Made by a program: the position numbers and the translations under genes
Part shown: positions 1 to 64,000 of the stretch, piece by piece
Position numbering within the stretch: the first letter of the stretch is position 1
Layout: every line of letters starts with the position of its first letter
Notes under the pieces: generated by a model
The model's input: the letters and a program-made list of their open reading frames with translations, nothing else
Told to the model about the DNA's origin: nothing
The model's database searches: none
Source: Candidatus Gastranaerophilales bacterium
GTDB lineage: Bacteria > Cyanobacteriota > Vampirovibrionia > Gastranaerophilales > Gastranaerophilaceae
Length of the DNA stretch: 64,000 nucleotides
NCBI GenBank assembly: GCA_944324905.1
Contig: CALUYB010000004.1
Coordinates: 1-64,000, forward strand
Direction: 5' to 3'

Positions 1-2333
<2,333 letters not shown>

Positions 2334-2350
2334 ACATTTTTAAAACACGC

Positions 2351-2382
2351 AAAAGCAAGGGCAAAAAACCCTTGCTTTTTTT
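2351..2382 (+). terminator. rho-independent terminator after SIMPL gene
   Basis: An 11-bp perfect stem (AAAAGCAAGGG at 2351-2361 with CCCTTGCTTTT at 2369-2379), a 7-nt loop and a run of T. It closes the ligA-SIMPL transcript. Confidence 0.9.
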
Positions 2383-2520
2383 ATAAATTAATGTTATTTT
2401 ATGAGTGTAATTGTTAAGCGATTAGATAACCTTCAGGAGAATGGAATTTACAAGGTTTTACTGTTTAGCTTAATAATTTAGATGTTAGTTGAAGTTTAGC
2501 TATTTAGCGTTAGGCATTTT

Positions 2521-5500
2521 GTGAAGTATAAGTTCAACAATAAATATTTAAAAGATAACTCAAAACCCGGCAGTTGGCGCCGAGGATATGAGTATTTCCA
2601 AAAGGGTCAGGTCGAAGAAATTACCCTTAAAGATTCAACCGTTACGGGCAAAATTAAGGGCAATTACAAATCTTACTATGAAACATCAATAAAATTTAAC
2701 AAAACAAGCGCAAAACCCTCTTGTACTTGCCCTTTAGATGAACCATGGTGCAAACACGCAGTAGCTCTTGGTTTAACTGCTCTTAAAAATCACCTTTGGG
2801 ATGAATATTTATACGAAAAACAAGATATAACCCCTGTTTTTGAAGATGAAGATTTACCAATGCACGAAAATCCTCAGGGCGGTTACATTTTCCACTTTAA
2901 CCCCAAAAGGCGTCAAAATTTCTTTTCTATTTTAGTAATGGATAGAAACACAAAACGTGTAATAAGGGATTTAGAGGGCATTTTTAAAGCAGTTATTGAA
3001 GCGCAAAAAAATGACCCGAATTTTCAGCTAAACAACGCTCAAAAGCTTGAAGCAATGATGTTTCAAATGCTTTTAAAACAATCAAGATTGGATAAAAAAT
3101 CAGGTTGGTACGACGTTCAAATAAATAAATTTGATGAATTTTTCAAAATGCTCTCCAAAATGGAGGATGTAATTGATGCCAAGACTCATAAAAAAATACG
3201 TTTTGACAATGATGTTTGGAAACTCTGCCTTGCCGTTAATATTTCATACGTTGGAAATGTTCTTTTATCGCTTTATTGGGAAAGACCCGACGGCAGCGAA
3301 GTTTACCCGTTTGAAGAAATACGTTATTTTTCGCGCCAACTAAAGTGGGGAAGGTATAAAGATGTAATTTTTCAAACTGACGCACAGGTGTCAATTTTGC
3401 CACAGTACCTTACTAAAGCATCATTTACAGACATAAAAGACGCCGAAGGCGGCAAGTTTATTTATGAAGAATTGCCGAAACTAAGAAAAATGATGAGCGT
3501 TTACTTAAGCGAAGAAATGGAAAAACTCGCCTTTGAAAAACGCCCGCCAAAGTGCATTGTAGAACTTAGCATTGATTATGATATGTCCCTTAAAGCCTCG
3601 CTTGAGTTTGAATACGATGGTGTCAGAGTTCCTTATTCAAAAACTCCAAAAAGTCCCTATGTTACAATAAAACAGCCGGAAAAAGACCTTTTGTATTGGG
3701 TTAAAAGGGATATGCAATTTGAAGAACGCGCTTATCAAATGCTTTTAGCTTGTCGTTTTGCGCCAATGCAGACAAATAACCTCGCACTTGAGAAAGAATA
3801 TGCAATTGACTTTTACAACTATTACATAAATAAAGCAGGTGACGGCTGGGAATTTATTGAAAAAGACGATATGAGCATGTACAAGCTCAACAACAAAGGT
3901 TTTGAGCTAAAAGCAACAATTGACTTTATAGAAGAATCAACTGATAAATTTGAAATAGAGCTCCATGGCGAAGTTGACGGCGAAATTATAGAGTTTGATA
4001 AAATTCAAGACTTAGTTTATGAAGGTGTAAAATACTACAATACCAAAGGCAAAGGGCAAGCAGCAATACCTTGTGATGATATTTTATCCCTTTTAAAATC
4101 TTTTAATACTTATGACGTTTACAAAAATGACGAAGATAAATTTATTGTCAAAACATATCGCGCAGGCGTTGTTTCAGAAATGGAGTCAATGGGTGTAAAG
4201 CTCAAAATGTCGCGCAAGTTTTCAAAATTTTGGAAAGAAATTTCAACTTTTTCAAATATGGAAAACACGCCTCTGCCAAAATCAACCGTTGCAACACTTA
4301 GGGAGTATCAGTCAAAAGGCTACAGTTGGTTATGGTTTTTATACAAATACGGTTTGAACGGCATTTTAGCAGATGATATGGGGCTTGGAAAAACTCTGCA
4401 AACTCTGACGCTTTTACAAAAAGCAAAAGAAAAAGACGGCAAAGAACCAACCCTTGTAATTTGTCCAACATCGGTTGTTTTTAACTGGGAAAATGAAATA
4501 GAAAAATTTGCACCAAATCTTAAATACCTTGTACTATCAGGGGTTGAGCGAAAAACGCAATTTAAAAATATCCCTAAATACGATGTTATAATTACATCCT
4601 ACGCTCTTGTAAGACGAGATATTAATGAGCTTAAAAAACATGAATTTCGCTATGTGATTTTAGATGAATCACAAAACATAAAAAATGCAACCTCGCAAAC
4701 TTCTCGTGCGGTTAAGGAGCTAAACTCTAAACATAGACTGGCTCTTAGTGGTACACCTATTGAAAACAGACTGGAAGAACTCTGGAGTATTTTTGATTTT
4801 CTTATGAGCGGATTTTTGTTTGATGCTAATGAATTTAACTATCGCTATGTCAATCCTATTGTTGAAAAAGAGGACAAAGCTGTTGAAAAACGCCTTAAGG
4901 GGCAGATTTTCCCATTCATTTTGCGCCGTATGAAACGTGATGTTGCAAAAGATTTGCCTGATAAAATTGAATCAGTTGCATACTGTGAACTTACACCTGA
5001 GCAAAAAGACTTGTATTTACAAGTTCTTGACTCTACAAAAGAGGAATTATTTAAGTCCATCGAAACAGTCGGACTTGAAAAATCCAGAATGTCCATATTC
5101 TCGGCTCTTTTACGATTGCGTCAAATCTGTTGCCACCCAAGGCTTTATGATAAAGAGGGCACTTTGGGCATAAATGAATCTGGCAAATTTGAACATTTAC
5201 AGGAAATGCTTGAAGAAATTATCTCAGAAGGGCACAGAATTCTTTTATTCAGTCAGTTTGTCGGAATGCTTGATATTATTAAATCTTGGCTTGAAACAAA
5301 AGGTATTAAACACGAATATTTATCAGGCGCTACTAAAAACCGTCAGGAAGTTGTTGAAAGATTTAACAACGACCCGACTATTCCTATTTTCCTTGTATCA
5401 CTTAAAGCCGGCGGCACAGGGCTTAACCTTACGGGAGCAGATTATGTTATTCACTATGACCCATGGTGGAATCCTGCCGTTGAAGATCAAGCGACAGACA

Positions 5501-5688
5501 GGGCTTATCGTATCGGTCAAACAAAGAAAGTTTTTGTATATCGCTTAATTACAAAGGGAACGGTGGAAGAAAAAATACAGAGATTAAAATCTAAGAAACG
5601 TTCTCTTGTGGATAGCGTAATATCAATAGACAGAAATATCGCAAAAACACTTACATTCCAAGATATTAAAGATATATTTAGCGTTTAG
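2521..5688 (+). CDS. SWIM zinc-finger SNF2-family DNA helicase/translocase
   Basis: Protein of 1055 aa, GTG start. A SWIM zinc finger is visible near the N terminus (C68, C70, C77, H79; CxC-x6-CxH). After a long middle region comes a complete SNF2 ATPase: motif I DDMGLGKT near residue 618, motif II LDESQ (DESQ in place of the commoner DEAH/DEGH) near 713, and SGTPIENRLEELW. The C-terminal lobe carries LLFSQFVGMLDII, LVSLKAGGTGLNLTGAD and QATDRAYRIGQ. The family are ATP-driven duplex DNA translocases that remodel protein-DNA complexes; the bacterial role is not settled. No good Shine-Dalgarno sequence precedes the GTG. It stands alone, flanked by a terminator and a repeat block. Confidence 0.93.
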   Translation: MKYKFNNKYLKDNSKPGSWRRGYEYFQKGQVEEITLKDSTVTGKIKGNYKSYYETSIKFNKTSAKPSCTCPLDEPWCKHAVALGLTALKNHLWDEYLYEKQDITPVFEDEDLPMHENPQGGYIFHFNPKRRQNFFSILVMDRNTKRVIRDLEGIFKAVIEAQKNDPNFQLNNAQKLEAMMFQMLLKQSRLDKKSGWYDVQINKFDEFFKMLSKMEDVIDAKTHKKIRFDNDVWKLCLAVNISYVGNVLLSLYWERPDGSEVYPFEEIRYFSRQLKWGRYKDVIFQTDAQVSILPQYLTKASFTDIKDAEGGKFIYEELPKLRKMMSVYLSEEMEKLAFEKRPPKCIVELSIDYDMSLKASLEFEYDGVRVPYSKTPKSPYVTIKQPEKDLLYWVKRDMQFEERAYQMLLACRFAPMQTNNLALEKEYAIDFYNYYINKAGDGWEFIEKDDMSMYKLNNKGFELKATIDFIEESTDKFEIELHGEVDGEIIEFDKIQDLVYEGVKYYNTKGKGQAAIPCDDILSLLKSFNTYDVYKNDEDKFIVKTYRAGVVSEMESMGVKLKMSRKFSKFWKEISTFSNMENTPLPKSTVATLREYQSKGYSWLWFLYKYGLNGILADDMGLGKTLQTLTLLQKAKEKDGKEPTLVICPTSVVFNWENEIEKFAPNLKYLVLSGVERKTQFKNIPKYDVIITSYALVRRDINELKKHEFRYVILDESQNIKNATSQTSRAVKELNSKHRLALSGTPIENRLEELWSIFDFLMSGFLFDANEFNYRYVNPIVEKEDKAVEKRLKGQIFPFILRRMKRDVAKDLPDKIESVAYCELTPEQKDLYLQVLDSTKEELFKSIETVGLEKSRMSIFSALLRLRQICCHPRLYDKEGTLGINESGKFEHLQEMLEEIISEGHRILLFSQFVGMLDIIKSWLETKGIKHEYLSGATKNRQEVVERFNNDPTIPIFLVSLKAGGTGLNLTGADYVIHYDPWWNPAVEDQATDRAYRIGQTKKVFVYRLITKGTVEEKIQRLKSKKRSLVDSVISIDRNIAKTLTFQDIKDIFSV

Positions 5689-5720
5689 TAAGTTTTGCTA
5701 TTACGCTGAACATGTACCTT

Positions 5721-6314
5721 GTCACCCTGAATGACCACCCGTCACCCTGAACTTGTTTCAGGGTCTTATAACCCTACTGGGCAGGGTCTAATAAAATTAC
5801 GTCACCAATGTTTTAATTACCCGTTGTTAAGATGCCGAAACAAGTTCGGCATGACATTTATTTGTCACCCTGAACGACCACCCAGTCACCCTGAACATAA
5901 AAACCCCGTCACCCTGAATTTATTTCAGGGTCTTACAATTTTACACGATACATATTTTAATTGTTAATTTAAAAGATGCTGAAACAAGTTCAGCATGACA
6001 TAAGGGGTATGTTCAGCATGACAAAGAGGGTGTGTTCAACATGACGGAGATGCTGAAACAAGTTCAGCATGACATTTATTTGTCACCCTGAATGACCACT
6101 TGTCACCCTGAACATAAAAACCCCGTCACCCTGAATTTATTTCAGGGTCTTACAATTTTACGCGATACATATTTTAATTGTTAATTTAAAAGATGCTGAA
6201 ACAAGTTCAGCATGACATAAAGGGTATGTTCAGCATGACAGAGAGGGTATGTTTTGACATGACGGAGATGCCGAAACAAGTTCGGCATGACAAAGAGGGT
6301 GTGTTCGGCATGAC
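5721..6314. repeat. Palindromic repeat cluster with 218-bp tandem duplication
   Basis: This gene-free stretch between the SNF2 gene and dnaE is filled with short palindromes. Forward units read GTCACCCTGAA-N5-TTCAGGGTCTT (5741, 5908, 6125). Reverse units read GATGCYGAAACAAGTTCRGC followed by ATGACA (5831, 5975, 6049, 6192, 6267). Half-sites (GTCACCCTGAA or TTCAGCATGAC) fill the gaps. A larger period is superimposed: the segments starting at 5831, 6049 and 6267 are spaced 218 bp, and units one and two match over nearly their whole length with scattered substitutions. The arms are self-complementary, so any RNA across the region would fold heavily. The block may also end the dnaE transcript. 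No credible gene is present. Confidence 0.9.
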
Positions 6315-6329
6315 CATTAACAATAATAC

Positions 6330-9300
6330 TTAATTAAGCGCTACAACTTCCATTTCAAGCTTATCTTTAAAAGCTCTTTTCAAGTCATCTTCCAGTTGCG
6401 GGTCATTTTTTACCCAAAGATTAGAACTTGTAAGCATTTGCACGCGTTCATTGTCATCATCGGCAAAATCAATAATTACAGGGTCATCGCCCTTATATTT
6501 TGCCAGCACTTCTTTTAAATAAATATTTTCTTCAAAGGCTAAATCCTTATTATACTTGATTTTTACAAGATTAATTGTACCAATTGGCTTAATTTCCTGT
6601 ACAACAAGGTTAATTTGCTCCTCGCGATTTTGGATTTTTCCTTTTATAATAACTCTCTCCTCGCTGTTCATGTACTGTCCGCAAGCTTCAACGGTTTTTG
6701 GGAACATAACAACCTCAACTCGCCCTGTCAAATCTTCAATAATTCCTGTTTTTAGAAATTTTGAGGGGTCTTTCCTTGTAGCTTTTTGAACAACTTGGGA
6801 CAAAAGTCCGCAAATAGTAACACCCTTGTCATTTTCAGGGTTCTCCAAAATATCGCTTACTGTGTCTGTTGTAATGTATTTTAGAGTGTCTTTAATAGAT
6901 GAAAGAGGGTGCGACGTTACATAAATTCCCATTAAATCATGCTCAAACTGCTGAATTTCAGAGTCAGAAAACTCATCATCCGATGAGCCTAAAAGCTCAA
7001 AGGTAGGTATATTAAGGTCTTGCGCTTCCTCGCCCAATGATGCAAAAAGACTTACCTGACCGCTGCTTTGTGCTTTTTTATCCTTGTGAACATAATCAAC
7101 AACATTGTCAATATTATCTAAAAGCTGTTTTCTACTCTTTTCAAGGCTGACAAATGCGCCTGCTTTAATCAAACTCTCAAGTGTTTTTTTGTTAAGACAT
7201 TTACTGTCAACACGTGAACAAAAATCAAAAAAGCTTTCAAATTCTTTGTTTTGGCGTTCTTTTTCAATTTCATCAATAACCGCACCACCCACGTTTTTAA
7301 TTGAGGCAAGTCCAAAGCGGATATTGTCGCCATCAGGGAAAAATTGGGATGATGATTTATTGATATCAGGGGGCAAAACTTTTATCCCCAATGCCTGACA
7401 CTGCAAGATATATTGTTGTGTTTTATCCTGATTATCCGCTTGAGATGTTAAAATTGAGCACATGTATTCAACAGGGTAGTGCGCCTTTAAATAAGCCGTT
7501 TGATAAGCAACAAAAGCATAAGCAGCACTGTGGCTTCTGTTAAAGCAGTATTTTGCAAAGCTTTCAATTTGTTCAAACAATGCTGCAGCATCTTTATCTG
7601 ACATGCCGTTTTTTGCAGCACCTTCAATAAAAATACCCTTTTGTTTAGCCATTTCATCAAGCTTTTTCTTACCCATCATACGGCGCACCATATCCGCACC
7701 GCCCAGCGTATAACCTGCAAGCGTTTGAAATATTTGCATAATCTGCTCTTGATATACAATTGTGCCGTATGTATCTTTTAAAATTTTCTCTAAAAGCGGG
7801 TGAGCATATTCAATTTTCTGACGACCATGTTTTCTATCCACAAAGTCTTTTACCATGCCTGATTCAAGAGGTCCGGGGCGAAACAGTGCAACAAGCGCAC
7901 CTAAATCTTCAAATACGGTTGGTTTTAAGTCTTTAACAAGTTTTTTCATACCGCCTGATTCAAGCTGGAAGACACCATCTGTATCACCGCGCTTTAAAAG
8001 GTCGAAAGTTTTGGGGTCATCAAGCGGAATTTTATTAATCTCAAGGTCAATTCCATGGCGCATTTTAATTAAATCAAGGGTATCTCTAATGATTGTTAGA
8101 GTTTCAAGACCCAGAAAGTCCATTTTCAAAAGCCCTAATTTTTCAATATGCACCATTGGATACTGGGTTGTCGTTGCTTTTTCTTTTGAAAGCGCAATAG
8201 GAATAATCTCATCCAGCGGTTTGTGCGAAATAATTACACCTGCAGCGTGCGTTCCAACTTGGTTTTTAAGCCCTTCAAGGTGTCGCGCTTCATCTACTAA
8301 ACGTTTTACCATTTCATTTTCATCGCACAGTTTTTTTAATTCCATGCCGTCTTTTAGTGCATCATCAAGCTTAGTCCCAGGGGCTGATGGAATCATGCCT
8401 GCCCATTTGTTAGAATCGGAAAAAGGTATGTCATAAACCCTGCAAACAGCCTTAAGTGCAGCTTTTGCCGCCAATGTGCCAAAGGTTATAATCTGACAAA
8501 CATGATCTTCTCCATATTTTTGTGTAACGTAGTCAATAACCTCACCACGTCTGCGTTTGCAAAAGTCAATATCGACATCGGGCATTGAAATACGCTCAGG
8601 ATTTAAAAATCTTTCAAACAACAAATGGTGCCTTATGGGGTCAAGCTCTGTTATTCCTAAAACATAAGCAACAATACTTCCTGCAGCTGAACCACGCCCG
8701 GGGCCTGTAGGTACGCCATGTTCTTTTGCCCAGTTTATAAAATCCCATGTAATTAAAAAGTATGCGGGAAATCCCATTTTTTCAATTACGCCACGTTCAT
8801 ACTCGTATCTTTCTTCTATTTCTTTAGGATAATTTTCGCCGTATCTTCTTTTTAAACCCTCGCGGCATAAATAATCAAAATAAGAACTTATTGTATAACC
8901 TTCAGGCACAGGGTAAGATGGCAGATGAGATTTGCCCAGTTCAATGTGAACATCGCATTTATCAGCTACTTCAACTGTATTTTCAATGCATTGGTTGAAC
9001 ATATCCTCGTCCATCCAGTCAAAAGAGCGTCTTAATTCTTCCACCGTTTTTACATAAAATTCATTATTTGAAAATTTAAAACGGTTAGGGTCAGACTTTG
9101 AGGACTTTGTCTGTTCGCACAAAAGCGTGTCATGCCAAAGGGCGTCTTGGGCGCGCAAATAGTGTGAGTCGTTTGTTATAACCATTTTTAAATTCAAATC
9201 TTTTGCAATTTGAATAAGTTTCGGGTTTGACTCTTTTTGTTCTTGCAGACCATGGTCTTGCAATTCAATATAAAAATCTTCACCAAAAAGATTTTTATAC

Positions 9301-9779
9301 CACTTTGCTTTCTCAAGAGCCTTTTGCTCGTTGCCATCCAATATATTCCTTGCAACTTCACCTTGAATACAAGCGCTAAGACATATAATTCCACCAGAAT
9401 ACTTTTCAAGCATTTCATGGTTAATTCTTGGTTTATAATAATAACCTTGAGTTGAGGCAATTGAATCCAGTTTTATTAAATTTTGATAACCTTCGTTATT
9501 TTTTGCAATTAAAACAAGGTGATAAAGTGTTTTTTTGGTTGTTTTGTCATTTATTACATCACCCTCGCAAATGTAAAATTCGCAGCCTATAAGGGGTTTA
9601 ACTTCGGGACATTCCTTACCGTTTAGAACCATATCAATTACACCAAACATAACCCCGTGGTCAGTCAGCGCAACAGCAGGCATATCATGCTCTTTGGCAA
9701 ACTCGAATAAGTCTTTTACCTTAATTGCCCCGTCCAGCAGTGAATATTCCGTATGTAAATGCAAAGGAACGTACTTCAT
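6330..9779 (-). CDS. dnaE: DNA polymerase III alpha subunit
   Basis: Catalytic subunit of the replicative polymerase, 1149 aa, close to the E. coli DnaE length. It starts with a PHP domain (HLHTEYSLLDGA, metal-type histidines kept). The family-C catalytic core carries PDVDIDF near residue 400, matching the two catalytic aspartates of DnaE, after GPGRGSAAGS. The fingers contain GPLESGM and YGTIVYQEQIMQ, and a C-terminal OB fold lies around GLLSQVVQKATRKDPSKF. It starts with ATG, with no strong Shine-Dalgarno sequence. The downstream side is the palindromic repeat block. Confidence 0.97.
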   Translation of the reverse strand: MKYVPLHLHTEYSLLDGAIKVKDLFEFAKEHDMPAVALTDHGVMFGVIDMVLNGKECPEVKPLIGCEFYICEGDVINDKTTKKTLYHLVLIAKNNEGYQNLIKLDSIASTQGYYYKPRINHEMLEKYSGGIICLSACIQGEVARNILDGNEQKALEKAKWYKNLFGEDFYIELQDHGLQEQKESNPKLIQIAKDLNLKMVITNDSHYLRAQDALWHDTLLCEQTKSSKSDPNRFKFSNNEFYVKTVEELRRSFDWMDEDMFNQCIENTVEVADKCDVHIELGKSHLPSYPVPEGYTISSYFDYLCREGLKRRYGENYPKEIEERYEYERGVIEKMGFPAYFLITWDFINWAKEHGVPTGPGRGSAAGSIVAYVLGITELDPIRHHLLFERFLNPERISMPDVDIDFCKRRRGEVIDYVTQKYGEDHVCQIITFGTLAAKAALKAVCRVYDIPFSDSNKWAGMIPSAPGTKLDDALKDGMELKKLCDENEMVKRLVDEARHLEGLKNQVGTHAAGVIISHKPLDEIIPIALSKEKATTTQYPMVHIEKLGLLKMDFLGLETLTIIRDTLDLIKMRHGIDLEINKIPLDDPKTFDLLKRGDTDGVFQLESGGMKKLVKDLKPTVFEDLGALVALFRPGPLESGMVKDFVDRKHGRQKIEYAHPLLEKILKDTYGTIVYQEQIMQIFQTLAGYTLGGADMVRRMMGKKKLDEMAKQKGIFIEGAAKNGMSDKDAAALFEQIESFAKYCFNRSHSAAYAFVAYQTAYLKAHYPVEYMCSILTSQADNQDKTQQYILQCQALGIKVLPPDINKSSSQFFPDGDNIRFGLASIKNVGGAVIDEIEKERQNKEFESFFDFCSRVDSKCLNKKTLESLIKAGAFVSLEKSRKQLLDNIDNVVDYVHKDKKAQSSGQVSLFASLGEEAQDLNIPTFELLGSSDDEFSDSEIQQFEHDLMGIYVTSHPLSSIKDTLKYITTDTVSDILENPENDKGVTICGLLSQVVQKATRKDPSKFLKTGIIEDLTGRVEVVMFPKTVEACGQYMNSEERVIIKGKIQNREEQINLVVQEIKPIGTINLVKIKYNKDLAFEENIYLKEVLAKYKGDDPVIIDFADDDNERVQMLTSSNLWVKNDPQLEDDLKRAFKDKLEMEVVALN

Positions 9780-9821
9780 AATATTAATCTAGCATAAAGT
9801 AGTGTCATGAAAAATTAAATG

Positions 9822-10163
9822 TTACCATTTTTTAAATATAAAAAATGCAGCAAGAATTATAAACAAAAATCCTACAAGATAATTCCAGCGAAACTGCTCT
9901 TTTAAATATAATACCGAAAACACGCTAAAAACTACAAGAGTGATTATTTCCTGTATTGTTTTTAATTGTGCAGTTGTATAAAAATAAGAACCTATACGAT
10001 TTGCAGGAACTTGGAAACAGTATTCAAAAAAAGCTATTCCCCAACTAACAATAATTACAAGCCAGAGAGCACTTTGCTTGTGGCGCAAATGCCCGTACCA
10101 TGCAAATGTCATAAATACATTTGAGATTGTTAACAATAATATAGGTGTGAATGATTTTAGCAT
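9822..10163 (-). CDS. DUF486 / DMT-family small membrane protein
   Basis: About 113 aa with four hydrophobic segments and the DUF486 signature SNVFMTFAWYGHL near the N terminus, plus FFEYCFQVPANRIG. The family belongs to the drug/metabolite transporter clan; its substrate is unknown. The frame extends upstream to a TTG at 10184. The ATG at 10163 is preferred because it matches the family start and because a TATAAT (plus-strand 10073-10078 is not involved; the box lies at 10173-10178) sits 9 nt before it. The TTG would lie upstream of the expected transcription start. It appears to be its own transcription unit. Confidence 0.8.
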   Translation of the reverse strand: MLKSFTPILLLTISNVFMTFAWYGHLRHKQSALWLVIIVSWGIAFFEYCFQVPANRIGSYFYTTAQLKTIQEIITLVVFSVFSVLYLKEQFRWNYLVGFLFIILAAFFIFKKW

Positions 10164-10260
10164 AGCAAGTTCATTATATATCAAACAAAAATATTAATAG
10201 TTGTAAAATGTATTTACATATATTTAGTATTTATATATAATATGAATATTGTATTTGTAT

Positions 10261-10293
10261 ATTCAAATTTGAATTAAGATTTTAATTCAAATT
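10261..10293. repeat. AT-rich nested palindromes upstream of DUF486 gene
   Basis: ATTCAAATTTGAAT (10261-10274) is a palindrome. Overlapping it, AATTTGAATTAA (10266-10277) and TTAATTCAAATT (10282-10293) form a 12-bp perfect inverted repeat around GATT. It lies about 100 bp before the DUF486 start. It could be an operator or an mRNA hairpin; nothing decides between these. Confidence 0.5.
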
Positions 10294-10333
10294 AAAAAAA
10301 TTTGCCTGTCTATCCAGACATCTCTGAGGCAAA
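10294..10333 (-). terminator. Minus-strand terminator after DUF815 ATPase
   Basis: Read on the minus strand, TTTGCC pairs with GGCAAA, enclosing an inner TGTCT/AGACA hairpin, followed by seven T (plus-strand A run at 10294-10300). It is oriented to end the 10372-11577 gene. Confidence 0.7.
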
Positions 10334-10368
10334 GGAAATCACCTCATTTTTTGTGGGGTGATTTTTCC
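10334..10368. terminator. Second hairpin directly after DUF815 stop
   Basis: AAATCACCTC (10336-10345) pairs with GGGGTGATTT (10355-10364) with one wobble. It lies between the stop of the ATPase gene and the terminator hairpin next to it, giving two stacked stems. The T run is on the plus-strand side, so it might also stop plus-strand reads. Confidence 0.55.
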
Positions 10369-10371
10369 TGC

Positions 10372-11577
10372 TTATTGGGAAATATAATGCTTTACAAATT
10401 GTTGAGCCACTCGGGGAGAGCGAGAAGCCTTTAGCAGGGCAAATCTTTCTGCTTTCAAATCAAAATCTTCTTTTATTTCAATATTTTTATCTTGAGCAAT
10501 TTTTCTTGCAATCTCTAAAAATTTATCTTTATTTGGTGCAAGAAAAGTAAGCGTAATGCCAAATCTATCTGACAGAGAAGCATTTTCATCAATCGTATCA
10601 GACAAATGCACTTCATTTCCTTCTCGAGAAGAAAATGTTTCTTTTACTATATTTCTTCTATTTGTTGTAGCGTAAATTACAATATTATCACTTCTTTTTG
10701 AAATCGCGCCTTCAAGAGCTGATTTTATGGCACTTAAATTCTCATCCTCTTGAGAAAAAGATAAATCATCAATAAAAACAATAAATTTCGACGGAATTTT
10801 TGCCAGTTTTTCAAGCAATTCACTTAACTCGCACAAATTCTGTTTTAAAATTTGTACAATTTTTAATCCCTGATTTTTAAATTCGTTATAGGTTGCTTTA
10901 ACGCTTGAGGACTTGCCACAGCCTCTATCACCATATAAGAGGATATTATTTGCGCCCTTGTCCTCAATTAAAGCGCGCGTATTTTGAATAAGGGTAGCTT
11001 GCTGAGTTTTATAATCTTTAAGATCCTCAAAAGTAATAATATCAGGATGTTTTACAGGGTTAATTTTTCCATCCTTATAAGTAAAAGCTGAGTATTTTGC
11101 ATAAATCCCATAGCAATTTTGCCTTAAATAATTGCAAAGTTCATCATAATTTATACATTTTTCAGTTACTTTAAATTCACCAAAAAGATTAACAATTTCA
11201 TCGCAATCACTAAAACGATTTTTTAAAATTTCTTTTATTTTGTCTGTAGTTAACAAAAAAAGTTCGCTCAAAATTTCAAGTTCTTTTTTAGCAGCATTTA
11301 AAATTTGCTCATTCAACTCAACGTTTCTTGCAATATTTTTTGTAAAAACATTTTCATCATGTACAATCAAATCGTTTAAATACCTTGAAAAATCGCCCCT
11401 ATACTCGCTGTTATAAAGTATGTTTATAAATTTTGAATAAGAAAGTACACATTCACTAAGTGATTTTGCCGAATATGCAAAAAGCCCCATAAGATAAGAT
11501 ATTGCACTGTCTTTTAGTAAGTTGGAAAAAACAGATAAATTTAAAAGTTTATAATTTAATAACAAAAGTTCATTCAT
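10372..11577 (-). CDS. DUF815-type AAA+ ATPase
   Basis: Protein of 401 aa. The N-terminal half (about 1-185) is helical without a recognised motif. The C-terminal half is an AAA+-like ATPase of the DUF815 family, with Walker A GDRGCGKSS after NNILLY, Walker B FIVFIDDLSF, and a sensor region with YATTNRRN. Further DUF815 features are DRFGITLTFLAPNKDKFLEIA and the C-terminal SPRVAQQFV helix. The function of the family is unknown; the fold suggests ATP-dependent remodelling. Two hairpins follow it. It is divergent from ilvC with an 85-bp gap. Confidence 0.85.
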   Translation of the reverse strand: MNELLLLNYKLLNLSVFSNLLKDSAISYLMGLFAYSAKSLSECVLSYSKFINILYNSEYRGDFSRYLNDLIVHDENVFTKNIARNVELNEQILNAAKKELEILSELFLLTTDKIKEILKNRFSDCDEIVNLFGEFKVTEKCINYDELCNYLRQNCYGIYAKYSAFTYKDGKINPVKHPDIITFEDLKDYKTQQATLIQNTRALIEDKGANNILLYGDRGCGKSSSVKATYNEFKNQGLKIVQILKQNLCELSELLEKLAKIPSKFIVFIDDLSFSQEDENLSAIKSALEGAISKRSDNIVIYATTNRRNIVKETFSSREGNEVHLSDTIDENASLSDRFGITLTFLAPNKDKFLEIARKIAQDKNIEIKEDFDLKAERFALLKASRSPRVAQQFVKHYISQ

Positions 11578-11601
11578 AAAAATAATATATCACAAAAAAG
11601 A

Positions 11602-11630
11602 TTGACCATAGCATATTTTAGGGCTAAACT
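11602..11630 (+). promoter_or_regulatory. Promoter of ilvC
   Basis: TTGACC (11602-11607), 17-nt spacer, TAAACT (11625-11630). The predicted start is near 11637, leaving a short leader that holds AAGGAGG at 11648-11654, 8 nt before the ilvC ATG. Confidence 0.65.
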
Positions 11631-11632
11631 AA

Positions 11633-12661
<1,029 letters not shown>

Positions 12662-12687
12662 AAAACAATAATATTTCAAGATTGATA

Positions 12688-12713
12688 AATGCCGGCTTAA
12701 GCCGGCATTTTTA
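12688..12713 (+). terminator. Terminator after ilvC
   Basis: AAATGCCGGC (12688-12697) and GCCGGCATTT (12701-12710) form a GC-rich stem with a minimal loop, followed by T-rich sequence. Confidence 0.88.
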
Positions 12714-12719
12714 TTGTCA

Positions 12720-12749
12720 TTGACACAATAATATTAATTTTGCTATAAT
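12720..12749 (+). promoter_or_regulatory. Strong promoter of TPR gene 12772
   Basis: A consensus TTGACA (12720-12725), an 18-nt spacer and TATAAT (12744-12749) with an upstream TG (extended -10). AGGAGGG follows before the ATG at 12772. Confidence 0.8.
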
Positions 12750-12771
12750 TCCCCGAAAGCAGGAGGGTTTT

Positions 12772-13689
12772 ATGCGCAAAAAAATTTTTATCCTTTTTGT
12801 AGTATGTATTTTCTCATGTCTACCAAGTTTTTCGCAATATTCCAATAACTACTATATCACAGGTTATAAGGCGTTTAAAAATAAAGAATATAAAACTGCA
12901 ATTTACAATCTTGAAAAAGCTATACAAACAGACGACAATCTATATGAAGCATATTGCCTCTTGGGAATGAGTTATGGACTTAATAATGACGTTAAAAAAT
13001 CAGAAGAAATTCTAATTAAAGCTACAAAAAAATTCCCCGACAGGTGGAATGCTTACACATTTTTAGGCGATATAAAAAGGGCGCAACACCTTACAAGCGG
13101 TGCTATAGATTACTATGAAAAAGCAAAGAGCTTGCCTTCAATGCCTGAAAACGAAAAAAAATACTATACAAACTTAATACAACAAGTAATTCAAGAACAA
13201 AAGAGCTATGAAGGGCTAAACACAAATACAATTTCAAAAAATATAAAGCCCAATATCACCGTTAATCTTAATCCAAACATCTGGGCTCTTGCATACTTAA
13301 AAGGTGATCAAGAAAATTGGATTATGGAATATGGGCTAAAAGGCGAGGATGTAATAAATTACAAATGGAGCAAACTTTTCACACTGAACTTTTTTTCTAA
13401 GAACAAATATAATACAAATGTGCAATCTTACTACAACGGTTTTGTAAGCCTTTTGAAAAAACAAGCCGACAGCACAAATAGAGTGCTAAATATCAAACAA
13501 ATAAGAAAAACCGAAAACGAAATATACTTTGAATGGAGCATTGTGGGGCGAAACGAGTGTGAAATAGACAGAATTTTTACAACAGATAAAGGTCTATATT
13601 TTGCACATTTTGCACAAAAAACGCAAAACTTTACAGAACAACAAAGGAGTCAAATAATAAAAATTCTACAAAGTGTAGAGCAAAAGTAA
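12772..13689 (+). CDS. Secreted TPR-repeat protein
   Basis: Protein of 305 aa with a signal peptide (MRKKIFILFVVCIFSCLPSFSQ) and about three TPR motifs between residues 25 and 125 (GYKAFKNKEYKTAIYNLEKA, EAYCLLGMSYGLNNDVKKSE, AYTFLGDIKRAQHLTSGAID). The C-terminal half (about 160-305) is a separate, unrecognised alpha/beta region with aromatic residues (NIWALAYLKGDQENWIMEYG). It is probably periplasmic and binds a partner through the TPRs; the partner is unknown. It has its own strong promoter and Shine-Dalgarno sequence, and ends convergently with fliN 15 bp away. Confidence 0.75.
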   Translation: MRKKIFILFVVCIFSCLPSFSQYSNNYYITGYKAFKNKEYKTAIYNLEKAIQTDDNLYEAYCLLGMSYGLNNDVKKSEEILIKATKKFPDRWNAYTFLGDIKRAQHLTSGAIDYYEKAKSLPSMPENEKKYYTNLIQQVIQEQKSYEGLNTNTISKNIKPNITVNLNPNIWALAYLKGDQENWIMEYGLKGEDVINYKWSKLFTLNFFSKNKYNTNVQSYYNGFVSLLKKQADSTNRVLNIKQIRKTENEIYFEWSIVGRNECEIDRIFTTDKGLYFAHFAQKTQNFTEQQRSQIIKILQSVEQK

Positions 13690-13704
13690 AATTGCAACCT
13701 TTTG

Positions 13705-13995
13705 TTATTTCTGTTGCTCTAAAATTTCTGTTACTTTAACACCATAGCAATTATCAACCGCGACTATAGTACCGCGCGCAACAAGCACATTATCTACAAA
13801 AATATCAACAGGCTCGTTTTCCTTATTATCAAGCAAAACAACAGTGCCTGAGTCATATCTTAGAATATCCTTAAGCGGCACTTTGGTTTTGCCCAACTGT
13901 GCCGTCAGTTTAACCTCTACATTTGCAATTTTTGCAAGGTTTGCAAAGTTAAAATCAGGATAAGAGTTTTTTAATTCTTTTAAATTTTCACTCAT
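13705..13995 (-). CDS. fliN: Flagellar motor switch protein FliN
   Basis: Protein of 96 aa made almost entirely of one SpoA/FliN-FliM C domain: ANVEVKLTAQLGKTKVPLKDIL, then GTVVLLDNKENEPVDIFVDN and VLVARGTIVAVDNCYGVKVTEI. FliN forms the lower C-ring of the flagellar switch and binds FliH for export. It is unlinked from the flagellar cluster at 56-63 kb, and no fliM lies beside it. A TAATAT box sits 6 nt before the ATG with no Shine-Dalgarno sequence, so it may be leaderless. Confidence 0.88.
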   Translation of the reverse strand: MSENLKELKNSYPDFNFANLAKIANVEVKLTAQLGKTKVPLKDILRYDSGTVVLLDNKENEPVDIFVDNVLVARGTIVAVDNCYGVKVTEILEQQK

Positions 13996-14001
13996 AAGAA
14001 T

Positions 14002-14007
14002 ATATTA
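14002..14007 (-). promoter_or_regulatory. -10 box of fliN (candidate leaderless start)
   Basis: TAATAT on the minus strand, separated by 6 nt from the fliN ATG. No convincing -35 box and no Shine-Dalgarno sequence are visible. Confidence 0.45.
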
Positions 14008-14043
14008 CAACAATTTATCATTTTTTGGCTACTAAAATATAAA

Positions 14044-14077
14044 AAATAAAGCCCGCATATTTTGCGAGCTTTATTTA
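14044..14077 (-). terminator. Terminator after the 69-aa gene
   Basis: AAATAAAGC (14044-14052) pairs with GCTTTATTT (14068-14076). The stem continues inward past one mismatch with CGCA/TGCG. T-rich flanks on both strands could make it bidirectional. It overlaps the stop codon of the gene at 14075. Confidence 0.75.
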
Positions 14078-14284
14078 TCTTAAAACACGACGGACATCTG
14101 CACAGGGCATTGCCGTTGTGTAGATTACAAAATCATTGAGAGGGGTCATGTACTTTCTTATAAAATCCTTGTTTTTAATGGGTTCATAACAAATTGTTGA
14201 AGGCAGGACGCCTTTTAAATACTCAACCAGCTCTCTTTGATCATCTGTTTTAGAATAATCATCGAGTACTTTTACAATATTCAT
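14075..14284 (-). CDS. Hypothetical protein (69 aa)
   Basis: Small soluble protein starting MNIVKVLDDYSKTDDQRELV, mixed charged and hydrophobic, with one cysteine pair region (ICYEP, MPCADV) and no signal peptide or membrane segment. I do not recognise the family. It is supported by a dedicated terminator directly after the stop, same-strand neighbours and an ATG start. It lies between acpS (upstream) and fliN (downstream). Confidence 0.5.
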   Translation of the reverse strand: MNIVKVLDDYSKTDDQRELVEYLKGVLPSTICYEPIKNKDFIRKYMTPLNDFVIYTTAMPCADVRRVLR

Positions 14285-14376
14285 AACATGCTGAGTTTAA
14301 CGCTTTTTTAGTTGAATCTCATCATGTTTTAGCGAAATTTTTACACAACTTTATAAAAAATTACAAAAGTATATAT

Positions 14377-14748
14377 TTAGTTAATAAGAACTATAACTGT
14401 GGCAGCAGCAAAAGTATCAGTGTGTGACAAAGAGAGTTTAAAGGTTAAATTATCTCCCCTTTTTGGGCCAATAAGGTTGATTTTAGGAACTCCTGAGGGT
14501 AGATTTTCTACCTCAAAATCACGACAAAAATATCCGTCTACTCCCAGAGAATAAAGCGCTTTTACACAAGCCTCTTTAGCACAATACCTTGCACAAAGGT
14601 GTTGAGCAAATTTTTTACCTTTATAAGAATATTCAATCTCTTTTTTGGTAAAAATTCTGTTTATAAAAGGATTGTCTTTTTCGGTGTATTTTTTAAAACG
14701 CTCAACGTTTTCAACATCTATACCAAGACCAATATTTTCAAGTTTCAT
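14377..14748 (-). CDS. acpS: Holo-[acyl-carrier-protein] synthase
   Basis: Transfers 4'-phosphopantetheine from CoA to the acyl carrier protein. At 123 aa it is the usual AcpS length. The Mg2+ ligands are visible: D11 in GLGIDVENVERF and E59 in ARYCAKEACVKAL. The C-terminal LSLSHTDTFAAATVIV strand region is also typical. It starts 9 bp after the stop of the upstream isocitrate dehydrogenase gene and is probably the last gene of that operon. Confidence 0.95.
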   Translation of the reverse strand: MKLENIGLGIDVENVERFKKYTEKDNPFINRIFTKKEIEYSYKGKKFAQHLCARYCAKEACVKALYSLGVDGYFCRDFEVENLPSGVPKINLIGPKRGDNLTFKLSLSHTDTFAAATVIVLIN

Positions 14749-14757
14749 AAAATATTT

Positions 14758-15762
14758 TTACTCTAAATTTTTAATAATTTCATCCCTAAACTCGGTAGTT
14801 TTTGCACAGCCACCAAGATCAGGTGTTAAAACCTTGCCTTCTTCAAGTGTTTTAAAAAGCGCATTTTGAAGCTTTTGCGCTATTTTAAATTCGCCCAGAT
14901 ATTTAACCATTTCAATAGCACTCAATAAAAGTGCGGTAGGATTTGCAATATTTTTACCTTTAATGTCAGGTGCGCTGCCATGGACAGGTTCAAACACCGC
15001 GCAATCAAGCCCGATGTTAGCCCCTTGTGCCACACCTAAGCCGCCAATTAGCCCGGCGCAAAGGTCTGAAACAATATCCCCGTATAAATTTGGCAAAACT
15101 AAAACATCAAATTGGGATGGGTTTTGAACCAGCTGCATACAAAGGTTATCAACAAGAATTTCTCTTGGCGTAATGTTTGGGTATTCTTTTGAAACTTCTC
15201 TGAAGCATTCTAAAAATAAGCCATCAGAGAGCTTACAAATATTTGCTTTTGTAACTGCGCAAACTTCGTTTCTATTATGCTTAAGTGCATATTCAAAAGC
15301 CCATTTGCAAATTCTAGTCGAGCCTTGACGGGTAATTAATTTTATTCCTTCAACCCTGTCGTCATTAATTTTATTTTCAATACCTGCGTATAAATCCTCG
15401 GTATTTTCCCTTACCACAACTAAATCAACATTTTCAAAGGGTGTTTTAATGTTTGGCAAATTTTTTGAAGGTCTAAGATTTGCAAATAAATCAAGTTCGC
15501 GCCTCAATTGCACGTTTACTGAGCGAAAACCTTTGCCAATAGGAGTTGTAACAGGAGCTTTTAGTGCTACCTTATTTTTTTTGATTGATTCAATAACTCT
15601 ATTTGGCAGTGGAACATCGCCACGTGCTACAACATCGGCACCTGCTGTTTGCAAATCCCAGTTAATTTCAATTCCTGAGGCTTCTAAAATTTTTACAACA
15701 GCGTCTGTTATTTCAGGGCCAATGCCATCCCCGTTTATTAAAGTTACATTATACAAGGTCAA
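14758..15762 (-). CDS. icd: NAD-dependent isocitrate dehydrogenase (decarboxylating dehydrogenase family)
   Basis: Protein of 334 aa in the isocitrate/isopropylmalate dehydrogenase family. The substrate loop FRSVNVQLRRELDL carries the Ser and Asn (RSxN) that bind isocitrate in IDH, whereas LeuB has leucines there; VVRENTEDLYAGIE also fits IDH. HGSAPDIKG has Asp where NADP-IDH has Lys, which argues for NAD. Its role would be isocitrate to 2-oxoglutarate. The start is TTG, preceded by GGAG at a short spacing, and it overlaps the end of the aconitase-like subunit by 14 nt. Homoisocitrate or isopropylmalate dehydrogenase are less likely alternatives. Confidence 0.85.
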   Translation of the reverse strand: MTLYNVTLINGDGIGPEITDAVVKILEASGIEINWDLQTAGADVVARGDVPLPNRVIESIKKNKVALKAPVTTPIGKGFRSVNVQLRRELDLFANLRPSKNLPNIKTPFENVDLVVVRENTEDLYAGIENKINDDRVEGIKLITRQGSTRICKWAFEYALKHNRNEVCAVTKANICKLSDGLFLECFREVSKEYPNITPREILVDNLCMQLVQNPSQFDVLVLPNLYGDIVSDLCAGLIGGLGVAQGANIGLDCAVFEPVHGSAPDIKGKNIANPTALLLSAIEMVKYLGEFKIAQKLQNALFKTLEEGKVLTPDLGGCAKTTEFRDEIIKNLE

Positions 15763-16255
15763 AATCTCCGTGTTTTTTCAAGTGTTCAATCAGTCCGCCA
15801 TCGTTTAAAAGTTTAATCATAACATCAGGCAGAGGAGTTATTTCAAGGGTTTCACCCTTTGTAAGATTTTTTAAAATACCGTTTTTAATATCAAGCTCAA
15901 GCTCATCGCCTGCATCAATATTATCTGTATTACATTCAATAGCTAAAAGCCCGATGTTAATTGCATTTCTGTAAAAAATTCTTGCAAAGCTTTTTGCAAT
16001 AACAGCACCAACGCCTGCTATTTTTATAATTTGCGGAGCATGCTCACGAGATGAGCCAAGCCCGAAGTTATTTCCCGCAACTACAAAGTCGCCCTTTTGC
16101 ATTTTAGAGGCAAATTCAGGGTCAGCATCCTCCAGTACATGTTTAGAAAATTCTTCAAGATTGCTCCTCAGGTGAAAAAGTCTACCAGGCGCAATGTGGT
16201 CTGTTGAAATATTATCACCAAACTTAAAAGCACGCCCTTTTTTAATTAACTCCAT
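15749..16255 (-). CDS. Aconitase/isopropylmalate dehydratase-type small (swivel) subunit
   Basis: Protein of 168 aa in the LeuD family, the swivelling subunit of two-subunit hydro-lyases. The start is placed at the ATG at 16255, preceded by GGAGG; the frame extends to 16309 without support. The swivel core is present (AGNNFGLGSSREHA, SFARIFYRNAINIGL). The N-terminal GDNISTDHIAPG resembles the TTDHISP motif of true aconitases. The specificity loop reads HLRSN, with Arg30 where archaeal homoaconitase has YLRT and isopropylmalate isomerase has YLV. With the adjacent IDH this points to citrate/isocitrate rather than leucine synthesis. The large subunit is not in the window. Confidence 0.8.
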   Translation of the reverse strand: MELIKKGRAFKFGDNISTDHIAPGRLFHLRSNLEEFSKHVLEDADPEFASKMQKGDFVVAGNNFGLGSSREHAPQIIKIAGVGAVIAKSFARIFYRNAINIGLLAIECNTDNIDAGDELELDIKNGILKNLTKGETLEITPLPDVMIKLLNDGGLIEHLKKHGDFDLV

Positions 16256-16317
16256 TTTTACCTCCAAAAATGCTTTAATTTTCTTAACTATTATAATACA
16301 AAAACCCAATTTTGTAC

Positions 16318-16323
16318 TATAAT
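16318..16323 (+). promoter_or_regulatory. -10 box of tyrA (candidate leaderless start)
   Basis: A perfect TATAAT ends 6 nt before the tyrA ATG at 16330. The predicted transcription start coincides with the start codon. No Shine-Dalgarno sequence is present. Confidence 0.6.
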
Positions 16324-16329
16324 ATACTT

Positions 16330-17124
16330 ATGTTGAAAATCGCAGTTATAGGTTTAGGGTTGATAGGCGGTTCAATTTTGAAATCACTTAGCGAAAGTGA
16401 TTGGGAAGTTGCTGCAATTTCAAAATCAAGTTACGACAAAGCAAAAAGCTACACTCCTTATGCTTCTGATATGATTGAAGATGTCAGAGGGGCTGATGTT
16501 GTTTTTGTGTGTTCACCAATGAACGAGGCAAAAGCTATTTTAAAAAGGCTTGAAAATATTGTGTCGCCAAAGTGCATTGTCTGTGATGTCTGTTCACTGA
16601 AAGGTTTTTTAGAGGGCGGGTATAAATTCAACTACATTGGAACACATCCCATGGCAGGTACTGAAGAATCAGGCTTTGACGCCTCAAAAGACGATTTGTT
16701 TCAAGGTGCAAAGTGGGTTATAACAAAGCGCAACGCAATTTTAGAAGAAGTTATAAAATTTATGGGCGCAACACCTGTTTTAATGGATGCAAAAGTTCAT
16801 GACTTTGCTGCTGCGCAAATTTCTCATCTGCCAATGTTATTATCTTTTGCGCTTTTTAATTCTGTTAAATCAGATGAGGCAAAAACTATTGCCGCAAGCG
16901 GTTTTCGCGACACTACAAGGCTTGCTATGACAAATGAAGTTTTAGCAGCTGACATGCTAAAGTTAAACAAAAAAAATATTGATAAAAGTATAGATTTGTT
17001 TATAGAACAACTTAATTACTTGAAAAACCTAAAAGATGATGAGAGAATAGAGGTGCTTAAAAACATAAGTCAAAAAAGAGCACTGATGTATGACAAAAAA
17101 GGCAAAAACAATTTCACTTTATAG
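16330..17124 (+). CDS. tyrA: Prephenate dehydrogenase
   Basis: Oxidative decarboxylation of prephenate (or arogenate) in tyrosine synthesis. About 264 aa, with the N-terminal dinucleotide motif VIGLGLIGGS, VFVCSP, then THPMAGTEESGFDAS of the prephenate-binding region, and a helical dimerisation domain with AAQISHLPMLLSFAL and ASGFRDTTRLA. There is no chorismate mutase or ACT domain. The ATG at 16330 is chosen over the TTG at 16312 because TATAAT (16318-16323) lies between them. Its 3' end overlaps the next gene by about 35 nt if the first start of that gene is used. Confidence 0.93.
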   Translation: MLKIAVIGLGLIGGSILKSLSESDWEVAAISKSSYDKAKSYTPYASDMIEDVRGADVVFVCSPMNEAKAILKRLENIVSPKCIVCDVCSLKGFLEGGYKFNYIGTHPMAGTEESGFDASKDDLFQGAKWVITKRNAILEEVIKFMGATPVLMDAKVHDFAAAQISHLPMLLSFALFNSVKSDEAKTIAASGFRDTTRLAMTNEVLAADMLKLNKKNIDKSIDLFIEQLNYLKNLKDDERIEVLKNISQKRALMYDKKGKNNFTL

Positions 17125-18265
17125 CAAAGTCAAAAATTATATTTATCAAAAATATCGTCAAATGCCGATTTTGGATAAATACGTCTTAAAACAGCTTTTA
17201 GAAGTGTTTTTAATGGGTGTAATTATTTTTACATCAATTATTTTTGCCTCTGAAACTTTTACTCAATTAATTAAACAAATTACCCTGTATGGCATACCTT
17301 TTAATATTGCTTTTATGATGATTATTTTAAATTTGCCGCAGGTTTTTGTTATGACAATTCCTATTTCAACACTTTTTGCAACAGTAATGACTGTTAACAG
17401 ATTGAGTTTAAACTCTGAAATTACAGTTCTAAAAGCTTGCGGGATAAGCATTTCAAGAATTGCAAAACCTATTTTTGCCTTTGCAATTGTTATGACTTTT
17501 GTAAGCTTTTTTATAAGTGAAGTCATAGTTCCTGCAACAAGCATGACATCTAAACACCTTGCAATTTATTCGCTACAGAAAAAACACGTTCCTGAAGGCA
17601 GAATGAATTTTACAATAAAAGATGCCGACAAAAATAATGTACTAAAAAGACTTATATACATTGAGGAGTGCAAAAACAAAACGCTGAACAATGTAACTTT
17701 AATCGACCTTTCAGACAAAGATGCCATTCAAATTGTTCAGGCAAAAACCGGCAGAACAGGTGCGCTTGGGTGGATTTTTAACGGTGGAGTAATTTATACA
17801 ATCTCAAAAACAGGAAAAGTCTTTAACACCAGTCTTTTTGACGATTCAACGGTTAGCTTTGGTATTGAAAATGCCGACGGACTTGTAAAAGAAACTGCAA
17901 GCCAGTACAATTTCTTTAAACTTTTAAAATACATAAATAAAAACAAATTAAACAAAGAATTTGTGGAAAAATTAAAGGTAAAATATCAGGTAGATTTACA
18001 CGATAAAATTGCACTGCCTGTAACAACCATCGCGCTTACGCTTGTGGGTATTCCGCTTGCAATAACTCCACCGCGTGTAAGGTACAACAGGGGATTTTTA
18101 TTTAGCGTTATTATAATTTTTGTTTACTATTTAATACGCGCCTTTTCGCTTAACTTAGGCGAGACAAAGGCAGTGTCACCCTTTATGGCGGCGTGGCTTC
18201 CTGTTATTGTAATATTTTTAATAGGGTCTTTTTTGTACTACAAAAAAGCATTTACTATTACCTAG
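17090..18265 (+). CDS. lptF: LptF/LptG-family LPS export permease
   Basis: Inner-membrane permease of the YjgP/YjgQ family, which extracts lipopolysaccharide for transport to LptD. Protein of 391 aa with membrane segments at the N terminus (after ILDKYVLKQLLEVFLMG), a periplasmic beta-rich middle and three C-terminal membrane segments (ALTLVGIPLAITPP, FLFSVIIIFVYYLIRAF, AWLPVIVIFLIGSFLYY). The ATG at 17090 lies inside tyrA; the ATG at 17162 (MPILDKY) aligns better with the usual family start. Neither has a clear Shine-Dalgarno sequence. Its stop overlaps the convergent gene by 4 nt (CTAG). Confidence 0.9.
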   Translation: MTKKAKTISLYSKVKNYIYQKYRQMPILDKYVLKQLLEVFLMGVIIFTSIIFASETFTQLIKQITLYGIPFNIAFMMIILNLPQVFVMTIPISTLFATVMTVNRLSLNSEITVLKACGISISRIAKPIFAFAIVMTFVSFFISEVIVPATSMTSKHLAIYSLQKKHVPEGRMNFTIKDADKNNVLKRLIYIEECKNKTLNNVTLIDLSDKDAIQIVQAKTGRTGALGWIFNGGVIYTISKTGKVFNTSLFDDSTVSFGIENADGLVKETASQYNFFKLLKYINKNKLNKEFVEKLKVKYQVDLHDKIALPVTTIALTLVGIPLAITPPRVRYNRGFLFSVIIIFVYYLIRAFSLNLGETKAVSPFMAAWLPVIVIFLIGSFLYYKKAFTIT

Positions 18266-19158
18266 AGTGCAATTTTTGAAAGCACATCAGGAAATTCATC
18301 TATTAGTACTTGCGCAAAAACAATAGGATCGATTTGAGTTGCAACGACTTGCAACAAATCAGGGGGTAGTTCCTCTACCATAGGTATTAAAAACTCGGGG
18401 TCTAAAACGTCCATACATTGCAAAATATCGTGTTTTTCCATAGTACGCATAGGGTTAGTCAGGCACTCGGGGTTAATTTCTTCAAGCAGCTTTGGTTTTT
18501 CCTTACAAAGACTAACCATAAGGTCTATTTTGTCGTGTTTTTTCATACCTTGCAGCATTTTTATAAAGTCATCATCTTTAAGCGATTCCATAAATTTAAG
18601 CTGTTCTTCTTGATTTTTTTCTTTCATAACTGAGCCGAACTGCTCAACTAAAATTCGCTCAAGCTCAGACGGGTCAAGGGCTTCAAAGTGTTTCATAACA
18701 TCTTTTCGCTCAACTTTTTCATTTTCAAAAAACTTATCCATCTCCTCAGTTGGCATAAGAAGAAAAATGTCTTTCAGTGTAAACCTTTGCAGCACAACGC
18801 TCATAAGCTCCTCTGTCGGGAGTTTATTCAACATTTCAATAATTTTATCAACTCTAAAATACCTTAAACCCCATAATAGGTCGTCTTGCTCAAGGTAAGG
18901 TATAAGCTTTTCAAGATCATTTTCGGATAAATTTCTTATTATTAAATACCTGTTTTTAGGGTCCATTAACTGCAAAAGTTTTGCAAGCTTTTGCGGGTTT
19001 TGCATAGCAGAAGAAATCAGCGCAGCATAATCGTTACCCTGCTCAAGCTCAAGCTCCATAATTTCTTCAATACTTTTTGAAGAATACTCATTTAGCCTTT
19101 GAGTGCTGATTTCAAAGTATTGCGTAAAATAATTCAAATCTAAATTGAGTTGAATCAC
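18262..19158 (-). CDS. MgtE-N/FliG-like all-helical protein
   Basis: Protein of 298 aa, acidic, with no signal peptide or membrane segment and a GTG start preceded by GGGG. The sequence is a run of short helical repeats (LAKLLQLMDPKNRYLIIRNL, LEKLIPYLEQDDLLWGLRYF, IIEMLNKLPTEELMSVVLQR) like the superhelix of the MgtE cytoplasmic N domain and the FliG middle domain. It lacks the MgtE CBS and membrane parts. A scaffold role is plausible and a link to the flagellar C-ring is possible but unproven. Confidence 0.5.
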   Translation of the reverse strand: MIQLNLDLNYFTQYFEISTQRLNEYSSKSIEEIMELELEQGNDYAALISSAMQNPQKLAKLLQLMDPKNRYLIIRNLSENDLEKLIPYLEQDDLLWGLRYFRVDKIIEMLNKLPTEELMSVVLQRFTLKDIFLLMPTEEMDKFFENEKVERKDVMKHFEALDPSELERILVEQFGSVMKEKNQEEQLKFMESLKDDDFIKMLQGMKKHDKIDLMVSLCKEKPKLLEEINPECLTNPMRTMEKHDILQCMDVLDPEFLIPMVEELPPDLLQVVATQIDPIVFAQVLIDEFPDVLSKIAL

Positions 19159-19247
19159 TTTTTGACCCCGTAAAAATTTTTGCTGCTATATAAATTAACA
19201 AAAATTTTTACGCAAAATTACGCAAAGCTAAAAAACTGTTACAACTC

Positions 19248-22061
19248 TTAACATTTAATTGCTTGAGCGCAATCCTCGCAAATACCGTCAGCGTTTAGCT
19301 CGCGATATTTCCAGCAGCGTTCACACTTTTTGCCCGTAGCTTTTTGAACTTTTACCTTATAGCCATCTTGTTCAAATTCGCTTACAGCTTCAAATTTCGC
19401 GCTATCGTCCACAAAAACGTGTGATACAATGTATAAGTCGCCTAAATCATTTTTGTATTTTTCAAGCAATTTTTGATTATCAGCATTTTCACTTTGAATT
19501 AAAATGTCGACCTCTAATGAGCTTCCAACAATTTTTTCATCACCTGAGCGCAAAGGTTCAATCGCATGAGATACAATATCACGTGTTTTTAAAAGCTCGC
19601 TAAATTCTTTTTCAAGCTCCATATTATCCCACTGCGGCTTAACTTCGACCCAATCAGAAAGCAAAATGCTCTCTAATCCGCCTTTTTGACACTCGGGCAT
19701 ATTTTGCCAAATGTCCTCAGCCTGATGGGGCATAACAGGAACTAAAATTCTAACAAGCGTTTGCAATATTTCATACATAACACTTTGACAAGCTCGACGG
19801 GACAATGATTTTTTGCCTGATGTATAGAGTCTGTCTTTTACAATATCAAGATAAAATGAGCTTAAGTCAACTGCTGCAAAGTTTTGCAGATATTGGAAAT
19901 ATTTGTAAAACTCGTAATTTTCAAAAGCTTCATTTACATTTTTAACAAGCGCATTTAACCTTGAAAGCGCAAATTTATCAATGCTTTTAAGGTTTTCATA
20001 AGGTACATAGTCGCTCTTTGGATCAAAATCAAACAAATTACCGAGCAAAAATCTTGCAGTATTTCTTGTTTTTTTGAAAATCTCAACAAGTTGCTTGATG
20101 ATATTTTCGCCGATTTTAATGTCATTTCTGTAATCAACACTTGCAGCCCAAAGCCTTAGTACATCAGCGCCATAAACCTTTGTAACTTCTTGAGGCAAAA
20201 CAACATTGCCTAAAGACTTTGACATCTTGCGGCCTTCGCCGTCAAGCACAAAACCATGGGTCAAAACAGTCTTGTATGGTGCAATACCACGTGTTGCAAC
20301 GCAAGTTAAAAGAGAAGATTGGAACCAGCCGCGGTGTTGATCCGAACCTTCAAGATACATCTCAACAGGGATTGTGCCAAGCTCGTCTGAGCGTTTTTCA
20401 ACAACAGCTGACCAAGATGAACCTGAATCAAACCAAACATCCATAATGTCTGTTTCTTTTTCAAATTCAGCACAACCGCATTCGCACTTAAAGCCTTGCG
20501 GGATAAAATCTTTCGCTTCGTATTTAACCCAAGCGTCAGAAGATTCTTTTTCAAATTTTTCCGCAATCAAGTTAATTGTTTCATCAGTTACAATTGCTTT
20601 ACCGCATTTTTTGCAGTAAAGAACAGGAATCGGCACGCCCCAAGCTCTTTGACGTGAAATACACCAGTCTGAGCGGTTTTCAACCATGTTTGAAATTCTC
20701 TTTTCGCCTGCTGCTGGAATCCACTGCACGTTTTTAATTGCTTCAAGAGTTTGATTTTTATATTCGCCAACGCGCACAAACCACTGCGGAGTTGCCCTGT
20801 ACATAACAGGATTTTTACATCTCCAGCAATGCGGGTAGCTGTGTGTTATAGGCGATTCTTTAATTAGCGCGCCCAACTCTTTTAATTTGTCTATAACAAT
20901 AGAATTGCCTTTGTAATAAGGAACACCCTCTAGCTCGCTTACTTGAGAAGTCCAACGACCCTTAGAATCAAAAGGCGAGAATGTTTCTATACCGTATTTT
21001 TGGCAAACTTCCCAGTCTTCAAGACCATGACCCGGGGCAGTATGAACTGCACCTGTACCGGCGTCAAGCGTTACATGCTCTCCGACTAAAATCGGTGAAA
21101 ATCTGTCATACATTGGGTGTTTAGTTTTAAGATTTTCAAGTTGCGAGCCTAAAACTGTTGAGCCAAGGAGTTTTACGCCATCCCATTCGACATCTTTTGT
21201 AAAGCTTTCTAAAAGTTCTTTTGCAACAATATAATTTGCGCCTTCATATTCAAAAATTTGATATTCAAAGTCAGGATGCAAGCTGATTGCCATATTTGAG
21301 GGAATTGTCCAAGGGGTTGTTGTCCAAATTACGCTGTATAATGGTAAATTCGACTCAACATTTGCCATTTTGTATATTTTTTTACAGTCTTCATCAATAA
21401 ATTTGAATTTTACATAAATTGACTCTGATGTATGATCAGCGTATTCAACTTCAGCTTCAGCAAGTGCTGTTTCGCAGCTTGCACACCAGTAAACAGGTTT
21501 TAAACCTTTTTCAATGTATCCTTTTTTGTACATTTCATAAAATATGCGGATTTGTTGAGCTTCAAACTCAGGAGCAATTGACAAATAAGGGTTTTCCCAA
21601 TTACCTAAAACGCCCAAGCGTCTAAAGTTTGCCTCTTGCCCTTTTAGATTTTTAAGCGCAAATTCTCTGCACTTTTGCCTTAATTCATAAGGTGTAATTG
21701 CTTCTCTGCCGCCTTTTATGTTTTTTACAACAGCATTTTCAATAGGTAAACCATGGGCGTCATAGCCTGGTACATAAGGGGCATAGTAGCCTTTTTGCGA
21801 TTTATATTTAATAACTATATCTTTTAAAATTTTATTAAGTGCAGTTCCTATATGGATTTTATCTGAACTTAAATATGGAGGGCCATCGTGTAGAATGAAT
21901 TTATTTGTTTTATCCCTTTGAGCAATATTTTTTTCATAAATTTTGTTGTCTTCCCAAAATTTTTGAATTTCAACTTCTCTAACAGGTGCATTTGCACGCA
22001 TTGCAAGAGTTGTTTGCGGCAAGTTAAGTGTATTTTTAAATTCTTTCTTTTCCTCTGGCAT
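19248..22061 (-). CDS. ileS: Isoleucyl-tRNA synthetase
   Basis: Charges tRNA-Ile. At 937 aa it has the bacterial IleS length. The class I signature is present as DGPPYLSSDKIHIGTALN (HIGT in the HIGH position), with the second signature KMSKSLGNVV. The editing (CP1) region carries TTPWTIPSNMAI and GTGAVHTAPGHGLEDW. A C-terminal zinc finger (CERCWKY then CEDC) identifies the bacterial-type enzyme. The ATG is preceded by GAGGAATTTAGGAT. It is divergent from hisG with a 124-bp gap; no T-box-like leader is evident. Confidence 0.97.
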   Translation of the reverse strand: MPEEKKEFKNTLNLPQTTLAMRANAPVREVEIQKFWEDNKIYEKNIAQRDKTNKFILHDGPPYLSSDKIHIGTALNKILKDIVIKYKSQKGYYAPYVPGYDAHGLPIENAVVKNIKGGREAITPYELRQKCREFALKNLKGQEANFRRLGVLGNWENPYLSIAPEFEAQQIRIFYEMYKKGYIEKGLKPVYWCASCETALAEAEVEYADHTSESIYVKFKFIDEDCKKIYKMANVESNLPLYSVIWTTTPWTIPSNMAISLHPDFEYQIFEYEGANYIVAKELLESFTKDVEWDGVKLLGSTVLGSQLENLKTKHPMYDRFSPILVGEHVTLDAGTGAVHTAPGHGLEDWEVCQKYGIETFSPFDSKGRWTSQVSELEGVPYYKGNSIVIDKLKELGALIKESPITHSYPHCWRCKNPVMYRATPQWFVRVGEYKNQTLEAIKNVQWIPAAGEKRISNMVENRSDWCISRQRAWGVPIPVLYCKKCGKAIVTDETINLIAEKFEKESSDAWVKYEAKDFIPQGFKCECGCAEFEKETDIMDVWFDSGSSWSAVVEKRSDELGTIPVEMYLEGSDQHRGWFQSSLLTCVATRGIAPYKTVLTHGFVLDGEGRKMSKSLGNVVLPQEVTKVYGADVLRLWAASVDYRNDIKIGENIIKQLVEIFKKTRNTARFLLGNLFDFDPKSDYVPYENLKSIDKFALSRLNALVKNVNEAFENYEFYKYFQYLQNFAAVDLSSFYLDIVKDRLYTSGKKSLSRRACQSVMYEILQTLVRILVPVMPHQAEDIWQNMPECQKGGLESILLSDWVEVKPQWDNMELEKEFSELLKTRDIVSHAIEPLRSGDEKIVGSSLEVDILIQSENADNQKLLEKYKNDLGDLYIVSHVFVDDSAKFEAVSEFEQDGYKVKVQKATGKKCERCWKYRELNADGICEDCAQAIKC

Positions 22062-22171
22062 ATCCTAAATTCCTCATATGTTTATATAAATATTTTATGA
22101 TAAAAATATTTATTTTCAAAATTTTAAACAACAAAAAACAATATGATTTTATTGCATTTTACCGTTTTTGT

Positions 22172-22177
22172 GATAAT
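22172..22177 (+). promoter_or_regulatory. -10 box of hisG (candidate leaderless or near-leaderless)
   Basis: GATAAT ends 8 nt before the hisG ATG; no Shine-Dalgarno sequence lies between. The -35 region is weak. Confidence 0.45.
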
Positions 22178-22185
22178 TTTAAGCT

Positions 22186-23055
22186 ATGGACAACACATTA
22201 AAAATAGCTATTCCTAACAAAGGAAGGCTTTCAACAAAAATTTATGAACTTTTAAACAACGCAGGGCTTAGCTTTGGGACAAAAGATGAAAGGTGTCTTA
22301 AAATCGCAACTCGTGATGGCAAATATTCTTTGATTTTTGTCAGAACACAAGACATACCAAGGTTTTTAGACGCAAAAGTAGCAGATGTTGGCTTTACAGG
22401 CTGGGATGTAGTTACAGAAGTTGGCGTTGAGCTTGATAAAATTAAAGAATTTGACTTTGGTTATTGCGAAATGGTTGTAGCAGTAAAAGATGATGACCCT
22501 TATAAAACTGTTCAAGACCTGCCAAATGAAATAAATGTTGCAACATCTTTTCCAAACATTGCAAAAAAATATTTTGAAAAATTAGGCAAAAAAGCACACG
22601 TAATCGAAGTTTCAGGCGCAGTTGAAATTACGCCATCACTTGGGCTTTCAGATGTCGTAATTGATATAACATCAACAGGTTCAACTCTAAAATCAAATCG
22701 CCTCAGAATAATTGATAAAATCCTAAATTCAAGTGCGGTTGTGGTTGCAAGAAAAAATCTTGAAGAAGATAAGCAAAAAAAATTAAACTCTTTAATAAGG
22801 GCGCTAAACTCTGTTATTGACGCTCAAGATAAAAAATATTTAATGGTACATGTGCCAAAAGATAAAATTGATGAGGTTAAAAGCTTTATGCCGGGGCTTT
22901 CATCTCCTACAGTTACGCAGCTTTGGGGTGATAGCGAAAATGTTGTAATTCACGTTGTTGTAGATAAAGACAAGGTTTATGACAGCATAGACCACCTAAA
23001 AGCTATTGGCGGTAAGGGTATTTTAATTTTAACAGTCGATCAAATGGTGCAATAA
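22186..23055 (+). CDS. hisG: ATP phosphoribosyltransferase (long form)
   Basis: First step of histidine synthesis, ATP plus PRPP. At 289 aa it is the long HisG form with a C-terminal ACT-like regulatory domain (LMVHVPKDKIDEV, MPGLSSPTVTQLWG), which normally binds histidine for feedback inhibition and needs no HisZ. The N-terminal catalytic part carries IAIPNKGRLS, VRTQDIPRFLDAKVADVGFTG split over two motifs, and DITSTGSTLKSNRL. It overlaps mazG by 1 nt (TAATG), so the two are probably coupled. No other his gene is nearby. Confidence 0.95.
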   Translation: MDNTLKIAIPNKGRLSTKIYELLNNAGLSFGTKDERCLKIATRDGKYSLIFVRTQDIPRFLDAKVADVGFTGWDVVTEVGVELDKIKEFDFGYCEMVVAVKDDDPYKTVQDLPNEINVATSFPNIAKKYFEKLGKKAHVIEVSGAVEITPSLGLSDVVIDITSTGSTLKSNRLRIIDKILNSSAVVVARKNLEEDKQKKLNSLIRALNSVIDAQDKKYLMVHVPKDKIDEVKSFMPGLSSPTVTQLWGDSENVVIHVVVDKDKVYDSIDHLKAIGGKGILILTVDQMVQ

Positions 23056-23810
23056 TGCAAAGTAATATAGAAAAACTCCTTGAAACAATGCGCATTTTAA
23101 GGGGTGAAAACGGTTGCAAATGGGACAGAGAACAAACGCACAAAAGTGTGCGTGAAAATATGCTCGAAGAAGCGTACGAGGCAATTGATGCCATTAATGC
23201 CAATGATATGAAGCATTTAAAAGAAGAATTGGGTGATGTTCTTTTGCAAGTCGTATTGCATGCTCAAATTGCAGATGACGAGGGCTTTTTCAACTTTGAT
23301 GATGTGGCTAAAACAATTAATGAAAAACTAATACATCGCCATCCACACGTTTTTTCAGACACAAAAGTAGCTGACGTTAAAGAGATTTTATCTAACTGGG
23401 AAAAATTAAAACAAGAGGAAAAACCTCACAGGAAAAGCGTTTTAGATGGCATTTCAAAATCGCAAAGTGCGCTTATGAAAGCACAAAAAATTTCTAAAAA
23501 AGCAGTGAGGGTTGGTTTTGAATGGCAAAATCTTGAACAGCTAAAACAATGTGTACAAAGCGAATTTGAGGAGTTTGAAAAAGCTAAAACTCAAGAGGAA
23601 AAAGAGGAAGAATTTGGCGATATTTTATTTGCACTTGTAAATCTTGCCCGTTGGAACAAAATTGACGCTGAGCAGGCACTTAACATTGCAAATGAAAAAT
23701 TTATAAAAAGATTTAAAAAAATGGAAGAAATAGCTCAAAAACCCTTGCAAGAATTAACTTTTGACGAGTGGGAAGAACTTTGGTCGCAAGCTAAAAAACT
23801 AACTTGCTAA
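23055..23810 (+). CDS. mazG: Nucleoside triphosphate pyrophosphohydrolase MazG
   Basis: House-cleaning enzyme that hydrolyses NTPs and dNTPs to NMP and pyrophosphate. Protein of 251 aa with two MazG domains. The first carries LRGENGCKWDREQTHKSV and EEAYEAIDAI with ELGDVLLQVVLHA (metal-binding EExxE and ExxD). The second carries VRVGFEWQNLEQLKQCVQSE and EEFGDILFALVNLARW. It starts at the last base of the hisG stop region, so the two form one operon. Confidence 0.94.
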   Translation: MQSNIEKLLETMRILRGENGCKWDREQTHKSVRENMLEEAYEAIDAINANDMKHLKEELGDVLLQVVLHAQIADDEGFFNFDDVAKTINEKLIHRHPHVFSDTKVADVKEILSNWEKLKQEEKPHRKSVLDGISKSQSALMKAQKISKKAVRVGFEWQNLEQLKQCVQSEFEEFEKAKTQEEKEEEFGDILFALVNLARWNKIDAEQALNIANEKFIKRFKKMEEIAQKPLQELTFDEWEELWSQAKKLTC

Positions 23811-23814
23811 AACC

Positions 23815-23843
23815 TTTACAGAGTTGCTATTTTAACGTATAAT
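23815..23843 (+). promoter_or_regulatory. Promoter of metallophosphatase gene (leaderless)
   Basis: TTTACA (23815-23820), 17-nt spacer, TATAAT (23838-23843), then 6 nt to the ATG at 23850. Transcription should begin at or next to the start codon. Confidence 0.7.
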
Positions 23844-23849
23844 CAGCCT

Positions 23850-24671
23850 ATGAAAAAAGTTATTTTACTTTTTAGTTTGATGTTCTTTTCTTTAGGTGTG
23901 GTAAATGCTCAAAGTGTTGAATTTTGTGCTGTTTCAAACGTTGGGCTTGAGGTTGACAAATCAACAAAATATGCAGATACAATGACACCAACAATTCAAA
24001 AACTGCTTGATGCTAAAAACCAGATAAATAACAATGGTTGCGAGTTTACGCTATTTTTAGGCGATAATCTAAAAGGGCCTGATAAATATAATCTTGTTAT
24101 GTTTGCAAAAATATTAAGGCAATTTGAAAAACCAACATATGTAAATGTCGGGGATAAAGATGTTTCGCAAACAAAAAATCTTGATAAAAAAGAATTTTAC
24201 AGGGTTTTAAGGATATTTTCAAAAAATAAAATAAGGCAGCTGCCTGATGTAAAAAAAATTAACGGCTTTGCATTTATTTTTATGGATGGCGTAAATCAGT
24301 TTATACCCTCGCAATACGGATATTACAAAGAAGACGAGCTTGCCTTTTTGGATGAAACATTGAAAAAATACAAAAACTACCCTGTCGTTATTGTTGGTCA
24401 TTACCCTGTTTTTGCAAGCGAAGAAATAGCTGAGGACAAATTACCAAACAAAATAAATGATTTTCAGACAGTTCTTTCTCGTTATGATAACGTAGTTGCA
24501 ATTGTTTCAGGTCATCACAATATTGATGACGAGTACACAAAAGACCAAATTTATAACATAAGCGTTCAAGGGCTTAGTCAATCAAACGAATACAAAAAGA
24601 TTTTTATTGATTACGATAAAAAGACAAAAAAAGCTTTTATTAAGACAAGAATTTACAGTGTAGAAAGGTAA
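23850..24671 (+). CDS. Secreted calcineurin-like metallophosphatase
   Basis: Protein of 273 aa with a signal peptide (MKKVILLFSLMFFSLGVVNA). The phosphoesterase motif blocks are recognisable but some are altered: LFLGDN (GD block), NVGDKD where GNHD/E is usual, IVGHYPVF and IVSGHHN for the histidine metal ligands. The substrate is unknown; periplasmic location is expected. It precedes an ArnT-like glycosyltransferase by 15 nt and may be co-transcribed with it. The missing first DxH block leaves catalysis uncertain. Confidence 0.75.
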   Translation: MKKVILLFSLMFFSLGVVNAQSVEFCAVSNVGLEVDKSTKYADTMTPTIQKLLDAKNQINNNGCEFTLFLGDNLKGPDKYNLVMFAKILRQFEKPTYVNVGDKDVSQTKNLDKKEFYRVLRIFSKNKIRQLPDVKKINGFAFIFMDGVNQFIPSQYGYYKEDELAFLDETLKKYKNYPVVIVGHYPVFASEEIAEDKLPNKINDFQTVLSRYDNVVAIVSGHHNIDDEYTKDQIYNISVQGLSQSNEYKKIFIDYDKKTKKAFIKTRIYSVER

Positions 24672-24686
24672 AATAAGGAGTTTATA

Positions 24687-26411
24687 ATGGAGCAATTCTA
24701 TTTAAAAATCAAAACACTGTGCCAAAAATATTCAACCCTTTTGAATATTATCATTCTGGCACTTTTTTGTTATTTATTTTTGTTTCACAATTTAGGAGTT
24801 TATCCGCTTATAGACGTCGATGAAACAAGATATGTAAACATGTCGCGCGATATGTTCTTTTTAAAAGATTATGTAACACCATATTTGAATTTTGAAAATT
24901 TCCTTGAAAAACCACCACTGTATTTTTGGTTAAACGTGGTTGCTTACCATATTTTTAACGACACAGGTGTTTTTGTTTCACGTTTTGCAAACGCAATGCT
25001 TGGGGCGTTTAGCGTATTTTTCACATACTTTTTTGCATCAAAAACCATGCAGGCAAAATCTTATGGTTTAATTTGCGCTTTTGTTCTTTTAAGCTCAGGC
25101 TGGTTTTTAATTTTATCTCATATTGCAATACTAGATATGGGATTTATGGCTTTTTCAATGGCAGCAATATACTGCGCAATTTTAAGTGAATTTTCTAAAG
25201 AACAAAATAAAAAATATTGCTGGTACTTTGCCTATTTCTTTATGGCATTATCAGTTCTTGCAAAAGGCTTAATAGGGATAATTATCCCTGCTATGGTAGT
25301 ATTCTTGTGCTTTTTGGCATTTAGAAAAGTAAAAGAACTTTTTAAACCAATAAACATTATCCCCGGGATTATAATTTTCCTTTTAATTGCTGCACCTTGG
25401 CATATACTCGTCTACAAAGCGCATGGTATGGCTTGGTTTAACGACTACATTGTAAAACATCATTTTGCAAGATTTATTGACTCATCTATGGGTCTTGGCA
25501 GAAAACAACCGTTTTTATTTTACGTTCCAATAGTCCTTATGGGAGTAATGCCTTGGACAATTTCCTTTATCTCTCAAATATTAAGGGGTATAAAATCTGC
25601 ATTTAAAAACTATAAAGCAGCAAAATCAATTAAAGTTTGGTTTACATCAGACACTAATGACAAAAAAATAATTCTTTTTGCGGTAATTTATGCACTTTCA
25701 ACTTTAATATTTTTCTCTGTATCAAGCTCAAAATTGCCAACTTACGCACTAACGCTATTCCCTGCATTAGCGCTAATTATAGGTTACTTTTGGTGGGGTT
25801 ATGTATGTTATGACAAATATACAAAAAATATTAAAATCTCAAGCTTAATTACCTTTGTAATACTTATTTTAGCAGGAATTATAGGGGCGGTATTTTTCTA
25901 CTATCCGCCACAAGCACTTGGCGAACACATAAATCATATGAGTGGATTTTATAATTACATTTGCACCTGGTTTATCGTTATGCCTTTAATCGGCTGCCTG
26001 TGCTTAATTGCAAAAAACCATGCGCTGCTGTTTATTTCAAATGTATTTTTAATGCTTGGCGTTATGTTAATTTCAACTGTTCACATTTTCCCAATGATAA
26101 CAAATTACGGTCAAAGTGAGCTTGAATCGTTCTCAAAAATGGCAGCAGCTGAAACAAGCAACGAACTTGTGACATTTGGTTTTGCAAGAAAATACTCGCT
26201 AATGAATGATTTTGACAAGAAAATTATCTACATTACAACCGTAAATAATGAAAATATTGAAAAATTCAAACAAGCAACTAAACCTAATGAGAACCAAAAA
26301 ATCTATGTAATAGTTGAAAATGACCTTTATGAAACATTCAAACCAACAGGGCTGTTTAACAACTTCAATACTGTAGAAAAAGCAAAAAGGTATATTTTGC
26401 TTGTAAAATAA
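24687..26411 (+). CDS. GT39/ArnT-like polyprenyl-linked glycosyltransferase
   Basis: Integral membrane protein of 574 aa with about 12 hydrophobic segments. The N-terminal loop has the ArnT/PMT pattern DVDETRYVNMSRDMF followed by FLEKPPLYFWL, which holds the catalytic acidic residue of the GT-C fold. ArnT-family enzymes transfer sugars from undecaprenyl phosphate to lipid A or other envelope acceptors on the periplasmic face. A Shine-Dalgarno sequence (AAGGAG) precedes the ATG. The donor and acceptor cannot be told from sequence. Confidence 0.87.
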   Translation: MEQFYLKIKTLCQKYSTLLNIIILALFCYLFLFHNLGVYPLIDVDETRYVNMSRDMFFLKDYVTPYLNFENFLEKPPLYFWLNVVAYHIFNDTGVFVSRFANAMLGAFSVFFTYFFASKTMQAKSYGLICAFVLLSSGWFLILSHIAILDMGFMAFSMAAIYCAILSEFSKEQNKKYCWYFAYFFMALSVLAKGLIGIIIPAMVVFLCFLAFRKVKELFKPINIIPGIIIFLLIAAPWHILVYKAHGMAWFNDYIVKHHFARFIDSSMGLGRKQPFLFYVPIVLMGVMPWTISFISQILRGIKSAFKNYKAAKSIKVWFTSDTNDKKIILFAVIYALSTLIFFSVSSSKLPTYALTLFPALALIIGYFWWGYVCYDKYTKNIKISSLITFVILILAGIIGAVFFYYPPQALGEHINHMSGFYNYICTWFIVMPLIGCLCLIAKNHALLFISNVFLMLGVMLISTVHIFPMITNYGQSELESFSKMAAAETSNELVTFGFARKYSLMNDFDKKIIYITTVNNENIEKFKQATKPNENQKIYVIVENDLYETFKPTGLFNNFNTVEKAKRYILLVK

Positions 26412-26413
26412 GG

Positions 26414-28117
26414 CTATAGAGGAATAACAATGCAAAACTCGGTACAGTATGTATCGGGTTTTGTTTTATCAGATTTTTTACAGTTAAACGAAATTTCGCC
26501 TTTGTGTTTTTCTATGATTTTCTTACAAATTGCAAGCCCTAAGCCTGTACCCTCGCCAACTTTTTTTGTAGTAAAACCTGCTTGAAAAATCTTTTTTCTG
26601 TCTTTTTCCTCAATTCCAAAGCCATTGTCTTTAATAGATACAAGCAGTTTATTTTCTTGCATTTGGGTTGTTATTTCAATACTTGCGCCATACTCACCAA
26701 TTTTTTGAACTTTTTTTTCAATTGACTGAATTGCGTTCATAAGTATGTTTAAAAAAACTTGATTTAACATATTTGGATAACATTTTACAAGCGGTATTTC
26801 GCCATATTTTTTATCAATTTTAATTCCTTTTTTTGTTTTGTGTTTCAACAAATCAAGCGTCAAATCAAGCTCTTGATTAATATCAGCCTCCTGCTGCACC
26901 ATCTCATCCAGTCTTACAAAGCGTTTTAGAGATTGGACAAGGTTATTAATACGCTTAATTGCCTCATGGTCAATTGAATTTAAATCCTTTAAAATTTCAA
27001 TATTTTCAGGGCTGTTATCATAAATTTTCTTTGCTATTTCATTGTTTGCGCTGATTGAAGCAAGCGGAGTGTTTATTTCATGGGCAACTGAGGCAATCAA
27101 CTGACCCAAAGACGCCATTTTTTCTGCATTTATAAGTTGCAACTGGGTTTCTTTCAGCTCTTTTATAGTATCTTCCAGCTCCTCTTTCTTTTTTGTCACT
27201 TGATTAAACAAAATAACCTGAAAAATTGCACTTGAAATTTGCCCTGAAATACCCACTAAAAGCTCTTTTTCAATCTCGCCTATTTCTTTTTTGGGAGTAA
27301 AAATAACGATAATCCCTAAAACCTCAGAACTTTTTATAACAGGCATAATAATCCTGTTTAACGGGGATTTTAGAGGCTCTTTAGAATCATTGTGCTCTTT
27401 AAGGCAAAATTGAAAAGAATTTCTCCCATCGTAAATATTTTTTAAAACATTTTTATCATAACTTAAAACCTCTCCTGTTTGAGAAGAAAAAGAGGAGGGG
27501 TAAACGTACTCTAATATAAATTTTTCCTTAGTTTCAGAGGCATAATACACCTTATGCGCCCCAAAAATCATGCTCAACTCTTTTAGCGCAGTCCTAATCA
27601 GGCTTTTTGTATCCAGCGTTTCTCTTATGCTCGTTGAAATCCTATTCAAAAGTGCCATTTTAAGGGCTTGATTTTGCGCTTTTGAATTTGTATTTGAAAA
27701 TTCTAAATTTTGAATTTTCAAAACTTCGTTTTCTTTTCTTATTTTTTCAAGCTCAAGTTCTTTTGTAACATCATAAAAATACACGACTTTATACTTTTTA
27801 AAAGTAAAAGATTTTATAATGTAATACAAAAATTTACGCTCCTCGAGTTGATAAAGAGCGTAAGTTGTAAAATCTGTAGTCGCCTTAATTGCAGCAATAA
27901 TAGGCGAATAAGACATAAGCTCACTTGTTTCAAGCAAACAAATATCGCAGTAAAATTTGTAGTTCAATTTTTTTAAAGCGTCAAAACCCAAAGACCCGTC
28001 AAGCTTTACAAAAGCCTTGCCAAAAGCTTTGTTGCAGTATAAAATTTGCTCGTTAATATCATAAATTATTACCGGTTCTTTTAAATTATGATAAAAACTT
28101 CTTAAAATTTTACTCAT
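26414..28117 (-). CDS. Soluble PAS-GAF histidine kinase
   Basis: Protein of 567 aa without membrane segments, so a cytoplasmic sensor. Order: PAS-like domain (about 5-115, EPVIIYDINEQILYCNKAFG), a coiled coil, a GAF-like domain (about 165-315), a second coiled coil, and HisKA with the phospho-accepting His in SVAHEINTPLASISA (near 347). HATPase_c follows, with an N box (NILMNAIQSIE), G1 (DNGFGIEEKD) and G2 (GEGTGLGLAICKKI). It lies 7 nt downstream of a MerR-like gene on the same strand. No response regulator is adjacent; the REC-STAS protein at 43008 is one candidate partner, by inference only. Confidence 0.9.
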   Translation of the reverse strand: MSKILRSFYHNLKEPVIIYDINEQILYCNKAFGKAFVKLDGSLGFDALKKLNYKFYCDICLLETSELMSYSPIIAAIKATTDFTTYALYQLEERKFLYYIIKSFTFKKYKVVYFYDVTKELELEKIRKENEVLKIQNLEFSNTNSKAQNQALKMALLNRISTSIRETLDTKSLIRTALKELSMIFGAHKVYYASETKEKFILEYVYPSSFSSQTGEVLSYDKNVLKNIYDGRNSFQFCLKEHNDSKEPLKSPLNRIIMPVIKSSEVLGIIVIFTPKKEIGEIEKELLVGISGQISSAIFQVILFNQVTKKKEELEDTIKELKETQLQLINAEKMASLGQLIASVAHEINTPLASISANNEIAKKIYDNSPENIEILKDLNSIDHEAIKRINNLVQSLKRFVRLDEMVQQEADINQELDLTLDLLKHKTKKGIKIDKKYGEIPLVKCYPNMLNQVFLNILMNAIQSIEKKVQKIGEYGASIEITTQMQENKLLVSIKDNGFGIEEKDRKKIFQAGFTTKKVGEGTGLGLAICKKIIEKHKGEISFNCKKSDKTKPDTYCTEFCIVIPL

Positions 28118-28124
28118 ATTTTAT

Positions 28125-28799
28125 CTATAAAACAAAGTCATCTGTAGACTTTTTAACGTAAAGCCCAAGCCCTATTGGTTTATAGCTGGCATTTTCATTC
28201 TTTAAGCTGAAATTTTCTTTATTTAGCTCGTTCAATCTCTGTCTTAGTGTTTCATTTTCAGTTTTAGATCGAATAAGCTCGACAATAATTTCATCTAAGC
28301 CATCCATTTTTTCGCTTAGAACATCAGAAATTTTTGAAACTATACTATTTTCCAGATTTTCCAGTTTGGAGCTCATATCTAAAGCCTGATAAGATGCGTA
28401 AGATGCAACAGCATTTTCCTTGTTATATCTTGACTTTGCACGAGTCAAAAAGTTCCCTTCACTCAAACTTACAACTGATGTTTCTGTATCTTGAAGTCCC
28501 ATTTTCTCCTCTTGTTTTTTAAGCTTCATACGCTCAACCACTCTATCCACTTTTTCCTTTTTCAAATCAGAACTTGTACGTGTATGTTCGTATAGTTCTT
28601 TTACTTTTCTTAGAACATCTATATCACTTTTTGAAAAATAAACATTTCCAAAACCGTCTTTTTTTGGTTTTAAGCATGCCTTTTGACACCAGCTTGATAC
28701 TTGCGCAGCGCTAGTATTTAAGATTTCTTGCACTTGACTTGCGTTAACAATTTCTTCGACATTAGTATCTGTTGCTTGATTGGCTGTATAACTTCTCAC
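28125..28799 (-). CDS. MerR-like HTH protein with coiled coil
   Basis: Protein of 224 aa. Residues about 18-70 form a MerR/HTH_17-like winged helix (VQEILNTSAAQVSSWCQKAC, then GNVYFSKSDIDVLRKVKELY). A basic linker follows, then a leucine-rich coiled coil in the last third (LENLENSIVSKI, ENETLRQRLNELNKENFSL). It probably dimerises and binds DNA. The start is GTG with GAGGA upstream, behind a TATAAT box. It is in one operon with the soluble histidine kinase, which suggests a joint regulatory role; targets are unknown. Confidence 0.75.
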   Translation of the reverse strand: MRSYTANQATDTNVEEIVNASQVQEILNTSAAQVSSWCQKACLKPKKDGFGNVYFSKSDIDVLRKVKELYEHTRTSSDLKKEKVDRVVERMKLKKQEEKMGLQDTETSVVSLSEGNFLTRAKSRYNKENAVASYASYQALDMSSKLENLENSIVSKISDVLSEKMDGLDEIIVELIRSKTENETLRQRLNELNKENFSLKNENASYKPIGLGLYVKKSTDDFVL

Positions 28800-28868
28800 C
28801 TGATAAATTCCTCAAAAACTAGATACCAATATTATAGTTTAAATTTTTCCAAAAAAGTAATTTTATTA

Positions 28869-28897
28869 TTTAAATTTTACAAAAATTGTAATATAAT
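28869..28897 (+). promoter_or_regulatory. Promoter of tmk operon
   Basis: TTTAAA (28869-28874), 17-nt spacer, TATAAT (28892-28897). This leaves a leader of about 29 nt before the tmk ATG. Confidence 0.55.
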
Positions 28898-28932
28898 TTT
28901 AAAAGTAAGACGGATAGGGGATTTCAGTTTAA

Positions 28933-29556
28933 ATGGAGTTTAAAAAAGGATATTTTATAACCTTTGAAGGTGCTGACGGCTGTGGAAAAACCACGCAAAT
29001 AGAGCTTTTAGACAAGTTTTTAAAAGAAAAAGGGCTAAAAACCCTTTTAACACTTGAGCCTGGGGCAACTGATTTAGGTAAAAATTTAAGACAAATACTT
29101 TTACATTACGAAAAACCAGTATCTGATGAAGCTGAAATGTTTATGTATCTTGCAGACAGAGCGCAACATGCTCAAATGGTTATAAAACCGGCGCTTGAAG
29201 ATAAAAAAATTGTTCTATGTGACAGATACACTGACTCTACAGTTGCTTATCAAGGCTATGGCAGAGAAGGGGACATTGAACAAATTAATATTTTAAATAA
29301 AATTGCAACAAAAGGATTAAAAAGTGATTTAACAATTTTATTTGATGTGGAAAGCGAAATTGCGCAAAGTCGCCTTGGGAAAACTAAAGACAGGCTGGAA
29401 TCTCAAGGCATGGAATTTCATAAAAAAGTACGCAACGGTTACCTTGAACTTGCAAAACAAGAGCCGCAAAGGTTTAAGGTTATTGACGCAAACAAATCAA
29501 TAAATGAAGTATGGCATGATGTTAAAAAAATTGTCGAGGAACTTTTAGGTTTATGA
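28933..29556 (+). CDS. tmk: Thymidylate kinase
   Basis: Phosphorylates dTMP to dTDP. Protein of 207 aa with a P-loop FEGADGCGKTTQ, the DR motif in CDRYTDSTVAYQGYGR, and a lid region LGKTKDRLESQGMEFHKKV. It starts with ATG about 11 nt after AGGGGA. The stop overlaps the next gene by 4 nt (ATGA), so a secreted TPR protein is translated from the same mRNA. Confidence 0.95.
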   Translation: MEFKKGYFITFEGADGCGKTTQIELLDKFLKEKGLKTLLTLEPGATDLGKNLRQILLHYEKPVSDEAEMFMYLADRAQHAQMVIKPALEDKKIVLCDRYTDSTVAYQGYGREGDIEQINILNKIATKGLKSDLTILFDVESEIAQSRLGKTKDRLESQGMEFHKKVRNGYLELAKQEPQRFKVIDANKSINEVWHDVKKIVEELLGL

Positions 29557-31265
29557 AAAAGCTTGTAATTACTTTTTTTATATTTTTCGCACTCATCTCA
29601 AAAGCTCAGTCTATAGAGCTTATGGACGGGATTAAACTTTTAAACTTAAATAAAGTAAATAAGGCATGCGAATTTTTTAAAAATTATACAGATAACAAAC
29701 CAAATGACCCAGATGGGCATTACTGGCTTGGTCTTTGCTACAAAAAAGCAGGGCAAAATGAACTAAGTGCTTACCATTTACAAAAATCTTTTGAGCTTTC
29801 TCAACTGATTGAAGACATTGATGTAGTTGAGCCTGTTGGTTTTAAAAATCAAAACGATTATCTTGACATTGCACAAATGTACCTTGAAAGCGGAGATTTT
29901 GACAAAGCTCACACATACACTGATATGACGCTAAAATTAAACCCTGACAGCGCTGATGCCTATACAATGAGAGCTAAAATTTACCTTGCCCAAAATGACA
30001 AAGACAACGCGCGAAAGGCGGCAATTAGAGCAATTCAGGCAGATAACAATCTGCTAAATTCAAGTCTTGCAAAAGAATTTGACATTGTTGAAGTTCCACC
30101 GCTTGATTTTGAATACTATAACTCAAAAGGTGTCGAGTACTACTACAGAGGCGAAATTCAAAATGCTGTAAGCTTTTTTGAAAAGTCACTTGATTTGAAT
30201 TTTAAAAATGTCGTCGCACTTAACAACCTTGCCCGAGCTTATATTAAAATGCAAGATTTCAACAAGGCAAAGTCAGCGCTTAAAAAGGCAAGAATTTTTA
30301 ACCCGAAATATTTTGAAACATACATGAATTTTGCACACATTGCAAAACTGGAAAGTACACAAAGTGATATAAGCGAATTTAGCAAAAAAAGATATTTAAA
30401 CGAACAAAAAAGCTACCTGAAACAAGCAATAAAAGCCAACCCTAACGATAAAAGAGCGTATTTAGAACTTGGCAATTATTATCTTGAACAAAAAAATTAT
30501 GAAAACGCTATTGAAAACTTTTCTACCGCGCTTGTTTACGATGATGAATACTACGAGGCGTATTTAGGGCTTGCAATAGCATATATTGAGCTGAACAACC
30601 CGCAAAAAGCCCTTTTGGCACTTAGAAACGCAGGTGCGCTCAACTCAAAATCAGATGAAATTTCATATTACCTTGCAAAAATGTGTATTCTGGATAATAG
30701 ATTTGACGAAGCAAAAGATTATCTGCTTGACGCTGTTTCAAAGTCTGACAACCCTGAATATTACCTTGAATTGGGCAAAATTTATTATTTTAAAAACGAT
30801 TATAAAAACGCTTTTGAAAACTTTCAAAAAGCAGTTTCTCAAGATGTGCGTTTAAAAAATATGTCACAGTTGTACAACTACCTTGGACTTTGCTATTACA
30901 AAAATAAAGACTTAAAAAAAGCACTTATTAATTTACAAAAGGCAGTTGAGCTTGAGCCTGACAATGTAATTTATATGTATAATCTTTCGCTTGTTTACAA
31001 AAGCACAAGACAAGATGATTTATATCAAAAGTTATACAATAAAATTTTGCGCTTTGAACCTAAAACAGCTCAAGACTACATTGATTTAAGCACAATTTAT
31101 TATGACAGAGGTCAAAGCGATATTGCAAAAACAATCCTTGATAATGGCATAAGAAAAATGCCTGAAATGAAAGTTCTCTACAGTGCAAAACTAAGACTGC
31201 TTGAAACTTTGGGCGACAAAGAAAACGCTAAAAAATTAAAAGAGCTTATGGATAAAATATTTTAA
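29553..31265 (+). CDS. Secreted TPR-repeat protein (570 aa)
   Basis: Signal peptide (MKKLVITFFIFFALISKAQS) followed by at least ten TPR motifs across almost the whole length, for example DGHYWLGLCYKKAGQNELSA, AYTMRAKIYLAQNDKDNARK, AYLELGNYYLEQKNYENAIE, YYLELGKIYYFKNDYKNAFE and LYNYLGLCYYKNKDLKKALI. It is probably a periplasmic scaffold for protein contacts; the function is unknown. It is coupled to tmk by an ATGA overlap, and its stop overlaps that of convergent manC by 4 nt. Confidence 0.85.
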   Translation: MKKLVITFFIFFALISKAQSIELMDGIKLLNLNKVNKACEFFKNYTDNKPNDPDGHYWLGLCYKKAGQNELSAYHLQKSFELSQLIEDIDVVEPVGFKNQNDYLDIAQMYLESGDFDKAHTYTDMTLKLNPDSADAYTMRAKIYLAQNDKDNARKAAIRAIQADNNLLNSSLAKEFDIVEVPPLDFEYYNSKGVEYYYRGEIQNAVSFFEKSLDLNFKNVVALNNLARAYIKMQDFNKAKSALKKARIFNPKYFETYMNFAHIAKLESTQSDISEFSKKRYLNEQKSYLKQAIKANPNDKRAYLELGNYYLEQKNYENAIENFSTALVYDDEYYEAYLGLAIAYIELNNPQKALLALRNAGALNSKSDEISYYLAKMCILDNRFDEAKDYLLDAVSKSDNPEYYLELGKIYYFKNDYKNAFENFQKAVSQDVRLKNMSQLYNYLGLCYYKNKDLKKALINLQKAVELEPDNVIYMYNLSLVYKSTRQDDLYQKLYNKILRFEPKTAQDYIDLSTIYYDRGQSDIAKTILDNGIRKMPEMKVLYSAKLRLLETLGDKENAKKLKELMDKIF

Positions 31266-32656
31266 GCTTTAACTCTGCCGTAAATGTCCTTGTAGCGGAT
31301 GATATCATCCTCTACAAGCTTGTCACCTTTTTGAACTTCTATTATTTTTAATTCTTCATCGTAAGGATTTGCAAGCGAGTGCTTAACTTTTACAGGTATA
31401 TCTATGCTCTGCCCGGGTTTTAGCATAAAAGTTTTGTCATCCAGCGTAACACGCGCAGTACCTGTTAAAACAACCCAGTGTTCAGAACGATGATTATGTG
31501 ATTGCAAGCTTAACTGACCTTTTTTGTATACACAAATTGTCTTTGTCAAATAACCTTCACCTTGATTTAATACGGTATAATAACCCCAAGGGCGATAAAC
31601 TGTTCTGTGAATTTTAAAAGTATCATCCTTAATTTCTTTTAATTTATCAAAAATCTTTTTAACGTCTTGAGCTTTATCTTTTTTGCACGCAAGTACAGCG
31701 TCTGATGTTTCAACTATAACAACATCTTCAAGCCCGACACCGGCTACAAGCCTATCAGAACCGTATAAAAGAGTGTTTTTACAGTCCGTTTCCATTATGT
31801 TACCGATTTTAACATTGCCGTTATCGTCTTTTTTATTTATATCATAAATTGCTTCCCAGCTGCCTAAATCATTCCAGTCTGATTGCAAAGGTATAAGGGC
31901 AATATTTTTAGCATGCTCCATAACCGCATAATCAACAGAAATAGAAGGCATTTGATTGAAAATCACATAAGGGATATTTTCATCTTTTGTAAAATCAAAT
32001 TTTTCAAAATTTTCGTAAATATCTTTTGCGTATTTTTTAAGGGCTTCAACAAAAGCTGACGCCTTGAACATAAAAATACCGCTGTTCCAGTAATAATTAC
32101 CATCTTTAAGATATTTCCTTGCGGTTTTTTCATCAGGCTTTTCTTTAAATTCTTCTACTTCATACCCCTCATCCAACTTTTTGCTAGTCTTTATATAGCC
32201 AAAACCAGTGTGAGGAAAATCTGGCTTAATACCAAAAGTTACAATATAACCTTGTTGTGCAAGTTTTTCTCCTTCCAATACGGTTTTTGAAAAAGCTTTC
32301 ACATCTTCAATTAAATGGTCAGATGGTACGACAATTACAACGTCATCTTTATCCTTATCAAGAATATATTTAACCGCAGCAGCAATGGCAGGTGCGGTAT
32401 TTTTTGCTGCAGGCTCACTTAGCACAATTGGATTTTGCGCAAGTGCATTTAGTTGGGTTTTAACATCAGTTGCATGCTTTTGATTTGTAATGCTTATAAT
32501 GTTTTTTTCATCAATTAAATCAAGAAGTCTTAAAAATGTCATTTCAAGCAAACTTTTTTTAGAGTTATTTAACCTTAAAAGCTGCTTTGGGTACAACTCA
32601 CGTGACAATGGCCATAGTCTTGAACCTGAACCGCCAGCTAAAATAATACCGTACAT
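31262..32656 (-). CDS. manC: Mannose-1-phosphate guanylyltransferase / mannose-6-phosphate isomerase
   Basis: Makes GDP-mannose from mannose-1-phosphate and GTP. Protein of 464 aa in the two-domain form: an N-terminal nucleotidyltransferase (GIILAGGSGSRLWPLSRELY, PKQLL, VVPSDH, GFGYI) and a C-terminal cupin phosphomannose isomerase domain (RPWGYYTVL, LSLQSHNHRSEHWVV). A Shine-Dalgarno-like GGGAG precedes the ATG. It supplies envelope polysaccharide precursors together with the phosphohexomutase at 44012, but lies outside any large polysaccharide cluster. Confidence 0.94.
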   Translation of the reverse strand: MYGIILAGGSGSRLWPLSRELYPKQLLRLNNSKKSLLEMTFLRLLDLIDEKNIISITNQKHATDVKTQLNALAQNPIVLSEPAAKNTAPAIAAAVKYILDKDKDDVVIVVPSDHLIEDVKAFSKTVLEGEKLAQQGYIVTFGIKPDFPHTGFGYIKTSKKLDEGYEVEEFKEKPDEKTARKYLKDGNYYWNSGIFMFKASAFVEALKKYAKDIYENFEKFDFTKDENIPYVIFNQMPSISVDYAVMEHAKNIALIPLQSDWNDLGSWEAIYDINKKDDNGNVKIGNIMETDCKNTLLYGSDRLVAGVGLEDVVIVETSDAVLACKKDKAQDVKKIFDKLKEIKDDTFKIHRTVYRPWGYYTVLNQGEGYLTKTICVYKKGQLSLQSHNHRSEHWVVLTGTARVTLDDKTFMLKPGQSIDIPVKVKHSLANPYDEELKIIEVQKGDKLVEDDIIRYKDIYGRVKA

Positions 32657-32704
32657 TTTTCACTCCCTGCAAACTGTCTTTATTGATTATACAACAAATT
32701 GAGC

Positions 32705-33526
32705 CTATTTGCCAACAAGATATTTTTCTAAAGATTCTTCCCAATTTGGCAAAACATTATCATTATTTAAAACACAGTAATGCGGTCTTTTTGCAGGACG
32801 TGGAAAATCGCTCTCAACAATAGCGTTTACGCTTACATCGCGTTTTTTAATTTCAAAAATTTTCTTTGTAAAATCAGCCCAACCTGCCTGACCTGATGAG
32901 CATAAGTGATAAGTGCCATAAGGTTTATTTTCTTTCATTATGCTAATTATTTGCTCGCACAAATCTTTTGTCCAAGTGGGACAGCCTATTTGATCATCTA
33001 CAACGCTTATTTCACGCCTTAACATAGAAAAAGTGAGCATCGCATCGACATAATTTTTTGAACCTTTGCCATATAGCCAGCCAGTTCTTATTATGTAATA
33101 TTTTTTGCAAGTTTTTAAAATTTCTTCTTCACCCTTTAGTTTTGATAAACCATAAACATTTAAGGGATTTACATGGTCTGATGTTTTATAGGGAGAGTCT
33201 TTTTTACCGTCAAAAACGTTATCCGTACTTACATATAAAATAGGAACATCAAGCTTCTTTGCAATTTTTGCAAGATTTTTTGTGCCTATATGATTAACCT
33301 TAAAAGCCTCTTGTTTATGGGTTTCAGCTAAATCAATATTGGTGTACGCTGCAAGGTGGATAATAAAATCAAGACTAACTTTATTTATAATTTCATTAAC
33401 CATTTTTGTATTTGTTATGTCAAAAATTTTGCTGTTAGTAGCCCAAAAAAGCCAACCTTCGCGCTCTAACATCGGACATAACTCTTGTCCTAGACTTCCT
33501 GTTGCACCTGTAACCAATATTTTCAT
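32705..33526 (-). CDS. rfbD: dTDP-4-dehydrorhamnose reductase
   Basis: Last step of dTDP-L-rhamnose synthesis. Protein of 273 aa, an extended SDR with GATGSLGQELCPM as dinucleotide motif, IIHLAAYTNIDLAE, and catalytic YGLSKLKGE (YxxxK). The typical RmlD sequence VDDQIGCPTWTKDL is present. Genes rfbA, rfbB and rfbC are not nearby, so the pathway is split in this genome. CAGGA precedes the ATG. It lies upstream of manC on the same strand with a 48-bp gap and may share its transcript. Confidence 0.9.
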   Translation of the reverse strand: MKILVTGATGSLGQELCPMLEREGWLFWATNSKIFDITNTKMVNEIINKVSLDFIIHLAAYTNIDLAETHKQEAFKVNHIGTKNLAKIAKKLDVPILYVSTDNVFDGKKDSPYKTSDHVNPLNVYGLSKLKGEEEILKTCKKYYIIRTGWLYGKGSKNYVDAMLTFSMLRREISVVDDQIGCPTWTKDLCEQIISIMKENKPYGTYHLCSSGQAGWADFTKKIFEIKKRDVSVNAIVESDFPRPAKRPHYCVLNNDNVLPNWEESLEKYLVGK

Positions 33527-33610
33527 AAATAATTCCTGTATTTTCTAAACTTGGGGGAAATTACTCGTATAAATCATCCTTTAAACCATTTATATATCAG
33601 ATAATTATGT

Positions 33611-33616
33611 TAAAAT
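33611..33616 (+). promoter_or_regulatory. -10 box of SBP lipoprotein gene (candidate leaderless)
   Basis: TAAAAT ends 7 nt before the ATG at 33624; no Shine-Dalgarno sequence and a weak -35. Confidence 0.45.
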
Positions 33617-33623
33617 CAATATA

Positions 33624-35471
33624 ATGAAAAGAATTGTATACATAATTTTAATATTACTTTTTGCAGCACTTATATTAAAAGGCTGTCTAAAAAAAGATTT
33701 AGGCTATGACAGCGATGTTTATTTAGGAGATATAAGACCGCTTGAAGTTATAACTTATGATTTTGAAAAACCAAAAAATGTAACAATAAATGGTGTTGAC
33801 TACCTTCAAGCAAGGGGGGATGTTGGAAAATTTGGCGGAGAAATTATATCTTCAACCATTGGCGAAGGCCCAAAAACTTTTAATCCGTTTAACGCAAATG
33901 ACAACACATCTGCGCAATTAGCAGGAATTATGTACGATGGGCTTCTTACAACAGACCCTTACGATGGCTCGATTATTCCAAAATTAGCAAAAAACATTGA
34001 AATTTTGCCCGATAAAAAAACATACATTGTACATCTGCGCCATGGAATAAGGTGGTCTGACGGGAAAGAAATAACTGCAGATGACGTTGTTTACACTTAT
34101 GGAACAATAATATTTGGCGGCTTTGGCGATACAGCAACAAGAGATTCGCTCTACATTGATGGCAAATTACCAACTGTAGAAAAAATTGACAAATATACGG
34201 TTAAATTTACAACACCCAAGCCTTTTGCACCGTTTTTAAGAATGTTAACCACGCCTATTGCACCAAAACATGTGTTTAAAATTGCGACAGACAAAGGTAA
34301 AAATTACTTTAGGAGCTATTTAAGCACAAACGCTAAACCAAGCGACTTTGTGACATCAGGAGCATTTAAAATAGCAGAATATGTACCTGCGCAAAGGGTG
34401 ATTTACAAAAGAAATCCAAATTATTACATGGTAGATAAAAAAGGGCAAAAACTACCTTATCTAGACAAATATGTAATTTTAATAGTGGGCGATTTAAACA
34501 ACGACACACTAAAATTTGAAGGTCTTGAAACAGATGTTGTAAACCTGCAAGGGTCAATGGTCGCACGCTACAGGGAACTTGAAAAACACAGTGATTTTAC
34601 TTTGTACAACTTAGGCCCTACGACAAGCACTACTTTTGTTGTTTTTAATATGAACACAAGAAAAAATAAAGACGGTAAATATTACGTTAACCCAATTAAG
34701 CAAAAATGGTTTAATGACCCGAATTTCAGAAGTGCGGTTGATTGGGCAATTGACAGGGAAAATCTTGTTCTAAATGTGCTCTCTGGTGTCGGTGAACCGC
34801 TATACACCGCAGAATCAATCTCCAGCATATTTTTAAATGAAGAAATAGCAAAAGGACACAAACAAGATATTAATTACGCAAAAGAACTTTTGAAAAAATC
34901 TGGATTTTATTTAAAAGACAACAAATTATATGATAAATCAGGCAACAGAGTAGAATTTGAACTTTTAACAAATGCGGGTAACACTCAAAGAGAGGCAACA
35001 GGGGTTAGTATAAAAGAAGATTTGCAACAGTTGGGCATGAAAGTAAATTTTAAACCTGTTGAATTTAATTCACTTGTTGCAAAGCTTTCAAACACTTATG
35101 ATTGGGACGCTATTCTAATTGCACTTACGGGAAATCCGCTTGAACCACATTCAGGGCATAATGTCTGGACATCCGACGGTGCGCTGCACTTATTTAACCA
35201 ACGAAGCGAAGAAGATTTAAAAAGCTCAGATAAAATATTGCCTTTTGAAAAAGAACTTGATAAAATTTTCAAACAAGCATCACTTGAATTGGATTTTGAA
35301 AAAAGGAAAGAACTCTATAATAAATACCAGCAAATTGTAGCTCATCAAAACCCTGTAATATATTTATACAGTCCTGCAAATATTATCGCAATAAGGAAAA
35401 AATTCAAAAATATTTATCCAACGGAATTAGGTGGTACATTACATAATATAGAAGAAATCTACATTGATTGA
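33624..35471 (+). CDS. ABC transporter peptide-binding lipoprotein (SBP_bac_5)
   Basis: Extracytoplasmic solute-binding protein of 615 aa. A lipobox LKGC with Cys21 after a hydrophobic stretch marks a lipoprotein. The family-5 fold is evident: PKTFNPFNANDNTSAQLAGI, MYDGLLTTDPYDGSIIPKLA, YIVHLRHGIRWSDGKEITAD, and DPNFRSAVDWAIDRENLV near the middle. Ligands are usually oligopeptides. No permease or ATPase gene is adjacent, so its transporter partners are elsewhere. The downstream SIMPL gene starts 10 nt after its stop. Confidence 0.9.
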   Translation: MKRIVYIILILLFAALILKGCLKKDLGYDSDVYLGDIRPLEVITYDFEKPKNVTINGVDYLQARGDVGKFGGEIISSTIGEGPKTFNPFNANDNTSAQLAGIMYDGLLTTDPYDGSIIPKLAKNIEILPDKKTYIVHLRHGIRWSDGKEITADDVVYTYGTIIFGGFGDTATRDSLYIDGKLPTVEKIDKYTVKFTTPKPFAPFLRMLTTPIAPKHVFKIATDKGKNYFRSYLSTNAKPSDFVTSGAFKIAEYVPAQRVIYKRNPNYYMVDKKGQKLPYLDKYVILIVGDLNNDTLKFEGLETDVVNLQGSMVARYRELEKHSDFTLYNLGPTTSTTFVVFNMNTRKNKDGKYYVNPIKQKWFNDPNFRSAVDWAIDRENLVLNVLSGVGEPLYTAESISSIFLNEEIAKGHKQDINYAKELLKKSGFYLKDNKLYDKSGNRVEFELLTNAGNTQREATGVSIKEDLQQLGMKVNFKPVEFNSLVAKLSNTYDWDAILIALTGNPLEPHSGHNVWTSDGALHLFNQRSEEDLKSSDKILPFEKELDKIFKQASLELDFEKRKELYNKYQQIVAHQNPVIYLYSPANIIAIRKKFKNIYPTELGGTLHNIEEIYID

Positions 35472-35481
35472 GGAGAAAAAG

Positions 35482-36207
35482 ATGATTGAAAAACTTGCAA
35501 AAATTCAAGTTGTTATGCTAGGGCTAATTTTAGGTCTATGTCTTATTATTGGCGCATCAGTATTATCAGGTAATTTTAAGAAAAACGAAATTACAGTAAC
35601 AGGTTCAGCTTATGAAATTGTAAAATCAGACAGTGCAAGCTGGAAAGTACAAGTATCAACAAAAGCGCCGACTTCAGTTGAAGCATACAACAAACTTATA
35701 GCTCAAGTACCCACTGTAGTTGATTTCCTAATAAAATCAGGCATCAAAAAAGAACAAATCTCTTATCTTGGTATAAATAACTACCCAACTTATAAAAGGG
35801 ATGCAAAAGGCAACTATACTCAAGATATAGCCTTTTACAACTATGACCAGACATTAAAAATCGTTTCGGACAATCCCGAACTTATTAACAAAGTCTACCT
35901 TCAAATTCCATCTTTAATTCAAAAAGGGATAACTATTCAAGCATATCCACCTGAATATTACTATAGCGATTTAAACAAGAAAAAAGCAGAATTACTAAAA
36001 GCTGCAACAGCAGATGCTAAAGTTCGCGCTGAAGGTATGCTAAAGGCGACAAACAATAGGGTTGGTAAAATTTCATCGGTTAAAATGGGTGTTATGCAAA
36101 TAACCCCCGCTGATTCTAACGAAGTTTCAGATTGGGGAATAAACGATTCAAGCACAATTGATAAAAAAATAACCGCAGTTGCAAATGTTGTATTTTCGGT
36201 TAAATAG
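35482..36207 (+). CDS. SIMPL (DUF541) domain membrane-anchored protein
   Basis: About 241 aa. An N-terminal hydrophobic segment (VVMLGLILGLCLIIGASVL) acts as anchor or signal, then a SIMPL domain: ITVTGSAYEIVKSDSASWKV, AQVPTVVDFLIKSGIKKEQI, YDQTLKIVSDNPELINKVYL and ADAKVRAEGMLKATNNRVGK. The ATG at 35482 is chosen because GAGGAG lies 6 nt before it; the frame reaches a TTG at 35464. It is more like the ordinary YggE/DUF541 form than the protein at 1602. It sits in a run with the peptide-binding lipoprotein and gloA. Confidence 0.83.
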   Translation: MIEKLAKIQVVMLGLILGLCLIIGASVLSGNFKKNEITVTGSAYEIVKSDSASWKVQVSTKAPTSVEAYNKLIAQVPTVVDFLIKSGIKKEQISYLGINNYPTYKRDAKGNYTQDIAFYNYDQTLKIVSDNPELINKVYLQIPSLIQKGITIQAYPPEYYYSDLNKKKAELLKAATADAKVRAEGMLKATNNRVGKISSVKMGVMQITPADSNEVSDWGINDSSTIDKKITAVANVVFSVK

Positions 36208-36215
36208 GAGGGGGC

Positions 36216-36623
36216 ATGAAATATCTGCATTCAATGATAAGAGTAAATGATATTGAAAAATCACTAAAATTTTATAGCGAACTTCTGGGACAAAAGCTGC
36301 AAAGCAAAAAAGATTTAGACGACTGCACACTGTATTTTTTAGCTGAATACGAAGGTGCGCCTGAAATCGAACTTACCGATAACTGGGAAAAACCCGACGA
36401 ACCATACAAAAACGGTGAGACATTCGGTCATTTTGCATTTAGCTGCGATGATATGGATGCTTTTGTTAAAAAAGCAACAGATTTAGGCGTAGAGTTACTC
36501 TACGGAAGCCCTTTTAACCTTGATTTAAAAAAAGAAGACGGAACCGTTGAAGTAAAAAGAATATCCTTTGTAAAAGACCCTGACGGCAATGAGATAGAAA
36601 TAATTTACAAAGGTAAAGAATAA
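36216..36623 (+). CDS. gloA: Glyoxalase I (lactoylglutathione lyase)
   Basis: VOC-superfamily enzyme of 135 aa that detoxifies methylglyoxal as a hemithioacetal. The four metal ligands can be placed as H5, E52 (IELTDN), H72 (GHFAF) and E128 (GNEIEII), the same spacing pattern as E. coli GloA. Other family features are the opening HSMIRVNDIEKSLKFY and the closing VKDPDGNEIE. AGGAGGGGG precedes the ATG. It is last in the run with the SIMPL gene (8-nt gap) and ends at a strong hairpin. Confidence 0.9.
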   Translation: MKYLHSMIRVNDIEKSLKFYSELLGQKLQSKKDLDDCTLYFLAEYEGAPEIELTDNWEKPDEPYKNGETFGHFAFSCDDMDAFVKKATDLGVELLYGSPFNLDLKKEDGTVEVKRISFVKDPDGNEIEIIYKGKE

Positions 36624-36628
36624 TCAAA

Positions 36629-36664
36629 AAAATAAAACCTCTTAAAAATAAGAGGTTTTATTTT
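36629..36664. terminator. Bidirectional terminator between gloA and the 287-aa gene
   Basis: A 15-bp perfect stem (36629-36643 with 36650-36664; core AAAACCTCTT / AAGAGGTTTT) with a 6-nt loop and A/T runs on both sides. It can end both convergent genes. Confidence 0.9.
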
Positions 36665-36674
36665 ATGCAAATGT

Positions 36675-37538
36675 TTAGTTTTCGTATGCAAACCAAACAA
36701 ACTCGTCATGAAGTTTTTGGAATGCCTCATCTACATTGTCAAGTCTGGCATCTACATATTTAAAGTCTTTTCCGTATGTCGGACCAAAGTATACAGGAAC
36801 AAGGTGTTTTAAGGATTTTTCAGAATCACTGTTGTTATCTCTTTCAATAGAGACATAATAATCGCCTTCGGTGAAGTGTGAGCATGAGAAATTTTTGTAA
36901 GTAAGAGACATTCTATATACACCACCAGGCAAATCGTTTTGAAATCTTTGAGCTGTCTGATTAAAATTATTAATTAAGCAATTTTTTATTTCTTCTTTAT
37001 TCGTGTAACCTTTATTTGCAATTGAATATATTCTTGCTGCCGATTCATATTGATTAATTCTGATGTTTGGCGACTGTATGAGTTTATCTGCGATATCATA
37101 CACTTCTTTTTTAACTTCTTTGTCATCTCTATGCAATATTTTTTCAATTATTTCATCAGCTTTCTCGTTTTTAACATCAAAAGAATCATCTAATACTTTT
37201 TGTGTTACATCTTCAAAACCGTCTTCCCATATTTCTTGAGGAGTTGTATTTTTTCTTAAATCAAATTCTTTAGAAACCGTTTGATTTTCTCCCTCAACCT
37301 GAATTTTACCTATACCTTGCCAACCAACTATTTCATGGCTTGGCGTATATGTAAAAGAAACTTTTGCAACTTTGTCAGGGCCTTTTTCAAATCTGTCTTT
37401 TAAAGTATTAATATTACCCCAAATAGCTTCTCTTGTGTGCGGAGGGCACTTATCTACTTCAGATTGGGTTCTTTTATAATCAATTCTTGCAACTCCCGTA
37501 AATGAATTTGCAGGATTTATCGATTTAATTAACATCAT
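36675..37538 (-). CDS. Hypothetical protein (287 aa)
   Basis: I do not recognise the family. The protein begins MMLIKSINPANSFTGVARID and is soluble, charged and without a signal peptide. Visible segments are a beta-rich part (AKVSFTYTPSHEIVGWQGIG), a central helical part with many Glu/Lys (ADEIIEKILHRDDKEVKKEV) and a C-terminal part rich in Tyr/Phe (YRMSLTYKNFSCSHFTEGDY). AGGAAAGGAAG precedes the ATG. It has a shared terminator downstream and lies before tuf in the opposite order of transcription. It is probably a real, lineage-specific gene. Confidence 0.65.
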   Translation of the reverse strand: MMLIKSINPANSFTGVARIDYKRTQSEVDKCPPHTREAIWGNINTLKDRFEKGPDKVAKVSFTYTPSHEIVGWQGIGKIQVEGENQTVSKEFDLRKNTTPQEIWEDGFEDVTQKVLDDSFDVKNEKADEIIEKILHRDDKEVKKEVYDIADKLIQSPNIRINQYESAARIYSIANKGYTNKEEIKNCLINNFNQTAQRFQNDLPGGVYRMSLTYKNFSCSHFTEGDYYVSIERDNNSDSEKSLKHLVPVYFGPTYGKDFKYVDARLDNVDEAFQKLHDEFVWFAYEN

Positions 37539-37641
37539 ACTTCCTTTCCTTATCTAAACATACAGGAATAAAACTCAAAAAAATATTTTTTGAACATAAA
37601 AAAACAAACTTAAAAAAAATTTACACTAACTGACAAATACA

Positions 37642-37675
37642 AAAAACTCCGAGAACATAAGCTCTCGGAGTTTAA
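37642..37675 (-). terminator. Terminator of the tRNA-tuf operon
   Basis: AAACTCCGAGA (37644-37654) pairs perfectly with TCTCGGAGTTT (37663-37673). On the minus strand it is followed by a T run (plus-strand A run). Confidence 0.9.
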
Positions 37676-37696
37676 TTTTATATTGCAATAAAATTA

Positions 37697-38905
37697 TTAT
37701 TCAATAATTTTATCTACAACGCCGGCACCAACTGTTCTGCCGCCTTCACGGATTGCAAATCTCATACCTTCTTCGATAGCAACCGGAGCAATAAGTTCAA
37801 CTTCCATTACAACGTTGTCACCAGGCATAACCATTTCGCCGTCGAATTTAATTGAACCGGTTACGTCAGTTGTTCTGATATAGAACTGAGGACGGTATCC
37901 TGGGAAGAATGGAGTATGACGTCCACCTTCATCTTTTGTTAGTACGTAAACGTTAGCTGTAAATTTTGTGTGAGGGTGAATTGTACCAGGTTTAGCAAGT
38001 ACTTGACCACGTTGAATATCTTTTTTATCGATACCACGAAGTAATGCACCAATGTTATCACCAGCTTGACCTTGATCAAGAAGTTTTCTAAACATTTCTA
38101 CACCTGTTACAGTTGATTTTTTAGTTTCGCCGAAACCAACGATTTCAACTTCATCACCAACTTTAACAACGCCACGTTCAACTCTACCTGTAGCAACTGT
38201 ACCACGACCTGTGATAGAGAATACGTCTTCAACAGGCATTAGGAATGGCTTGTCTAAATCACGTTCAGGAGTGGGAATGTAGCTGTCGATAGCATCCATA
38301 AGTTCCCAAATTTTATCAACCCATTTATCTTGACCACGTGCTATTGAAGGATTAGCTTGAACAGCTTCTAAAGCTTTTAGAGCTGAACCTCTGATGAACG
38401 GGATGTTATCGCCGTCAAATTCGTAAGAAGATAACATTTCACGAACTTCCATTTCAACAAGGTCAAGAAGTTCTTCATCATCAACCATATCGCATTTGTT
38501 CATAAATACAACCAAACGAGGAACACCAACTTGGCGAGCAAGAAGGATGTGTTCACGAGTTTGAGGCATAGCACCGTCAGTTGCTGCAACTACAAGAATT
38601 GCACCATCCATTTGAGCTGCACCTGTAATCATGTTTTTAACATAGTCAGCGTGGCCGGGGCAGTCAACGTGCGCATAGTGTCTAGCATCTGTTTCATACT
38701 CAACGTGAGCTGTTGAAATAGTAATACCACGTGCTTTTTCTTCAGGAGCTGCGTCAATTTCGTCGAATTTTTTAGCTTCAGCTTTACCTGCAGCAGCCAT
38801 ACAACCTGTAATCGCAGCTGTCAACGTTGTTTTACCGTGGTCAACGTGACCAACAGTACCGACGTTAACGTGCGGCTTGGTTCTTTCAAATTTTTCTCTA
38901 GCCAT
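37697..38905 (-). CDS. tuf: Translation elongation factor EF-Tu
   Basis: Carries aminoacyl-tRNA to the ribosome with GTP. Protein of 402 aa. G1 GHVDHGKTT, the switch region with [15 protein letters not shown]3 [13 protein letters not shown]4 NKCDM and G5 SALKALE are all present. The C-terminal domains carry [16 protein letters not shown] and [22 protein letters not shown] precedes the ATG. It is the last gene after three tRNAs on the same strand, the same kind of arrangement as the E. coli thrU-tyrU-glyT-thrT-tufB operon. It ends at a perfect hairpin terminator. Confidence 0.98.
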
Positions 38906-38957
38906 AAGATAGATTCTCCTTTTTACGATTTATTTTTTGGTTTATTTATTTTTAAAA

Positions 38958-39030
<73 letters not shown>

Positions 39031-39044
<14 letters not shown>

Positions 39045-39384
39045 TTATTAAATTTTAAAATGTACAATTTGTTTTGTTTTTGGTGCCGCTCCTGTCAAAT
39101 TTCATTCTGAAATTTGTTCGCTCGCTTTGCTCGCAACGTCGCCATCGATTGGTTTCATCTTTCGCTTTCTCAACGAAAGCTCAAGATTTCACACACGGCT
39201 TACGCTTTGCTCCTGTCAAATTTCATTCTGAAATTTGTTCGCTCGCTTTGCTCGCAACGTCGCCATCGATTGGTTTCATCTTTCGCTTTCTCAACGAAAG
39301 CTCAAGATTTCACACACGGCTTACGCTTTTCGGGCACCTACCCTTATTAAATTTTAAAATGTACAATTGTTTTGTTTTCGGTGC
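39031..39384. repeat. Duplicated tRNA-Tyr 5' end flanking two 121-bp repeats
   Basis: Positions 39031-39086 (the 5' end of tRNA-Tyr plus its upstream flank) recur at 39330-39384 with one base lost and one substitution near the end. Between the copies sit two head-to-tail 121-bp units (39088-39208 and 39209-39329) that look identical. Each unit contains CAAATTTCA-TTC-TGAAATTTG, a perfect 9-bp inverted repeat, and CTTTCG/CGAAAG arms. The whole block lies inside the tRNA-tuf transcription unit. It contains no credible gene; the open frames across it are a by-product of the 121-bp period. Confidence 0.9.
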
Positions 39385-39430
39385 TGTTTAACACAAACAA
39401 CTACCAGCAACAAACACTATTTGAAAACTT

Positions 39431-39502
39431 TGCCCTTGACGAGATTTGAACTCGTGGCCTCTCCCTTACCAAGGGAGTGCGCTACCCCTGCGCCACAAGG
39501 GC
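39431..39502 (-). tRNA. tRNA-Thr (GGT)
   Basis: Acceptor GCCCTTG/CAAGGGC, discriminator A and no encoded CCA. D arm GTGGCGCAGGGGTAGCGC, anticodon stem CTCCC/GGGAG with loop TTGGTAA (GGT), T loop GTTCAAATC. Confidence 0.95.
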
Positions 39503-39561
39503 AAGATACCCCTCGGGGCATGGCAAATTAGAATATTTTAAAAGTACAATTGTAGAAAATT

Positions 39562-39633
39562 TGCCGATGGAGGGAATCGAACCCCCAACCTACGGTTTAC
39601 AAAACCGTTGCTCTACCATTGAGCCACATCGGC
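39562..39633 (-). tRNA. tRNA-Thr (TGT)
   Basis: Acceptor GCCGATG/CATCGGC, discriminator A and no encoded CCA. Anticodon stem ACGGT/ACCGT with loop TTTGTAA (TGT), T loop GTTCGATTC. It is the first gene of the tRNA-tuf operon. Confidence 0.95.
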
Positions 39634-39651
39634 ACTTAGTTGATATGTACA

Positions 39652-39680
39652 ATATTATTAAGGACAAGGCAAACTGTCAA
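39652..39680 (-). promoter_or_regulatory. Promoter of tRNA-Thr-Thr-Tyr-tuf operon
   Basis: On the minus strand: consensus TTGACA (plus 39675-39680), 17-nt spacer, TAATAT (plus 39652-39657). The expected start is about 12 nt before the first tRNA. It sits just after the stop of the glycosyltransferase gene. Confidence 0.75.
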
Positions 39681-39687
39681 GCAAAAT

Positions 39688-40599
39688 TTATATTTTTCCA
39701 AACAATTTCAATAATATTTTATACTTTAGTCGCAAAAAAGGCGAATTTATATTTATAATTTCACACTCAGGACAAAAATTTCTTGCAAAATTATACAGTT
39801 GCTCATTGCAATTTGTCTTAATCAACCAAAAATTGAGCATTTTTGCGCTCTTTTTATAAAAAATTCCCCCTTCTTTTGGCATATACTCCCTTGAAATCTC
39901 AAGGGCTTGGGGCAAATATTCAACAATTTTTTGCACATCAGGACACTTATGCCCTTTTCTGTAGCAATAATACTGCTTTTTAAGATATGAGAACTTTTGA
40001 GCTTTTTGTATAATTTCCCAATAAAAAGGCAAATCCTCTGCAAACAAAAGCGGTTTAAAATAAATATTATTATCGAGCAAAAAGCTTCTTTTATAAAATT
40101 TTGTACAAACCTCGTAATTTGTTTCATATATTATATTTTCAGCATCTTTTTTATTAAAAGGGCATGACATTTTTTTTATTTTATCCATGCGGTACTGGGG
40201 ATTTGAAAATTTATATTTATTTTTATTTTCCCAAAAAACAAAATACGGACAAAATAAAACATCTGCCTTTGAGCTTGAAAGCTCATTATAAGCCTCTTTT
40301 AAAAGATTATTTTCAATATAATCATCACAATCAAGAAAGAAAATATATTCCCCCTTGCTTGCTTTTATAGCAGTATTTCTGGCGTTTGACACCCCTTGAT
40401 TTTGAGGCAGGGAAAAAATTTTAATTCTATTGTCTTTTATATTTTCTATAATTTTTAAAGTATAGTCAGATGAGCAATCATCAATTATAATAAGTTCATA
40501 TTCCCCAAAATTTTGGTTTAGCACGCTAAAAATACACTTTTCAATGTATTTTTCGCAATTATACGCAGTTATAACGATTGAAAAAAAAGTTCCTTTCAT
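39688..40599 (-). CDS. Family 2 glycosyltransferase
   Basis: Protein of 303 aa with an N-terminal GT-A fold: FSIVITAYNCEKYIEKCIFS, ELIIIDDCSSDYTLKII, QGVSNARNTAIKASKGEYIF and the metal-binding FLDCDDYI (DxDD type). The C-terminal third is less conserved and ends in a basic, hydrophobic tail (FLRLKYKILLKLFGKI) that could touch the membrane. It transfers a sugar from a nucleotide donor to an envelope or surface polysaccharide; specificity is not readable. It stands alone next to the tRNA operon promoter. Confidence 0.9.
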   Translation of the reverse strand: MKGTFFSIVITAYNCEKYIEKCIFSVLNQNFGEYELIIIDDCSSDYTLKIIENIKDNRIKIFSLPQNQGVSNARNTAIKASKGEYIFFLDCDDYIENNLLKEAYNELSSSKADVLFCPYFVFWENKNKYKFSNPQYRMDKIKKMSCPFNKKDAENIIYETNYEVCTKFYKRSFLLDNNIYFKPLLFAEDLPFYWEIIQKAQKFSYLKKQYYCYRKGHKCPDVQKIVEYLPQALEISREYMPKEGGIFYKKSAKMLNFWLIKTNCNEQLYNFARNFCPECEIININSPFLRLKYKILLKLFGKI

Positions 40600-40607
40600 A
40601 TTATAAT

Positions 40608-40635
40608 TTTACAATAAAAGTTCACTTGTTATAAT
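40608..40635 (+). promoter_or_regulatory. Promoter of HerA-like gene
   Basis: TTTACA (40608-40613), 16-nt spacer, TATAAT (40630-40635). The leader before the ATG at 40666 is about 24 nt, with a weak GAG motif. Confidence 0.6.
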
Positions 40636-40665
40636 AAAAGTCAAAGAGTTTAATAGAGAAAATAA

Positions 40666-42987
40666 ATGCAAGTTATTCAAACTGTTAATGATACCATAAG
40701 AATACTCTTTAGTCCCATTGATGAGGACTTTAAACTGCTTGACTTTATTTTAGTGCAAGAAGCAGGAAATAAGTATTTAGCGCAAATTATTGAAATATAT
40801 GACGACAAATACGACGCTTCGCAAAATGTTGCAAGGGTAAAACTGTTTTTTAAAGTTAACGACAAAGGTGAAGTCTTTGGTTACGACCATTTTACACCAT
40901 CTAAAGAGTGTGAAATTAAAAAAATAAAACGCGATGAAATTTTAACTTTTATAAATGAAGGCAAAGAGTCTTTGACAATTGGTTTGGATTATCAAAACAG
41001 CGAACCTTTTGATATAAATTTAGACTTTTTAAAGAATAATCCGGTAATTTTTGCCGATAAAATTGAACATTCTAATAACATAAGCAAACACCTTGCCTGC
41101 GCCCTTTCAAGGTACAATAAGCATAGTGTTATTTTTGATTTCAGTGGAACGTTAGAAATTAAAAACGCAAAAAAATTAGTCTTAACTAAAGACATTAAGT
41201 TGCCACTGGATTTTTACACAATTAATTACATTTGGGAAAAAGGTCTTGCCACAGCATCGCTTGAAACTCAAGCGATTTGCCGAGAAATTTTTAACGAAGT
41301 GCAAACTTATGCAAAAAATATACCTGATGGTTTTATACCTTTTAATAAATTTTTAAATGTTGTTAATACTCAATATAAAGCAACACCTATTACTGAACTT
41401 ACAGTTCTTGTAAACAAACTAAAAGGCTACCAACAAGAAAATATTTTTGCAAGCAAGAAAAAAGATTTTGAAGGCATTGAAAAATCCATTAAAGAAAACG
41501 AAATAACAATATTAGATTTTTCAGAGCTAAAAACAACTTGGCATAAGGAATTTTGCGAGTTCGTAATAAGAAAAATCAAAAATGCTTTTATTTTTGCCAG
41601 ATTAAATGAAACAAATACAGACAGTGATTTAATTAATTTCATTTATGACAAAAATCCTGATATTTCATTTATACCAAGCATTTCCTATAATTTTTCAAAA
41701 ATGCCACATATAATTGAGCGCGCAAATAACTATATACTTTTACCAACGCTCAACCCAAGGCGTGATTTTGGTGCAGCTAATTTTGAATTATCATCCATGT
41801 CACAAGACGAGTGCATTTTATTTGGCAAAGATACTGAAAACTTTATTTTTACAATAAAAAATGACAAATTTTTAGACTCTGAAGATGACGACAATAAAAT
41901 TAAAAAAACTATAAAATTAAAATTTAATGAAACTAAAGAAACATTAAAAGAAAAGTTTAAAAATCATAACCCTGCAAGAAACATTGAAAACAGTCAAATT
42001 CAAGACCAAATGCCAACTGAAGAAGAACTGGAGTTTTTTGAACAATTAGAATTTGAAAATGTAACGGAGGATGAAAAAATCCCCGTAAAAAAGCCTGATG
42101 AAAGTAATGTGGAAAAACATTACGAAGAAGAATTTTTAGAAGAACAAAACATTGAAGAAACTGAAAATATCATTGAGGAAGAACCTGTTGAAGTTGAAGA
42201 AATTGAACAGGAAGAAACTATAGAAACACCCTCTTATGAAGACAAGCAGGATGATTTAATAATTATAGAGGAAGAACCTGTTGAAGTTGAAGAAATTCAA
42301 GATGAAATCGAACTTGAACCTGTTGTAGATGAGCAAATAGCTGAAGAAAAGCCTATTGAAGCTAAAGAAATTACAACCGTAACAGAAGATTTTGAAGAAG
42401 ATGAAAATATTGCTGAAGAAAATGCAAATGAAGTTCAAGAAATTGAAACAATAGATGAACCGACAGAAACAATTGTTGAAGAAATTACCGCTAATGAAGA
42501 ACCTGTTGTGACAAAACAAGAGGAAATACAGGAAGATAAAGCTGTTTTTCAAAATATTTTAGAAGAAACTCAAGAAGATGAGGAAGAAGAAACCCTTTCA
42601 CTTGAGGATATTGCAGCACAGTCTATTGAAGCAGCTTTTAGTGAAGTAATTGAAAACAAAAGTACAAGCACCAAAGAAGAACCCCAAAAAGATGACAAGG
42701 GCAAACTTGTAGTAGATGAAAATGTTGTAATTGACCTGGAAAAAATAAAAGAACATATAGATACTGAAAATGGCAGCGAATTGCCCATATTTAAAAATAA
42801 AACAGAAAAAAAAGAGAGCTTTAATTTTAAAGTAGGTGATAAAATCAAGCATGACAAATATGGCGCAGGGGAAATAACAAAAGTTATAAATTACGCTAAT
42901 CGTTCGCTTTTGCAAATTAATTTTAAAGATGTCGGAAAACGCCTTTTAGACCCAAATATTGCAAATATTAGAAAAATTGAAGAATAA
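40666..42987 (+). CDS. Degenerate HerA-like protein with acidic linker and Tudor-like tail
   Basis: Protein of 773 aa in three parts. Residues 1-95 resemble a HAS barrel (IRILFSPIDEDFKLLDFILV, VARVKLFFK). Residues about 115-420 follow the HerA/FtsK-like ATPase pattern, but the P-loop position reads IFADKIEHSNNISK without GxxGxGKS/T. The Walker-B-like VIFDFSGTLE remains. Residues about 425-700 are a very acidic low-complexity linker with repeated EEEPVEVEEI units. Residues about 718-773 are a UvrD/CarD-like Tudor fold (FKVGDKIKHDKYGAGEITKV). A DNA- or RNA-polymerase-linked role is possible; it probably cannot hydrolyse ATP at the usual site. Confidence 0.6.
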   Translation: MQVIQTVNDTIRILFSPIDEDFKLLDFILVQEAGNKYLAQIIEIYDDKYDASQNVARVKLFFKVNDKGEVFGYDHFTPSKECEIKKIKRDEILTFINEGKESLTIGLDYQNSEPFDINLDFLKNNPVIFADKIEHSNNISKHLACALSRYNKHSVIFDFSGTLEIKNAKKLVLTKDIKLPLDFYTINYIWEKGLATASLETQAICREIFNEVQTYAKNIPDGFIPFNKFLNVVNTQYKATPITELTVLVNKLKGYQQENIFASKKKDFEGIEKSIKENEITILDFSELKTTWHKEFCEFVIRKIKNAFIFARLNETNTDSDLINFIYDKNPDISFIPSISYNFSKMPHIIERANNYILLPTLNPRRDFGAANFELSSMSQDECILFGKDTENFIFTIKNDKFLDSEDDDNKIKKTIKLKFNETKETLKEKFKNHNPARNIENSQIQDQMPTEEELEFFEQLEFENVTEDEKIPVKKPDESNVEKHYEEEFLEEQNIEETENIIEEEPVEVEEIEQEETIETPSYEDKQDDLIIIEEEPVEVEEIQDEIELEPVVDEQIAEEKPIEAKEITTVTEDFEEDENIAEENANEVQEIETIDEPTETIVEEITANEEPVVTKQEEIQEDKAVFQNILEETQEDEEEETLSLEDIAAQSIEAAFSEVIENKSTSTKEEPQKDDKGKLVVDENVVIDLEKIKEHIDTENGSELPIFKNKTEKKESFNFKVGDKIKHDKYGAGEITKVINYANRSLLQINFKDVGKRLLDPNIANIRKIEE

Positions 42988-43010
42988 CGAGTTTTTATAA
43001 AAACTCGTTA
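42985..43010. terminator. Perfect 26-bp palindrome spanning both convergent stop codons
   Basis: The sequence 42985-43010 is its own reverse complement (arms TAACGAGTTTTTA). The TAA at one end is the stop of the 40666 gene, and the TTA at the other end is the stop of the convergent 43008 gene. As RNA it folds into a hairpin with an AT-rich upper stem but without an outside T run. Confidence 0.7.
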
Positions 43011-43919
43011 CTTCATAAATTCATTTAAATCAACAAATTCAACTGCTTCTTCAATTGTGTCAAAGGTGTGAATTATATTATTTAAAAACACAAAGTTTAA
43101 AGCCTTTTTAACATCTTCGCAAGGTTTTACCAAAATAAATAAGCCGTCTTTTTGGGAAGTTGCCTTGTAAACATCTGCAAAAATACTTGCATATCTGTCA
43201 GAAAATATTTTTATATGTTCAAGGTTAAATATAATATTGGGCTTACCTGTTAAAACGTTTGTGGTCGCTTCTTTTAAAATCTTATCAAGGTATTTTTCGT
43301 TATTAATCTTATAAATTGTCATTACACAAATAGTGTCATTTATGTAATACTTTTGGAATTCTTCGTTAATAATTTTATTTGTAGAATTTGAAATAAATTT
43401 CAAAATACCTTCATGCCACTGTGGTTGCTTTGGTATAAACTCGTCCACCCCGCATTTGTAACACTCTTGAATCATTTTAGTGTCATCTGTACCTGATATA
43501 ACAATTAATTTGAAGTCCTTTTCGCCTTCATTTTTAATTTTATTTGCCTCGCCAATAAGTTCAAAACCATCCTTTGCATCAGGTAAAAACAGGTCTATAA
43601 TTAAATAATCAATTTTTTTCTTTTTAAGCTCAGTGAGGGCTTCTTCTTTATTCCTTGCAACATAAACATTCATGCCGATTTTTTTAAGCATAGAAGTCAA
43701 CTGATAAATGGATAATTCCATATCATCAACAATAAGGACATTTATGCTCTCTGCCGTAAAAAAGCTCAGGGGATAGTTAAAAAAGTTTAACTTTCTCTCA
43801 AGAGCAATAAGCGCCCTTGAGACTGTTTCAGAGCTTTCAATTTCAGGGTTAACATCAATTCCTGAAAGTTTTACCAGATTTAAATACTGGTCATGAGTAA
43901 GTTTAATTTCATCTTCCAT
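43008..43919 (-). CDS. REC-STAS fusion response regulator
   Basis: Protein of 303 aa. A helical N-terminal part (1-57) precedes a complete receiver domain: acidic D65/D66, phospho-acceptor D109 (DYLIIDLFLPD), S142 (VISGTDD) and K164 (FIPKQP). Residues about 195-300 look like a STAS domain (GKPNIIFNLEHIKIFSDRYASIF), the fold of anti-sigma factor antagonists, with the switch serine region altered. There is no DNA-binding output, so it should act by protein contact. TATAAT lies 7 nt before its ATG without a Shine-Dalgarno sequence. Confidence 0.75.
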   Translation of the reverse strand: MEDEIKLTHDQYLNLVKLSGIDVNPEIESSETVSRALIALERKLNFFNYPLSFFTAESINVLIVDDMELSIYQLTSMLKKIGMNVYVARNKEEALTELKKKKIDYLIIDLFLPDAKDGFELIGEANKIKNEGEKDFKLIVISGTDDTKMIQECYKCGVDEFIPKQPQWHEGILKFISNSTNKIINEEFQKYYINDTICVMTIYKINNEKYLDKILKEATTNVLTGKPNIIFNLEHIKIFSDRYASIFADVYKATSQKDGLFILVKPCEDVKKALNFVFLNNIIHTFDTIEEAVEFVDLNEFMK

Positions 43920-43926
43920 AATCTTA

Positions 43927-43932
43927 ATTATA
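43927..43932 (-). promoter_or_regulatory. -10 box of REC-STAS gene (candidate leaderless)
   Basis: Minus-strand TATAAT ending 7 nt before the ATG at 43919; no Shine-Dalgarno sequence. Confidence 0.55.
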
Positions 43933-44011
43933 CATTATTCTCTCTAAAATGCCACAAAAAAAATTTTGTAATATAATATTTTCAAAGGGGACAATATCAG
44001 GAGCGGTTATA

Positions 44012-45523
44012 ATGCAGGATACACTAAATCTTAAAGCTTTCGGCAAAAACGACATAAGGGGAATTTTTCCATCAGAAGTAAATTCACAATTGTTTTTTTA
44101 TGCTGCAAAAGGCTATGTAAACTGGGTTCAAGAACAGTTTAAAAAAATTAACGGCGGCAAAAAGCCTGCTCAAGACTTGCTTTTTTGTGTTTGTATGGAT
44201 GCAAGATTGCACTCAAAAGAATTAAAAGATGCAATTATACAAGGAGTACTATCTCAAGGCGCAAATGTGCTGGATTTAGGCCTTGCTCCTACTCCGCTTG
44301 GTTATTTTAGCGAATTTGCAAAAATTGATAAAGAAATAATTGAAGATAAAACTGTAAACGGCGCGCTTATCATAACTGCATCGCACAATCCAAGCGAATA
44401 TAACGGTCTTAAAATGACCTTTAATAAGGCATCATTAAGCGAAGAACAAATTAAAGAAGTAAAAGAGTACACCCTAAAGGCTTTTGAAGACGCAAAAGAA
44501 GACACTTATCGCACAATAGCTTGCGGTTTTAATAAAAAATACGACATTATTGCAAACTATTGCGACAAAATTTCAGACATGTTTGACAAAATTGGCGATG
44601 GCATTAAAATCGTTGTAGACTCTGCGAACGCTACAGGCGGGCTGGTTGCCCCACAACTCTATCGTGAATTGGGCTGCGAGGTTATTGAACTATTCTCAGA
44701 ACCTGACGGAAATTTCCCAAACCACCACCCAAATCCATCTGATGAAAAAACACTTGATGCAATTAAAAAAGCGGTTGTTGAGAATGAGGCGGATTTTGGT
44801 ATAGCATTTGATGGCGATTCTGACAGGATTGGAGTTGTAAGCTCCGATGGCAAAACAATTTCAGGCGACAAGTTGCTTTTAATATACGCCCTTGATTTAA
44901 TAAATGAACTAAAATCAAGAGGCGAAAAACCAACTGTAGTAAGCGAAGTCAAATGTTCGCAAGTACTTTACGATACAATAAATGAAAATGGCGGTATTGC
45001 AATAATGCACAAAACCGGTCATGGTTACATAAAATCAAAAATGAAAGAAACAGGTGCGCTTTTAGCAGGCGAGATGAGCGGTCATGTTTTCTTTAAAGAC
45101 AGGTATTTTGGCTATGACGACGCAATTTATGCCGGTTGCAGACTTATTGAAATTGTGGCCAAAAATAAAAAACAAAACCCAAATTTTGACCTAAAAGAAT
45201 TAATCGCTCCATTTGACAAAGTTCATCTATCGCAAGAAGCAAGACTAAAATGCCCTAATGAATTTAAAAAGGCAGTACTTGAAGAACTTGAAGGAAAAAT
45301 ATCAGATGAGCTTTTCAATTCAAAAATAAAAGAAATAATCACAATTGACGGTTTAAGAATTATTTTTGAAGACGGTTTTGCGCTAATCAGACAAAGTAAC
45401 ACTGAGCCTGTTTTTACTTTAAGATTTGAAGCAAAAACAAAAGAACGCTGCGAAAACTACCAAAATACACTATGTAACTTAACTAACGAGCTTGTCGAAA
45501 AACATGCTAAGACAAAAGTCTAA
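44012..45523 (+). CDS. Phosphomannomutase/phosphoglucomutase
   Basis: Alpha-D-phosphohexomutase interconverting hexose-6- and hexose-1-phosphates. About 503 aa. Domain 1 opens with AFGKNDIRGIFPSE; the phosphoserine loop is ITASHNPSEYNGLK; the Mg loop is FDGDSDRIGVV; the sugar loop is AGEMSGHVFF; the phosphate-binding C-terminal loop is IRQSNTEPVFTLRFE. The ATG at 44012 is used because AGGAGC precedes it and it fits the family start; the frame reaches an upstream ATG at 43949 without support. It would feed ManC with mannose-1-phosphate. Confidence 0.92.
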   Translation: MQDTLNLKAFGKNDIRGIFPSEVNSQLFFYAAKGYVNWVQEQFKKINGGKKPAQDLLFCVCMDARLHSKELKDAIIQGVLSQGANVLDLGLAPTPLGYFSEFAKIDKEIIEDKTVNGALIITASHNPSEYNGLKMTFNKASLSEEQIKEVKEYTLKAFEDAKEDTYRTIACGFNKKYDIIANYCDKISDMFDKIGDGIKIVVDSANATGGLVAPQLYRELGCEVIELFSEPDGNFPNHHPNPSDEKTLDAIKKAVVENEADFGIAFDGDSDRIGVVSSDGKTISGDKLLLIYALDLINELKSRGEKPTVVSEVKCSQVLYDTINENGGIAIMHKTGHGYIKSKMKETGALLAGEMSGHVFFKDRYFGYDDAIYAGCRLIEIVAKNKKQNPNFDLKELIAPFDKVHLSQEARLKCPNEFKKAVLEELEGKISDELFNSKIKEIITIDGLRIIFEDGFALIRQSNTEPVFTLRFEAKTKERCENYQNTLCNLTNELVEKHAKTKV

Positions 45524-45591
45524 TCTTATTAGACCTTGAGGCAATTTATTTTTTAGTCATAAGCGACTATAAAATTTTAAATTAAGGTTGA

Positions 45592-45597
45592 TATAAT
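45592..45597 (+). promoter_or_regulatory. -10 box of 45605 gene (candidate leaderless)
   Basis: TATAAT ends 7 nt before the ATG at 45605; no Shine-Dalgarno sequence and an indistinct -35. Confidence 0.5.
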
Positions 45598-45604
45598 TAT
45601 AAAT

Positions 45605-46474
45605 ATGAAAAAAATACTTACTAATTTTTTAATAACGGCTTTAATATTTACACTTTGCGGCTTTAGCGCACAGGTAATATCAGCTCCTGCCCTGCCTCTT
45701 GCAAGTCACCTTTCAAAAATTGAAAATGACCTGTGGGGTTTTGAATATTCAAATGACACAGAAAGTGACAGGATAAGCAGAATAGAAAAAAATGTTTTCG
45801 GGCAAGCAAATACGAGTGATACCATAGAAAAAAGAATAGAAAAAATAAATAACGCGCTGGGTATTGAATCGCAAAAAGAAGCTCAAAGCAGCGCAGGCGA
45901 GCTAATGCAAGAGGAAGTTGACGGCGTGAGCTACCCTCAGGTTGACCAGCTGGAGCTAAAATTATTTTCAAGAGTTTATGACAAAGAAAATATATATAAA
46001 CGCCTTGAAAGATTAGAAAAAAAGATATTTGGCTCTCCTCAAGAAGGTGATCTTGCCTCAAGAACAGATAAATTAAAGGGTTATTTAAATATAGATACTA
46101 CCCCAAAAACTGTTTATACAAGAGAAGATACAATGCAAAGCTATCAAAACCCCTCAAGGGCATATGATGGCTACAATGAATATGACTCATATAATTCTGA
46201 TATGGGCATACAAATTTCAGGTCTTGAAAACTCGCTTTTTGGCAAAACATTTTCTCAAGACCCAATCGGTTTAAGGCTAAACAGGCTTGAGAGAAAAATT
46301 TTCCAAAGAGATTTTTCAACCGATGATGATTTATTGCGTATGCAAAGACTGCAAGCTGCAGCAAGTGCGAAAAGAACTGCAAAATATTACGATATGAACA
46401 AGGCGCAAAAATTCACATCGACAGGCTTGCAAATAGGTACATTAATTCTTATGATACTTGCGATGATATTATAA
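45605..46474 (+). CDS. Secreted repeat protein with LExxxFG motifs and C-terminal anchor
   Basis: Protein of 289 aa: signal peptide (ITALIFTLCGFSAQVISAPA), then a recurring pattern. Each unit has LExxLFG, a variable loop of about 15 residues, and RLxRLEKKIFG. Visible copies are at HLSKIENDLWGFEY, RISRIEKNVFGQ, VDQLELKLFSRVY, RLERLEKKIFGSP, ISGLENSLFGKTF and RLNRLERKIFQRD. A final hydrophobic segment (GLQIGTLILMILAMIL) may anchor it. I do not recognise a named family. It precedes a large TPR protein. Confidence 0.65.
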   Translation: MKKILTNFLITALIFTLCGFSAQVISAPALPLASHLSKIENDLWGFEYSNDTESDRISRIEKNVFGQANTSDTIEKRIEKINNALGIESQKEAQSSAGELMQEEVDGVSYPQVDQLELKLFSRVYDKENIYKRLERLEKKIFGSPQEGDLASRTDKLKGYLNIDTTPKTVYTREDTMQSYQNPSRAYDGYNEYDSYNSDMGIQISGLENSLFGKTFSQDPIGLRLNRLERKIFQRDFSTDDDLLRMQRLQAAASAKRTAKYYDMNKAQKFTSTGLQIGTLILMILAMIL

Positions 46475-46481
46475 TCGGCAG

Positions 46482-46510
46482 TTGATTTTTACATAAAATC
46501 ATAAGATAAT
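46482..46510 (+). promoter_or_regulatory. Promoter of 677-aa TPR gene (leaderless)
   Basis: TTGATT (46482-46487), 17-nt spacer, GATAAT (46505-46510), then 6 nt to the ATG at 46517. Confidence 0.65.
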
Positions 46511-46516
46511 AATCCT

Positions 46517-48550
46517 ATGGATAAGAAATTAACAAAAACTACGGCAATATCGCTCATTTTAGCTCTTACGCTAAGCAGCAATTTATGTTTTGGCGCAATG
46601 ACCAAAGAGTCGATGAAATTATACAAAAGCGCGCAAAAGTTTGAATCGCAAAACAGGTTAAAAGACGCTATTGACCTTATGGAAAAAGCTCTTGCAACAT
46701 CACCTGATGATATAACACTAAATACAAAACTTGCAGGGCTATACTCCCAAACAGGTGACTACGACAAAGCGCTTAGCGTTTACCAAAAAACACTAAGGCT
46801 AAAACCTGACGATGGCTTTTTATATATTAGTATAGGCAATTTGCTAGAGCAAAAAAATGACTACGAAAATGCTCTTTATTCTTACAAAGAAGCACTTTCG
46901 CTTATGCCTGATTACAAATATAATTATTTAAACATTGCAAACGTTGAATATATTTTAAAAGATTATCCAAACGCAATAAAAGACTATAAAATATTTTTAT
47001 CCCAATACCCTGACAACTCGCAAGCTGCAACAAACTTGGCAACTTGCTATTTAGACAGCAAAGATTATAAAAGCTCAATTGAATCTTTTGAAAGCGTAAT
47101 AAAAGAAAATCCATCAGACTTTAAGGAATGGGGCAGCTATGGACTTGCACTTTTAAGGGACAAAAAATATAGCGAAGCAAAAGATGCCTTTGAAAAAGCT
47201 GTTAAAATAAACTCAACAGACTACACATCCTACGGTAACCTTGCAGTGGTGCAGTCTTATTTGAATGAAAACGAAAACGCTTATGCCAATTTTAATAAAG
47301 CATTTGAACTTGAGCCCAACCTTACTGTCCTAAAATTTGACTATGCAGCACTTTTAACAAGAATGGGCAAATATGATGAGGCAATTGTCGCATACAACGA
47401 CTACCTTAAAAAATACCCGAAAGATACAAATGCTTACTTGAACCTTGGTATTTTATATAAAGGAACTCAAAAACCAAAAGAGGCAATTGCAGTATTGCAA
47501 AAGGGTGTAAAGCTTGATGTAACAAATACTGATATGAAAAACGAGCTTGGCAAAAGCTATTTTGAAAACAAAGAGTACGAAAAGGCAATAGTTGTATACA
47601 ACCAAATACTTGCGCAAAATAAAGGCAACTTACAAGCCCTATTCAACAAAGCTCTTGCGCTACAGGGTTTAAAAGAATTTAAAAGAGCTGAAACAATATA
47701 TTTGGCACTGTCAAAGGAACCTGTTGAAAACCTTTCAAAATACAAGCTTGAATATCCAAATATTCAAAAAGCACTTGCATCAAATTATATAGCTTGGGCA
47801 AATTACTATAACACCAAAAAAGACTATAAAAACGCAAAAGAAACATATGCTAAAGCCCTTGCAATCAATCCTGATAACACTAATGCCTATAAGGGTCTTG
47901 CAAAAACATATGAAGATATGGGCATAAAAGACCTTGCCGTAGAAAATTACGAAAAAGCAATACAAATTGAGCCTGAAAACGCCGAGTTGTTTATGAGCTA
48001 TGGCGAAACACTTGAGCATTTAAATGATTTAGAACAAGCTCAGGGCGCATTTTCAAAAGCTATTGAGCTTAACGATAAATCAAGCGAGGCTTATGTTTTA
48101 TCAGGCGATAATTATTTAAAACAAAAGAATTTTGATAAAGCAATAGAACAATACAAAAAAGCACTTGAGCTAGATAGCGAAGATGACTCAATTGCAATAA
48201 AAATAGGTAATTGCTATAAGTATTCCAATGAAAATACAAAAGCAATGGAGTATTACACAAAGACTCTGGATATTAACCCTGTAAACGAAAATGCTTACTT
48301 TAACATTGGGTTAATTAATTACGAAAACGAAGATTACAGTGAAGCAATTGCAAACTTTTCAAAAGCTATAGAGTTAAAAGCTGATTTTGCTTATGCTTAC
48401 TGGGGTTTAGGCTCATGTTATGAGATAATGCACCAACCAAAAGATGCTATTTATAACTACGAAAAATATACAGAATACGCGCCTGACGAGGATTCTAAAG
48501 CCAAAGCTCAGGAGAAAGTAGACGCGCTGTACAAAGAACTTGTTAAATGA
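46517..48550 (+). CDS. Secreted TPR-repeat protein (677 aa)
   Basis: Signal peptide (ISLILALTLSSNLCFGA) and about 15 to 17 consecutive TPR units, such as DKALSVYQKTLRLKPDDGFL, EAKDAFEKAVKINSTDYTSY, EAIVAYNDYLKKYPKDTNAY, DLAVENYEKAIQIEPENAEL and EAIANFSKAIELKADFAYAY. The units are canonical and dense, forming a long solenoid for protein binding, probably in the periplasm. It overlaps the following lipoprotein gene by 4 nt (ATGA), and that gene overlaps the next, so three genes are coupled. Confidence 0.85.
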   Translation: MDKKLTKTTAISLILALTLSSNLCFGAMTKESMKLYKSAQKFESQNRLKDAIDLMEKALATSPDDITLNTKLAGLYSQTGDYDKALSVYQKTLRLKPDDGFLYISIGNLLEQKNDYENALYSYKEALSLMPDYKYNYLNIANVEYILKDYPNAIKDYKIFLSQYPDNSQAATNLATCYLDSKDYKSSIESFESVIKENPSDFKEWGSYGLALLRDKKYSEAKDAFEKAVKINSTDYTSYGNLAVVQSYLNENENAYANFNKAFELEPNLTVLKFDYAALLTRMGKYDEAIVAYNDYLKKYPKDTNAYLNLGILYKGTQKPKEAIAVLQKGVKLDVTNTDMKNELGKSYFENKEYEKAIVVYNQILAQNKGNLQALFNKALALQGLKEFKRAETIYLALSKEPVENLSKYKLEYPNIQKALASNYIAWANYYNTKKDYKNAKETYAKALAINPDNTNAYKGLAKTYEDMGIKDLAVENYEKAIQIEPENAELFMSYGETLEHLNDLEQAQGAFSKAIELNDKSSEAYVLSGDNYLKQKNFDKAIEQYKKALELDSEDDSIAIKIGNCYKYSNENTKAMEYYTKTLDINPVNENAYFNIGLINYENEDYSEAIANFSKAIELKADFAYAYWGLGSCYEIMHQPKDAIYNYEKYTEYAPDEDSKAKAQEKVDALYKELVK

Positions 48551-48954
48551 AAAAAGTAATTGTAATTTTAGTTGCAATCTTACAAATTTTCCTGCTTAGC
48601 GGCTGCTCAAGCGACCCTTTTATAGTTTTCAGTACACAAAATCCAAAAAATGGGCTTAATAAAAATCAAATAGAGTATAATTTTAAAATTGAACAACCGA
48701 TTTATTTTGCTTTTATTGCCCCAAAGGGCGTTGAAGATGATATGGTAAGAATTTCACTCACTAAAAAGGATACAAAAAGCGAATTTTGGGGATACACAAA
48801 CTACAGAAACAAAACAGTTAAGCTAAATGGGGAAAACTATTACACTGATTATTTTATAATAAGAGAAGAAGGTATTTTTGTGCTGCAAGCATTCAAATTG
48901 AAAAATTTAAGTAAACCCATTGCAACAGGGATTTTTAGAGTTTATGCCAATTAA
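48547..48954 (+). CDS. Small lipoprotein
   Basis: Protein of 135 aa with a lipobox LSGC (Cys20) after a hydrophobic signal (VIVILVAILQIFL). The mature part is a probable beta-sandwich (YNFKIEQPIYFAFIAPKGVE, DYFIIREEGIFVLQAFKL); the family is unknown. ATGA coupling to the TPR gene upstream suggests it acts with it at a membrane. Confidence 0.65.
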   Translation: MKKVIVILVAILQIFLLSGCSSDPFIVFSTQNPKNGLNKNQIEYNFKIEQPIYFAFIAPKGVEDDMVRISLTKKDTKSEFWGYTNYRNKTVKLNGENYYTDYFIIREEGIFVLQAFKLKNLSKPIATGIFRVYAN

Positions 48955-49384
48955 AAATTTTATAGAAGATTTAATTCAACATATTAAAAACAAAATATTC
49001 TCATCAAAATACGTAGTTAAAGGCAAGTGCAAAAAATGTGGACAGTGCTGCTCAACCATTTTGTTTTCAGATGAAAACGGCTATATAAAAACACCTGAGG
49101 ACTTTTTAAAACTTTGTAAAAAAAATAAAAAACTAAACAACTTTGTCATAAACGGAAAAATAACTGATGTTGATGAAAATAACTTGCAGTATGGCGCGCT
49201 GCTTTTTAAATGCAGGGCATTAAGGGAAGATGGAAAATGCGGAAAGTATTTCTTTCGCTCACTTTATTGCAGAGATTACCCCTCAGTAAACCCCTCTTTT
49301 ATACAAATGGGTGGCACGACACTTGATAACTGCGGTTATTACTTTGACGTGAACAAAAAATTCAGCGAATATTTAAAAGACTAA
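48944..49384 (+). CDS. YkgJ-family cysteine-cluster protein
   Basis: About 146 aa. The cluster signature is visible: CKKCGQCCSTI, then CRALREDGKCGKY, YCRDYP and a last Cys in LDNCGYY, together a likely zinc or Fe-S site (YkgJ/UPF0153-type). The ATG at 48944 is used; the frame also allows 48920. It overlaps the lipoprotein gene by 11 nt, and its stop overlaps the convergent LptD-like gene by 4 nt. The function of the family is not established. Confidence 0.8.
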   Translation: MPIKNFIEDLIQHIKNKIFSSKYVVKGKCKKCGQCCSTILFSDENGYIKTPEDFLKLCKKNKKLNNFVINGKITDVDENNLQYGALLFKCRALREDGKCGKYFFRSLYCRDYPSVNPSFIQMGGTTLDNCGYYFDVNKKFSEYLKD

Positions 49385-51357
49385 ATATTTTCAGGTACTT
49401 TTACCCTATAATATTTAAGATTTTCAAATGGACTTGTTTCTTTGCCAACTTTATCAGGGTTTTTAATAGTCAACTTATCATATTCAATTTTTGAGTTGTC
49501 TTTTCCAACGTAAAAAAGCACATCAAACAAGGCTCTTTCGCGATAAGTATCATATGAAAATGCTACTTTTATATCCTCAGGGCCTGCTACAACATAAAAT
49601 TTATTTTCAGTCAATAAGTCTTTATCAGGGTTATCTCTTAAAAGCGAGATTGTTCCTTGATAACCTAGTGCTAAATATTTACCTAATCTTATATTTTCAT
49701 CAATTGTAAGAAATTGTTTACCGTAAATATAGGTATCAAACATTAAAGGGCTTTGACCATGCACACCTGCCATACCATAACTTATACGAGAACCCCAGTT
49801 TTTAACACGAGTATGTAATGACGGGCCAAACCTGACAATGCCTGTTACATCACCTGTACCGTATAAAGTTGCGCCGCCTTGAGCATACAAGTGCCCTCTT
49901 ATATACATATCTTGCTCATCATTTTTCTTTTCAAAAATCATTTTAGACAACTCTGCTTGATATCTGAAACGAGATGTACCAAACCTGCTGTCACTTTCCT
50001 TTACGCCATAGTCAGTAACATAACCAGCTGAAAATCTGTGTTTAAAGGTAGCTTTCAAATCTTTTACTTGGTATAACCTGTCATACACCAACTGCGCAAT
50101 ATACCCCGGCTGTCTTCTGCCGTAAAACCATTCATCAAAGTACGCATGACGACCATAATCTAAATAAAGATTTTTATTAAATTCGTATTTACCTCGAACA
50201 ATAAAGTTTTCGCTTGATGTAGCATAAGCCGCCTCTAAAAAATTCCTTTTTGAACGATACCTTGCAATACCACCAATTCCAAGACCTGAATCATAAACAA
50301 TAGCCGGCATTACCTTTAATGTACCGCCAAAAGGTACTTCAGTTGCATAGCCCCAGCCAAAGTATGTACCAAAGTCCCTTATCATACCGACTTCAGGCAA
50401 GTTTGTTTCAACATATCCCTGACTTTTATCTGTTAAAATTTCTGCACTCTCTGCAGTTGCGATTTTAAACTTCTTATAATAAATATCGGCATGCTTAAAA
50501 GTTATTGTATCATGATCTCTTTTGCTTTCGATAATAATTTCTTTTGTTTTTATTTTAAGCGGTTCACTTCTTTTTTTTCTTAACTCAGGGGTAGCAAATT
50601 CTTCTTGAACAATAGTCTGGTCTAAATAACCGAACCCTTTTGACTGTAGCGTCAAATCAACCTCTTTTGCAAGTTTAGCATCCCCGTTTAACATTTGTAT
50701 TTCATTAGCGTAGGCATAGCCTTCTTGCGCCCTTAGGGTCATCATGCCCATATTTCCTGTAGGTTCATTCATAAGCACATTTTCTTCATTTAAATTTATG
50801 CTCATAAAATCGCCTTTTAGGGTGGATTTATCTTTGTTTAAGACCACGTTATCAAACAATTTTATAATATTTGTATCACGGTTAAATATTGCTTTATCAG
50901 CATTTAGGGTAGTGCCATCGGGATAAGTTTTTATAAAAACATGTCCTCTTGCCTCAATTTCATTTCTATCCTCAAAATACTCCATCTCATCAGCATCTAA
51001 AGTTAAACTCTGCTTTTGAGTGACATCAGCACTGCTTTGTTGAGCAGCTTCCTCAGGCGTTATTGCTTTTTGAGTACCAATATTTGTTTTTTCTTTTATA
51101 ACATCAATTAAATTAGGTATTTCAAGTCCCGGCCCGTCATAAATATCTTCAGCCTTAATTGTGCCAAAGCTTGTTTCGTATGTTTTCTCGCTAACTTGAT
51201 TTTCGACTTTATTTGGGTCAATTGTTGGTGCATTTACAACTTCAAGGGCATGCCCTGCATTAAAATTTAAATTAAATGCAACCAGTGAAAAAACAGATAT
51301 TAAAAGTCTTTTAGCCTTCCTCACGTTTTTGTGCGTTTCCTCTATAAGACTGACCAC
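49381..51357 (-). CDS. lptD: LptD/OstA-like LPS-assembly outer-membrane protein
   Basis: Protein of 658 aa with a GTG start and a signal peptide (RLLISVFSLVAFNLNFNAGHA). Residues about 110-215 form an OstA/LptA-like jellyroll (TLDADEMEYFEDRNEIEARG, TTLNADKAIFNRDTNIIKLF). The remainder is rich in alternating aromatic/polar strands ending in a barrel. LptD inserts lipopolysaccharide in the outer membrane. Compared with proteobacterial LptD (about 780 aa) it is short and lacks the usual cysteine pairs, as in cyanobacterial homologues. It pairs functionally with the LptF/G-like permease at 17090. Confidence 0.82.
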   Translation of the reverse strand: MVSLIEETHKNVRKAKRLLISVFSLVAFNLNFNAGHALEVVNAPTIDPNKVENQVSEKTYETSFGTIKAEDIYDGPGLEIPNLIDVIKEKTNIGTQKAITPEEAAQQSSADVTQKQSLTLDADEMEYFEDRNEIEARGHVFIKTYPDGTTLNADKAIFNRDTNIIKLFDNVVLNKDKSTLKGDFMSINLNEENVLMNEPTGNMGMMTLRAQEGYAYANEIQMLNGDAKLAKEVDLTLQSKGFGYLDQTIVQEEFATPELRKKRSEPLKIKTKEIIIESKRDHDTITFKHADIYYKKFKIATAESAEILTDKSQGYVETNLPEVGMIRDFGTYFGWGYATEVPFGGTLKVMPAIVYDSGLGIGGIARYRSKRNFLEAAYATSSENFIVRGKYEFNKNLYLDYGRHAYFDEWFYGRRQPGYIAQLVYDRLYQVKDLKATFKHRFSAGYVTDYGVKESDSRFGTSRFRYQAELSKMIFEKKNDEQDMYIRGHLYAQGGATLYGTGDVTGIVRFGPSLHTRVKNWGSRISYGMAGVHGQSPLMFDTYIYGKQFLTIDENIRLGKYLALGYQGTISLLRDNPDKDLLTENKFYVVAGPEDIKVAFSYDTYRERALFDVLFYVGKDNSKIEYDKLTIKNPDKVGKETSPFENLKYYRVKVPENI

Positions 51358-51405
51358 AAGTATTTTATCGCAAAAATATTTTTTTTACACCATGTAAAAT
51401 ACCTA

Positions 51406-52560
51406 TTATCTTGGAATAAAATTAAAAGGATTTGTTGGATTACCATTTTGACGGACTTCAAAATGCAAGTGCGGCCCCGTAGAATAACCTGTTGTACCAA
51501 CGTTTGCTATAACTTGCCCCTTAACAACAGTTGAACCTACCGAAACCCTGTAACTATTCAGGTGAGCATATAGTGTAGTTGTAGGAACACCGTTAATTCT
51601 GCCATGGTCAATAATAACAACCTTACCATATCCTCCATACCAGCCAACAAATATGACTTTGCCCGAGTTGGCAGCTTTAACAGACGCGTTCATTGGCATA
51701 CCAAGATCCACACCAGAGTGGAAAATTTTTCTTTTAAATATTGGGTGAACCCTCCAACCGAAAGGTGAAGTTACAGGACCGCCAACAGGTCTTATAAAAC
51801 CGCCTGATACGCTGATTTTTTGTTGACTTTTTTCAGATTTAACCGTCTGCTTGTTAATCATTTCGGCAATAGCTCTACTTTGACGAGCCAAATCTCTTTC
51901 AGCCTTTTCCCAGGTAGCCCTATCGGTTTTTAGCTTATAAATCATTTTTTCGTTTTGACTTATAGCGTCTTGAATATTTTTTTGTTCCCTGTCTATTGAT
52001 TTTATTGAACTTGCAAGGTATCTTTTTTGCATTTCAATTTGACGTTTAACTTCAATTATTTTCCTTGTTTGACGTTGCATTTTTCTAATATTGTCCCTGT
52101 CTTGCTTCATGACAATATTTTCAAAGTAAAGCCTGTCCAGAAAATTGTTTACATTACTTGAAGATAGCAAAAACTCAACATAGCTTTTTCTTTTTGTTTT
52201 AAAAATCTGTACAATTCTTTTATTTGTAGCGTTTTGCAGAGCTTGAAAATCATTGTTTAATTTTTGCAACCTTGCTTCAAGTGTTATAAGCTCATCCTGC
52301 GCACTTTGATACTGTGCTTTACTTTCACTTAAAGTTTGTTCTGTTCTCTCGAGGTTTCTCTGATTTTTATAAAGTTTATTTGTTTCAATTTTTTCCAAAA
52401 GTTTTAATTTATGAATTTGCTGTTTTGCAACTGCGCGTTTTTGCTCAACTTGCTTTGCAGTATTTGCGTTTGCAGCTTGAGCACAGACGCATGGCATTGT
52501 CCCTAATGACAATGCAAACAAACAAACCAATAATAAAACTTTTTTTAAAAAATAGTACAT
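51406..52560 (-). CDS. EnvC-like M23 peptidase / murein hydrolase activator
   Basis: About 384 aa: signal peptide (KKVLLLVCLFALSLGTMPCVCA), a long coiled coil (about 30-235), then a LytM/M23 domain. The metal residues of active LytM enzymes appear present: HSGVDLG (HxxxD) and PHLHFEV (HxH). With SPFGWRVHP upstream, catalysis is possible, unlike classical EnvC. The ATG at 52560 follows the stop of a 35-aa ORF by 4 nt. It probably acts in cell division or septal wall splitting. Confidence 0.9.
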   Translation of the reverse strand: MYYFLKKVLLLVCLFALSLGTMPCVCAQAANANTAKQVEQKRAVAKQQIHKLKLLEKIETNKLYKNQRNLERTEQTLSESKAQYQSAQDELITLEARLQKLNNDFQALQNATNKRIVQIFKTKRKSYVEFLLSSSNVNNFLDRLYFENIVMKQDRDNIRKMQRQTRKIIEVKRQIEMQKRYLASSIKSIDREQKNIQDAISQNEKMIYKLKTDRATWEKAERDLARQSRAIAEMINKQTVKSEKSQQKISVSGGFIRPVGGPVTSPFGWRVHPIFKRKIFHSGVDLGMPMNASVKAANSGKVIFVGWYGGYGKVVIIDHGRINGVPTTTLYAHLNSYRVSVGSTVVKGQVIANVGTTGYSTGPHLHFEVRQNGNPTNPFNFIPR

Positions 52561-52564
52561 AATT

Positions 52565-52672
52565 TTAACTAAATAAGATTGGCAACAGTACAGTTGCACC
52601 AATCATCCAAGTGGCAAACATAATGGTTAGTATTAAAATTATAATTTTTCTGTGTCTTCTAAAAAATTCCAT
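52565..52672 (-). CDS. Small single-span membrane protein (35 aa)
   Basis: An ATG at 52672 opens a 35-codon frame: MEFFRRHRKI, then a hydrophobic stretch rich in Ile/Leu with TWMIGATVLL, ending PILFS. The positive N terminus and one membrane span suggest an Nin topology. The stop is 4 nt before the EnvC-like ATG, which has no Shine-Dalgarno sequence of its own, so translational coupling is plausible. A purine-rich GAGAGTTAAAGG lies before the ATG. The N terminus recalls the anchor of PpiD/SurA-like chaperones, which is weak evidence. It is probably real but unproven. Confidence 0.55.
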   Translation of the reverse strand: MEFFRRHRKIIILILTIMFATWMIGATVLLPILFS

Positions 52673-52753
52673 AACCTTTAACTCTCACCAATTCTGTATT
52701 GATAATATTTTAACCAAAAATGGCTCTAAGTGCAAATTATAAAGAAAATTGTA

Positions 52754-54346
52754 TCATTTTTTACAACCTTCATCCTCTCTATCAATTTTACCGTCAAAAT
52801 CATTATCAATGCCGTCATAGCAAGAGTTTCCGGACTCTATACCTTCTGCTCTGGGGTATTTAAAAAGGTATTTTTCATCGATTGAATTGTAAAGCTTAAA
52901 ATAATATTTTCTATACGCCTCACCTATATTGCAATTTTTTAAAACAATAAGATTTTCATCATTCTTTATAACTGCATTTTTAGAAAAATTCGCACTGCCG
53001 CTAACAAAAGTGCAACCATCGGCAAGAATATTTTTCTGATGATTTTTGCCGCCCCAATTCTCTGTTTTTACCTTGATATTTGCATCTTTAAGCCATTTTA
53101 TTCTTTCCTTAAATTTGTTTGCACCAAGCGCGTCCATTGTAACTAAAACCTCTACCCCGCGAGCTTTTGCAGCAATTAGGGCAGCGATAATTTCCCTGTG
53201 TGTCAAATAAAAAGCACTAACAAGGATTTCTTTTTTAGCGTCATTTATTTCATTTACAACAGGGGTTAAAATATCTGAAACAGGCGCAAAGTAGACATTT
53301 AATGTCGTATTTTTATCAAGTTTAAAATCCAAAAGCTCGTTTTTGCTTTTAAACTTGTGAAAAACACCGCTATACATTTGCTCAAATTCTTTTAAATAAG
53401 TCAGCGCAACCGTTTTTGAATTTATTAAAACAGCAGTATTGGAGTTATACCCGCCGACACCAGTTGAAGAAATGTTTGCGCTTGTTGTCAAAACCTTTTG
53501 AGAATCAAAAATAAAAAATTTATTGTGCATTATAAAAGGGCTGTTGTCACTTTTTGCATCAAGTTCTTTTCTTAATTTGTAAGTATCAAAATAAGTATCA
53601 TCGCCACAGGGATTTGAATCTGTTACTATTCTTACATTTACACCCCTGTTTTTAGCTTTTATAAGCGCGTTTAAGATTTCATCTTGATTTTCTAAACCAT
53701 ATAAAGCAGCCTCAATTGAGGTTTTAGAGTTATTTATATTATAAATTATCGCCTGAGCTAAATTTGTTCTTGCTCTTTTTGAGGGCAGTGGGTACAAATT
53801 GGGGTCAATTAAATAAAGCTCAATTGCACCATTTATAAAATTAGGCGTCCTTTTTTCAATGATTTCCCTGTATTCTTGCTTTTTGGGAGAAATTTCCGCC
53901 TTGTGAATTGGCAAGAGTTCCAAAAATTTTTCTTTATTAAACTCTAAAAAATAGCTGGTTGGCACATTTTTGTTGTGTGGCTGCGCGTAACCGTTTTTTA
54001 AAAGCAAAATTGCAGCGTCTTGATTATTTATTTCAACTCTTGCGTACTTGTAAAAAAGAGAAAGCGGTTCTTTTAGTTTTATTTGCTTGCCTTGCAGGGT
54101 ATTTTTTAAAAAATCATTTGATTCTTTATTAAACTTTGTTTCATCAGGAAAATAACTTGTAACATCCTTTAGCCTGTAAAATTCATCCTCCTGACAGGCA
54201 AAATCATTATTTACATCAACACAAATTTGTCCAAAGTCATTTACCTTTAAAATTTTATAAGATGGCATGGAACTTTTCTGCAAACTTGACAAAAAAGCAA
54301 AACATAATACTAAAACCAAAAACACATAGAAAATTTTTACTTTCAT
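52754..54346 (-). CDS. Secreted SNase-like/phospholipase D fusion with Ca-binding tail
   Basis: Protein of 530 aa. N-terminal signal or anchor (FYVFLVLVLCFAFLSSL). Residues about 30-130 resemble a thermonuclease (SNase) fold (FLKNTLQGKQIKL, AAILLLKNGYAQPHN) without clear catalytic residues. Two PLD half-sites follow: IMHNKFFIFDSQ with TTSANIS, and NHQKNILAD with SGSANFS. The last 25 residues carry a MopE/thrombospondin-like calcium motif (CYDGIDNDFDGKIDREDEGC). It is probably an exported nuclease or phospholipase. Confidence 0.75.
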   Translation of the reverse strand: MKVKIFYVFLVLVLCFAFLSSLQKSSMPSYKILKVNDFGQICVDVNNDFACQEDEFYRLKDVTSYFPDETKFNKESNDFLKNTLQGKQIKLKEPLSLFYKYARVEINNQDAAILLLKNGYAQPHNKNVPTSYFLEFNKEKFLELLPIHKAEISPKKQEYREIIEKRTPNFINGAIELYLIDPNLYPLPSKRARTNLAQAIIYNINNSKTSIEAALYGLENQDEILNALIKAKNRGVNVRIVTDSNPCGDDTYFDTYKLRKELDAKSDNSPFIMHNKFFIFDSQKVLTTSANISSTGVGGYNSNTAVLINSKTVALTYLKEFEQMYSGVFHKFKSKNELLDFKLDKNTTLNVYFAPVSDILTPVVNEINDAKKEILVSAFYLTHREIIAALIAAKARGVEVLVTMDALGANKFKERIKWLKDANIKVKTENWGGKNHQKNILADGCTFVSGSANFSKNAVIKNDENLIVLKNCNIGEAYRKYYFKLYNSIDEKYLFKYPRAEGIESGNSCYDGIDNDFDGKIDREDEGCKK

Positions 54347-54497
54347 CTAAGCTGAATTATCCGACAAAAAGGGGGTTAGAAAAGAATATTTTACAAATAT
54401 TTACAAAAAAAGGCTTGCTCTTAAAAAACGCTTGAATATTAAGTTTGTTTTAGTTATCATCATTGTTACATAGAATATAAGTCAGAAAAGGTGCAAA

Positions 54498-54851
54498 ATG
54501 AATCCGATTATTCAAGAATTAGAAAAAGAATATACTCAAAAAGAAATGCCTGAAACCAACCCTGGCGATACTGTTAAAGTTTTTGTACGTATCATTGAAG
54601 GCAACAAAGAAAGAATTCAGGCTTTTGAAGGTACAGTTATTAAAAAACATGGTGCAGGCATAAACAAAACCATCACTGTAAGAAAAATTTTCCAAGGTGT
54701 TGGCGTAGAAAGAGTTTTTGCTATTTACTCACCCAGAATTGAAAAAATTCAAGTACTTAGAAAAGGTCATGTAAGACGTTCAAAACTTTACTACCTAAGA
54801 GAACGCTCAGGCAAAGCAACTCGTATCCGCGAAAAAATGGACAAACGTTAA
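54498..54851 (+). CDS. rplS: 50S ribosomal protein L19
   Basis: Protein of 117 aa, standard length. Recognisable from [60 protein letters not shown] and KVLR-like [20 protein letters not shown]. It sits at the 30S-50S interface. AAAGGTG lies before the ATG. It heads a run with rbgA (27-bp gap) and rnhB. Confidence 0.97.
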
Positions 54852-54878
54852 TCTTTTTGTACAAGACAAAGAGGTTTT

Positions 54879-55721
54879 ATGGCTCATATACACTGGTTTC
54901 CGGGACACATTGCCAAGGCTCAGCGTGACTTAAAAGAAAAATTAAGCCTCGTTGATGTTGTAGTAGAAGTTCTTGATGCCAGAATACCTTATTCAAGTGC
55001 ATACAAAAATGTAAGAAATTTAATAGGAAATAAATCACGCCTTATTCTTTTGAATAAGGCTGATTTGTCTGACCCTAAACTCAATAAATTGTGGGCGCAA
55101 AAAATTGAAGAAGAAAGCTGCGCCCCTGTTATAATTACCGATTTGAACAATCAAAAAGACATAAACACAATTATTGATAAAATTGTAGAAATAGCAAACC
55201 CTATTATGCTTGAACTTGTTAAAAAAGGGCTTTTGCCGCGAGCTGCTCGCACAATGGTTATTGGCATGCCAAATGTAGGAAAATCAAGCACAATAAATCG
55301 CTTAATTCGAAAAGGCAAAGCAAAAACAGGGGCAAAAGCAGGAGTTACACGCCAGCAACAGTGGGTTAGAATTAACAGAAAAGTTGAGCTTTTAGACACC
55401 CCGGGGATAATTCCCACCACTCAAGACGACCAAAAACAAGCAATTAAGCTTGCATGTGTTAATTCAATTAGTGAAAATGCTTATGATAATGAATTTGTAG
55501 CACGTGAGCTTTTAAAATTAATTCAAGAGGCAGGATACGAGGAGCTTTTAAGACAATACTACAAAGTTGAGGATGAAATCACACTAGAAAATATTGCACT
55601 TGCCAGAAACTGGCTCATAAAAGGCGCTCAGCCCGATACCACAAGAACAGCGCAGTTTATTTTAACAAACTTTAGAGAGGGTAAAATTGGAAAAATCACT
55701 CTTGAAAAACCCCCTGTTTGA
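54879..55721 (+). CDS. rbgA: Ribosome biogenesis GTPase RbgA (YlqF)
   Basis: A circularly permuted GTPase that matures the 50S subunit. Protein of 280 aa: MAHIHWFPGHIAKAQRDLKE, DVVVEVLDARIPYSS, G4 NKADLSD, then G1 GMPNVGKSSTINRL, G2 AGVTRQQQWV and G3 LDTPGI. The C-terminal helical domain is present. It follows rplS and overlaps rnhB by 35 nt. Confidence 0.95.
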   Translation: MAHIHWFPGHIAKAQRDLKEKLSLVDVVVEVLDARIPYSSAYKNVRNLIGNKSRLILLNKADLSDPKLNKLWAQKIEEESCAPVIITDLNNQKDINTIIDKIVEIANPIMLELVKKGLLPRAARTMVIGMPNVGKSSTINRLIRKGKAKTGAKAGVTRQQQWVRINRKVELLDTPGIIPTTQDDQKQAIKLACVNSISENAYDNEFVARELLKLIQEAGYEELLRQYYKVEDEITLENIALARNWLIKGAQPDTTRTAQFILTNFREGKIGKITLEKPPV

Positions 55722-56361
55722 ATTTGATGAAGAATTTAAACAAAAAATAAAAACACCTTTAGGCATAGAATTAGAAACCTTTAGTCATATTTTAGGAACT
55801 GATGAAGCTGGCAGAGGCCCTGCGGCAGGCGGTGTTTGGGCAGCATGTGTTTGTTTTTTAAATTCTGAAATTCAAAATGAACTTTCAAAATTAAACGACT
55901 CAAAAAAAATAAGCGAAAAAACACGAGAAGAATTATACCCAATAATAGTTGCCAATAGCGTATTTTCAATAAAATCCGTTGATGTTGAAACAATAGAGGA
56001 AATAAACATTTTAAACTCATCGCTTTTAGCTATGAAACTTGCGCTGGAGGATGTTCTAAATAAAATTTCGCCTCAAGCACCACTTTTGTTAATTGATGGC
56101 AATAAAAAAATTAAAGATTTAAAAATTGCACAAAAAACAATTATAAAAGGGGATTCAAAATCAGCCTCAATAGCAGCTTCCAGCATTTTAGCAAAAGTTG
56201 AACGTGATAATTTTATGAAAAAAATTGCTCAAGAATACCCCCAATACAACTGGGCAAAAAACAAAGGATACCTAACAAAAGAGCATATCGACGCTATTAA
56301 AAAATTTGGAATTACAAAGTATCACAGAAAAAGTTTTTTAAAAAATATCTTAGACGTATGA
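55687..56361 (+). CDS. rnhB: Ribonuclease HII
   Basis: Cleaves RNA in RNA-DNA hybrids and at single ribonucleotides. Protein of 224 aa with a TTG start preceded by GAGAGG, inside the end of rbgA. Catalytic features are GTDEAGRGPAAGGV (first Asp-Glu), LLIDGNKKI (third acidic residue), KGDSKSASIAASSILAKVER and YPQYNWAKNKGYLTKEH. Its 3' end overlaps the convergent flhA by 12 nt. Confidence 0.94.
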   Translation: MEKSLLKNPLFEFDEEFKQKIKTPLGIELETFSHILGTDEAGRGPAAGGVWAACVCFLNSEIQNELSKLNDSKKISEKTREELYPIIVANSVFSIKSVDVETIEEINILNSSLLAMKLALEDVLNKISPQAPLLLIDGNKKIKDLKIAQKTIIKGDSKSASIAASSILAKVERDNFMKKIAQEYPQYNWAKNKGYLTKEHIDAIKKFGITKYHRKSFLKNILDV

Positions 56362-58440
56362 GCTTTCGCCAATTGTATCAATAGCTTCAACCCTGATATC
56401 AGTTATAAGTTCAGAATAAGAAATAACAACAATTGTTGGTATATGACGCTCTAGCATTTGATAAAGCGGCAAACGTATTCTTGGCGAGCAAAGTATTACA
56501 GGCTGAACTCCAACCGCCTGATGGGCACGCATAAGCGTGTTTGCAGTTGTTTCAATAAGCTCTTGAACCTGCATAGGGTTAAGTAAAAACATTGTTCCAA
56601 GCTCTGTTCTTTGGCAACTGTCATCAAGTGTTTTTTCCCACTCACTAGATAAGGTTAGCGCATACAAGACTTTTTCTTTGTTACAGTGTGCAAGGCAAAT
56701 TTGACGCCCTAAAGCTGCACGCAGTCTTTCAGATAGTATATCAGGCTCTTTTGAAAACCTTGCGTAATCACACAAACGCTCAAATATGAATATAATATCC
56801 TTGATAGAAACTTTCTCACGTATCAAGTTAACAAAAATCTTTCTCAAATCACTTGTTGAAATAATTGTCGGTACAAGGTCGTTAACAAGAGTTGGGTCTT
56901 GAGATTTTACAAGTTCCATAAGTTTTAGGACATCTGTTTTTGTCATAACTTCATCTACGTATTTACGAACACAGTCTTGCAAGTGTGTAACAATTACATC
57001 TACAGAGTCAACCGCTGTAATGTTGTCTTTCTTATCAATAAACTGCGGATCAAGCCAATAAGCTTGAGATTGATACGTTGGGTCAACACTTACAATAGCG
57101 TTTTCAGGCAATTTTTTACCCAAAGCTTCCCACTGGTCAGCAATTACCATATATTTACCGGGGTAAACCATGCCTGTAGCAACAGTATTTGAACGAATTG
57201 AAATTAAATACTCATTATCCGCAATGGCCGATGAGTCCATAATCCTTATGTTTGGTATAATATAGCCCAATTCATCAGTCACCCTTTGCCTTAGGGCGGC
57301 AATTTTTGCCAAAAGTTGACCATCCTGATCAGGATCGGCAATAATCAACAAGCCCGAGCCAACCTGCAAGCTCAAAACGTCAACACCCAATCTTTCATAC
57401 ATTTTATTAGGGTTAACAAGGTCTTGCATGTTTTGTTTAACTGCATCTAATTGCCCCAACTGCGCCTGTACATCCGCATTAACAAGAACAGAAAAACCTG
57501 CAAGCGCAAGAATTATTGTAAATAAGACAAAAGGTAACCAGGGCAAGCCTGTAATAGGGCTTGTAATTGCAATTAACATTAAAAATCCGCATGCAAAAAA
57601 CAAGCTCTGTGGTTTTGATAAAATTTGACTTGACAAATCAAAACCCAAAGATGAGCCTGAAGCAGTTGAACGAGTCATAACAATACCTGCAGAAATCGCC
57701 ATAAGCAAAGATGGTACTTGAGCTGCAAGACCATCACCAATTGTTAAAATTGTATATTTTGAAACAGCATCTGCTGCCGGCATTCCATTCATCAAAATAC
57801 CAATAATCAAACCGCCGACAATGTTGATAACAGTAATAATGATACCTGCAATTGTATCACCTTTTACAAACTTCATAGCACCATCCATTGAACCGAACAA
57901 GGATGATTCTCTTTGCAAGTCTTCACGACGCTTAACTGCTTCTTCAGGAGAAATTAACCCTGCGTTAAAATCGGCGTCAATTGTCATTTGCTTACCTGGC
58001 ATAGCGTCTAAGGCAAAACGTGCTGCAACCTCGGCTATACGTTCAGCACCTTTTGTAATTACCATAAATTGCACAACGGTGATAATCAAAAATATAACGC
58101 CGCCGACAACCATATTGCCACCGGTGACAAATGTACCAAATGCGTGTATTACCTCCCCTGCATCCCCTTTTGCAAGGATAAGACGAGTTGAGGCAATAGA
58201 TAAAACAAGCCTAAACATTGTACCAATCAAAATAATTGATGGGAAAGAGGCAAGTTCAAGCGGCTTTTGCACATACAATGAAATCATTAGAAGGACAATG
58301 CCAAGGGTAATGTTCAAGCTGATTGAAAAGTTGATAACCCAGTTTGGCATTTCAATAAGCAATATCAAAATCAAGACGATTACAAATATTGCAAGAAAAA
58401 TTTCACTTATAGGATTTGATTGTGCGTTTGGTTGTGCCAT
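56350..58440 (-). CDS. flhA: Flagellar biosynthesis protein FlhA
   Basis: Largest membrane component of the flagellar type III export gate, 696 aa. The N-terminal half has about eight membrane segments with the FHIPEP-region text DAMPGKQMTIDADFNAGLIS, EEAVKRREDLQRESSLFGSM, DGAMKFVKGDTIAGI. The C-terminal cytosolic half carries DVIVTHLQDCVRKYVDEVMT, LVPTIISTSDLRKIFVNLIR and the end SYSEL. It is downstream of fliH in the same operon; export partners flhB and fliPQR are outside the window. Confidence 0.97.
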   Translation of the reverse strand: MAQPNAQSNPISEIFLAIFVIVLILILLIEMPNWVINFSISLNITLGIVLLMISLYVQKPLELASFPSIILIGTMFRLVLSIASTRLILAKGDAGEVIHAFGTFVTGGNMVVGGVIFLIITVVQFMVITKGAERIAEVAARFALDAMPGKQMTIDADFNAGLISPEEAVKRREDLQRESSLFGSMDGAMKFVKGDTIAGIIITVINIVGGLIIGILMNGMPAADAVSKYTILTIGDGLAAQVPSLLMAISAGIVMTRSTASGSSLGFDLSSQILSKPQSLFFACGFLMLIAITSPITGLPWLPFVLFTIILALAGFSVLVNADVQAQLGQLDAVKQNMQDLVNPNKMYERLGVDVLSLQVGSGLLIIADPDQDGQLLAKIAALRQRVTDELGYIIPNIRIMDSSAIADNEYLISIRSNTVATGMVYPGKYMVIADQWEALGKKLPENAIVSVDPTYQSQAYWLDPQFIDKKDNITAVDSVDVIVTHLQDCVRKYVDEVMTKTDVLKLMELVKSQDPTLVNDLVPTIISTSDLRKIFVNLIREKVSIKDIIFIFERLCDYARFSKEPDILSERLRAALGRQICLAHCNKEKVLYALTLSSEWEKTLDDSCQRTELGTMFLLNPMQVQELIETTANTLMRAHQAVGVQPVILCSPRIRLPLYQMLERHIPTIVVISYSELITDIRVEAIDTIGESSYV

Positions 58441-58451
58441 CCTTTAAAAGT

Positions 58452-59231
58452 TTACTGACCTCCTTTGTATATGCCAAAGGCATTTTGGATTATTTGCAAT
58501 TGCGTTGAAAAATTAGCGTCCACAACACCATTGCTTGAGGATACAATACAGCTGCCTTTTTCAACTGTTTCATCCGCTGCAATTACAACTTTTGCATCTA
58601 TTCTGTTTGTTTCAATTATCTCAGGTAAAGAGGCTCTAGCAAAGTCAACATCATCAGGTGCAACCTTGATTGTTATTTTTTCATCGCTATTTGTTAATTC
58701 GCCTAAGATTTCATTAATAATATTTTTCAACACATCATCTGACAATTCCACTTCTTTTTTAATGATTTTTTTAGCCACTTCAACTGAAATCTCAAGGATG
58801 TGAGGCATAAATTCATCATAAATTTGATATCTTGAAGACAAAAAATCCTCTAGTGCAGTTTTTAATTTCTCAATTTCTTTTTGTGCGTTTTCTAAACCGC
58901 TTTTGTAGCCTTCTTTTGCCGCAAGCTCACGAATAGAACGCGCTTCCTCTTGCGCACGAGAAACAAGGGCACGTTCGTCTATCCTTCGATAACCTTTTCT
59001 TCTATCCCCCCTGCGTCTTTCTATTCTTTCTTTAAATTCAATATCGGAAATATCAATTTTTTCAAACTCTTTTAAGGTGTCGAGTTCTGTTTTTTGTTTA
59101 GGCGCAACTTCTTCTTTAATGTGTTCTTGAGGTACATCAACAACAGCCTCATCCGTCTGAGCAGGTATAATTTGCTCCACAGTGGGCATTTTAATATTTT
59201 CCTGTGTTTTTTGTCTTCTTTTTATAATCAT
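58452..59231 (-). CDS. fliH: Flagellar assembly protein FliH
   Basis: Regulator of the export ATPase FliI and link to the C-ring. Protein of 259 aa with a variable charged N terminus (ERRRGDRRKGYRRIDE), a coiled coil (GYKSGLENAQKEIEKLKTAL), and the FliH/YscL C-terminal domain (LEISVEVAKKIIKKEVELSD, ETVEKGSCIVSSSNGVVDAN, FSTQLQ). It overlaps the upstream gene by 4 nt and flhA follows 11 bp later. No fliI is found at this position, although it usually follows fliH. Confidence 0.85.
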   Translation of the reverse strand: MIIKRRQKTQENIKMPTVEQIIPAQTDEAVVDVPQEHIKEEVAPKQKTELDTLKEFEKIDISDIEFKERIERRRGDRRKGYRRIDERALVSRAQEEARSIRELAAKEGYKSGLENAQKEIEKLKTALEDFLSSRYQIYDEFMPHILEISVEVAKKIIKKEVELSDDVLKNIINEILGELTNSDEKITIKVAPDDVDFARASLPEIIETNRIDAKVVIAADETVEKGSCIVSSSNGVVDANFSTQLQIIQNAFGIYKGGQ

Positions 59232-60175
59232 AGAATTTTATCTTCTAAATATTTGCAAATTACATTTGCTACTCTGGTTGGAATATTACACTCATTTGTC
59301 GCGCCTGATAATACAAATTCACGTATTTGAGGGCGTTCCTCTTTTATGATATTAGAAATTTCTTCTTTATCCGAATTTTTTACAATTTTAAATATTTTTT
59401 TCTGAATTCTTTCCATTGACATATTCTGAGGCTCCGGAAGTGCTTGTTTTATTTCACTCAAGCACCTTTGTGTAATTTTTGTATCAATCTTTGTTTCTAA
59501 ATCTTTCATAGACAAATACTGAAGCAGGACTTCACGCTCAGGCTTATTGAATTTTGACAAAATATTTTTAACTTTTTCCTGCGGAAAATTCTTTATCAAA
59601 AGAGCAAGAGAGGCTAGTTTTAATATTTTTGTATCGCTCATATCTGAGCCTATTTCATTTTCTTTTTGAGCCTCACTTTGCGCCATAGCGTCAATGTTAG
59701 ACTGACTTAGCGCATTTTGCTCAGCCTTATCATCAAGAATCCCTTTTTTCTTCAAATCTTCAAGCGCTTGCTTAAAACAAACATTAACATGGTGCTCAAC
59801 AAGCGGAATAATCTGCTCTTGGGGCATTCTTTTTAGTGTTGCCTGTTTTGCAATCTCAAATACAGTAAAAGCAACACGCTGCAAAATCCCCTCTCTTAAA
59901 GACGGGTCAATTTTTGAGCGTATTAAGTCAATTGACTTATGGAAAGACCACTCACCAATAAACTGAGTAATTAAAGACGCCTGTGCACTATCAAGCGCAA
60001 TTGTTTCATCTTTTATTAAAGCGTCGCCTGATAAAAAAGAAAACTTATAGACAATATCTACTACAAATTTTTTATCTTCCTGAGGAATATCGGCAGGAAC
60101 AACTTGCCCTGCTTGAACAGCAAGGTTCTTTGCAAAAGCCTTATGATCAAATCCTTCTATTTTACGTTCCGCCAT
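59228..60175 (-). CDS. Divergent protein in fliG position (possible FliG-like)
   Basis: Protein of 315 aa between fliF and fliH, where fliG normally lies. It is all-helical and acidic. The stretch KILKLASLALLIKNFPQEKV, KNILSKFNKPEREVLLQYLS resembles the FliG N domain, which binds the FliF tail. The EHPQ motif and the charged torque helix of standard FliG C domain are not seen. The N-terminal 100 residues (QASLITQFIGEWSFHKSIDL) are unrecognised. It may be a fast-diverging FliG or a lineage-specific switch component. Confidence 0.5.
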   Translation of the reverse strand: MAERKIEGFDHKAFAKNLAVQAGQVVPADIPQEDKKFVVDIVYKFSFLSGDALIKDETIALDSAQASLITQFIGEWSFHKSIDLIRSKIDPSLREGILQRVAFTVFEIAKQATLKRMPQEQIIPLVEHHVNVCFKQALEDLKKKGILDDKAEQNALSQSNIDAMAQSEAQKENEIGSDMSDTKILKLASLALLIKNFPQEKVKNILSKFNKPEREVLLQYLSMKDLETKIDTKITQRCLSEIKQALPEPQNMSMERIQKKIFKIVKNSDKEEISNIIKEERPQIREFVLSGATNECNIPTRVANVICKYLEDKIL

Positions 60176-60204
60176 CTCTCCTCTTTTTTAGTATATCAGG
60201 ATTT

Positions 60205-61905
60205 TTAATTTTCTATCCAGTTTTTTAACTTTTCAGCAGCCTCATTTTCATCAAGGTCATTAAAGTCCATGCTTAACTCATCCAGCACATCTTTAATGTT
60301 ATCATCACTTTGATTTTGCACAGGTTGTGCTGCAGCTTGAGCGCCTTGTGCCTGAGTCGCTGCAGCAATAGCTGCTGCATGTAAATTTTGTTGTTCTATA
60401 AGATTTTGTGCCATTTGAGCTTGCTTTTGAATTAATTCTGCTGCTTTCATATTAACATCGTTTAATTGTTTTTCTTGTTCTTGTGCTTTTTTTCTTAAAA
60501 GTGCAAGTTCTTCTTCTTGTTTTTCTGCTTCTTTTTTAACTTTTTGCATAATATGCCTTAGACCAAAACCAAGCCCTGTAAGCAAAATTGCCCCTACGAC
60601 CCACCAAGGGTTCCCTGACTCCTCAGGTTTTGGCAAATTAGGCCCTTCATCAGGCGCTAAAATCGGGCTGTTTGACTCTACAAAAGCAATCGAAACGTTT
60701 TCAGGATCAACCTTTGGACTTGCAGCATGTGCTATAAGTTCTTTTAGCTCCGTTATTGTCATGCTCATAGGAATTGAGGATTCTTCAAGCGACACCGCAA
60801 TTGAAATTTCTTCAATTACACCTGCTTTCATATACTCATTAACTTGCGTTTTTGTAACGCCGTATTGAGTTTCCTGTGCCTGACGAACATATTTCCTGTC
60901 TTGCGAAGAATTTGAACCGCTATTAGGTACACCAAAAGGCAAATATGTACTTACAGCGTTTGTTGCAGAGTTAATATCATTTGTGTTATCGCCTAATTTT
61001 TCCGTAAAGTTTTGTTCACTTACGGAAGTTTTTTGATTAGGGTCATAAATAATGCTTGTTTTTTCAACAGGTGCTTGAGTTAAAAACGTTGAAACAGTGA
61101 CAACATAATTACCTTTACCAACCAACCTGTCTAACTGAGAAGAAACTTTAGACTGCATATATTTGTCATTTTCTTCAATTTTAGACAATGCGTCATCTGA
61201 TGCACCTATAATACTATTGTAAACCGTACCATTGGTATCGGTTATTGAAATATTATTAGGTTCAAGTCCCTGTACTGCACCTAAAAGCAAGTTTGTAATT
61301 GCTTTTACTTTCATATTATCAAGTCTTTCGCCTGATGGTATTGTAACTTGAACAGTTGCAGTAATTGGTTTTTGCTGAGAGGCAAAAAAAGTTTGCTCAG
61401 GAATAGAAATGAAAACTTGAGCGTTTTCAATAGGCGGGATTTTCCTTATTAAACGGGATAATTCGCCGTTAATTGCCCGCACAAGGCGGATTTTTTTATC
61501 ATCTTTAGTAGAAGTAAAATCACCTTTGTCAAAAATTTCAAGCCCTGTATGTTCATCAATTAAGCCTGATTTTACAATGGCTAAAAGCGCCCTATCACGC
61601 TCAGACATTGTATATTCAGCAAGGTAAACAGTTGATTTTGTACCATCAACTTTTCTTTGAGCGCGTATGCCTTCTCTAGCCAGAAGTGCTTGAACTTCCA
61701 GCGCTTGACCGATTTTATCCGTTGTAAATAAATCAAGCGGTTCTTTAATAACCTTTTCTTGCACGACCTGTGCGCCGCCGCTTTTTTTAGCTGATGAGGA
61801 AATAACTGCCGTTAAAGTTATGGTAAACAAAAGGACAACTATCACGACTCCAGCGATAATTCCGTAAAAAAGAGGCTTATTTTCAAGTATTTTTTTAAAG
61901 TCCAT
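60205..61905 (-). CDS. fliF: Flagellar M-ring protein FliF
   Basis: Forms the MS ring in the inner membrane. About 566 aa: N-terminal membrane segment (FYGIIAGVVIVVLLFTITL), ring-building motifs in the periplasmic part (LLAREGIRAQR, ALLAIVKSGLIDEHTGLEIF, ARAINGELSRLIRKIPPIEN), a variable Gln/Ala-rich region, a second membrane segment (WWVVGAILLTGLGFGL) and a C-terminal FliG-binding tail (AAEKLKNWIEN). The ATG at 61905 is preferred to the TTG at 61917; neither has a strong Shine-Dalgarno sequence. Confidence 0.94.
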   Translation of the reverse strand: MDFKKILENKPLFYGIIAGVVIVVLLFTITLTAVISSSAKKSGGAQVVQEKVIKEPLDLFTTDKIGQALEVQALLAREGIRAQRKVDGTKSTVYLAEYTMSERDRALLAIVKSGLIDEHTGLEIFDKGDFTSTKDDKKIRLVRAINGELSRLIRKIPPIENAQVFISIPEQTFFASQQKPITATVQVTIPSGERLDNMKVKAITNLLLGAVQGLEPNNISITDTNGTVYNSIIGASDDALSKIEENDKYMQSKVSSQLDRLVGKGNYVVTVSTFLTQAPVEKTSIIYDPNQKTSVSEQNFTEKLGDNTNDINSATNAVSTYLPFGVPNSGSNSSQDRKYVRQAQETQYGVTKTQVNEYMKAGVIEEISIAVSLEESSIPMSMTITELKELIAHAASPKVDPENVSIAFVESNSPILAPDEGPNLPKPEESGNPWWVVGAILLTGLGFGLRHIMQKVKKEAEKQEEELALLRKKAQEQEKQLNDVNMKAAELIQKQAQMAQNLIEQQNLHAAAIAAATQAQGAQAAAQPVQNQSDDNIKDVLDELSMDFNDLDENEAAEKLKNWIEN

Positions 61906-61945
61906 ATCTTTATACAACAGGTGATAGTACTACACAATTAATTAT

Positions 61946-61966
61946 ACTATTAATTTTATTAATAGT
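61946..61966. repeat. Inverted repeat between fliE and fliF
   Basis: ACTATTAAT (61946-61954), loop TTT, ATTAATAGT (61958-61966): a 9-bp perfect stem in the 66-bp gap between the fliE stop and the fliF ATG. It may stabilise or process the operon mRNA. A TATAAT-like box on the minus strand also lies here. Confidence 0.5.
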
Positions 61967-61971
61967 TAACG

Positions 61972-62304
61972 CTATATCTGAATTTGCATGATTTTTTCAT
62001 ACGTTTGGACGACTTTACCAACAACAGTTGTTGCAATGTTTACGTTAATTTCTGATTTTGCAATAGCAGCCATTACATCATGAACATCAGCTTTACCAAG
62101 CATTGCATCTTGAGTTAACTGCTCCGGAGCATTAACAGTTTGGTTTAACTGCTCTACAAGTCCTGTTAAAACACCATTAAAATCAGTCGTTTCAGGTTTT
62201 TCAATGTCATCTAAGCGTGCGGATTTTATACTCCCAGGGGCGTCGAGCTTTGAAAACTCCATTCTTTCAAATAAATTAATTTTTGGTGCAATTCCGTTTT
62301 CCAT
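61972..62304 (-). CDS. fliE: Flagellar hook-basal body protein FliE
   Basis: Links the MS ring to the rod. Protein of 110 aa with a variable N terminus and the conserved C-terminal helix region DVHDVMAAIAKSEINVNIAT, TVVGKVVQTYEKIMQIQI. It lies before fliF as in most bacteria, but flgB and flgC, its usual upstream neighbours, are absent; a lytic transglycosylase gene takes that place with a 13-bp gap. Confidence 0.9.
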   Translation of the reverse strand: MENGIAPKINLFERMEFSKLDAPGSIKSARLDDIEKPETTDFNGVLTGLVEQLNQTVNAPEQLTQDAMLGKADVHDVMAAIAKSEINVNIATTVVGKVVQTYEKIMQIQI

Positions 62305-62317
62305 AATTTTATCCTTT

Positions 62318-62941
62318 TTACAAGTATTGGCTTAAAATTGAGCGTACATAGTTTTGTGTTTCTTTATAAGGTGGAACACCATTATATTTTTTAACGGCAT
62401 TAGGACCTGCGTTATACGCTGCAAGGGCTAAAATTGTATTACCGTTAAACCTATCCAACATAGATTTTAAATATTTAACCCCGCCTTCAACATTTTGCAC
62501 AGGGTCAAGAGGATTTTTAACACCTAAGCCTTCTGCTGTTGATGGCATAAGCTGCATTAAGCCTAACGCTCCGGCGTGCGACTTTGCGTTTGGGTTAAAG
62601 CCTGACTCTTGTTTTACAAGGGCGCGCACAAGTTTTTCATCAATTCCATACTTTTGAGCAGTTCTGTCAATTAAATCTAAAATCTCATCTTTTGTATATT
62701 TTAATTTTCTTGACAATGAACCGAAAGGAATTTGCGGAGGTTCATCCACTGAAAACACAGGGGAAGTTTCATCTTTTGTTACTTTTAAAACTTCGTTAAA
62801 GGGTTTTACTGTGGTATTTTCAGAATTTTCAATCGGTTTTGGGTAAAGTGCGTCAATATACGAATTAAGCTGCTGCGCACGCTGTTTTGCTTGCGCTTCT
62901 CCGCTTGAATTAATATAAGATTGAATTTTAGGATTAAACAT
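62318..62941 (-). CDS. Lytic transglycosylase (SLT domain)
   Basis: About 207 aa. The C-terminal domain is a family-1 soluble lytic transglycosylase: the catalytic Glu in [20 protein letters not shown] followed by [33 protein letters not shown] and [10 protein letters not shown]. The N-terminal 100 residues are a charged linker. There is no clear signal peptide; with its place before fliE it probably opens peptidoglycan for the flagellar rod. The ATG at 62941 is used; a GTG at 62980 is possible. Confidence 0.88.
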
Positions 62942-63061
62942 TGTCTGAAAAATTACCTCCCTAAAAGGGATAACGAACACTAAACCTTGTTACTTCAATT
63001 AAACATTGAAATAATTGTAATTTTTCATACAAATTAATGATTTTTTTTAAAAAGTCATGGT

Positions 63062-64000
63062 TTAATCAGGATTATGATTGTATGCCCATGCAAATTTTTC
63101 ACCAACTTGATTTCTGTATTTTTTCTCAACTGCACCGGATGCAAAAAGGTTGTCGTAGTGACTTTTTGGGGTACCATCGGTTGAAAAATTTCTATTTTCC
63201 ATCATTAAATCATGGGTATTTGTAGAATAATTCAGCGGGAATAAATCATGCATTTGCATAAAAGAAGGAAGTTTTTCTTTTGTGTTATCATATCCAAAAA
63301 GCGATGAATTGATTTTGTTTAATCTGTCGCTATAACAAATCATACCTTCATCATTATCATCTGATACTACAGGCCCCCAGGCAAAATCTTGACACCATGC
63401 CTGAGAATGAGCAGAATTCTTAACTTCATCTACACTGTTTGCACTCATTTGACTTGCACCTGCAGTTACGCCCATATTTTTATAGCGCATAGAATCACCT
63501 TCGGCTTTTTCACCTGAAAAACTTATGTCGCTTCTGCCTGTACGTTTCCTTATTTCAGCTAAAATATACGCCATTTGATCATAGCTTGGAACTGCACCAA
63601 CACCTGCATAATGTCCCCAGTCATAACCACCGACATGTTTTAGGGAATCAAAGAAAATACCGTCAAAACCCAGTTCAATTCCCTTACAACAAGCAATTAT
63701 AAAGGCTTCAACATGATCAGGGTTATTCCATCTAAACTGTCCTGAATCACCAAGTTTAATCTGGTCCTCAGATATTAGCATTCTAAAAGACGTTTTGAAA
63801 CCACGAAGATGTGCAAGGTCATTAAATGCTTTAATTTGTTCCTCGGGAGTAAATACTTTGTTACCAATTTTTACCCAACCAATATTATCAGAAGCACGTT
63901 CAAACTCAAGTTTTATGCCATAGATAGAATTTTCGCCGTTATTATTCCAGCCATCACCCCAGATATTTGGATAAAGCTGTGATATTAATAAACAATTTGC
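63062..64000 (-). CDS. TIM-barrel-like protein (5' end beyond window)
   Basis: The frame stays open to base 64000, so the start lies outside. At least 312 aa are visible. The pattern LAHLRGFKTSFRMLISEDQI, then ELGFDGIFFDSLKHVGGYDW and GRSDISFSGEKAEGDSMRY, suggests strands and loops of a TIM barrel such as a glycoside hydrolase with acidic residues at strand ends. The exact family is unknown. It lies upstream of the lytic transglycosylase on the same strand, 120 bp away; a functional link is not shown. Confidence 0.5.
   Translation of the reverse strand, partial: ANCLLISQLYPNIWGDGWNNNGENSIYGIKLEFERASDNIGWVKIGNKVFTPEEQIKAFNDLAHLRGFKTSFRMLISEDQIKLGDSGQFRWNNPDHVEAFIIACCKGIELGFDGIFFDSLKHVGGYDWGHYAGVGAVPSYDQMAYILAEIRKRTGRSDISFSGEKAEGDSMRYKNMGVTAGASQMSANSVDEVKNSAHSQAWCQDFAWGPVVSDDNDEGMICYSDRLNKINSSLFGYDNTKEKLPSFMQMHDLFPLNYSTNTHDLMMENRNFSTDGTPKSHYDNLFASGAVEKKYRNQVGEKFAWAYNHNPD

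Follow-up and report, generated by a model that had tools for sequence, protein, structure and literature searches.

What can a protein laid out like the DNA translocase HerA still do once its ATP-binding site is gone? This question is raised by an open reading frame at 40666-42987 on the forward strand of the window (the whole 64,000-nucleotide stretch of DNA analysed here), which starts with ATG and encodes 773 amino acids. HerA is a hexameric DNA translocase, that is, a DNA-pumping enzyme, and inactive P-loop NTPases are known. The host belongs to the Gastranaerophilales, an order of non-photosynthetic relatives of cyanobacteria, and its genome (99.5% complete) carries a single copy of the gene. 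A degenerate HerA/DUF87 region occupies residues 1-405 of the protein; after an acidic linker (406-712) comes a UvrD/PcrA-type Tudor domain (721-771). Judged by its sequence, it is very probably a dead HerA variant, conserved across the order and fused to a UvrD-type docking head. The features are as follows.

40666..42987, + strand: whole gene, 773 aa, with predicted degenerate HerA core, acidic linker and UvrD-type Tudor domain
40666..40920, + strand: predicted N-terminal beta barrel, aa 1-85, collinear with the HerA barrel
40927..41880, + strand: degenerate HerA/DUF87 ATPase core, aa 88-405, assigned from PDB profile, DUF87 matches and hhalign
41053..41079, + strand: lost P-loop slot ADKIEHSNN, aa 130-138, aligned with AGTGSGKS of active HerA
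41128..41148, + strand: VIFDFSG, aa 155-161, HerA strand-2 motif, D158 98% conserved
41596..41622, + strand: lost Walker B region ARLNETNTD, aa 311-319, EEAH in active HerA
41881..42801, + strand: acidic linker, probably disordered, aa 406-712, 35% D/E, net charge -79
42013..42045, + strand: short acidic-hydrophobic motif PTEEELEFFEQ, aa 450-460, family form LTEDDLNFI
42778..42792, + strand: short motif ELPIF, aa 705-709, family form [VIL]P[VIE][YF]
42826..42978, + strand: UvrD/PcrA-type Tudor domain, aa 721-771, PF21196 2.7e-7, model pLDDT 81
42934..42954, + strand: GKRLLDP, aa 757-763, K758 aligned with the RNAP/UvrB-contacting lysine of PcrA

A first-pass annotation had read a HerA-like layout into the N-terminal part, and profile comparisons bore this out. 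The family profile searched against the PDB retrieved Sulfolobus HerA (4d2i, E 7.7e-7) across the P-loop region. DUF87 matches were obtained for 13 of 59 orthologues (best 2.4e-9); several orthologues passed the PF01935 cut-off in whole-genome searches, and the window protein itself fell below it. An hhalign comparison of the family with a pooled profile of ten HerA proteins of the class gave a probability of 97 over 415 columns. When HerA subgroups (one to four sequences each) were compared singly, the probabilities were only 0.7-42, so that the end-to-end alignment rests on the pooled profile and does not resolve the nearest HerA subfamily. The profile-profile alignment passes through the barrel region, where the structure model is of low confidence and strands are predicted, with low to medium confidence, at residues 2-7, 10-15, 23-32, 35-40, 60-64 and 70-74.

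Structural comparison pointed the same way, on a poor model. Residues 1-410 were modelled with a mean pLDDT of 57.8, because the input was restricted to genus-level relatives (67-92% identical). The top Foldseek match of this model was 8wiv, a HerA-domain protein (E 0.036), and no match reached E 0.001; in a second comparison the first four rows were HerA entries (Z 5.9-6.8, with 4d2i at 6.8), all matches having a Z below 8 and thus below the level that convinces by Z alone. The nearest solved structures are HerA, but on a low-confidence model. Descent of residues 1-405 from HerA is supported by the profile search, the DUF87 matches and the pooled alignment. Like HerA/DUF87 (PF01935; 4d2i), the 773-aa family has a RecA-like core behind a barrel, which in its case is predicted, with homology over about 400 residues; it differs in lacking Walker A, Walker B and QRP motifs, in its shorter core, and in the added acidic linker and Tudor domain.

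Examination of the active site confirmed the suspected loss of the P-loop, ADKIEHSNN standing where active HerA has AGTGSGKS. An intact Walker A in orthologues had been named as evidence against this reading, and the pattern GxxxxGK[ST] was found in none of the 97 distinct orthologues (first 450 residues). Walker B ([DE]EAH) was likewise found in 0 of 97 over the same residues, and the QRP motif after Walker B is gone in the alignment with active HerA. The motif VIFDFSG, earlier taken for a Walker B-like element, was misassigned: it aligns with the strand-2 D-x-H/N-G-E-Y motif of HerA. At the sequence level the residues for ATP binding and hydrolysis are lost, so DNA translocation is not expected. 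Genus-level dN/dS comes to 0.03-0.06 in the core, 0.26-0.41 in the linker and 0.07-0.15 in the Tudor domain (two ratios were not computable because dS was saturated). The values for the core show that the gene is no decaying pseudogene, and strong purifying selection on a core without catalytic motifs argues that it is kept for a function independent of the canonical ATP site. A search of the open-access literature found no description of a HerA that lacks its whole active site and is a single-copy gene conserved throughout an order.

The distribution of the gene follows the order closely. A query made of the first 445 residues matched 76 of 98 genomes: 76 of the 81 Gastranaerophilales genomes searched, counting the own genome, and 0 of the 17 genomes from other parts of the class. 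A profile search of the phylum matched 107 of 244 genomes, all 107 inside the order, and no match lay outside it among the genomes listed, 117 non-matching genomes being unlisted. Five genomes of the order gave no match to the query; one of them (G042) has a gene fragment at a contig end. Two others, G054 (99% complete) and G034 (95% complete), lack the gene through loss or an assembly gap.

The linker had been described as very acidic and 270 residues long. The acidity held (35% D/E, 9% K/R, net charge -79) and the length did not, being about 300 residues. Across the family, linkers are poorly alignable and range from 86 to 920 residues (median 292); their D/E content is 32%, and their net charge has a median of -81. 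Two short motifs recur in them: LTEDDLNFI-like sequences are present in 56 of 88 linkers, where composition-preserving shuffles give 1.5, and [VIL]P[VIE][YF] in 82 of 88, where shuffles give 5.3. These patterns were picked after inspection of the sequences, so the contrast with shuffles is descriptive and not a test. The second motif nearly always stands 15-23 residues ahead of the point where the analysed segment ends, at a near-constant distance from the Tudor domain. Given the variation in length and the conserved short motifs, the linker looks like a tether carrying docking peptides.

For the tail, described earlier as UvrD C-terminal/CarD-like, only the first half of the description stood. 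The sequence scores 30.8 bits against Pfam PcrA_UvrD_tudor (PF21196, curated cut-off 23.9) and 16.3 bits against CarD_TRCF_RID (PF02559), below the cut-off of 23. A tail profile searched against the PDB matched UvrD/PcrA-type helicase chains only, and the solved structures nearest to the tail model (pLDDT 81) are the UvrD and PcrA Tudor domains of 7egs, 5dma and 9dqs. The best match is the UvrD Tudor domain on the E. coli RNAP lobe (7egs, E 9e-5); the crystal structure of the UvrD Tudor domain on UvrB (7egt) is also among the matches. The RNAP-interaction domains of CarD and Mfd gave weaker matches, sharing a similar small beta fold with a tail whose sequence is under their curated cut-off. 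Taken together, HerA ancestry, lost P-loop, acidic linker and UvrD-type tail survive from the first-pass annotation, and the Walker B site, the CarD assignment and the linker length do not.

The tail resembles the Tudor domains of UvrD and PcrA (PF21196; 5dma, 7egs, 6yi2) in a sequence score above cut-off, in fold and in a basic residue at the K727 position. Position 758 is K or R in 87 of the 89 orthologues with an alignable tail, by alignment only, and K758 aligns with the lysine of KRLL in the PcrA Tudor domain (5dma). We infer that this lysine is the K727 of PcrA from B. subtilis, a number reached by counting from the C-terminal end that a primer in PMC8318588 specifies; K727 is a contact residue for RNAP and UvrB, where it meets the glutamate of TGE (PMC8318588). 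In PcrA, too, a flexible linker precedes the Tudor domain (PMC8318588). The 773-aa protein differs from UvrD and PcrA in that its Tudor domain is joined to a degenerate HerA core and not to a helicase, through a strongly acidic linker of about 300 residues.

Which partner might such a tail contact? The PcrA Tudor domain binds a TGE hairpin, the "helicase interaction motif", both in UvrB and in RpoB, where the hairpin is part of the SI1 insert (PMC8318588). In RpoB of the own genome (G000 contig C4:74514-77621, L155-L158; the gene is outside the window) the chain continues without an insert where SI1 would be. No RpoB of the order, among 29 sequences searched, has the TGE-hairpin motif, and RpoB profile matches show a gap at about 210-295 in every sequence of the order complete there. 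UvrB of the own genome, in contrast, reads IDSVTGEVL, an exact match to the motif; among 30 UvrB sequences of the order, the motif stands exactly as published in 22, and [ST]GE occupies the site in 28. Retention of [ST]GE in UvrB and absence of SI1 from RpoB favour UvrB over RNAP as the likelier partner of the Tudor domain. The UvrD of the own genome, however, carries a Tudor domain of its own. The motif in UvrB may owe its retention to that UvrD and is thus no proof of partnership.

On these grounds we tentatively propose, with somewhat less than even confidence, that the protein is a non-translocating, HerA-derived scaffold whose tethered docking heads gather repair proteins. The predicted barrel and the core, keeping the order of HerA elements without the residues for ATP binding and hydrolysis, would not translocate DNA; they most likely still assemble, possibly into a HerA-like ring on DNA, and the assembled core would serve as a static platform. 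Long, acidic, flexible arms would extend from it, each with two short motifs and a UvrD-type Tudor head at its end. The heads would capture TGE-hairpin proteins, most plausibly UvrB, and the platform may thereby concentrate nucleotide-excision-repair factors or set the access of the cell's UvrD to them. Among the roles suggested earlier, a hexamer scaffold is thus the most plausible, the hexamer itself being putative. In favour of the scaffold are HerA ancestry by profile, DUF87 matches and pooled alignment, with HerA leading the structural comparison; the loss of both catalytic motifs in 97 of 97 distinct orthologues; strong purifying selection and near-universal presence in the order; a Tudor domain of UvrD type by sequence and fold that keeps the contacting basic residue; [ST]GE in 28 of 30 UvrB sequences together with 7egt; and the conserved linker motifs. 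Against it stand a UvrB motif that may serve only the cell's own UvrD, the lack of a neighbourhood link to repair genes, and the poor 1-410 model with matches of Z below 8. A bolder form, in which the order turned a DNA-pumping ring into a static multi-head ring that organises excision repair on DNA without ATP, is conceivable and rather doubtful. Either way, a UvrD-type docking domain on a dead HerA offers a concrete, testable partner, and the SI1-less RNAP of the same order a natural test of which targets UvrD-type Tudor domains have when the polymerase site is missing.

An RNAP adaptor had also been suggested and is unlikely. In such an adaptor the Tudor domain would dock on the beta subunit, and the HerA-like core would connect polymerase with DNA or further partners. 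The best structural match of the tail is a Tudor domain on an RNAP lobe (7egs), the K727-equivalent basic residue is retained, and solved structures show the Tudor-like domains of CarD and Mfd bound to RNAP at a different site. The known SI1 TGE-hairpin site (PMC8318588) is nevertheless missing in the own genome and in 29 of 29 order-mates, which disfavours an adaptor working through the known contact.

It is less probable still that the protein is mainly a competitor of UvrD, occupying UvrB and other motif-bearing proteins and so restraining the helicase. Free PcrA Tudor domain competes with full-length PcrA in vitro (PMC8318588), and the own-genome UvrD has a Tudor domain of its own; a competitor, however, would need no conserved 400-residue HerA-like core at a dN/dS of 0.03-0.06. 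Similarly improbable is a structural protein unrelated to repair, such as a nucleoid or division organiser, whose role is set by the conserved linker motifs and not by the Tudor domain. A SepF match in 6 of 59 members (best 0.0024) is too weak to count in its favour, and a cursory search found no membrane or division features.

That the protein is still an NTPase with an unconventional site is very hard to credit: D158 of strand 2 is 98% conserved and G106 and a KLPL motif are conserved in the family, but 97 orthologues have neither Walker A nor Walker B, and QRP is gone too. The earlier idea of a DNA mimic found no specific support and is scarcely credible, since a net charge of about -80 is set against linkers of 86-920 residues that align poorly, evolve at a dN/dS of 0.26-0.41 and carry conserved short motifs.

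Known HerA systems were also considered. The own genome has no HerA match above the family cut-off and no NurA, and 57 genomes of the order gave one weak partial NurA match (G067); a HerA-NurA resection pair is therefore unlikely. The 773-aa protein matched none of the PADLOC defence families, those of anti-phage HerA included, and nothing in a phage-family library.

Gene neighbourhood was rejected as a guide to function, because gene order is conserved in the genus only. The neighbours encode a glycosyltransferase, a response regulator with a STAS domain and a phosphomannomutase-family enzyme; repair genes have no neighbourhood link to the gene. The receiver-STAS fusion (43008-43919, - strand) is convergent with the 773-aa gene and 85-98% identical across the genus. 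Further along, 45605-46474 (+ strand) encodes a 289-aa protein whose weak GpsB match covers only 16 residues and may reflect just a coiled coil, and 46517-48550 (+ strand) a TPR-repeat protein with about 16 repeats. In other families of the order, a family of 153-aa proteins (L078:3077-3538 and relatives) lies directly upstream of the gene at five loci.
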